Of a DNA stretch of 34,617 bases, positions 1-34,617 are shown piece after piece; the stretch's first letter is position 1, and the number at the start of each line of letters is the position of its first letter. The DNA lies in assembly GCA_011389965.1 (NCBI GenBank), contig JAABTF010000023.1:1-34617 (forward strand), given 5' to 3'. The DNA comes from Halothiobacillus sp. GTDB taxonomy: Bacteria; Pseudomonadota; Gammaproteobacteria; Halothiobacillales; Halothiobacillaceae. The notes below the pieces were generated by a model. That model was not told where the DNA came from, ran no database searches, and saw only the letters and a program-made list of their open reading frames with translations. The position numbers and the translations under genes were made by a program.

Positions 1-111
1 GAGGGTATCGAGGTCGAGGTGATCGGCATGAACCAGGCCACCGCCACGATCGTCGACAAGCACGCCGTCCACGACAAGCCGGACGCCGCCGAAAAGCTGA
101 TGGGGCACTGA
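1..111 (+). CDS. C-terminal end of a SulP-family anion transporter (partial)
   Basis: Only the last 36 codons are present, in frame from base 1 to a TGA at 109-111. The peptide (VEVIGMNQATATIVDKHAVH, then a short charged tail ending LMGH) resembles the end of the cytoplasmic STAS domain of SulP sulfate/bicarbonate permeases, where a GMN motif lies near the terminus. SulP permeases are inner-membrane anion carriers, and the STAS domain is regulatory. A universal stress protein gene starts 20 bases later on the same strand, an arrangement seen beside SulP genes in other bacteria. The assignment rests on a short tail, so the family is likely but not certain; substrate cannot be told. Confidence 0.6.
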   Translation, partial: EGIEVEVIGMNQATATIVDKHAVHDKPDAAEKLMGH

Positions 112-130
112 ACCAATGGGAAACGAGAAC

Positions 131-963
131 ATGAGCGACAACAAGGACCAGGTCCTCGCCTGTATCGACGGCTCGCGGTCCACCGAGGCCGTCTGTGATT
201 ACAGTGTCTGGGCCGCGCAAGCCCTCGAGGCACCGCTGACGTTCCTGCACGCGATCAGCAACCCGCATGCCCCCTCCAAGACCGACCTGTCCGGCAACAT
301 GACCCTGGGCGGTCGGGAGAAGCTGCTCAAGGAGATGGTCGAGCTCGAGGAAAAGCGCGGCAAGCTCGAGCGCGAGCGCGGCCGAGCCTTGCTGGCCGTG
401 CTGATCCCGCCGAGCTGCTGCGCAACGGCGACATCACCGAGGTGATTCTGGAGCTCCAGGAAGCCATGCAGATGCTGGTGATCGGCAAGCAGGGCCGCGA
501 TGGCGAGATGGAGGCCATGCACGTGGGCAGCCACCTGTCGAGCATTCTGTCGATGATCCACCGGCCGACCCTGGTCACGCCGCTCGAGTTCAAGCGCCCG
601 GAGAGTTTCCTGATCGCCTACGACGGCAGTCCCTCGGCCTACAAGCTGGTCGAGATGGCGGCCAACACGCCGCTGCTGCAGGGCCTGCCCGTGCACCTCC
701 TGATGGTCGGCGAGGAGAAGCAGGGCAATTGGGACAAGATGCAGATCGCGAATACCCGGCTGCAGAAGGCCGGTTTCGATACCCAGGTGGCCATCCGCCA
801 GGGCAAGGTCGACGAGGCGGTCTCGATGTATCTCGAGGAAAAGCGCATCGACCTGCTTGCCATGGGGGCCTACGGCCACAGCCCGATTCGTTATCTGGTG
901 CTGGGCAGCACTACCACCAAGATGATCATGAAGGCCAACGTGCCGCTACTGGTGGTGCGCTGA
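131..963 (+). CDS. Tandem universal stress protein (UspA family), frameshifted as assembled
   Basis: Reading frame 2 from ATG 131 gives a first USP domain (VLACIDGSRSTEAV at the N-terminus). Frame 1 from about base 391 gives the rest: LLRNGDITEVILELQEA, GKQGRDG, a second USP repeat starting FLIAYDGSPSA, and the nucleotide-binding signature GAYGHSPIRYLVLGSTT near the end, finishing LLVVR. The two halves join if one base is missing around 391-402, giving about 277 residues, normal for a two-domain USP. USPs are cytoplasmic ATP-binding stress proteins. I prefer ATG 131 to ATG 116 because GGGAAACGAGA lies just upstream of 131. The gene follows a SulP-type transporter and is probably co-transcribed with it. 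The frameshift is more likely a sequence error than a dead gene, because both halves stay well conserved. Confidence 0.85.
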
Positions 964-996
964 ACGACGCTGCTGCGTTCTTCGCCGGGAAAAAAT

Positions 997-1024
997 GAAG
1001 GCCGTGCCTCCGGGCACGGCCTTC
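997..1024. terminator. Bidirectional intrinsic terminator
   Basis: A perfect 12-bp stem (GAAGGCCGTGCC / GGCACGGCCTTC) with loop TCCG lies between convergent genes. An A-run precedes it (T-run on the minus strand) and TTCTTG follows it. It can serve the usp gene (+) and the cytochrome operon (-). Confidence 0.85.
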
Positions 1025-1052
1025 TTGCATCCGTCAACGTCGGGATGCCGCC

Positions 1053-1799
1053 TTATCGGGTCGCGTCATCCTCGGTTGAGTAGTACTCCGCCAAGTTGGC
1101 GATTTCCTCGTCCGTCAGGGGCTCGGCAAACTGCGACATGCCGTGGGCCACGTCATTGCCGCGTTCGCCGTCACGGAACAGCGCCATGGTGCGAATGAAG
1201 TAGGCCTCCGGCTGGCCGCGCAGGGTGGGCGACTCGTTGATGCCGCCTGAGCCATTGCTGCCGTGGCAGGCCGCGCAGGGCGTGATCAGCCGGGTCGGGT
1301 CGCCGACACTGACCAGCTGGTGGACTGGATGGGTATCTTCCGGCTTGGGCGCGTCGGGGAGCCCCTGCTGCTCGTAGAACGCGGCCAGGTCGGCCATCTC
1401 CTGGCGGTCCAACTCCTCGGCCGCGACGTTCATGATGTGCGCCCGCTGATCCTCGGCGCGTCGATGCTCCGCGTAGTCCAGCAACTGCTTGTAAGTGTAC
1501 TCCGCCCGCTGCCCGGCGAGCAGCGGCCAGTTGCCGGTAAGTGCTTCGCCCCGGCTGCCGTGACAGGAGGCGCAGAACTTGTCGTCGTGGAGCTTTTCGC
1601 CCCGGGCCGCATCGCCGGTGGGCATGGTCCGCATGGTCTCGTGCCAGGTGGCCGGTGTCCATTGGGCGACCTCGGTCTTGCCGGCGCCGGTCGCAGCCAG
1701 CGCGGTGGTGGGAAGAGCCATGGTGGCCACGGTCGCCACGGTCGCGATGCCGGCAAGCAGGGCGTGGCGAGTGGATCGATGGTGTTGTTGAGTTGTCAT
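1053..1799 (-). CDS. Periplasmic diheme cytochrome c (c4-like)
   Basis: 248 residues. A signal peptide spans about residues 1-35 (hydrophobic AGIATVATVATMALP, cleavage after ALA). Two heme c attachment sites follow: CASCH at 76-80 and CAACH at 175-179. Each has a candidate Met axial ligand about 45 residues later (M123 and M221). Two similar cytochrome halves joined by a linker match the cytochrome c4 family, which carries electrons in the periplasm to terminal oxidases. Start chosen at ATG 1799, preceded by GGGAAGGTGA; the frame is open further upstream, but only as a shadow of the neighbouring membrane-protein gene. It is the last gene of the sulfide dehydrogenase/bd-like cluster, 14 bases after the preceding stop, so it is probably the soluble electron donor or acceptor of that membrane module. 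Confidence 0.92.
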   Translation of the reverse strand: MTTQQHHRSTRHALLAGIATVATVATMALPTTALAATGAGKTEVAQWTPATWHETMRTMPTGDAARGEKLHDDKFCASCHGSRGEALTGNWPLLAGQRAEYTYKQLLDYAEHRRAEDQRAHIMNVAAEELDRQEMADLAAFYEQQGLPDAPKPEDTHPVHQLVSVGDPTRLITPCAACHGSNGSGGINESPTLRGQPEAYFIRTMALFRDGERGNDVAHGMSQFAEPLTDEEIANLAEYYSTEDDATR

Positions 1800-1813
1800 C
1801 GTGTCACCTTCCC

Positions 1814-3037
1814 TTACTTGTAGGCGGTCCAGAGGCCGAAGCCGAAGTACTGGGCGATCCAGAGCAGAAGCAGCACCACTCCGGCGGTACCCAGCAGGTT
1901 GACGGCACGAGACGGCGTATACGTGCCTTCCGTCTGCCCCGCCTGCCAGGCGATGGTCAGGAGGTAGGCGACGATGGTGCCGCCCAGCACCCCGAAGGTG
2001 AGAAAGAACAGGCCAGTGCTGTACCAGTCCATCGCGATCTTGTAGTCGAGCGGGTTGTAGCCGTGTACCCCGAACAGGGTGACCCAGCGCACGGCCTCGC
2101 GCATCGTGGCCACGACGATCATGGCGACCGTCGCAACCAGGACGGGCGTGTAACCCCACATGCCGCGGTCGAGCCGCTTGCCGAGCAGTACCGGGTAGGC
2201 CACGGCCACGATCAGCGCGGCGGCCGCGGCTATGGGCCAGATGCCGGTGGCAAAGTCACTGATATCTTCCGGCAGGCCGCGCATCCAGAGGGTCAGCAGG
2301 ATCAGGGAAATGACACCGCCAACGGCGCCCAGGCGCGTGCCGAGGCGTTGCAGGAAGTCGAGATAGCCTGCATCACTCTCGCCCGCACCCTGGAGATAAC
2401 GGCGGTAGCCGAACAGCCAGATGCCGATTACCGGGAACGACAGCAGGATGAAGAAGCCAAAACGCCAGGGATCGAAGGCATGGATCGAACGGCCGGAGGC
2501 GTCGATCACCCCGTTGGGGGCATACCACTCGCGCCACTGGTCGGGCTCGAGGGTCTGCACCGACAGGGCATGCATGATGAAGCCGACGACCAGAAAACCG
2601 ATGATGGCGATGATCATGGCGCTGGGCGCACGTACCTTCTTGTGCCGGATCTCGTAGTTCATCGCGTAGAAGATGAACAGCGCCAGGGTCGCGACGATCA
2701 GGATGAAGATGAACGCGATCACCCACCAGGCGGAGAGCACGTTGGACGTGTACCAGAACGGGTCGTAGATCACCTGCACGAACAGCAATGGTGCGACCCC
2801 GATGACGATGGCGACCGAGACGGCCACCTTGGCGGTGTTGACCATCGCATCGGCCAGACGACGCCAGTGATCCTGCGCGGAGAATGCCCCGCGGATGGCG
2901 AGTGCCGACGAGCCGAGCAGAACGTGGACCGCCGCGATGTGCAGGGCCCAAGTGAGCACGGCCAGCACCAGGAAGATGACCGGGTGAGCCGGTACGCCCA
3001 GCGGATCCCGCAGGGCATAGAGCATGGCGGTATCCAT
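1814..3037 (-). CDS. Polytopic membrane protein of the bd-like cytochrome cluster
   Basis: 407 residues with about nine predicted membrane helices. Helix 1 carries two histidines (LTWALHIAAVH, H33 and H38). Helix 2 and the following loop read IVIGVAPLLFVQVIYDPFWY, with another helix after it. This layout (His-rich helix 1, then helix 2 ending in an aromatic loop) resembles the N-terminal half of the 471-residue upstream neighbour, so the two may be distant paralogues that pair like subunits of a bd-type complex. No heme c motif is present. Its ATG shares one base with the TAA of the upstream gene (TAATG), so translation is coupled. The exact role is unknown: candidate heme b or quinone-interacting membrane subunit. 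The family name rests on fold-level resemblance and context, not on a diagnostic motif. Confidence 0.8.
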   Translation of the reverse strand: MDTAMLYALRDPLGVPAHPVIFLVLAVLTWALHIAAVHVLLGSSALAIRGAFSAQDHWRRLADAMVNTAKVAVSVAIVIGVAPLLFVQVIYDPFWYTSNVLSAWWVIAFIFILIVATLALFIFYAMNYEIRHKKVRAPSAMIIAIIGFLVVGFIMHALSVQTLEPDQWREWYAPNGVIDASGRSIHAFDPWRFGFFILLSFPVIGIWLFGYRRYLQGAGESDAGYLDFLQRLGTRLGAVGGVISLILLTLWMRGLPEDISDFATGIWPIAAAAALIVAVAYPVLLGKRLDRGMWGYTPVLVATVAMIVVATMREAVRWVTLFGVHGYNPLDYKIAMDWYSTGLFFLTFGVLGGTIVAYLLTIAWQAGQTEGTYTPSRAVNLLGTAGVVLLLLWIAQYFGFGLWTAYK

Positions 3038-4452
3038 TACTTGTCCTCCTCGTCAGAACGATGGTCGAGCTGCGCCGTCTGGCTCTCGGCCCGGTAGCGG
3101 CTCACGGCATCGGGGTCATTGAGGCTGGCGATGTAGACGGCCAGCGCCTCGGCTTCCGCTTCTTTCAGCGGGATCTGCGGCATGTACATGGTGTTGCCGG
3201 TCGACAGGGCGCCCAGCAGATAGGTCTTGATGCCCTCGATATCCGCCTGCTTCGGGAAGTAGTTCTTCAGCGGCCGGATGCCGGTGTCGGACAGCGAGTG
3301 GCAATTGCTGCAAGCCGTGAGTGCTAGGCTGCGGCCCACCTCGGGGGCATTTTCGCGGGTGATCTCGCGCTGGCTTTCCGGCCAGAAGATATGGGCCTGG
3401 GTGAAGCCTGCTTTCTGCAGGGCCGGGATCTCGGATTTCACGCCCATGCCCGGCACGTCATGCCCGATGACCTGGTTGGAATACAGGTATTGTCCCGCGA
3501 TATAGGGCTTGCGGACCGACTCGCGGACGGTCTCGCCCGGCCAGAGTCCCAGCACCAGGATCGCCAGCGTGGCGAAGCCGGCCAGCGTGGCGGTGACGAT
3601 CTTCGGGCGGATGAAGGTGAGGGCGAAGTAGGCCAGCATGGCGCCGAGTACGATCAGGATCGACGGGGTGAAGTAGTCCGGCAACCGGTTCTCCATCACT
3701 AGGTGGGCAATGCCCGGCAGCGTCCCCAGGTACCAGGGATAGAGCGACATGCCGACGATGGCCGACAGGCCGCCGACGATCGCCAGCCGCCTGAGCAACC
3801 ACTGTTTGAAGGCCGCGTCCTTGAGCCCCGCGGCGACGATGCCGCCGACCACGGCGGTCATGGTGAACATGAACGCGGTCCGGATCGCCAACTGGGCGAA
3901 GGTGTTCGGGCCGTAGAAACCGTACAGGTAGCCGCCCTCGGCGAACCACTGCTCCGGGCGACCCGGCATCATCATGAATGAGAGGATGCCGACGATCGCC
4001 AGCATAGTGGTGTACGAGGTCAGGCCGAAAATGATCGCCACCTTCATGTAGGTGCGCCGGTCTAGCTTGCCCGCCATGTAGACCATCATGTAGACGCCGA
4101 TCACCTCGATGACGAAGAACACCCACTCGGTGGCCCACTTCCAGACGAAGTTGTGGATCAGCGCGGAGATGCCCCGCGGGCTGCCCACCGTGGTCGAGTA
4201 CCAGATGCCCGGCCCGGTGATCGAGCCGAGGATGTAGGAAAACACCAGCAGGAACAGGCCGTACTTCTTGATGAAGTCGATCAGCTCCGGCCGGTCGTCG
4301 CGCACGCCGATATAGGCGAGCACCGCGAACAGGATCGCCGCGCCCACCGCCGTGTGCGAGAACAGCACGTGGATGGTGGCGATCAGGCCGATGACCCAGC
4401 CGCTGCCGATGAGCGGCTCGTACCAGGTCGGGAAAAGTCCGATCAGATCCAT
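3037..4452 (-). CDS. Cytochrome bd-like membrane subunit fused to a C-terminal cytochrome c domain
   Basis: 471 residues. Residues 1-300 hold about eight membrane helices with CydA-like features: His in helix 1 (ATIHVLFSHTAVGA, H28 and H33), a loop ITGPGIWYSTTVGSPRG after helix 2, and TEWVFFVIEVIG (E109, E116), recalling the ES/EF-type glutamates of CydA. The canonical CydA Q-loop signature (GRQPW) is absent. Residues about 370-445 form a class I cytochrome c domain with CSNCH at 381-385 and a likely axial Met at MP (M424). The last helix ends near residue 304, so the heme c domain probably lies on the periplasmic side. ATG 4452 has GAGGAGGATC upstream. The gene lies 63 bases after the FCSD flavoprotein gene and overlaps the next gene by one base. 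Inference: a membrane unit passing electrons between c hemes and quinone or oxygen. Confidence 0.85.
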   Translation of the reverse strand: MDLIGLFPTWYEPLIGSGWVIGLIATIHVLFSHTAVGAAILFAVLAYIGVRDDRPELIDFIKKYGLFLLVFSYILGSITGPGIWYSTTVGSPRGISALIHNFVWKWATEWVFFVIEVIGVYMMVYMAGKLDRRTYMKVAIIFGLTSYTTMLAIVGILSFMMMPGRPEQWFAEGGYLYGFYGPNTFAQLAIRTAFMFTMTAVVGGIVAAGLKDAAFKQWLLRRLAIVGGLSAIVGMSLYPWYLGTLPGIAHLVMENRLPDYFTPSILIVLGAMLAYFALTFIRPKIVTATLAGFATLAILVLGLWPGETVRESVRKPYIAGQYLYSNQVIGHDVPGMGVKSEIPALQKAGFTQAHIFWPESQREITRENAPEVGRSLALTACSNCHSLSDTGIRPLKNYFPKQADIEGIKTYLLGALSTGNTMYMPQIPLKEAEAEALAVYIASLNDPDAVSRYRAESQTAQLDHRSDEEDK

Positions 4453-4515
4453 TGGGGGATCCTCCTCTCAGAACACTGGACGGCCCGGGGACTGCCAGAC
4501 CGGTGATTGGTTGCG

Positions 4516-5862
4516 TCAGCCGAAACAATCATCGCTGAAGCTCTGCATCCAGGCGTGCTGGTAAAGGGCGGCGAGGCGATATTGCATCGGAGTGGCGTCG
4601 AACGGCAGGAAGCGCTGCTCATCGACACGCGTGATCCGGCCCTCCTGCAGACGGAATACGTCAGCGACGAACATCCCGTACTCGGTGTTGCCCGCGAGGG
4701 CGTAACAGGTGTTCTGGAACACCGGCTCGACCGGACCGTTCCCGGCCAGCAGGGCCTTGAGCTGTATGGCCAGCACCTTGGCTTGGCTGCTGGCGGCGTA
4801 ACCCGACTTGGGCATGGCGCCGGCGATGCAGGAGTCACCGATCACGTGCACGTCGGCGTGGCGGGTGGACTCGAACGTCCGCTGATCGACCGGGCACCAG
4901 CCCGACTCGTCGGCGAGATCCTGGTCGATCGCGACCTGCCCGGCCTTCAGCGGCGGCACGATGTTGATCATGTCCGCCTGAAAGGTGCCCGCCTCGGCCT
5001 CGACCGTCATGGTTTCGGCGTTGACCCCCAGGATCCGGCCACCCAGATCACCCATGACCCACTCGATCGGGCCCGGGTTCTCGTGATCGGGCATCTCGGC
5101 GAGTTCCTCTGCGCTGTACTTGCCGCGTGCCGGCGCCGGGATGTTGAAGCGATACAGGCGGTTCCAGGCCTGCAGCATGGTGACGTCGGTGGTAAAGCCG
5201 TTCTTCGGATCGAGGATGATCACGCGCGGTGAGGTGTCGCCCCGATCCAGCAGCCACTGGGCGATCAGGCCGGCCCGCTCGTAGGGCCCCGGCGGGCAGC
5301 GGTAGGGATTGGGCGGCGGGCCGATCACCACGGTGCCGTTTTCCGGCACGGCCTCGAGTTGTTTCTTGAGTGCCAGCAGCTGGTCGCCGGCATCCCAGCC
5401 GTGCGGCAGTCGCTGCTCGGCCAACTCGGGCGTCAGGCCGTCGACCGCGTCGAAATCGAAGGACACGCCTGGCGAGACGACCAGCCGGTCGTAATCGAGG
5501 GTGGTGCCATCACTGGTCCGCACGTGCTTGGCGTCGTAGTCGATCGCCGTGACGCGGTCATGGACGAAGCGCACGCCGTGGCGGTTGGCCAGCGCGGCGT
5601 AGGAGATGGTGATGTCCTCCATGGTCGCCTGACCGGTGATGACCTCGCTCGAACCGTAGGGGCGCTGGTATTCCCGCTTGGGCTCGACGATGGTCACCTC
5701 GACTTGCGGGGCGTAGAGCTTGAGGTACTTGGCCGTGGTCGCACCGCCGACTCCGCCGCCGACGATCACGACCCTGGGCTTGGACTGTGCGCTGGCGAGC
5801 GGCGAGAAGGTAGCGGCGCCGGTCGCGCCGGCCAGCTTGAGAAATGCGCGGCGTGAGGTCAT
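4516..5862 (-). CDS. fccB: Flavocytochrome c sulfide dehydrogenase, flavoprotein subunit
   Basis: 448 residues. A twin-arginine signal (SRRAFLKLAG, residues 3-12) predicts Tat export with cofactor. A Rossmann GGGVGG at 35-40 binds FAD. The redox cysteines that react with sulfide in FccB are present: C189 in RCPPGPYERA and C386 in NTCYAL. Further family motifs are GWCPVD at 321-326 and VIGDSCIAGAMPKSGYAA at 340-357. The protein oxidises sulfide to sulfur/polysulfide in the periplasm and hands electrons to a c heme subunit. Unusually, the position of the FAD-anchoring cysteine known from Allochromatium FccB is a proline here (P68 in REYQRPYGSSEV), so FAD is probably non-covalent. The start overlaps the upstream cytochrome stop (ATGA). 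An SQR-like or other FCSD-like sulfur substrate cannot be excluded. Confidence 0.9.
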   Translation of the reverse strand: MTSRRAFLKLAGATGAATFSPLASAQSKPRVVIVGGGVGGATTAKYLKLYAPQVEVTIVEPKREYQRPYGSSEVITGQATMEDITISYAALANRHGVRFVHDRVTAIDYDAKHVRTSDGTTLDYDRLVVSPGVSFDFDAVDGLTPELAEQRLPHGWDAGDQLLALKKQLEAVPENGTVVIGPPPNPYRCPPGPYERAGLIAQWLLDRGDTSPRVIILDPKNGFTTDVTMLQAWNRLYRFNIPAPARGKYSAEELAEMPDHENPGPIEWVMGDLGGRILGVNAETMTVEAEAGTFQADMINIVPPLKAGQVAIDQDLADESGWCPVDQRTFESTRHADVHVIGDSCIAGAMPKSGYAASSQAKVLAIQLKALLAGNGPVEPVFQNTCYALAGNTEYGMFVADVFRLQEGRITRVDEQRFLPFDATPMQYRLAALYQHAWMQSFSDDCFG

Positions 5863-6248
5863 GAGTCGTCCTCCTCTCGGTCACTGCGGTTGAGGGGGGC
5901 GGGGGCCGGTTGGGCGGCGAAATAATCGGCCATCCATTCGATTTCCTGCTCGGTGAAGGCCCGCGCCAGCGGCCCCATCAGCGTCGACGGCCGGGAGTCG
6001 TCGGCGAACGACCGCATGGCCTGAGTGAATCGCTCTGCCGACATGCCGGCGAGCGGCACGAAGGCCGAGTCGCCCAGCTCGCCCTGCGTGCCGTGACAGC
6101 CGGCACAGGTCTGGGCGGCCATCAGGCCTCTTTCGGGAACGGGGGGCTGCGCTGATTCCGCCTGGGACGGCAGGGCAGCCAGCCAGCAGACGGCAGCAAC
6201 CAGGACTACGCCTAGTCGCTGGCTGGTTCGGTGAGTACTTGCAGACAT
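5859..6248 (-). CDS. fccA: Small monoheme cytochrome c, probable FCSD heme subunit
   Basis: 129 residues with a Sec signal peptide (LGVVLVAAVCWLAALPSQA, cleavage near residue 30). There is one heme c site, CAGCH at 48-52, and M91 is a probable axial ligand. Length and single heme fit the monoheme FccA type, not the 21-kDa diheme subunit of Allochromatium. ATG 6248 is preferred to ATG 6254: AAGGAGG lies 7 bases before 6248 but only 1 base before 6254. It is the first gene of the cluster, and its TGA overlaps the fccB ATG (ATGA), as expected for subunits of one complex. The acidic C-terminus (DREEDDS) is a low-complexity tail. Confidence 0.85.
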   Translation of the reverse strand: MSASTHRTSQRLGVVLVAAVCWLAALPSQAESAQPPVPERGLMAAQTCAGCHGTQGELGDSAFVPLAGMSAERFTQAMRSFADDSRPSTLMGPLARAFTEQEIEWMADYFAAQPAPAPLNRSDREEDDS

Positions 6249-6317
6249 GATCATGCCTCCTTCGTGCCTGATGATTCCGTCGGTTGGCGGAGTATCCCGA
6301 CCGATTTCGGTGCCGGC

Positions 6318-6347
6318 ATTATGGCCGATACAAAAAACTTATGGCAA
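6318..6347 (-). promoter_or_regulatory. Candidate sigma-70 promoter of the fcc/bd-like cluster
   Basis: On the minus strand, TTGCCA (6347-6342) and CATAAT (6323-6318) are separated by 18 bases, about 70 bases upstream of the first cytochrome start. The surrounding sequence is locally AT-rich. No operator could be recognised. Confidence 0.5.
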
Positions 6348-6391
6348 GTTTTTCTGTTATCGGTATCGAAGAAGTTGATGTGGGGAGGCGC

Positions 6392-6428
6392 AGAAAAACA
6401 AGAGCCCGACGACTCGAGTCATGCCGGG
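6392..6428 (-). terminator. Candidate terminator after bioD
   Basis: The minus strand reads a GC-rich interrupted hairpin (CCCG...GACTCGAGTC...CGGG, 6428-6405) followed by CTCTTGTTTTTCTG. The stem is imperfect, so confidence is moderate. Confidence 0.45.
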
Positions 6429-6458
6429 TGGGAGGGGGCCACGATCTATCCGGATCGG

Positions 6459-7163
6459 TCAGGGTGGCAGGAGTGGTGCCAGTTGCTCGGGTCGGCCATC
6501 GAAACGCAGCACCGGGGGCGGGTGCGCCACCAGCCGAGGTAGCCACTCGGCAAGCGAGGCGTGGTTGTCCGGCGTGTCGGCATCGTCCGGATCCTGGGGG
6601 CGCCGGTTAAGGACGATCGCGGCCACCGGGATGCCCCGATGTTCGAGGGATTCGGCGGCTGCCAGCGTGCTCGACAAGGTGCCGAGCCGGTCGGGGGTGA
6701 CCAGCAATGCCGGCAGGCCGGTGTATTCGGCCAGGCGCACGTTCAGCGCATCGTCTGCCAGCGGCGAGAGCAGTCCGCCGGCACTCTCGATGATCAGGCG
6801 TTCCTCGGTTGCCAGTTCGGCCAGAGATTGATCGAGAATTGGGGCCAAGTCGCGCTTGAAGCGCAACGCTTGCCCCTCGCGTCGCGCGGCCTCGGGGGCG
6901 GCGACCGGGGTGAGATAGCGGATCGGGCAGACGGTCTCGAGCGACTCGCGCTTGCCGGCGGCCGCCTGCAGGGCCACGCCGTCGGCAGGGAGGCGTTGGC
7001 CGTCGCGAGCCTCGCAGCCGGTCTCCACCGGCTTTCTCACCCGGGCAGCCAGGCCCTGTTCGCCCAACAGCCGGGCGAGTGCGCAGGAGACCACCGTCTT
7101 GCCCACGCCGGTGTCGGTAGCCAGTACGACCCAGCCGCGCGAGTCATGGGTGCCCGTGCTCAT
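6459..7163 (-). CDS. bioD: Dethiobiotin synthetase
   Basis: 234 residues. The P-loop-like motif ATDTGVGKT (residues 15-23) is the BioD signature, with RKPVETG at 43-49 for DAPA/CO2 handling and IIESAGGLLSPLADD in the middle of the protein as the conserved glycine-rich segment. BioD forms the ureido ring of biotin from 7,8-diaminopelargonic acid, CO2 and ATP in the cytoplasm. The ATG overlaps the purC TGA by four bases (ATGA), so translation is coupled to purC. No other bio gene is in the window. Confidence 0.93.
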   Translation of the reverse strand: MSTGTHDSRGWVVLATDTGVGKTVVSCALARLLGEQGLAARVRKPVETGCEARDGQRLPADGVALQAAAGKRESLETVCPIRYLTPVAAPEAARREGQALRFKRDLAPILDQSLAELATEERLIIESAGGLLSPLADDALNVRLAEYTGLPALLVTPDRLGTLSSTLAAAESLEHRGIPVAAIVLNRRPQDPDDADTPDNHASLAEWLPRLVAHPPPVLRFDGRPEQLAPLLPP

Positions 7164-8077
7164 GCGATGCCGGGCAGGTCCTCGCCGGTCAGCCGGCGAT
7201 AGGCCGTCAAGTAGCGCTCGCGGGTCTGCTCGACGATCTCGTCGGGGATGGCCGGGCCGGGGGCGGTCTTGTCCCAGTCGAGCGTCTCCAGCCAGTCGCG
7301 GATGAACTGCTTGTCGAACGACGGTGGGCTGATTCCCGGGCGATACTGGTCGGCAGGCCAGAATCGCGAGGAGTCCGGGGTGAGGGCCTCGTCGATCAGA
7401 TGCAGGCGGCCGGCCTCGTCGAGGCCGAACTCGAACTTGGTGTCGGCGATGATGATGCCGCGCTTGGCGGCATACTCTGCGGCCATGCGATAGAGCACCA
7501 TGGCGGTGTCGCGAACCTGATTGGCCAAATCCTCACCGATTAGCTTGACGGTTTCGGCAAAGTCGATGTTTTCGTCGTGGTCGCCCACGTCGGCCTTGGT
7601 TGCCGGCGTGTAGATCGGTTGGGGCAGTTTGTCGGCCAGTTGCAGTCCCTCGGGCAGGGCGATGCCGCAGACCGCACCGGTGGTCTGGTAGTCCTTGTAG
7701 CCGCTGCCGATGAGGTAGCCACGTACCACCGCCTCGATAGGCAACGCCTTGAGGTTGCGGACGATCACGCTGCGCCCCTCGAGTGGACGACGCTGCTCTG
7801 CGTCGGGGATGACCTTGGCCAGATCCTGGTCGTCGCAGAGATGGCTGGGAACGAGCCCGCTGCTTTTCTCGAACCAGAAGCGCGATATCTCGGTGAGTAC
7901 GCGTCCCTTGTCGGGAATCGGTGTGGGCAGGATCACGTCGAAGGCGGAAACCCGGTCGGTGGTGACGATCAGCATGCGCTCCTCGTCGATCCGGTACAGG
8001 TCGCGCACCTTGCCGCGATGAATCGGTTCAAGGCCTTCAATGCGGGTTTCGAAGACGGCGGAAGACGAGTGTGTCAT
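7160..8077 (-). CDS. purC: Phosphoribosylaminoimidazole-succinocarboxamide synthase
   Basis: 305 residues, the longer SAICAR synthase form. N-terminal GKVRDLYRIDEERMLIVTTD is the ATP-binding start. EAVVRGYLIGSGYKDYQTTG and the C-terminal segment IIIADTKFEFGLDEAG are family signatures, the latter holding the metal/ATP acidic residues. It ligates aspartate to CAIR in purine synthesis. The gene is divergent from the exported redoxin fusion (about 55 bases between starts) and is followed by bioD with a 4-base overlap. Confidence 0.96.
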   Translation of the reverse strand: MTHSSSAVFETRIEGLEPIHRGKVRDLYRIDEERMLIVTTDRVSAFDVILPTPIPDKGRVLTEISRFWFEKSSGLVPSHLCDDQDLAKVIPDAEQRRPLEGRSVIVRNLKALPIEAVVRGYLIGSGYKDYQTTGAVCGIALPEGLQLADKLPQPIYTPATKADVGDHDENIDFAETVKLIGEDLANQVRDTAMVLYRMAAEYAAKRGIIIADTKFEFGLDEAGRLHLIDEALTPDSSRFWPADQYRPGISPPSFDKQFIRDWLETLDWDKTAPGPAIPDEIVEQTRERYLTAYRRLTGEDLPGIA

Positions 8078-8132
8078 GTGGGATCAACTGTTAGCATTCT
8101 AAGGATCTGATCGTCGGCGCTGGGTGATGTTT

Positions 8133-9458
8133 ATGCGAAAGAGCGCTTTGTCGGTGGGCTGGCGATGCCTGATCGGGCTGCTGGGGGCGTGGTATCTCAG
8201 TACCCCGGCACTGGCGGACATGAGGCTGCCGGTCGCCTCGAGCGGTGATCTGCTCGATGTCCGGGTGATCGAGCCCGAGGGCGGTGGCGAGTCGAATGCC
8301 CCGCTGGTGCTCTGGGTGGTCAACCAGTACGGTGAGCTGCCCGGCCCGGAGAGCGTGGCCCATGAACTGGCCCGTCAGGGGGCGACAGTCTGGATGGTCG
8401 ACCTGATGGATTCGTTGTTCCTGCCGCGGTCCGATGTCGAGGTGCGTCGTGTAGACGGAGCTCCCGTGGGTTCTTTGATCTCCCGCGCCGTGCGGGAGAG
8501 GCGGCCCACAGTCGTGGTCGGGGCCGATCGTATGGCCGTGCCCGTGCTGCGTGGCATGCGCTGGTGGCAGCAGCGCACCCATGACGCATCGCAACTGGCC
8601 GGGGCCGTGCTGATTTTCCCCAGCCTGTACCGAGGGGCGCCGGTGGCCGGCGAGGACCCCGAGCTGTTCTCCATCGTGGATGCCACCAACCTGCCCGTGA
8701 TGGTTTTGCAGCCGGAGCGGGGCGTGTACCGCCATCGCCTGCTGGAGCTGCGTGAGCGCTTGCTTGCCGCCGGCAGCCCGGTGTTTTTCCGCCTGCTTCC
8801 TGACGTGCGTGACTATTACTACCTGCATCTCGACGAGCCCCGTCTCGAATCGCTCGAGGGGCTGGAAGATCTCATGGATGCCGCCGAGGCGCGTGCGACC
8901 CAGGCCCTTCCCGGGCAGATCCTGCAGTCCATCCCGCTTCTGGCTGGGGCCGACCATGAGGATGAGGTGCGGGATCTCGATCCGGAGCGCACCACCCCCA
9001 TCGATCGGCAGACCGGGCTGCAGCCGGTGGACGGCGAGCCTGCCCCCCATTTCGAGCTGACGGATCTCCAGGGCGACACGCAGCGTTTGCAGGACGACTT
9101 CGACGGCGTGCAGATCGTCAACTTCTGGGCCACGTGGTGCCCGGCATGCGTGGAGGAGATCCCCTCGATGGAGCGCATGGCGCAGCGTTATCCTGACCGG
9201 CTGAAAATCTACGCCATTGCCTTCAAGCAATCACCTGAGCACCTGCGAGAGTTCATGCAGGACTTCGACGTCTCCTTCCCCGTGCCGGTGGATGTCGACG
9301 GCGAGGTGGCCGCGCGCTACGGTGCCTTTGCCTTCCCCACTTCCTTCCTGGTGGCCGCCGACGGCCGCATCCATTACTCAGTCAATGCCGGCATCATCTG
9401 GGACACGCCCGAAGTCGACGCAATCGTCCGCGAATTGCTGGAGATTGAGTCGGAATAG
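8133..9458 (+). CDS. Exported alpha/beta-hydrolase-like domain fused to TlpA-like thioredoxin
   Basis: 441 residues from ATG 8133, chosen because GGGTG lies 6 bases upstream; GTG 8124 and ATG 8127 are alternatives in the same frame. The signal peptide ends STPALA at about residue 28. Residues 40-235 look like an alpha/beta-hydrolase core (APLVLWVVNQYGE, ATVWMVD, TVVVGADRMAVPVL, VMVLQP). The usual GxSxG serine is replaced in GADRM, so it may be inactive. Residues about 300-441 are a TlpA/ResA-like thioredoxin domain with active site WCPAC (335-339) in FWATWCPAC and the cis-Pro loop FPTSFLV. Such domains reduce periplasmic disulfides, for example in cytochrome c apoproteins. The gene stands alone; a link to the nearby cytochrome cluster is inference. 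Confidence 0.85.
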   Translation: MRKSALSVGWRCLIGLLGAWYLSTPALADMRLPVASSGDLLDVRVIEPEGGGESNAPLVLWVVNQYGELPGPESVAHELARQGATVWMVDLMDSLFLPRSDVEVRRVDGAPVGSLISRAVRERRPTVVVGADRMAVPVLRGMRWWQQRTHDASQLAGAVLIFPSLYRGAPVAGEDPELFSIVDATNLPVMVLQPERGVYRHRLLELRERLLAAGSPVFFRLLPDVRDYYYLHLDEPRLESLEGLEDLMDAAEARATQALPGQILQSIPLLAGADHEDEVRDLDPERTTPIDRQTGLQPVDGEPAPHFELTDLQGDTQRLQDDFDGVQIVNFWATWCPACVEEIPSMERMAQRYPDRLKIYAIAFKQSPEHLREFMQDFDVSFPVPVDVDGEVAARYGAFAFPTSFLVAADGRIHYSVNAGIIWDTPEVDAIVRELLEIESE

Positions 9459-9556
9459 GGTGAGGCGTCGGAGAGAAGGCATCAGCAATCAGAAGGCCGA
9501 CGGAATGATTGTTGCCGGTGCCGACCTTGTCGGCATCGCTCCGAGCTCTGACCGCT

Positions 9557-10378
9557 TCAGCTTTCCGGCTGGCATGCCGGGCAGAACCAGGTCGAACGCT
9601 GGCCGAGGACGATGCGCTCGATCGGCTCGCCGCAGCGCCGGCAAGGCGCATCGCCGCGCTCGTACACATTCAGGGTCTGGCGAAAATAGCCGGGAGCGCC
9701 AGAGGGGGCGAGGAAGTCGCGCAGGGTGGTGCCGCCTTGCTCGATGGCGGCGGTGAGCACCTGGCGAATCGCCTCGGCGAGGGCCGCGCACTCCTTCGGG
9801 CCAAGGCTGCCGGCCGGTCGGCATGGATGGATGCCGGCCAGGAACAGTGCCTCCGAGGCGTAGATATTGCCCACGCCTACCACAATGGCGGCATTCATGA
9901 TCGCTTGCTTGATCGCCACCCGCCGGCCAGCCAGCCGCTCGGCCAGGTAGGGGCCGTCGAAGACCGCGTCGAGCGGTTCCGGGCCCAGGCTGGCCAGTCG
10001 CTCGTGGGGGGCATCGATTCGGTCGGTAAGCACCGCGCCAAAGCGGCGGGGGTCGTGCAGGCGCAGGGCCTTGCCGGTGTCCAGTCGCCACTCGACATGA
10101 TCGTGCTTGCGTGGCGGGTTGGCCGGATCATCGAGGCGCAGGCTGCCGGACATGCCCAAGTGGATGAGCACCCGCTCGCCGTGGTCGAGCCGAAGCAGCA
10201 GGTACTTGGCGCGGCGTTCCACCGCTTCCACGGGGCGACCGGCCAGGAATTCGGCCAGGTCGTCCCGCACCGGCCAGCGCAGGCGTGGATCGCGCACGGT
10301 CACGCTCTCGATGTGCCGGCCGGCCACATGGGGCTCGATGCCCCGACGGGTGGTCTCGACCTCGGGAAGTTCGGGCAT
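9557..10378 (-). CDS. mutM: Formamidopyrimidine-DNA glycosylase (Fpg/MutM)
   Basis: 273 residues. The start MPELPEVE supplies the catalytic Pro2 and Glu3. LIHLGMSGSLRL and DPRRFGAV are conserved core motifs, IGVGNIYASE appears as VVGVGNIYASEALF (helix-two-turn-helix), and the C-terminal zinc finger CRRCGEPIERIVLGQRSTWFCPAC has all four cysteines. It excises 8-oxoguanine and nicks the abasic site. The frame is open further upstream but ATG 10378 is fixed by the required N-terminal proline. It lies downstream of rpmB-rpmG, separated by a terminator. Confidence 0.97.
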   Translation of the reverse strand: MPELPEVETTRRGIEPHVAGRHIESVTVRDPRLRWPVRDDLAEFLAGRPVEAVERRAKYLLLRLDHGERVLIHLGMSGSLRLDDPANPPRKHDHVEWRLDTGKALRLHDPRRFGAVLTDRIDAPHERLASLGPEPLDAVFDGPYLAERLAGRRVAIKQAIMNAAIVVGVGNIYASEALFLAGIHPCRPAGSLGPKECAALAEAIRQVLTAAIEQGGTTLRDFLAPSGAPGYFRQTLNVYERGDAPCRRCGEPIERIVLGQRSTWFCPACQPES

Positions 10379-10410
10379 GGCGAGGCTCCCGATGGTTGAC
10401 TGAACATGAA

Positions 10411-10440
10411 GAAACCCCGCGGGGAGATTCCTCGCGGGGT
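10411..10440 (-). terminator. Intrinsic terminator after rpmG
   Basis: An 11-bp stem (ACCCCGCGGGG / CCTCGCGGGGT with one G-T pair, loop AGATT, 10414-10440) is followed on the minus strand by GTTTCTTC. It separates rpmB-rpmG from mutM. Confidence 0.8.
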
Positions 10441-10502
10441 CCGTCTCGGGCCGATCAGTAACGTGCCGTGCTCCACCGGATTCCCGGTCGAGCGGCAACG
10501 GC

Positions 10503-10674
10503 TTACTTGATCTTGGCTTCCTTGTAGATCACGTGCTTGCGTACTACCGGATCATACTTCTTGATCTGCATACTTCTTGATCTGCATTTTCTCCGGCATG
10601 TTGCGCTTGTTCTTGTCGGTCGTGTAGAAGTGGCCGGTGCCAGCAGAAGATACCAGTCGGATCTTGTCGCGCAT
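10503..10674 (-). CDS. rpmG: 50S ribosomal protein L33, frameshifted by a 16-bp duplication
   Basis: The reading frame from ATG 10674 gives [20 protein letters not shown], then [15 protein letters not shown], and then runs into a 16-bp tandem duplication that shifts the frame to an early TGA. Skipping one copy restores [16 protein letters not shown] and a TAA at 10503-10505, giving the standard 51 residues. L33 is a small protein of the large ribosomal subunit. It follows rpmB, as in many gammaproteobacteria. The break is almost certainly an assembly artefact, because the sequence on both sides is perfect. Confidence 0.93.
10554..10585. repeat. Perfect 16-bp tandem duplication inside rpmG
   Basis: ATACTTCTTGATCTGC occurs at 10554-10569 and again at 10570-10585. 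It is out of frame with rpmG and breaks it. Confidence 0.97.
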
Positions 10675-10709
10675 GTCTTTTTACCTATTTACTATTTGGT
10701 GAGCGGTGT

Positions 10710-10946
10710 TCAGACCTTCTCGCCGCGCGCACGCATCTTGGCGATGACCGTCTCGATGCCGACCTTGTCGATCGTGCGCAGCCCGTGGCTGGAAACACGC
10801 AGGCTGACAAACCGCTGCTCGCTTTCTACCCAGAACCGCTTCTTGTGCAGGTTGGGCAGAAACCGACGCCGGGTCTTGTTGTTCGCGTGCGATACGTTGT
10901 TACCGACCGCCGGGCGCTTCCCGGTTACTTGGCAAACTCGGGCCAT
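10710..10946 (-). CDS. rpmB: 50S ribosomal protein L28
   Basis: 78 residues, full length ([20 protein letters not shown] at the start, [19 protein letters not shown] in the middle, ending ARGEKV). This is the standard L28 of the large subunit. As assembled, the intact frame starts at ATG 10946, but its ribosome binding site (CAGGAGACAATC) sits before a second, upstream copy of the first codons with ATG at 11007. That copy arises from a 61-bp tandem duplication and runs out of frame after about 20 codons. In the true genome the AGGAG site probably lies directly before the intact gene. rpmB and rpmG form one operon. Confidence 0.95.
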
Positions 10947-11011
10947 GATTCGATACGTTGTTACCGACCGCCGGGCGCTTCCCGGTTACTTGGCAAACTC
11001 GGGCCATGATT
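10890..11011. repeat. Perfect 61-bp tandem duplication at the rpmB start
   Basis: Copies lie at 10890-10950 and 10951-11011 and are identical. Each carries the first roughly 20 codons of rpmB and its ATG. Only the outer copy keeps the Shine-Dalgarno sequence. Confidence 0.97.
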
Positions 11012-11104
11012 GTCTCCTGAGCGACTCGTCTGGTTGGCGCGCGTACCGAGGTGTCTGGCCTTCCAGGCGGCCGGCACGCGGGCAGGTCAATTCAAAGGCC
11101 GCGT

Positions 11105-11133
11105 ATGATAAGAGAACCTCGCCGGCTTGGCAA
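11105..11133 (-). promoter_or_regulatory. Sigma-70 promoter of rpmB-rpmG
   Basis: On the minus strand TTGCCA (11133-11128) and TATCAT (11110-11105) are separated by exactly 17 bases, about 100 bases before the SD-linked rpmB ATG. Confidence 0.65.
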
Positions 11134-11155
11134 GCACCGGTTGGATTGTCAACTG

Positions 11156-12968
11156 TCACAGGGGCCAGGCCCAAAGGATGGCCGGGACCGCAGCGGCGAC
11201 GACAAGCAGGGAGAGAGGCAGGCCCATGCGCCAGTAGTCGCCGAAACGATAGCCGCCCGGTTCCATCACGAGGGTGTTGGACTGGTGCCCGATCGGGGTG
11301 AGGAACGCGCAGGAGGCCCCGATGGCCACAGCCATGAGGAACGGGTCGTTCGAGGCGTTCATGCCTTGGGCCAACTGGATCGCCACGGGGGCGGCCAGCA
11401 CGGCTGCCGCCGCATTATTGACGATGTTCGAGAGCAACATGACGGTGGTGATCAGAATGGCAAGCATAACCGCCGGCGAGGCCGTGGCCGCCAAGTCCAG
11501 CAACCCGTTGGCAATCAGGCCGGAGCCACCGGTGGTCTCGAGCGCCTGTCCCACGGGCAGCAGGGCGGCCAGCAGGACGATGATGCGCATGTCGATGCTG
11601 TCGTAGATCTCTCCCAGGGGGATCAGGCGGGCCAGCACCATGGCCACGGCGCCGCCGACCAGACCCATTGCAGCCGGAACGATCTGCAGTGCCACCAATG
11701 CCAGTGTCGCGAGGAAGATGGCGCTGGCCGACAGCACTCGCCGTGGTTGGGTGATTCGCAGCCCACGCGAGGCCAGTGGCAGGCAGCCGAGTGTGTTGAG
11801 CGTCGATTGCAGGGTCTCCTCGCTGCCCTGCAGCAACAGGATGTCGCCGGGAACGAAACGGATGCGGTCGATGCGTTCGCGCAAACGCTGACCCTGCCGA
11901 GCCACTGCGAGCATGTTGATGCCGTGTCGCTCGCGAAGATCGAGCCGGGCGGCTGTCTTGCCGACCAGCATGGAGGATGGGGTGACTATCGCCTCCATCA
12001 GGGTCAACTCGCTGCGGTCGGGCGTATCGGAGTCCGAGGCGTCCTCCTCCTGCTCGTCGCCCTGGTCGCGTGAGGGCAGTTCGAACCCCGTGATGTCGAT
12101 GACCGCCTTCAGACTGTCCGAATCCGCCTCGATCAGCAGGATGTCGTCGCTCCGCAGCACCTCGTGGCTGGAGGGCACTTCGGTTCGCCTGTCTTCGCGC
12201 ACGAGCCCGACCACCAGTGCGTCCGCCTCCTCCTGCACCGCGGCAAGCAGATCATGGAGTGATAGTCCGCTGAACTTGTTGTCCTCGGGGACGCGAAGTT
12301 CAGTCAGGTAGGAGGAAATGTCGAACAGTTCGTCGGAGTCGTCGGCGCGTCGACGCTGGGGCGTCAGTCGCCAGCCGACCAGGGCGATGAAGGCCAGGCC
12401 GGAGAGGGTGATGGCCAGCCCCGCCGGCAGGAAATCGAACATGACGAACGCCGAACCGACTTCCTCGGCCCGGTAGGTGGCGATGATGATGTTGGGCGGG
12501 GTGCCGATCATCGTGAGCGTGCCGCCCAACAGGGAGCCGAGGGAGCCGAAGGCCAATGGCATGAGAAGGAGGGAGGGCGATCGCCCACTCCGGCGAGCCA
12601 TCCAGATGGCAACCGGCATGAACAGCGCCAGGGCGCCGACATTGTTGACGAAGCCCGAGGCGATGGCCACCACGCCGGTCAGGGCGGTTACCTGCATCCA
12701 GGGACGGTCCCCACCCGCGTGAGCGATCGGGCCAGCATATCCACCACGCCGGCATTCAGCGGTCCGCGGCTCAGGGCCAGCACCGCGGCCACGGTCACCA
12801 CGGCGGGATGCCCAGTCCGGAGAACATTTCTTCTGTAGGCACCAGTCCGGCGCCAGCCGCGACCAGCAATGCCACCAGGGCGACGATGTCATATCGCCAG
12901 CGTCCCCAGGCGAACAGGGCCAGCGTGACGGCCAGGATGCCGAAAATGGCCCACTGCTCGGCGTTCAC
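11156..12968 (-). CDS. SLC13-type anion permease with two RCK_C domains, two frameshifts
   Basis: Conceptual product of about 604 residues if two single-base gaps are closed. It begins GTG 12968 (N-terminus NAEQWAIFGILAVTLALFAW), then in a second frame HPAVVTVAAVLALSRGPLNAGVVDMLARSL, then in the main frame DRPWMQVTALTG and SGFVNNVGALALFMPV to the end. FVNNVGA and the matching SNIVNNAAAAVLAAPVA are the paired SLC13/DASS membrane motifs; GTPPNII is also typical. Two TrkA-C (RCK_C) domains lie centrally (about VPEDNKFSGLSLHDLL to LLIEADS, and MLVGKTAARLDLRE to ILLLQGSEE). Relatives carry sulfate, dicarboxylates or similar anions with sodium; the substrate is unknown. The missing bases fall near 12709-12712 and 12810-12813, both beside homopolymers, so sequence error is likely. 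Confidence 0.87.
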
Positions 12969-13250
12969 GCCGGTGGCCCCGTGGCGGTTGCCGGGCGCGA
13001 TGCGTTCGCGTCGGGAGAAAGGGGAAAGCCAGCAGTGCTCATGATAGCTTTGAGTCTAGGCAATCCCCTGGGCAAAAGTAAGGAGATACCCGCGGTGGCA
13101 GTCTGCAGCGGTGACGGCTGATGCGGGGTCTTCTCTTGGTCCTGCCGAGAGAGGACCGGCCGGTCCGGCTGCCGTCCTGCATAAGGAGGGCGTAAGGTTC
13201 ATGACGAATGTCTGATGGATTCGGTTGATTCGTGATCGGAGGTGAGTTCA

Positions 13251-13853
13251 GTGATCCGTTGTGTACTGTTCGACTTCGGCGGCGTGATTGCCGAGGAGGG
13301 ATTCCGCCGGGCCCTGGAGGCCGCGGCCCGCCGTCATGGCCTGGACCCGGAGGAGCTGCCGCGCCAGGCCATGGATGCAGTCTACGAGTCCGGTTTCGTG
13401 GTCGGGCGGGGCGGGGAGGCAGACTTCTGGCGAGTCTTGCAGGAGAAGATGCCCTTTCCCGAAACGTTCGAGGCCTTTCGTGACGAGGTCATGCGCGGTT
13501 TTGTCGTCCGGCCGGAGATGCTTGAGCTGGTCGACGAACTGAGCGCGAGCGGGAAGACCGTGGCCATCCTCTCCGACCAAACGCACTGGCTGGACGAGCT
13601 CGACCGGCGCGACGGGATCTATCGCCACTTCGATCGCGTGTTCAACAGCTACTACCTCGGCAAGGGCAAACGCGACATCAGCCTTTTTCGCGACGTGCTG
13701 GAGGAATTGGGGTGCCGCCCATCCGAGGCCATGTTCGTCGACGACAGCGAGGATCACGTGATGCGCGCCCGCAGCGAGGGCCTGCACGCCATCCACTGCG
13801 AGCGCCCAGCGTCATGCATCGCGGCTGTTCGGAATGCAGTCAAAGGCGAGTAG
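13251..13853 (+). CDS. HAD-superfamily hydrolase (subfamily IA)
   Basis: 200 residues from GTG 13251, chosen because GGAGG (13238-13242) is 8 bases upstream; GTG 13242 would overlap that site. Motif I is LFDFGGVI, where the second catalytic Asp of DxD is replaced by Gly as in several epoxide-hydrolase/haloacid-like HADs. Motif II is ILSDQTHW, motif III includes the lysine in GKGKRD, and motif IV is MFVDDSEDHVMRA. The helical cap lies between motifs I and II. It is a cytoplasmic phosphatase-like enzyme of unknown substrate, and it faces a second HAD gene on the opposite strand. Confidence 0.85.
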   Translation: MIRCVLFDFGGVIAEEGFRRALEAAARRHGLDPEELPRQAMDAVYESGFVVGRGGEADFWRVLQEKMPFPETFEAFRDEVMRGFVVRPEMLELVDELSASGKTVAILSDQTHWLDELDRRDGIYRHFDRVFNSYYLGKGKRDISLFRDVLEELGCRPSEAMFVDDSEDHVMRARSEGLHAIHCERPASCIAAVRNAVKGE

Positions 13854-13955
13854 GGCACCGGGGCTCGTTGCTCTGTCCCGCTGCCGATGCATGGGGCTTG
13901 CTCGGTGACATACTGGCGAGGCCCTGCCGTGGTGACCGACCGCTCGGCGGCCCCT

Positions 13956-14774
13956 TCAGGGTTGTTCGGGCCGTTCCGCGTGGTCCTCTTGGCCTGGTGC
14001 ATGCCGTTCCCACCAGGTTGGCAGGTCGATGATGCTATCGATCACGGCGGTCGGACGGATGCCGAGGTCGAGGTCGCTTTCCCGGAACTTGCCGGTGCGC
14101 ACCTGGAGGGCCTGCAGGCCGGCTTGCATCGCGGCATCGACATCGCTGCGGATATCGTCTCCGATCATCACCACTGCCGAGGCCGGCATGCCGAGCGATT
14201 CTAGCGCCGCCTCGAAGAACCCACTGCCGGGCTTGCCCATGACGACGGCCTCGATCTCCAGGGCATATTCCAATGCGCGAACGAAGGGTCCAGCATCCAG
14301 TCGGGGGCCGTCCTCGGCCCGCCAGTAGCGGGTCAGGCCAAGAGCCACCAGCGGGGTGCCGGGTTGGTCGAATAGCAGGCGAAAGGCGCGGTTGAGGGTG
14401 GGGAAGTCCCAGCCCTCGCCCAGATCGCCGACCACCACGGCCTCGGCACGGTCGGCATGGGGCGGTGCGAGTGGCAGGTCCGCGAATTCCTCCCGGGTCC
14501 GCTCGGGGAGGAACGTCGCCACCGGCCCGTCGACGTGGCGATGCAGCCAGTCGGTAGCGGCGACGACCGGGGTGACGATCTCGTCGACCTCGGCGGTGAT
14601 GCCCATGTTGGCGAGTTTTTTCACCAGTGCCTCGCGCGGCCGCGAGGTGGTGTTGGTGAGGAATCGAAAAGGGATCGCATGCTCGCGGCACCAGGCGAGT
14701 GTCCGTGCCGCACCCGGAATCGGGCGCTCGCCCTCGTAGAGCACGCCGTCCATGTCGAAGAGAATCGCTTTCAT
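13956..14774 (-). CDS. HAD-IIA hydrolase (NagD/LHPP-like)
   Basis: 272 residues. Motif I is [19 protein letters not shown] with both catalytic aspartates; motif II is [12 protein letters not shown], the TNT form typical of the IIA subfamily. A C2-type cap follows, then [15 protein letters not shown] (catalytic Lys) and [21 protein letters not shown] (motif IV). The family dephosphorylates small phosphorylated metabolites or phosphoprotein side chains. The substrate here cannot be told. GGAGGTGATCACCG precedes the ATG. The gene is convergent with the other HAD gene and divergent from trpS. Confidence 0.88.
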
Positions 14775-14833
14775 CGGTGATCACCTCCGTGGTCGGTGCC
14801 GACCGGCCTGCCGAAATGTTCGGCGGCGGCCTT

Positions 14834-14842
14834 TGCTATGAT
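14834..14842 (+). promoter_or_regulatory. Extended -10 promoter element of trpS
   Basis: TGCTATGAT (TG at 14834-14835, hexamer 14837-14842) matches the extended -10 consensus; no convincing -35 is seen. It lies about 75 bases before the chosen trpS start. Confidence 0.5.
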
Positions 14843-14917
14843 GGCCGCCCCGCACGGTCCCGCCGGGTGTGCATGGATCGACCCCTAACCCAACGCATGA
14901 CAGCCAACGACAAGCCT

Positions 14918-15940
14918 ATGCCAAGTCAAGACAAGACGCCGGTGGTGCTCTCCGGCATCCAACCTTCCGGCCAGTTGCTCATCAGCCACTACGTCGGCGC
15001 CATCCGCAACTGGGTCAAGATGCAGGACAGTCACGATGCGCTGTTCATGCTGGTCGACCTGCACGCGATCACGGTCCGGCAGGACCCCAAGGAGTTCCGG
15101 GCGCGCTGCTACGACTTCCTGGCGCTGTATCTGGCCTGCGGGCTCGATCCGGATAAGAGCACCCTGTTCGTCCAGTCCCATGTGCCCGCGCACGCCGAAC
15201 TGGGATGGGTGCTCAACTGCTACACCTACATGGGTGAGCTCGAGCGCATGACGCAGTTCAAGGACAAGTCGCAACGCCACCAGGCCAACATCAATGCGGG
15301 TCTGTTCGACTATCCCGTGCTGATGGCTGCCGACATCCTTCTCTATCAGGCCACCCACGTGCCGGTGGGTGCCGATCAGAAGCAGCACCTAGAACTCACC
15401 CGTGATCTCTCCATGCGTTTCAACAAGCTCTATGGTGATGTCTTCACGGTGCCCGAGCCGTTTATCGCCGAGGCCGGGGCGCGGGTCATGTCGCTGCAGG
15501 ATCCGACCACCAAGATGTCGAAGTCCGATCCCAGTGAGGCCAGCTACGTCGCCCTGCTCGACGAGCCGAAGAAGATCCTCAAGAAGTTCAAGAAGGCGGT
15601 GACCGATTCGGACATGGACATCCGGTTCGATCCGGAAAACAAGCCGGGAGTCTCGAATCTGCTCACTCTGCTGTCGATCTTTGGGGACGAATCGGTCGAG
15701 TCGATCGAGCGACGCTTGGCCGGAGAGGGCTATGGCAAGCTCAAGGTCGAGACTGGCGAGGCGGTGATCGCCCACCTCGAGCCGATCACGGCCCGCTACC
15801 GCGAAATCCGCGCCGACGAGGCGGGCCTCGATGCCATCCTCGCCCAGGGGGCCGAACGGGCTGCTGCCCGGGCGCGACCGACGCTCAATCGCGTGTTTGA
15901 TGCCCTCGGCTTCTTGCCCCGCCCCGACATCCTCGGATAA
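14918..15940 (+). CDS. trpS: Tryptophanyl-tRNA synthetase
   Basis: 340 residues from ATG 14918. [18 protein letters not shown] holds the class I HIGH-like signature, [11 protein letters not shown] and [14 protein letters not shown] are TrpRS-specific, and [12 protein letters not shown] is the KMSKS loop. It charges tRNA-Trp in the cytoplasm. Alternative in-frame starts at 14873 and 14897 would add 15 or 7 residues. None has a strong Shine-Dalgarno sequence, so the start is uncertain. The stop is 4 bases before nnr, suggesting co-transcription with the downstream superoperon. Confidence 0.96.
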
Positions 15941-15944
15941 CCCC

Positions 15945-17570
15945 ATGTCAGAGGCTCGCCATCTTGTCCCGCCCCGCGTGTTTCGTGACGAGGGGGCGGC
16001 GTCGTTGCGCCGGGCGTATCCGGTCGAGGCGATCGTGTCCCACGAGCAGACCCTGTTTGCCGACGGTGTCGAACCCTACGGGTTGATGGAGCAGGCCGGC
16101 GCGGCGGCTTTCGACCAGCTGCAACGTCGCTGGCCCACCGTGGGGCGCGTCGCCGTGCTGGTCGGTCCCGGGCAGAACGGCGGCGATGGGTTGGTGATCG
16201 CCAGACTCGCCTACCAGGCGGGCCTGCAGGTGGATTTGCTCGGCTGGAAACAGCCGGAATTCCGCCAGAGCGCGGCGCGGGCTTGGTCGGCATTGCGCCA
16301 GGAATGGCCCTCAATTGAGGTTCGCCATCAGCTCGGTGCGGTGGACGCCGCCCTGGGTTCGGCCGATGTGGTGGTCGACGCCCTATTCGGTATCGGGCTG
16401 ACGGGGCCGATCGAGGGCGCGGCCGCCACGTTCATGCAGCGCGTGGCCGAGGGTCTTGATCTGCGGGGTGCGCATCCCCCGGGCCTTTTGGCCGTCGACA
16501 CGCCCTCGGGTCTGCATTGTGATACCGGGGCCGTCGATCCGCTGACCCTGCGTGCCGACCTTACCGACCTTACCGTCACCTTCCTGGGCTGCAAGATCGG
16601 TCAGGTCACGGGCGCGGGGGTGGCGGCCTGTGGCGAGCGCGTGCTGGCCGATCTGGGGTGGCCACTGGCTGATGCCGGTGGGGGCGTGACCCTGTTGCAT
16701 GGCGGCTGGCGGCTGGCGGCCCGGCCGGCGGACGGCCACAAGGGGACTTTCGGGACCGTGCTGGTGGTGGCGGGAAACCGCGGCATGCCGGGCGCGGCGC
16801 GACTGGCGGCCGAGGCCGCGCTACGAGGCGGGGCGGGTAAGGTGATCGTCGCCACCCACCCAGTTCATGCCGCTACCCTGAATATCGGCCGCCCGGAGTT
16901 GATCGTCCATGGGGTGGAATCCCAGCGAGACTTGTTGCGCTTGTTGGGTGAGGCGACCGCCGTGGCGATCGGACCGGGGCTGGGGCGCGACGCCTGGGCG
17001 ATGGAGCTCTGGCGCGGCCTGCGAGACTGCCCGGTGCCGATGGTGGTGGATGCCGATGCCTTGCGCCTGCTCGGTTCGCGCTCGTTGGGAAACCGCGAGG
17101 CGGTGATTACGCCGCATCCCGGCGAGGCCGCCGGCCTGCTCGAGTGTGGTGTCGACCAGATCAATGCCGACCGCCTGAGTGCTACCCGTCGGCTTGCCGC
17201 GTCCTACGGCTGCGCCGTTGTGCTTAAAGGGGCGGGCAGTATTCTGGCCGACGGCGACTATCTGTCCGTGTGCCAACGCGGTGGCCCGGCGCTGGCCACC
17301 GCGGGGAGCGGTGATGTTCTCAGTGGCCTGATCGCGGCCCTGCTGGCCATGGGCCTGCCGATGAGCGCCGCGGTGGAAGGGGCGGTCAGCGTCCATGCCG
17401 TCGCCGGTGAGGTGGAGGCGGATGCCCATGGCAGCTGGGGGGCGGCGGCCGGTGATCTGTCGACTTCGATTCGCGCCCTGATCAATGGGCATCAACGCCC
17501 CGGCGCGTCCCCTTGGCGCTTGGCTGAGGCCGAAGATGGCCAGGCTGCAGATGGGCAGGCTGCGTCGTGA
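15945..17570 (+). CDS. nnr: Bifunctional NAD(P)HX epimerase / ADP-dependent dehydratase
   Basis: 541 residues. The N-terminal YjeF_N epimerase domain shows YGLMEQAGAAAFDQL and GPGQNGGDGLVIARLA. The C-terminal ribokinase-like dehydratase domain starts at HKGTFGTVLVVAGNRGMPGA and carries AIGPGLGRD, ITPHPGEAAGLL, VVLKGAGSILADG and TAGSGDVLSGLIAALLAMG. It repairs damaged hydrated NADH/NADPH. The position directly before tsaE matches E. coli yjeF-tsaE. The stop overlaps the tsaE start by four bases (GTGA). Confidence 0.95.
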   Translation: MSEARHLVPPRVFRDEGAASLRRAYPVEAIVSHEQTLFADGVEPYGLMEQAGAAAFDQLQRRWPTVGRVAVLVGPGQNGGDGLVIARLAYQAGLQVDLLGWKQPEFRQSAARAWSALRQEWPSIEVRHQLGAVDAALGSADVVVDALFGIGLTGPIEGAAATFMQRVAEGLDLRGAHPPGLLAVDTPSGLHCDTGAVDPLTLRADLTDLTVTFLGCKIGQVTGAGVAACGERVLADLGWPLADAGGGVTLLHGGWRLAARPADGHKGTFGTVLVVAGNRGMPGAARLAAEAALRGGAGKVIVATHPVHAATLNIGRPELIVHGVESQRDLLRLLGEATAVAIGPGLGRDAWAMELWRGLRDCPVPMVVDADALRLLGSRSLGNREAVITPHPGEAAGLLECGVDQINADRLSATRRLAASYGCAVVLKGAGSILADGDYLSVCQRGGPALATAGSGDVLSGLIAALLAMGLPMSAAVEGAVSVHAVAGEVEADAHGSWGAAAGDLSTSIRALINGHQRPGASPWRLAEAEDGQAADGQAAS

Positions 17571-18049
17571 ACGGGAAGGTGGAATACTCGGGTCTCGACC
17601 AGGCCGCGGTCGAAGCGTTGGCCGGCGAACTGGCCTCCCAAGCGCCTGACTCGGGCGTTTTGTCCCTGGAAGGCGAACTGGGTGCCGGCAAGTCCACGTT
17701 CGCCCGCGCGTTCCTGCGTTCATTGGGGGTGACCGGCACCATTCGCAGTCCCACCTACACCCTGGTCGAACCGTACGCCATTGATCGTGCCCCCGGACCA
17801 GAACAGGTGTTGCACCTGGATCTCTATCGCCTTGGCGACCCCGAGGAACTCGACTACCTCGGCGTGCGCGACGAAATCGACCAGGCGCTGCTCCTGGTGG
17901 AATGGCTCAGCCAGGCGGGGGGCGAACTCAGTGCTGATCTGTGCCTGCTTCTTCAAGGTGATCCGGCCGACCCGGATCATCGCGACGTGACCATTTCGCC
18001 CGTGACCCTGACCGGGGCCGACTGGCTTCGTCGCCTGTCGGGTCACTGA
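17567..18049 (+). CDS. tsaE: tRNA threonylcarbamoyladenosine synthesis ATPase TsaE
   Basis: 160 residues starting at GTG 17567, which overlaps the nnr stop. The P-loop is GELGAGKSTFARAFL, followed by RSPTYTLVEPY and LDLYRLGDPEELDYLGV, all TsaE signatures, and LLVEWLSQ near the C-terminus. It works with TsaB and TsaD in forming t6A37 in ANN-decoding tRNAs. A strong terminator follows. Confidence 0.95.
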   Translation: MNGKVEYSGLDQAAVEALAGELASQAPDSGVLSLEGELGAGKSTFARAFLRSLGVTGTIRSPTYTLVEPYAIDRAPGPEQVLHLDLYRLGDPEELDYLGVRDEIDQALLLVEWLSQAGGELSADLCLLLQGDPADPDHRDVTISPVTLTGADWLRRLSGH

Positions 18050-18094
18050 TCGCCAGCCCTTCCGGGCGGTCTGTTGTCTTTTTTCAACACCTAG

Positions 18095-18125
18095 AAAACC
18101 ACATCATGTTGTGGTTTTGTTTTTT
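18095..18125 (+). terminator. Intrinsic terminator after tsaE
   Basis: Nine-bp stem AAAACCACA / TGTGGTTTT with loop TCATGT (18095-18118), followed by GTTTTTTC. The flanking interval to 18287 is unusually AT-rich and holds no gene. Confidence 0.88.
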
Positions 18126-18287
18126 CAGTGCCGCCATATTTTGTAAATACGGATCTCGTATCCGCCTCAGGAGTTGGCTGTATCTGATTGCATTTGTTGA
18201 AAAAAATCCGATTTGGCGCACACTGTACCTACCGTGTCCTCGTGACATGATCTTGGGGCTGTGTTGCCAGAGGTGGAAGGTGGAAAC

Positions 18288-19544
18288 ATGAACAAGCCAA
18301 CCCAGTCTGTTCACTCCGCATCCGTGGCGATCGATGCCGATCGGCGGCGCTTCCTGCGTTCGGCGGTCGGTACCGGCGTGGCCGCGTTCGGTCTGCCGTT
18401 TGCCGAGTCAGCACTCGCCGCTCGGTCGGTCAGGGTCTCCCGCGTCGAGGCCGGGCGCCACGACGGCTTCACGCGCTATGTCTTTCGTCTTTCGGCGCCG
18501 GTTGATTTCGACACCCTGCTGCTGGATAACCCGGCGCGCGCGGTCGTCGACCTGCGTTCGACCCAGCTCAGGGATGTGGCTCTGCCCAGTGCTCCGGACT
18601 CGCCGGTGGTCAAGGGTATGCGAGTGGGGGTGCGTCATGGCACCGACTTGCGGCTGGTGTTCGACCTCAAGAAGCGGGCCCGCCCGCAGATCATCATCCT
18701 GCCGCCTACCGACGGGGGTGAGCATCGTCTGGTGATCGACCTGCCGCATGGCGGCGGTCGGGACACGGTCGTGGCCGACCGGCCCGACGTCCCGCAACAG
18801 AATTCCACCCTGCGGTCGGGGGCGAGCGGTTTTCGCGAGCTCGTGGTCGCCATCGATCCGGGGCATGGCGGCAAGGATCCGGGCGCCATCGGCCGGCGGG
18901 GTACCCGGGAAAAGGATATCGTGCTCAATATCGGCTTGCAGCTGCGTGACCTGATCGCTGCCACGCCAGGGCTTCGGCCGGTGATGACCCGGTCGGACGA
19001 CCGCTATATCCCGTTGCGCAAGCGCACCCAGATCGCGCGGGACCACGAGGCCGACCTCTTCATCTCCGTGCACGCCGATGCCTTCCGGCTGGCCTCGGCC
19101 AAGGGCGCTTCGGTGTACTGCCTGAGCCAGAACGGCGCCAGTTCCGAGGCGGCCCGCTGGCTGGCGGCCAAGGAGAACAGCGCCGATTTCGTCGGCGGGG
19201 CGTCCCTTTCGGGCCACGACGAGGATGTTGCCTCGGTTCTGCTGGACTTGGCGCAGACCAAGACCCTGGAGAGCAGTCTCGATTTCGGCGACCGCGTTTT
19301 GGGCCAGATCGGCAACGTCGCCCAGTTGCACAAGCGCCAGGTCCAGCAGGCCGGCTTTGCCGTGCTCAAGTCGCCGGACATCCCGTCGATCCTGGTGGAA
19401 AGCGCGTTCATCAGTAACCCGCAGGAAGAGCGGCGCTTGCGCACCCGTGCCTACCAGCGCGAGATCGCCCAGTCGATTCTGGCTGGCGTGAACAGCTACT
19501 ACGTCGCCCATGCGCCGCAGGGCACTCGCTACGCCATGCTCTGA
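18288..19544 (+). CDS. N-acetylmuramoyl-L-alanine amidase with AMIN domain and Tat signal
   Basis: 418 residues from ATG 18288, preceded by GAAGGTGG. Residues 18-45 form a twin-arginine signal (DRRRFLRS, then hydrophobic VGTGVAAFGLPFA, cleavage after ALA). An AMIN domain at about 48-155 targets septal peptidoglycan. The zinc-dependent Amidase_3 domain starts at about 184: AIDPGHGGKDPGAIG (H193), E208 in REKDIVLNIG, ISVHADAF (H262), and the C-terminal ILVESAFISNPQEE with the catalytic Glu. It cleaves the stem peptide from MurNAc during cell separation. The genomic slot (between tsaE and mutL) is that of E. coli amiB, but Tat export and the lack of LysM domains are AmiC-like. Confidence 0.93.
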   Translation: MNKPTQSVHSASVAIDADRRRFLRSAVGTGVAAFGLPFAESALAARSVRVSRVEAGRHDGFTRYVFRLSAPVDFDTLLLDNPARAVVDLRSTQLRDVALPSAPDSPVVKGMRVGVRHGTDLRLVFDLKKRARPQIIILPPTDGGEHRLVIDLPHGGGRDTVVADRPDVPQQNSTLRSGASGFRELVVAIDPGHGGKDPGAIGRRGTREKDIVLNIGLQLRDLIAATPGLRPVMTRSDDRYIPLRKRTQIARDHEADLFISVHADAFRLASAKGASVYCLSQNGASSEAARWLAAKENSADFVGGASLSGHDEDVASVLLDLAQTKTLESSLDFGDRVLGQIGNVAQLHKRQVQQAGFAVLKSPDIPSILVESAFISNPQEERRLRTRAYQREIAQSILAGVNSYYVAHAPQGTRYAML

Positions 19545-19613
19545 ACAGACAAGGCGCTTGTCTCGCCCGGATCAGGCGGGTGACAATGACGACTTTTCAC
19601 TCGTCGGAGTCCC

Positions 19614-21411
19614 ATGCCCGAAATCCGCGCACTGCCGCAGTCCCTGGTGAACCAGATCGCCGCCGGCGAGGTCGTCGAGCGGCCGGCGAGCGTGATCAAG
19701 GAGCTGGTGGAGAATGCGCTGGACGCCGGTGCCGACCGGATCGAGGTGCGGGTGGTCGCTGGTGGCGTCAAGCAGCTGAGCGTGCGCGACAACGGCGTCG
19801 GCATGCCGCCCGAGCAGATGCCGCTCGCCCTGGCCCCCCATGCCACCAGCAAGATCCGCGACCTCGATGACCTCGAGGCGGTTGCCAGCTTCGGTTTTCG
19901 CGGCGAGGCGCTGGCCAGCATCCAGTCCATCTCGCGACTGCGGCTGGTGTCGCGCACGCCGGATGCCGAGCACGGCTGGGAGATTGCCCCGGGCCAGATC
20001 GACGAGCCGCGCCCCACGCCTGCCAAGGCGGGGACGCTGGTGGATGTGCGCGACCTGTTTTTCAACGTGCCGGCCCGGCGCAAGTTCCTGCGCACCGAGC
20101 GCACCGAGTTCGGTCACGTGGATCAATTGCTGCGGCGCCTGGCGCTGGCCAATCCATCGGTCGCCTTCACCTGTACCCACAACGAACGGCGCGTGCTCGA
20201 CCTGGCGCCGGTCGACGACGAGCGAATCGAACAGCGCATCGGCGCTGTGTTGGGGCAGGGCTTTCTCGACCAGGCGCGACGCATCGATGCCAGTGCGTCG
20301 GGTTTCTCCCTGCAAGGCCTGGTGGCCAGCCCGCAATACGCCCGCGCCTCGACCGACCAGCAACTGTTCTTCGTCAACGGTCGGGTGGTGCGCGATCGGC
20401 TGATCGCCCATGCCGTGCGCCGGGCCTACGCCGACGTGCTGCACCACGCCCGCCATCCTGCCTATGTGCTTTCCCTGCGTCTCGATCCGGCGGCCGTGGA
20501 CGTCAATGTCCACCCCACCAAGGCCGAGGTGCGTTTTCGTGATGGTCGCGGCGTGCATGATTTTCTTTTTCAGGTGGTGCACCGGGCGCTGGCGACCCCG
20601 CGCGGTAGCACTGCGGTCCCCGGTGTCGAGGCGCACGAAAACGATGCCGAGGCGCCGCAGGGGCCGTCGGGCGTCCTCGAGGCCGCGCCGGCATACCGTC
20701 CCGGCCCTTCTTCGGGGGTGGCCGGTCAGGGATATCTTTCCTTGCTGGGTCAGGCACAGGGCCGTGGGATGCCGGAGGCGACGGGTGCCCCGGGCGGCGT
20801 GGCCGAACCCCTGCCCGTCGACGAGGAAATCCCGCCACTGGGCTATGCCGTGGCCCACCTGGGCGAAATTTACATCCTGGCTCGCAATCGCGACGGTCTG
20901 GTGATCGTGGATGCGCATGCCGCCGCCGAGCGGGTCACCTACGAGCGGCTCAAGGACAGCCATCGGCGCCAAGGACTGAGCGGTGCGCCCTTGCTGTTGC
21001 CGGTCGATATGCAGGTCTCTCCCGAGGAGGCCGATGCCTTCGAGGCCTGGCGCGAGGCATTCGCCCGCGCCGGTGTGGAGCTCGATCGGGTCGGCCCCGA
21101 GCGGGTGCGAGTGCGCGAAGTGCCCATGATGCTGCGTGAGTCGGACATCGAGGAGCTGGCACTCGACATGCTGGCCGAGCTGCGCCGCCTGCCGTTGGAG
21201 GCGGGCGAGGTCTCGCTCACGGTGGTCGACGAGCGCATCGACGCCATCCTGTCGACCATGGCCTGTCACGGCTCGGTAGATCGCCGAGATGAACGCGTTG
21301 CTGCGCGACATGGAGCGCACCGACCGCTCCGATCAGTGCAACCACGGTCGGCCCACCTGGCGGGCGATCAGCATCCCGGAGTTGGATCGCTGGTTCATGC
21401 GGGGGCAATGA
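19614..21411 (+). CDS. mutL: DNA mismatch repair protein MutL, with a deletion near the C-terminus
   Basis: About 605 residues once corrected. The N-terminal GHKL ATPase is complete: [54 protein letters not shown] proline/glycine-rich linker leads to the dimerisation domain with [12 protein letters not shown], close to the DQHA(X)2E(X)4E endonuclease motif, and CNHGRPTW near the end. In MACHGSV at 21258-21278 the frame breaks: the expected RAHRxLx-type segment is missing and [12 protein letters not shown] resumes one frame over, so about 20 bases are lost. As assembled, the frame runs on through miaA as one 923-codon ORF. The true stop TGA 21409-21411 overlaps the miaA ATG. MutL couples MutS recognition to strand incision. 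Confidence 0.93.
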
Positions 21412-22385
21412 TGAGCCGGGGCGATACGCCATGGGCCGCGGGGGAGGGCGATCTGCCGATCGTGGCGATCGCCGGACCCACGGCCTCGGGCAAGACGGCC
21501 CTGGCCATGCGTTTGGCCGATCGCATGCCCCTGTCGATTATCTCGGTCGATTCGGTGATGATCTATCGAGGGTTGGATATCGGCGCGGCCAAGCCGGATG
21601 GCGATCTGCTCGCCCGTTACCCGCACGCCCTGGTGGATATATGTGACCCGGCCGAGTCCTACAGTGTGGAGCGTTTCTGCCGTGATGCCACCGCCGCGAT
21701 CGCGGCCGCCCGGGCGGCCGGCCGGCTGCCCTTGCTGGTAGGCGGCACCATGATGTATTTCCAGGCCTTGCTGCAGGGCCTTTCCAGACTCCCGGCGAGC
21801 GACCCCGGGGTGCGCGGTGAAGTCGCAGCCAAGGCCGACGCGCTGGGTTGGCCGGCCATGCACGCCCGGCTGGCCCAGGTGGACCCCGAGGCGGCGGCGC
21901 GTATCCATGCCACGGACCCCCAGCGCATCGGTCGGGCGCTTGAGGTCTATCTGGGCACCGGCCGCAGCCTGACCGACTGGCAGAGGGAGAACCCACCGCG
22001 CTCCCCGCTGGAGGGGGAGCGCATCCTGCAGGTGGCCCTGTGGCCACGCACCACGGCGCACACCCGCCAGATGGTGGCCGAGCGCTTCGATCTTATGCTG
22101 GAAGCCGGCTTTCTCGACGAGGTGCGTGCCTTGTTCGAGCGGGGTGACCTGCACCCGGGGCTGCCATCGATCCGAGCCGTGGGGTATCGTCAGGCATGGG
22201 ATTATCTAGCCGGCGACTGCGACTTCGAGACCATGCGGCGCAAGGCAGTCACCGCGACCCGTCAACTGGCCAAGCGACAGCGAACCTGGCTGCGTGCGGC
22301 ACCGGGCTGGCGGGCACTGGATGCTGTTCAAACCGAGTCGATCGAGTCGCTCATATTGAACTTTGCCCGGGGTGGGGACTCTTGA
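21408..22385 (+). CDS. miaA: tRNA dimethylallyltransferase
   Basis: 325 residues. P-loop [16 protein letters not shown], then [16 protein letters not shown] (DMAPP/tRNA binding), [33 protein letters not shown], and [16 protein letters not shown] near the C-terminus are all MiaA signatures. It adds the dimethylallyl group to A37 of UNN-decoding tRNAs. Start at ATG 21408 or 21411; 21408 overlaps the mutL stop. In E. coli miaA also precedes hfq and contains its heat-shock promoter region nearby. Confidence 0.95.
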
Positions 22386-22457
22386 TGGGGCGGGCAAGAC
22401 GGTCTTCGGCATGCGGAGATGTCACCGCAGGCACACTACACTGATGGCAATGGCGGC

Positions 22458-22485
22458 ATTGAACTCGTGGCGGGCGTCCCCATAT
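22458..22485 (+). promoter_or_regulatory. Candidate sigma-32 heat-shock promoter of hfq
   Basis: ATTGAAC (22458-22464, compare CTTGAAA), a 13-base spacer, then CCCCATAT (22478-22485), which fits the sigma-32 -10 consensus CCCCATNT at every defined position. It lies about 110 bases before the hfq ATG. E. coli hfq is known to have a sigma-32 promoter in the same place. Confidence 0.7.
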
Positions 22486-22597
22486 CCAGTGCCATCCCGC
22501 TGTTCCGGTGGGCAGGGTCGGCCCGCCACTCCCAGGCCGCCGAGAACGGCCGACCGGTCGGTAGAAACGGCCGGATAATCAAACAAGAGGAAGCACC

Positions 22598-22877
22598 ATG
22601 GCCAAAAGCCAGTCACTGCAAGAACCATTTCTCAACACGTTGCGGCGTGAACATATTCCGGTGTCTATCTACCTGCGCAACGGCATCAAGCTGCAGGGTC
22701 AGATCGACTCGTTCGACAACTTCGTCGTGCTGCTGAAGAACAACGTCAGCGCTGCTGAAGAACAACGTCAGCCAGCTGGTCTACAAGCATGCCATCAGCA
22801 CTATCGTGCCCACCCGCCCGGTCAATATCGACCCGGAGCCGAAGGGGGAAGCGGCTGACCATGGAGGTGACGAGTAA
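22598..22877 (+). CDS. hfq: RNA chaperone Hfq, frameshifted by a 22-bp duplication
   Basis: 85 residues once one copy of a 22-bp tandem repeat is skipped. Sm1 motif: [20 protein letters not shown], then [21 protein letters not shown]. After the repeat in the next frame come [13 protein letters not shown] (Sm2, with the YKHAIS signature) and a short acidic tail ending GGDE before TAA 22875-22877. Hfq is a hexameric ring that pairs small RNAs with mRNAs. AGAGGAAG precedes the ATG. The hflX gene starts 5 bases after the stop. The break is likely an assembly artefact, since both halves are perfectly conserved. Confidence 0.95.
22729..22772. repeat. Perfect 22-bp tandem duplication inside hfq
   Basis: Identical 22-mers at 22729-22750 and 22751-22772, starting GCTGCTGAAG and ending GTCAGC. 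They shift the hfq frame between LLKNNVS and QLVYKHA. Confidence 0.97.
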
Positions 22878-22882
22878 ACTAG

Positions 22883-24235
22883 ATGGAATTTTTTGAACGC
22901 CACGAGGGTGGTGAACGGGCCGTGCTGCTGCACGTCGAGCAGCGTTCCGTGGATTCCAACGAGGATCTGGCGGAATTTCGCGAGCTGGTCCACTCCGCCG
23001 GAGCCGAGATCCTCAGCGAGAGCGTGGTCAATCGGCAGACCCCGGATCCGCGCCTGTTTGTCGGCAAGGGCAAGGCCGAGGAGCTGGCCGAGATGGTCGC
23101 CGCTCACGAGGCCGAGCTGGTGATCGTCAACGCCCAGCTCTCGCCATCGCAAGAGCGCAATCTCGAGGCGCTGGTCAAGTGTCGCGTGCTCGACCGCACC
23201 GGCCTGATCCTCGATATCTTCGCCCAGCGGGCCCGTTCGCACGAGGGCAAGCTGCAGGTGGAGTTGGCGCAGCTTTCCCACCTGGCCACCCGCCTGGTGC
23301 GTGGCTGGACTCACCTGGAGCGCCAGCGGGGTGGCTCGATCGGTCTGCGCGGGCCGGGTGAGACCCAGCTGGAAATGGACCGCCGATTGTTGGGCGGTCG
23401 CATCAAGCAGCTCAAGGAACGCATCGCCCGGGTGCGGCGTCAGCGCGCCGAGGGCCGCAAGGGTCGCCAGCAGTCGGACGTGCCCACCGTCGCACTGGTT
23501 GGCTATACCAACGCCGGCAAGTCGACATTGTTCAATGCGCTGACTACCTCCGAGGCCTTTGCAGCAAACCAGTTGTTCGCCACCCTCGACACTACCCTCC
23601 GGCGCGTGGAGTTGAATCCGCAATTGACGGTGGTGTTCGCCGACACGGTGGGTTTCATTCGCCACCTGCCTCACGAATTGGTGTCGGCATTCCGTTCCAC
23701 CCTTGAGGAAACCCTCGAGGCCGACTTGCTGTTGCACGTCGTGGATGGTTCGTCGCCCGAGCGAGATCGCCAGATTGAAGATGTTGAAACCGTTCTCGAG
23801 GAGATCGGTGCCGGCTCGATGCCGCGACTGACCGTGATGAACAAGATAGACCAGCTTGAAGAGCAGGGCGTGCGTGTCGATCGTGACAAGCACGGCCAGC
23901 CGGCGCGTGTCTGGGTCTCGGCCAAGGAGGGCGAGGGAATCGAGGCGTTGGGCGAGGCACTGGTCGAGCGAGTGGAGCCCAAGGGAGTGCGGCTCCGTCT
24001 GTTCATCCCCATGGCCGATGGACGCTTCTATGCCCTGCTGCAGGGTGAGGGGGCAGTCCAGGCCGAGGAATGCGACGAGGCCGGATGGCAGCTCGACATT
24101 GCCTTGCCGGAAGCCCGCTGGGGACACCTGCTGAAAAAGGAGCCGGCATTGGCGGACTTCGTGCTCGATCCCGCTGTCGAGCGGCGACCCGAGCCTTGGG
24201 AAGAGGCGGTTGCCGCCGGGGCCGCCCGGGGTTGA
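22883..24235 (+). CDS. hflX: Ribosome-associated GTPase HflX
   Basis: 450 residues. The N-terminal HflX domain includes DPRLFVGKGKAEELAEMV and NAQLSPSQERNLE, followed by the HflX-specific GSIGLRGPGETQLEMDRRLL and a coiled arginine-rich segment. The GTPase domain has G1 GYTNAGKSTLFNAL, G3 DTVGFIRHLP and G4 MNKIDQL. HflX splits stalled or heat-damaged ribosomes. GGAGGTGACGAG at the hfq end serves as its ribosome binding site, so the two are tightly coupled. The length is slightly above E. coli HflX because of the C-terminal extension after ALLQGEG. Confidence 0.96.
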   Translation: MEFFERHEGGERAVLLHVEQRSVDSNEDLAEFRELVHSAGAEILSESVVNRQTPDPRLFVGKGKAEELAEMVAAHEAELVIVNAQLSPSQERNLEALVKCRVLDRTGLILDIFAQRARSHEGKLQVELAQLSHLATRLVRGWTHLERQRGGSIGLRGPGETQLEMDRRLLGGRIKQLKERIARVRRQRAEGRKGRQQSDVPTVALVGYTNAGKSTLFNALTTSEAFAANQLFATLDTTLRRVELNPQLTVVFADTVGFIRHLPHELVSAFRSTLEETLEADLLLHVVDGSSPERDRQIEDVETVLEEIGAGSMPRLTVMNKIDQLEEQGVRVDRDKHGQPARVWVSAKEGEGIEALGEALVERVEPKGVRLRLFIPMADGRFYALLQGEGAVQAEECDEAGWQLDIALPEARWGHLLKKEPALADFVLDPAVERRPEPWEEAVAAGAARG

Positions 24236-24393
24236 TCCCGGTTGCGGTTGTCGGCCACGAACACTACACTCTGTCGCTGTCTTTCGCGGGCCAATTGGCC
24301 TGTGTCGACCCGCGTGGCGGGTAATAAAAAGATCGAGTCGCGTTGAATACCTATCTCTGCCGAATCCCGGCAGGCAATCACTGGAGTATGCCC

Positions 24394-25537
24394 ATGGCCT
24401 GGAACGAGCCAGGTGGCGGTAAGGATCCCTGGTCGAACCCACGCGGCCAAGGGGGCAAAAAACCGCCCAATATCGACGACGCCCTCGGGCGCCTCAAAGA
24501 CCGCTTCGGTGGCGGTGGCATGGGCAACGCTGGGGGGAGCAAGGGAATCCTCGCCATCCTCGCCATCGTCCTGATCGGTTGGCTGCTTTCGGGCATCTAC
24601 ATCATCGACGAAGGCAAGCGCGGTGTCGTGCTCCAGTTCGGCAAGTACAGCACCACGGCGGGCCCCGGCCCGCACTGGCATCTGCCTTACCCGATCTCCG
24701 ACGTGATCACGGTCAACGTCGACGAGTACCGTGACCGTCAGCTGAACATGACCGTACTGACCAACGACGAGAATATCGTCGACGTCGATCTGGCCAGCCA
24801 GTTCACGGTACGTGATCCGGTCGAGTTCCTGTTCAATGTTCGCGACCCGAACGGCACGCTTCAGGACGTCATGCAGAGCGCGATCCGAGAAGTCATCGGC
24901 AGCAGTCGCATGGACTATGTCCTGACCGACGGTCGGGTTGAGATCGTGGATGCCGTGCGCACACGCATGCAGGATCTGCTCGACTCCTACAACACTGGTC
25001 TGACCGTACGCTCGGTCAACCTGCAGGACGTGCAGCCGCCCGAGGCGGTCCAGTCGGCCTTCGAGGACGCCATCCGGGCGCGCGAGGACGAGCAGCGTTA
25101 CATCAACGAGGCGCTGGCCTACGCCAACCAGGTGGTGCCGCGTGCACGTGGTGATGCCGCCCAGGTCCTCGAGCAGGCCAAGGGTTATCGTTCCCGCGTG
25201 ATCAACCAGGCCGAAGGTGAGGTCGCGCGTTTCAACGCCCTGCTCAAGTCCTACCAGATCGCGCCGTCGATCACCCGCGAGCGCATCTACGTCGACACGC
25301 TCGGCGAGATCTACGCCAAGGGCCACGGGCAACAAGATCTTGGTGGACCCGGCCAATTCGGGCAACATCCTCAACCTGCCAGCAGGTGTCCAGGGTTCTG
25401 CGACCAGGAACCTCGACACGGGTCGCGACGTGGCTCCTTTGGCGGTGCCGTCACTGTCCACCAGTCAAAGCTTCGGCAGTGACACGGGCACCTCCAACAA
25501 CAACCGCTCCGGTCTGCGTACGAGGGGGTCAGAATGA
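24394..25537 (+). CDS. hflK: FtsH-modulating SPFH protein HflK, one-base frameshift
   Basis: About 380 residues once corrected. ATG 24394 is preferred to 24388 because GGAG (24383-24386) is 7 bases before it. The N-terminus is glycine- and proline-rich (NEPGGGKDPW), followed by a single membrane anchor (GILAILAIVLIGWLLSGIYI) and an SPFH/band-7 domain (IDEGKRGVVLQFGKY through the EAIRARED-type coiled coil). At 25320-25323 an extra G turns AKATGNKILVD into nonsense. Frame 2 then continues DPANSGNILNLPAG to TGA 25535-25537. HflK with HflC forms a periplasm-facing cage on FtsH and limits membrane-protein proteolysis. The stop overlaps the hflC start (ATGA). Confidence 0.93.
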
Positions 25538-26448
25538 ATTGGGTCACACGGCTTTTGCTGCCGATCATCGTCGTGATCGTGTTCCTCTATGCGACCGCGA
25601 CCTTCCAGGTGGCTGAATACCAAGAAGGCGTCAAGTTCCGTCTTGGCGAGATTGTCGAGACAGATTTCGAGCCGGGGCTTCACTTCAAGTTGCCCTTCGT
25701 CAACTCGGTGCGCCTGTTCGACATGCGGATTCTCTCCTTGTCCACGCCGCCCGAGCGGTTCCTGACCAGCGAGAAGAAGAATCTGATCATCGATTACTAC
25801 ATCAAGTGGCGCATCATCAATCCGTCGGACTTCTACCGGGCGACCCGGGGTCGTGAGTCCGTGGCGGAGAGTCGCTTGAACCAGATCGTCAAGGACAGCA
25901 TGAAGAGCCAGATTTCCAGCCGTACCATCGCCGAGGTGGTTTCCGGAGATCGGGATCTGTTCATGCGCAACGTGATCGATACCACCAACGAGGACATTGC
26001 CGGGCTGGGCCTGGAGATCACCGACGTACGCATCATGCGCATCGAACTGCCCCAGGAAGTGCGCCAGTCGGTCTACTCGCGGATGGAGAAGGAGCGTTCC
26101 ACGGTGGCCAAGGCGATCCGCTCACGTGGTGAAGAACAGGCCAAGCGGATTACCTCCGACGCCGATCGTCAGCGGGTGGTCATCGTCTCCGAGGCCGAAC
26201 GTGAGGCCGACGAGATTCGAGGTGATGGTGATGCCGAGGCGGCGCGTGTCTATGCCGAGTCCTACTCGCAGGACGAGGAGTTCTTCGCCTTTTATCGGAG
26301 CATTCAGGCCTACGGCAAGGCCTTCGCCAATGGCGGCGATACCTTCGTCCTCAGTCCGGACAGCCCGTTCTTCCGTTATTTCCGCTCGCCGAACGGCACC
26401 GCCGCGGCTCAGTCGGACGTTTCCGGATCCGCGTTGCCGGCACGCTAA
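25534..26448 (+). CDS. hflC: FtsH-modulating SPFH protein HflC
   Basis: 304 residues. One N-terminal membrane helix (LLLPIIVVIVFLYATATF) is followed by the SPFH domain (VAEYQEGVKFRLGEIV, PGLHFKLPFVNSVRLFDMRI, DYYIKWRI) and a long charged coiled coil (RMEKERSTVAKAIRSRGEEQ). The C-terminal segment GDTFVLSPDSPFFRYFRSP is typical of HflC. It partners with HflK around FtsH in the inner membrane. Confidence 0.96.
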   Translation: MNWVTRLLLPIIVVIVFLYATATFQVAEYQEGVKFRLGEIVETDFEPGLHFKLPFVNSVRLFDMRILSLSTPPERFLTSEKKNLIIDYYIKWRIINPSDFYRATRGRESVAESRLNQIVKDSMKSQISSRTIAEVVSGDRDLFMRNVIDTTNEDIAGLGLEITDVRIMRIELPQEVRQSVYSRMEKERSTVAKAIRSRGEEQAKRITSDADRQRVVIVSEAEREADEIRGDGDAEAARVYAESYSQDEEFFAFYRSIQAYGKAFANGGDTFVLSPDSPFFRYFRSPNGTAAAQSDVSGSALPAR

Positions 26449-26475
26449 GCGGATGACTGGCGCAACGGTGCAGGC

Positions 26476-26658
26476 ATGATGGACGATCTGCTGCGCGTGC
26501 TCGGCTTGGTGTTGATCATCGAGGCGGCCCTGCCGTTCATCAGCCCACGGCTCTATCGTCAGGCGGTCGCCCAGATCGCACTGACCCCGGATGCACGGTT
26601 GCGCGGCATCGCCTTGGTGGTGCTGCTGGCAGGGCTCGTGCTTTGGGTGTGGGGCTGA
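26476..26658 (+). CDS. DUF2065 family small membrane protein (YjeT-like)
   Basis: 60 residues, two hydrophobic segments (VLGLVLIIEAALPFI and GIALVVLLAGLVLWVWG) linked by SPRLYRQAVAQIALTPD. This size and the LIIEA..PF motif fit YjeT/DUF2065, which sits between hflC and purA in E. coli. Function unknown; probably an inner-membrane protein. Start ATG 26476 or 26479. Confidence 0.88.
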   Translation: MMDDLLRVLGLVLIIEAALPFISPRLYRQAVAQIALTPDARLRGIALVVLLAGLVLWVWG

Positions 26659-26703
26659 TCAGCCGCAAACCATCGCTGTCGCTTTCTTCGTACACGCAAT
26701 CAC

Positions 26704-26730
26704 AAACCCCAGCCCGGGCTGGGGTTTTTT
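26704..26730 (+). terminator. Intrinsic terminator after the hfl operon
   Basis: Perfect 12-bp inverted repeat AAACCCCAGCCC / GGGCTGGGGTTT (26704-26727) running into TTTTTT. It ends the hfq-hflXKC-DUF2065 unit before hisZ. Confidence 0.92.
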
Positions 26731-26860
26731 GTGTGCGGCGTTTACAATACTCGGGTTTTGCCCCGTGACGTGCCCGAGCGCGTCGGTTTCATGGCAGGTC
26801 GTCCGGTTTTTTGCGGGCGGCGCCCGCTCTCATCTCGAAAATATTTGAACCAGCTAACGC

Positions 26861-29345
<2,485 letters not shown>

Positions 29346-29367
29346 TCGGGTCGTTTTCAATCCCCTC

Positions 29368-29411
29368 GCCGCGCCGATTTGCAAATCGGCGCGGCGCAGG
29401 CCTTTATTTTT
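29368..29411 (+). terminator. Probable terminator after purA
   Basis: A perfect 14-bp inverted repeat (28 bases, GCCGCGCCGATTTG / CAAATCGGCGCGGC, 29368-29395), followed after several bases by CTTTATTTTT. The gap between stem and T-run makes it slightly atypical. Confidence 0.7.
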
Positions 29412-29424
29412 CGGAAAAAACCCG

Positions 29425-29548
29425 TAAAATCGCGCCACTTGAATTTCCCCCGGTGAATTGCCGGGGCTGCGAGATTGGCCGGTTGGCCGAAGGCGCCGTT
29501 CGCGGCGCAGTCTGGCAGTCACATATCCAACAGGAATCGTTAAGCGTT
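29425..29548 (+). promoter_or_regulatory. rpsP promoter (-10) and structured 5' leader
   Basis: TAAAAT at 29425-29430 is a good -10; the -35 is weak. The roughly 110-base leader contains a CCCCGG / CCGGGG stem (29448-29466) and further GC-rich inverted segments before the rpsP ATG. Whether it regulates translation cannot be told. Confidence 0.45.
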
Positions 29549-29815
29549 ATGGTCAAGATTCGTCTGGCTCGTACTGGTGCCAAAAAGAAGCCCTTCTACC
29601 ACGTCGTAGTCACCGACAAGCGCAATGCGCGTGACAGCGGCTCCTACGTCGAGCGCCTCGGGTTCTTCAACCCGGTCGCCCGTGGTCAGGAAGAGCGCCT
29701 GCGTCTGGACCTCGACCGCCTGGCCTTCTGGCAGGAGCGCGGTGCCCAGACCAGCGAGCGTGTCGCGTCACTGGTGCGCCAGAGCAAGAAGCAGGCAACT
29801 GCGACTGCCGAGTAA
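29549..29815 (+). CDS. rpsP: 30S ribosomal protein S16
   Basis: 88 residues: [20 protein letters not shown], then [20 protein letters not shown] and [22 protein letters not shown], all standard S16. The frame is open upstream but ATG 29549 gives the conserved N-terminus; CAGGAAT is some bases before it. First gene of the conserved rpsP-rimM-trmD-rplS operon. Confidence 0.97.
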
Positions 29816-29853
29816 GTCGTGCGGGCACCTCGTCACATGAAAGCGAGTGGCCT

Positions 29854-30375
29854 GTGACTGACGTAAACGGTCCGGTCGATCCGATAGTCGTTGGCCAGCT
29901 TGGTCGGCCCTACGGTATCAAGGGCTGGGTCTGGCTGCATCCCTATACGCGACCGGCCGAGAACATCAAGCGCTACCGGGATGTTTATCTGCGCACGGCG
30001 CAAGGTGAAGTCCAGGCGGCGCGGATAGACAAGCTGTCGGTGACGCCCAAAGGCATCACCGCCAAATTCGCCTCGGTCGACGACCGTAACGGGGCGGAAG
30101 CGCTGGCCCGCGCCGAAGTGCTGGTAGAGCACGACGCTCTGCCCCCGGCCGGGCCGCGGGAGTACTACTGGCGCGACCTGGTGGGTTGCGAGGTGGTCCA
30201 CGTAACCGGACAGGTGCTGGGCACCGTCCGGGAGCTGATGGAAACCGGCGCCAATGACGTCCTGGTGGTCGAGGGTGAGCGCGAACGACTGGTTCCGTTC
30301 TTGCCCGACGAAGTGATCAAGGACGTGGATCTGGATGCCAAACGGATCGAGGTCGACTGGGACCCAGACTTCTGA
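29854..30375 (+). CDS. rimM: Ribosome maturation factor RimM
   Basis: 173 residues from GTG 29854. VGQLGRPYGIKGWVWLHPYT is the RimM N-terminal signature, and EYYWRDLVGCEVV starts the PRC-barrel domain, which ends ERLVPFLPDEVIKDVDLDAKRIEVDW. It assists 30S head maturation around S19. The TGA shares a base with the trmD ATG (TGATG). Confidence 0.95.
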   Translation: MTDVNGPVDPIVVGQLGRPYGIKGWVWLHPYTRPAENIKRYRDVYLRTAQGEVQAARIDKLSVTPKGITAKFASVDDRNGAEALARAEVLVEHDALPPAGPREYYWRDLVGCEVVHVTGQVLGTVRELMETGANDVLVVEGERERLVPFLPDEVIKDVDLDAKRIEVDWDPDF

Positions 30376-31171
30376 TGCAGATTTCGGTGGTGACCCTGTT
30401 TCCCGAACTGGTGGAGGCCGGGAACCGCTGCGGGATGGTCCGGTCGGCACTGGAAAAGGAAGTGCTGTCGGTGCGGGGCTACAACCCGCGTGGCTGGTCC
30501 GAAGATCGCAATCGGCGCGTCGACGATCGTCCGTTTGGCGGCGGGCCGGGGATGCTTCTGCAGCCCGGCCCCATTTCCGGCGCGATCGATGCAGCGGTGG
30601 CCGAGCAGGAAGGCGGCGACCGACCGCTGGTGGTGGCGCTCTCGCCGCAGGGCAGGCGCCTCGATCGGCACGTGATTGCCGACTGGTCCGAGCGGCGTGC
30701 GCCCCTGGTGCTCGTCTGCGGGCGGTACGAGGGGTTCGATCACCGGATACTGGATTCCCGGGTGGACGTCGAATACTCGTTGGGCGATCTGGTGCTCTCG
30801 GGGGGCGAGTTGGCCGCGATGGTGGTGATCGATGCCATCGCCCGCCGCCTGCCCGGCGTGGTCGGGGATGCCCAGTCGGTGGTCGAGGACTCCTTCGAGG
30901 CCGACCGGCTGGACCATCCGCACTACACACGGCCTCCCGAGTGGGAGGGGCGCGGTGTGCCGGCGGTGCTGAGCAGCGGGGACCATCGCCGGATCGCCGC
31001 ATGGCGCGCCGAACAGGCGGTGCTGACAACGGCCCGGCGTAGACCGGACCTTTTTATGGAACATGGCCCGACCGCAGACGAGCGGGCGGCACTGGAAAAA
31101 CACTGGCTCGGTGGCGTGCAGGATGCCTCGGGTCAGCAACAGAACACGCGATTGATAACAGGTGGCGGAAA

Positions 31172-31175
<4 letters not shown>
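30375..31175 (+). CDS. trmD: tRNA (guanine-N1-)-methyltransferase
   Basis: 266 residues. Trefoil-knot SPOUT enzyme with [29 protein letters not shown], and [23 protein letters not shown] (the SAM-binding knot), then [21 protein letters not shown]. It methylates G37 of tRNAs. Coupled to rimM by a one-base overlap and to rplS by ATGA. Confidence 0.97.
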
Positions 31176-31519
<344 letters not shown>

Positions 31520-31537
31520 TTCAGCCCCGCTGGACCG

Positions 31538-31573
31538 ATCGAACCCCCAGATCGGAAGAGCAATCGAACCCCC
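31538..31573. other. Illumina adapter remnant flanked by an 11-bp direct repeat
   Basis: AGATCGGAAGAGC at 31549-31561 equals the first 13 bases of the common Illumina TruSeq adapter. It is flanked by identical copies of ATCGAACCCCC at 31538-31548 and 31563-31573. The second copy runs into the stem of the rplS terminator. The simplest reading is a 25-base artefact inserted at a hairpin. Confidence 0.85.
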
Positions 31574-31604
31574 GCACCGTTGCCGGTGACGGGGGTTTTG
31601 TTTT
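31567..31604 (+). terminator. Intrinsic terminator after rplS
   Basis: Long hairpin: AACCCCCG pairs with CGGGGGTT and CACCG with CGGTG, one bulged A, loop TTGC (31567-31597), then TTGTTTTG. Ends the rpsP-rimM-trmD-rplS operon. Confidence 0.9.
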
Positions 31605-31655
31605 GTCTGGCGCCGGATTTCGCCGTTCGATGAGGTATGTGATGAGGCGGATGTG

Positions 31656-32375
31656 ATGAGCATGCCCTGGTTGGTGGGGGTCGACGGCTGTCCCGGTGGC
31701 TGGGTGGCGATCGGGCAATCAATGGCATCCGGGCCTCGCGGTGAAGTGCGTGCGGTAGTCGCGCCTCGCCTCCAGTCGCTGTTGGCCGAGTTCGACGGGC
31801 TTCGGCTTGTAGGCATCGACATGCCCATCGGGCTGTCTGAAAACGAGCCGCGGCGATGTGATCAGATTGCCCGTCAGCGTCTCGGTGCGCGCGCCTCGTC
31901 GGTCTTTCCTGCTCCATTACGCCCGGCACTGAATGCCGCGACACACGCCGAGGCATCGGCGAACTCCCGGCAGGCCGGAGGCCAAGGGGTTTCGGCACAG
32001 GCCTGGAATCTCTTCGCACGGGTGCGGGAGCTAGACGAGCTGCTGCAACATTGCCGGGAGTGGCGAGAACGGGTGGTGGAGGTCCATCCGGAGCTCTCCT
32101 TTCTCGCGCTGAATGACGGCGAACCACTGCCGGCATCCAAGCATCGGATCGACGGCATCTACCGCCGCCGCTCGGTGGTGGCCGGTGTGTTCGGGATGCC
32201 GGCGATCGAGTCGGCCGTGGCGCAATTGGCCGGCTCGCGGGTGAAGGAAGACGACATGCTCGACGCCTTTGCTGTGCTTTGGAGCGCCCGCCGACAAGCC
32301 AAAGGCGGTGGGGTGAGCCTGCCGGCGGCCCCGCCCCTCGATGGGCGCGGCCTGCCGATGCGGATCACTTTCTGA
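31656..32375 (+). CDS. DUF429 family protein
   Basis: 239 residues from ATG 31656 (GAGGCGG just upstream; GTG 31653 and ATG 31662 are alternatives). N-terminal VGVDGCPGGWVAIG and the internal LVGIDMPIGL give the paired acidic residues of an RNase H-like fold. CDQIARQRLGARASSVFPAPLRPAL and VVEVHPELSFLALN, then KEDDMLDAFAVLWSARR, are DUF429 signatures. Function is unknown; a nuclease-like role has been suggested only from the fold. It stands as a single gene between the rplS terminator and the htpG promoter. Confidence 0.85.
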   Translation: MSMPWLVGVDGCPGGWVAIGQSMASGPRGEVRAVVAPRLQSLLAEFDGLRLVGIDMPIGLSENEPRRCDQIARQRLGARASSVFPAPLRPALNAATHAEASANSRQAGGQGVSAQAWNLFARVRELDELLQHCREWRERVVEVHPELSFLALNDGEPLPASKHRIDGIYRRRSVVAGVFGMPAIESAVAQLAGSRVKEDDMLDAFAVLWSARRQAKGGGVSLPAAPPLDGRGLPMRITF

Positions 32376-32384
32376 GCCAGTCGA

Positions 32385-32412
32385 CTTGAAATCCGGCCGG
32401 CCGCCCCTATCT
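32385..32412 (+). promoter_or_regulatory. Sigma-32 heat-shock promoter of htpG
   Basis: CTTGAAA (32385-32391, a perfect -35), a 13-base spacer, then CCCTATCT (32405-32412, one mismatch to CCCCATNT). It starts 10 bases after the DUF429 stop and leaves an 80-base leader before htpG, a known heat-shock gene. Confidence 0.8.
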
Positions 32413-32498
32413 CCTTGGCGTCGATGACGGCCATCGTCAGTCGTCGAACCGTATCGAAATCCCGCGTAACCCCGAGCGATTAACGGAGACCCGCTTAC

Positions 32499-34396
32499 AT
32501 GAGCCAACCACAGACGCACGCCTTCCAGACCGAGGTCACGCAACTGCTCCGGTTGATGATCCATTCGCTGTATTCCAATCCGGAAGTATTCCTGCGCGAA
32601 CTGATCTCGAATGCATCGGATGCCTGCGACAAGCTGCGCTTCGAGGCATTGGCCGATGATGGTCTGTACGAGAATGACAAGGACCTGCGGGTCCGCGTGT
32701 CCTTCGATGCCGAGCAGAAGACCGTCACCATCGATGACAACGGCATCGGCATGAACCACGAGGAAGTGGTTGAGCACATCGGCACCATTGCCCATTCGGG
32801 CACCAAGGCATTCCTCGAGCAGCTCGAGGCCGGCAAGACGCACGATCTCCAGCAGATCGGCCAGTTTGGCGTCGGGTTCTATTCCGCCTTCATCGTCGCC
32901 GATCACGTCGAGCTGACCACCCGTCGCGCCGGCGTGGGCGCCGAGCACGGTGTGCGCTGGACCTCGGACGGCGAGGGCGAGTACACCATCGAGACGGTCG
33001 ACAAGCCCGAGCGGGGCACGCGCATCGTCCTGCCCCTGCGCGCGGACCCCTGCGCGACGACCAGCAGGAGTTCGCCGACGATTTCCGACTGCGCTCGGTG
33101 ATCCGCAAGTACTCCGATCACATCAACTTCCCGGTCCAGATGTGGGTGCCGCCCAAGACCGAGAAGGATGACGAGGGCAACGAGACCCAGGTTCCGGGGC
33201 GCTGGGAGATGGTCAACGATGCCAACGCCCTGTGGACTCGTCCCAAGAGCGAGATCTCGGAGGAGGAGTACACCGAGTTCTACAAGCACGTTTCCCATGA
33301 CTGGGAGCCGCCGCTGGCCTGGGCCCACAACAAGGTGGAAGGCAAGGTCGAGTACACCTCCTTGCTCTACATCCCCAAGCGCGCACCGTTCGACCTGTTC
33401 GAGCCGGAGCAGAGCCACGGGGTCAAGCTGTACGTCAAGCGCGTGTTCATCATGGATGACGCCGACAAGCTGATGCCGCGCTACCTGCGCTTCGTGCGCG
33501 GCGTGATCGACTCGGCGGACCTGCCGCTGAACGTCTCGCGTGAGATTCTGCAATCCAACCGCGTGCTCGACACGATCCGCTCGGGATCGGTCAAGCGTGT
33601 GCTCTCGCTGCTCGAGCAGATGGCGAAGAACGAAGCGGAGAAGTTCGCCGGGTTCTGGAACACCTTCGGTCGCGTGCTGAAGGAAGGCGTGGGCGAAGAC
33701 TTTGGCAACAAAGAGAGAATCGCCGGGCTGCTGCGTTTTGCCTCCACCAAGGGTGAGGGCAGCGACGAGACGGTTTCGCTGGCCGATTACATCGAGCGCA
33801 TGCCCGATGACCAGGACGAGATCTACTACATCATCGCCGACAGCTACCAAGCGGCGATCGCCTCACCGCATCTGGAAATCTTCCGCAAGAAAGGGATCGA
33901 GGTGCTGCTGCTCTCTGATCGGGTCGACGAGTGGCTCATGGCCCACCTGACCGAATTCGACGGCAAGAGTCTCAAGTCGGTGACCAAGGCGACACTCGAT
34001 GTCGACGAGGAAGAGGAAAAAGAATCCGAGGAGGAGAAGGCCGAGCACGAGAAGTTGATCAAGCGTCTCAAGGAGACACTTGGTGACCAGGTGGACGACG
34101 TGCGCCGCTCGCGTCGCCTGGTGGACTCCCCGGCCTGCCTGGTGACCGGCGAGGACCAGGTCAGCCTCCATTTGCAGCGACTCCTCGAGCAGGCTGGCCA
34201 GGAGGCGCCGAGGGTCCGTCCGATTCTCGAGATCAATCCAGATCACCGCCTGCTCCAGCAGGCCGAGAACGAGAGCGATGACGAGCGCTTTGCCGATATC
34301 GCCCATGTGCTGTTCGGCCAGGCCGCTCTGGCCGAAGGGGGCAAGCTCGCCGATTCGGCCGACTTTGTCAGCAGGTTGAACCGCCTGCTCGGCTGA
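32499..34396 (+). CDS. htpG: Hsp90 chaperone HtpG, one-base frameshift
   Basis: 632 residues once corrected. N-terminal GHKL ATPase: [19 protein letters not shown]-type start, [45 protein letters not shown]. At 33046-33053 the run GACCCCTGCG lacks one C; adding it turns the frame into [20 protein letters not shown], which continues to the stop. The middle domain has [23 protein letters not shown] and [10 protein letters not shown] charged acidic linker ([17 protein letters not shown]) precedes the dimerisation domain. HtpG refolds clients with DnaK under stress. CGGAG lies before the ATG. Confidence 0.95.
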
Positions 34397-34420
34397 TGGT
34401 CTGAGCAAGTAGCTAGTGAC

Positions 34421-34455
34421 AAGGCCCCAGGCAGGAGTCCGGGGGCTTTTGTTTG
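34421..34455 (+). terminator. Intrinsic terminator after htpG
   Basis: Stem AAGGCCCC / GGGGCTTT (one G-T pair) around a loop that can form a small inner stem, followed by TTTTGTTT. Confidence 0.75.
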
Positions 34456-34617
34456 CGGGATGGATCTCGGTTCTGGCCCAAGGTCCGGTCCCCTAGGGGA
34501 AGGTCTGCACGAATCGCCAATGTCTCTGCGGGTCGCCAGGCGTGCAGATGCAAGGCGCGGTGCGCCGTCCAATGGCCATCGTCATTGGCAAGCGCCGCAA
34601 CGCAGCAGATGGGCGCC
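34456..34617. other. Structured, apparently non-coding tail
   Basis: No convincing gene. It holds a 12-bp palindrome TCCCCTAGGGGA (34489-34500) and three successive inverted repeats: TCTGCACG / CGTGCAGA (34504-34511 and 34541-34548), GGCGC / GCGCC (34554-34566) and CCAATG / CATTGG (34569-34588). The density of stems suggests a dispersed repeat or RNA element cut by the window edge. Confidence 0.4.

Follow-up and report, generated by a model that had tools for sequence, protein, structure and literature searches.

The OR-C family of the cytochrome bd superfamily was reportedly described by Murali, Gennis and Hemp in 2021 as a CydA that carries a heme c domain and has no quinol site, and we know of no OR-C enzyme that has been characterised biochemically. 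Excerpts of other papers treat both the OR-C and the OR-N families as already known (PMC10839748, PMC11707229, PMC12342949, PMC13189123), with OR-C named in PMC10839748, PMC11707229 and PMC13189123. In those excerpts the OR-N CydAA' proteins of Nitrospinota and Nitrospirales are likewise putative bd-like pairs in which both partners are CydA paralogs (PMC10839748, PMC12342949), with cytochrome c proposed as the donor (PMC10839748). Their hosts are nitrite oxidisers, or their genes lie downstream of those for alternative complex III, the excerpts mention no FCSD beside them, and the subunit make-up, function and oxygen affinity of these relatives are described there as still unproven (PMC10839748, PMC12342949).

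On the side of sulfide oxidation, the available passages on FCSD state that knockouts oxidise sulfide at unchanged rates and that the role of the enzyme is unclarified (PMC10892978), and those on the genome of Guyparkeria SCN-R1 report an FccA with one heme, the lack of an SQR, and oxidases of the cbb3 and ba3 types, and do not mention a bd-like module (PMC6504805). The coupling of sulfide dehydrogenase to one specific oxidase has a precedent in the Aquifex SQR-ba3 supercomplex, and Methylacidiphilum has a sulfide-tolerant terminal oxidase that is raised by sulfide; as excerpted, those systems use SQR, quinone and a heme-copper oxidase, whereas the locus studied here has FCSD, cytochrome c and a bd-like pair (PMC10205796). 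In the open literature we found no description of an FCSD in one operon with a bd-like module; subscription papers were outside the scope of that search, and the 2021 work of Murali and colleagues may touch on the linkage.

The operon and its FccAB genes

ORF calls and Pfam matches in the window, by which we mean the whole 34.6 kb stretch of DNA analysed, define an operon of five genes, A to E, all on the minus strand, with spacings of -4, 63, -1 and 14 bases at the A-B, B-C, C-D and D-E junctions. This confirms, with the support of PDB matches, a preliminary description of five minus-strand genes combining FCSD and bd-like components. An intrinsic terminator on the same strand, 3' of gene E (997..1024; a stem of 12 pairs, 9 of them G-C, followed by a T tail), closes the operon; four terminator-like sites occur in the region against 1.9 expected, and this one is by far the longest. 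The flanking genes, namely a BioD-like AAA_26 protein and a SAICAR synthetase (Pfam) and a universal-stress-like frame recognised by eye, look unrelated to the operon. The window belongs to a relative of Guyparkeria: its source genome is 2.0 Mb and 85% complete, and the gene C protein is 89% identical to its counterpart in Guyparkeria hydrothermalis.

Gene A (5859..6254, minus strand) encodes an FccA-like mono-heme cytochrome c with a signal peptide and one CxxCH. In Pfam it clears the cut-off for Cytochrom_C (21.7 bits against 21.3) and falls just short of it for Cytochrome_CBB3 (1.1e-5; 26.1 bits, cut-off 27). The PDB chains that it matches best are heme subunits of FCSD, 3vrd_A (3.7e-11) and 1fcd_C (1.1e-10), in their first heme domain. 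Gene B (4516..5862, minus strand) encodes the FCSD flavoprotein, with FCSD_central at 106.9 bits (cut-off 27) and FCSD-flav_bind at 58.6 bits (cut-off 26). Its closest structures, 5n1t_A (1.2e-101), then 3vrd_B and 1fcd_A, are all flavocytochrome c sulfide dehydrogenases. B and A therefore correspond to the flavoprotein and heme subunit of FccAB (1fcd, 3vrd, 5n1t), but differ from them in that the window's A has one heme, the cysteine for covalent FAD is replaced, B falls in a clade of its own and the genes are linked to a membrane pair.

The redox-active cysteine pair of FCSD, which we take to be Cys161/Cys337 in 1fcd numbering, is kept in all 52 operon FccBs. The covalent-FAD cysteine, presumably Cys42 of 1fcd (the A. 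vinosum FCSD), is Pro in the window's gene B. Across the 52 operon FccBs this position holds Pro in 31, Cys in 17, Gly in 3 and Ala in 1, and in 22 other FCSDs it holds Cys in 20, His in 1 and Gly in 1; we treat the cysteine as a trait of characterised FCSDs and not as defining membership. In a tree of 74 FccB sequences, made by a quick method with no bootstrap, the 52 operon FccBs together with a tandem copy from locus L049 form one clade (SH-aLRT 100). The 21 other FCSD-like sequences lie outside it, among them the second FCSD of the window's genome (L160), which also has a single-heme FccA. Judged by tree and cysteine tally, the operon FccB is a distinct FCSD subfamily with an apparently changed flavin pocket.

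A different substrate could be read from the same features. The separate clade and changed pocket, and the finding that all seven sampled genomes in which C is linked to FCSD have at least two FCSD matches, would fit an operon FccAB acting on polysulfide, organic persulfide or thiosulfate-linked sulfane instead of sulfide, with the whole chain serving that substrate. The unbroken retention of the redox cysteines (52/52) and the identity of the three closest structures as sulfide dehydrogenases argue against such a substrate, which we regard as unlikely.

The FCSD of Thiobacillus sp. W5, a relative of Halothiobacillus, was reportedly found by Visser et al. in 1997 to be membrane-bound and to have a small single-heme subunit. 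The operon here would explain that membrane binding, a comparison made by description and one in which the L160 FCSD is likewise of the single-heme kind.

The membrane pair and its heme c domain

Genes C (3037..4452) and D (1814..3037), both on the minus strand, encode polytopic membrane proteins whose predicted models take the CydA fold in structural alignment, C with eight long helices and a C-terminal c-type heme domain and D as a second CydA-fold subunit. The model of C is moderate (pLDDT 74.3, residues 85-107 under 50). The best structural matches of D are subunit I chains, chain A being named subunit I in seven of the listed bd entries, a reading limited by the common fold of CydA and CydB and by the listing of one chain per entry. 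The predicted fold is that of cytochrome bd; the fold of an unrelated complex would have overturned the preliminary description.

Profile searches gave no Pfam or NCBIfam CydA match for the window's C or D. Among the C proteins of relatives, that of L032 scored 26.7 bits against the CydA profile PF01654 (cut-off 26.2) and that of L029 16.9 bits, below it, and those of L033, L156, L155 and L187 had no Pfam CydA match. Likewise, full-profile hhalign to CydA was weak for C (probability 12.5) and nil for D (0.2), and D reached 1.9 against CydB. The kinship of C and D with CydA therefore rests on fold, motifs and the one Pfam score barely over its cut-off, that of L032.

The active-site residues of CydA, which in numbering and roles we take to be H19, E99, E107, E445 and R448, have candidate counterparts in C, all of them on the minus strand and kept in 56/56 sequences and in 5/5 more distant members. 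His28 (4369..4371) is the hhalign equivalent of the heme ligand H19. Glu109 to Glu116 (4105..4128) are the probable equivalents of E99/E107, with E116 set against E107 by eye and the glutamates spaced by 7 instead of 8. E311-x-x-R314-x-P316 (3505..3522) probably corresponds to E445-x-x-R448-x-P450 of the heme b595 site, in a register given by a weak local hhalign (probability 2.2, E 0.021) that agrees with the structural-alignment range. In D, His33, E314 and R317 are kept in 54/54, the E445/R448 register being weak (E 0.17), and no E99/E107 counterpart was found in the 54 D sequences. For both subunits the registers rest on weak profile alignments together with the range set by the fold. The only invariant histidines in the membrane part of C are H28, H33 and H100; since the candidate ligand set does not explain H33 and H100 of C or the invariant H156 and H186 of D, another heme is possible. 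We infer that C holds a two-heme active site of the cytochrome bd type, heme types included, with D as its partner instead of CydB.

The C-terminal cytochrome c domain of C (3118..3345, minus strand) has its CxxCH at residues 381-385 and Met424 as the probable axial ligand. Pfam Cytochrom_C matches it at 0.0012, below cut-off, the PDB matches are cytochromes c-552 and c-551 (E 0.015 and up), and C381, C384, H385 and M424 are conserved in 56/56. As for the quinol site, the b558 ligand H186 and the Q-loop residues K252 and E257 are invariant in 20/20 canonical CydA. H186 aligns with Gln187 of C in a weak hhalign, M393 of CydA lies outside the C alignment, and the Q-loop is missing from the models, where the loops at its place are of 4 to 5 residues. 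The acceptor had first been given as quinone or oxygen; with the Q-loop absent from the models and H186 aligned with a Gln, quinone is unlikely, and oxygen would be the likely acceptor.

C thus has the heme c domain, and no quinol site, by which OR-C is said to be defined, a likeness drawn from the description of OR-C and one that extends to the CydA fold and the candidate active-site ligands. It differs in sharing an operon with FccAB and a c4-type cytochrome and in having a CydA-type second subunit. Were C-D a quinone-linked or transmembrane electron conduit with no oxidase activity, for example carrying electrons from cytochrome c to quinone in reverse electron flow, the absence of the CydA quinol loop would be hard to accommodate; the best CydA structural match is 5 to 6 Z units higher, and the invariant H/E/E/E/R set resembles an O2-reducing diheme site. 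We consider a conduit very unlikely.

Gene E (1053..1799, minus strand) encodes a diheme cytochrome c4-like protein with two CxxCH (Pfam Cytochrom_C 4e-20; best PDB match cytochrome c4 6q2u_A, 2.6e-17). The D protein of L154 continues into a diheme domain like E (residues 417-608), and in L156 the genes C-D-E occur but FccAB is absent; therefore C-D-E is probably the core, and to judge from gene arrangement FccAB is probably an addition to it, set between D and E.

Distribution and conservation of the gene linkage

In a family sample of 27 genomes, C was found in 14 and D in the same 14, and the pairs are of two paralog types, FCSD-linked and stand-alone. FccB lies in the same cluster in 10 of the 13 FCSD-type loci: eight, the window's included, read A-B-C-D-E, G014 reads A-B-C up to the contig end and G021 reads C-D-A-B-E. 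The remaining three (G022, G024 and G026) stop at a contig end. All seven second-type loci read C-D-mono-heme c, without FccB within the fetched stretch. Six of the 27 genomes (G018, G020, G021, G022, G024 and G026) carry both types, which suggests that a single cell may hold two bd-like pairs. The operon is patchily distributed in the genus to which the window belongs (4/11 genomes, its own included).

A wide scan of 84,980 species genomes gave 383 pattern matches and 373 relatives, the best 80 of which yielded 79 loci; these are the relatives most similar to the query and do not survey the whole 373. The complete set of five genes is present in 68 of the 79 loci (67 by script, plus L042), and the remaining 11 break off no more than 139 bases from the end of the locus, so the expected co-occurrence of the five genes in other genomes was borne out. 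Among these best 80 of 373, C-D-A-B-E is the prevailing order (58 loci show it in plain form), with A-B-C-D-E in the window's kin, and the hosts include Thioalkalivibrio, Thiothrix, Thiobacillus, Thiomonas, Thiomicrorhabdus, Hydrogenovibrio, Hydrogenophaga, Rhodoferax, Limnohabitans and others. In an even class sample of 369 genomes, 17 matched the C search; in seven of these only the c domain gave the match, and the 10 real C genes lie beside FCSD in seven cases (G000, G001, G084, G172, G217, G321 and G361) and away from it in three (G160, G162 and G274). As FCSD itself was found in 133 of the 369 (127 over cut-off), the operon is a minority form of FCSD. For the seven genomes with FCSD-linked C, the location of the second FCSD is known in six, and G172 gives a count only.

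In the C tree, for which the program warns of long branches, the Cs of FCSD operons group with two of unknown context at contig ends (SH-aLRT 94), L156 and L117 branch next, and the second type is a separate clade (SH-aLRT 100). Distances in the B tree are correlated with those in the C tree (r 0.64, n=51, against 0.16 for the best of 1000 shuffles), a value to which common organism history contributes. The earlier idea that FCSD is wired to a dedicated membrane complex finds support in gene order, the separate FccB clade, the B-C correlation and the D-E fusion of a relative; a physical complex is what these sequence features would predict.

Several loci depart from the plain arrangement. L049 has an extra A-B-E set (2127-4528) upstream of a full operon, and in L073 (3927-13366) the operon is repeated head to tail, the second copy being cut by the locus end. 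L113, on a contig titled Deltaproteobacteria (record name Myxococcota), has a full operon that branches among Burkholderiales, through either transfer or a binning error. L155 (G274, 1-9034) is a distant C-D pair in which each subunit has its own heme c domain; its neighbours resemble genes of methane/phenol monooxygenases and encode a reductase and two Phenol_Hydrox proteins. About 7.5 kb from the C-D-E of L156 there is a hydroxylase-like start, a fragment seen by eye and without a Pfam match.

Sigma-54-type -24/-12 sites lie within 350 bases upstream of C in L052, L055, L058, L061, L062, L064, L066 and L108, that is in 8 of 76 operon loci, where shuffling of single bases predicts 0.08; the site is identical in L055 and L108, and no site of this type was found upstream of the window's operon. 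In L047 a gene for a PAS and sigma-54 activator precedes the operon, and similar ORFs occur in 19 other loci. A very distant, stand-alone C-D pair (L187, G464; 259-4858) has genes for a Crp-type regulator and a sigma-54 activator beside it and one that by eye resembles a catalase close by, and may point to stress or NO control. Such sites and neighbours would fit C-D being a bd-like reductase for NO or peroxide and not O2, in an operon that protects sulfide oxidation or detoxifies, and passages of PMC8657789 tie cytochrome bd to NO and peroxide resistance. L187 is, however, far from the operon type, and inspection by eye of the ORFs on its 10.9 kb contig showed no FCSD; C retains both glutamates found at the O2 site of bd, and a dedicated sulfide dehydrogenase as the electron source fits energy conservation better. 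We judge a role in NO or peroxide reduction to be quite unlikely.

A proposed route from sulfide to oxygen

The reading that we favour, and think probable, is that the five genes specify a respiratory branch dedicated to sulfide oxidation, running from FccAB through cytochromes c to the bd-type site of C-D and on to O2, bypassing quinone. FccAB, the products of A and B, would oxidise sulfide or related sulfane in the periplasm, and the single heme of FccA would pass electrons to the C-terminal heme c of C, probably helped by the diheme protein E. From this domain they would reach the two-heme bd-type active site in C, partnered by D, where O2 would be reduced to water without passage through quinone. 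The active-site hemes of cytochrome bd lie near the periplasmic side, so the heme c domain could feed them without b558.

COX1-type oxidases are present in 5/5 checked genomes, and FCSD electrons therefore have another exit. No canonical CydA was found in the window's genome (85% complete) or in two congeners, where COX1-type oxidases are present. According to excerpts of PMC8657789, E. coli bd oxidases are insensitive to H2S and bo3 has an IC50 of 1.1 uM. By analogy, sulfide tolerance is a plausible selective reason for the operon, and C-D itself would share it. More tentatively, the operon might specify a sulfide:O2 oxidoreductase supercomplex, with FccAB docked on a C-D-E unit of two CydA paralogs and with the flavin linkage of FccB changed. 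It could then serve as a sulfide-insensitive terminal branch in many beta- and gammaproteobacterial sulfur oxidisers, and would explain both membrane-bound FCSD and the two FCSDs per genome.

FCSD and the bd superfamily are each known; new, as far as the open literature shows, is their conserved linkage in one operon. An FCSD subfamily tied by gene order to a bd-like pair gives FCSD a specific and testable job, namely sulfide respiration when heme-copper oxidases are poisoned. The operon would offer an entry to cytochrome c-linked bd-like enzymes, and it may let cells keep respiring where sulfide poisons ordinary oxidases.
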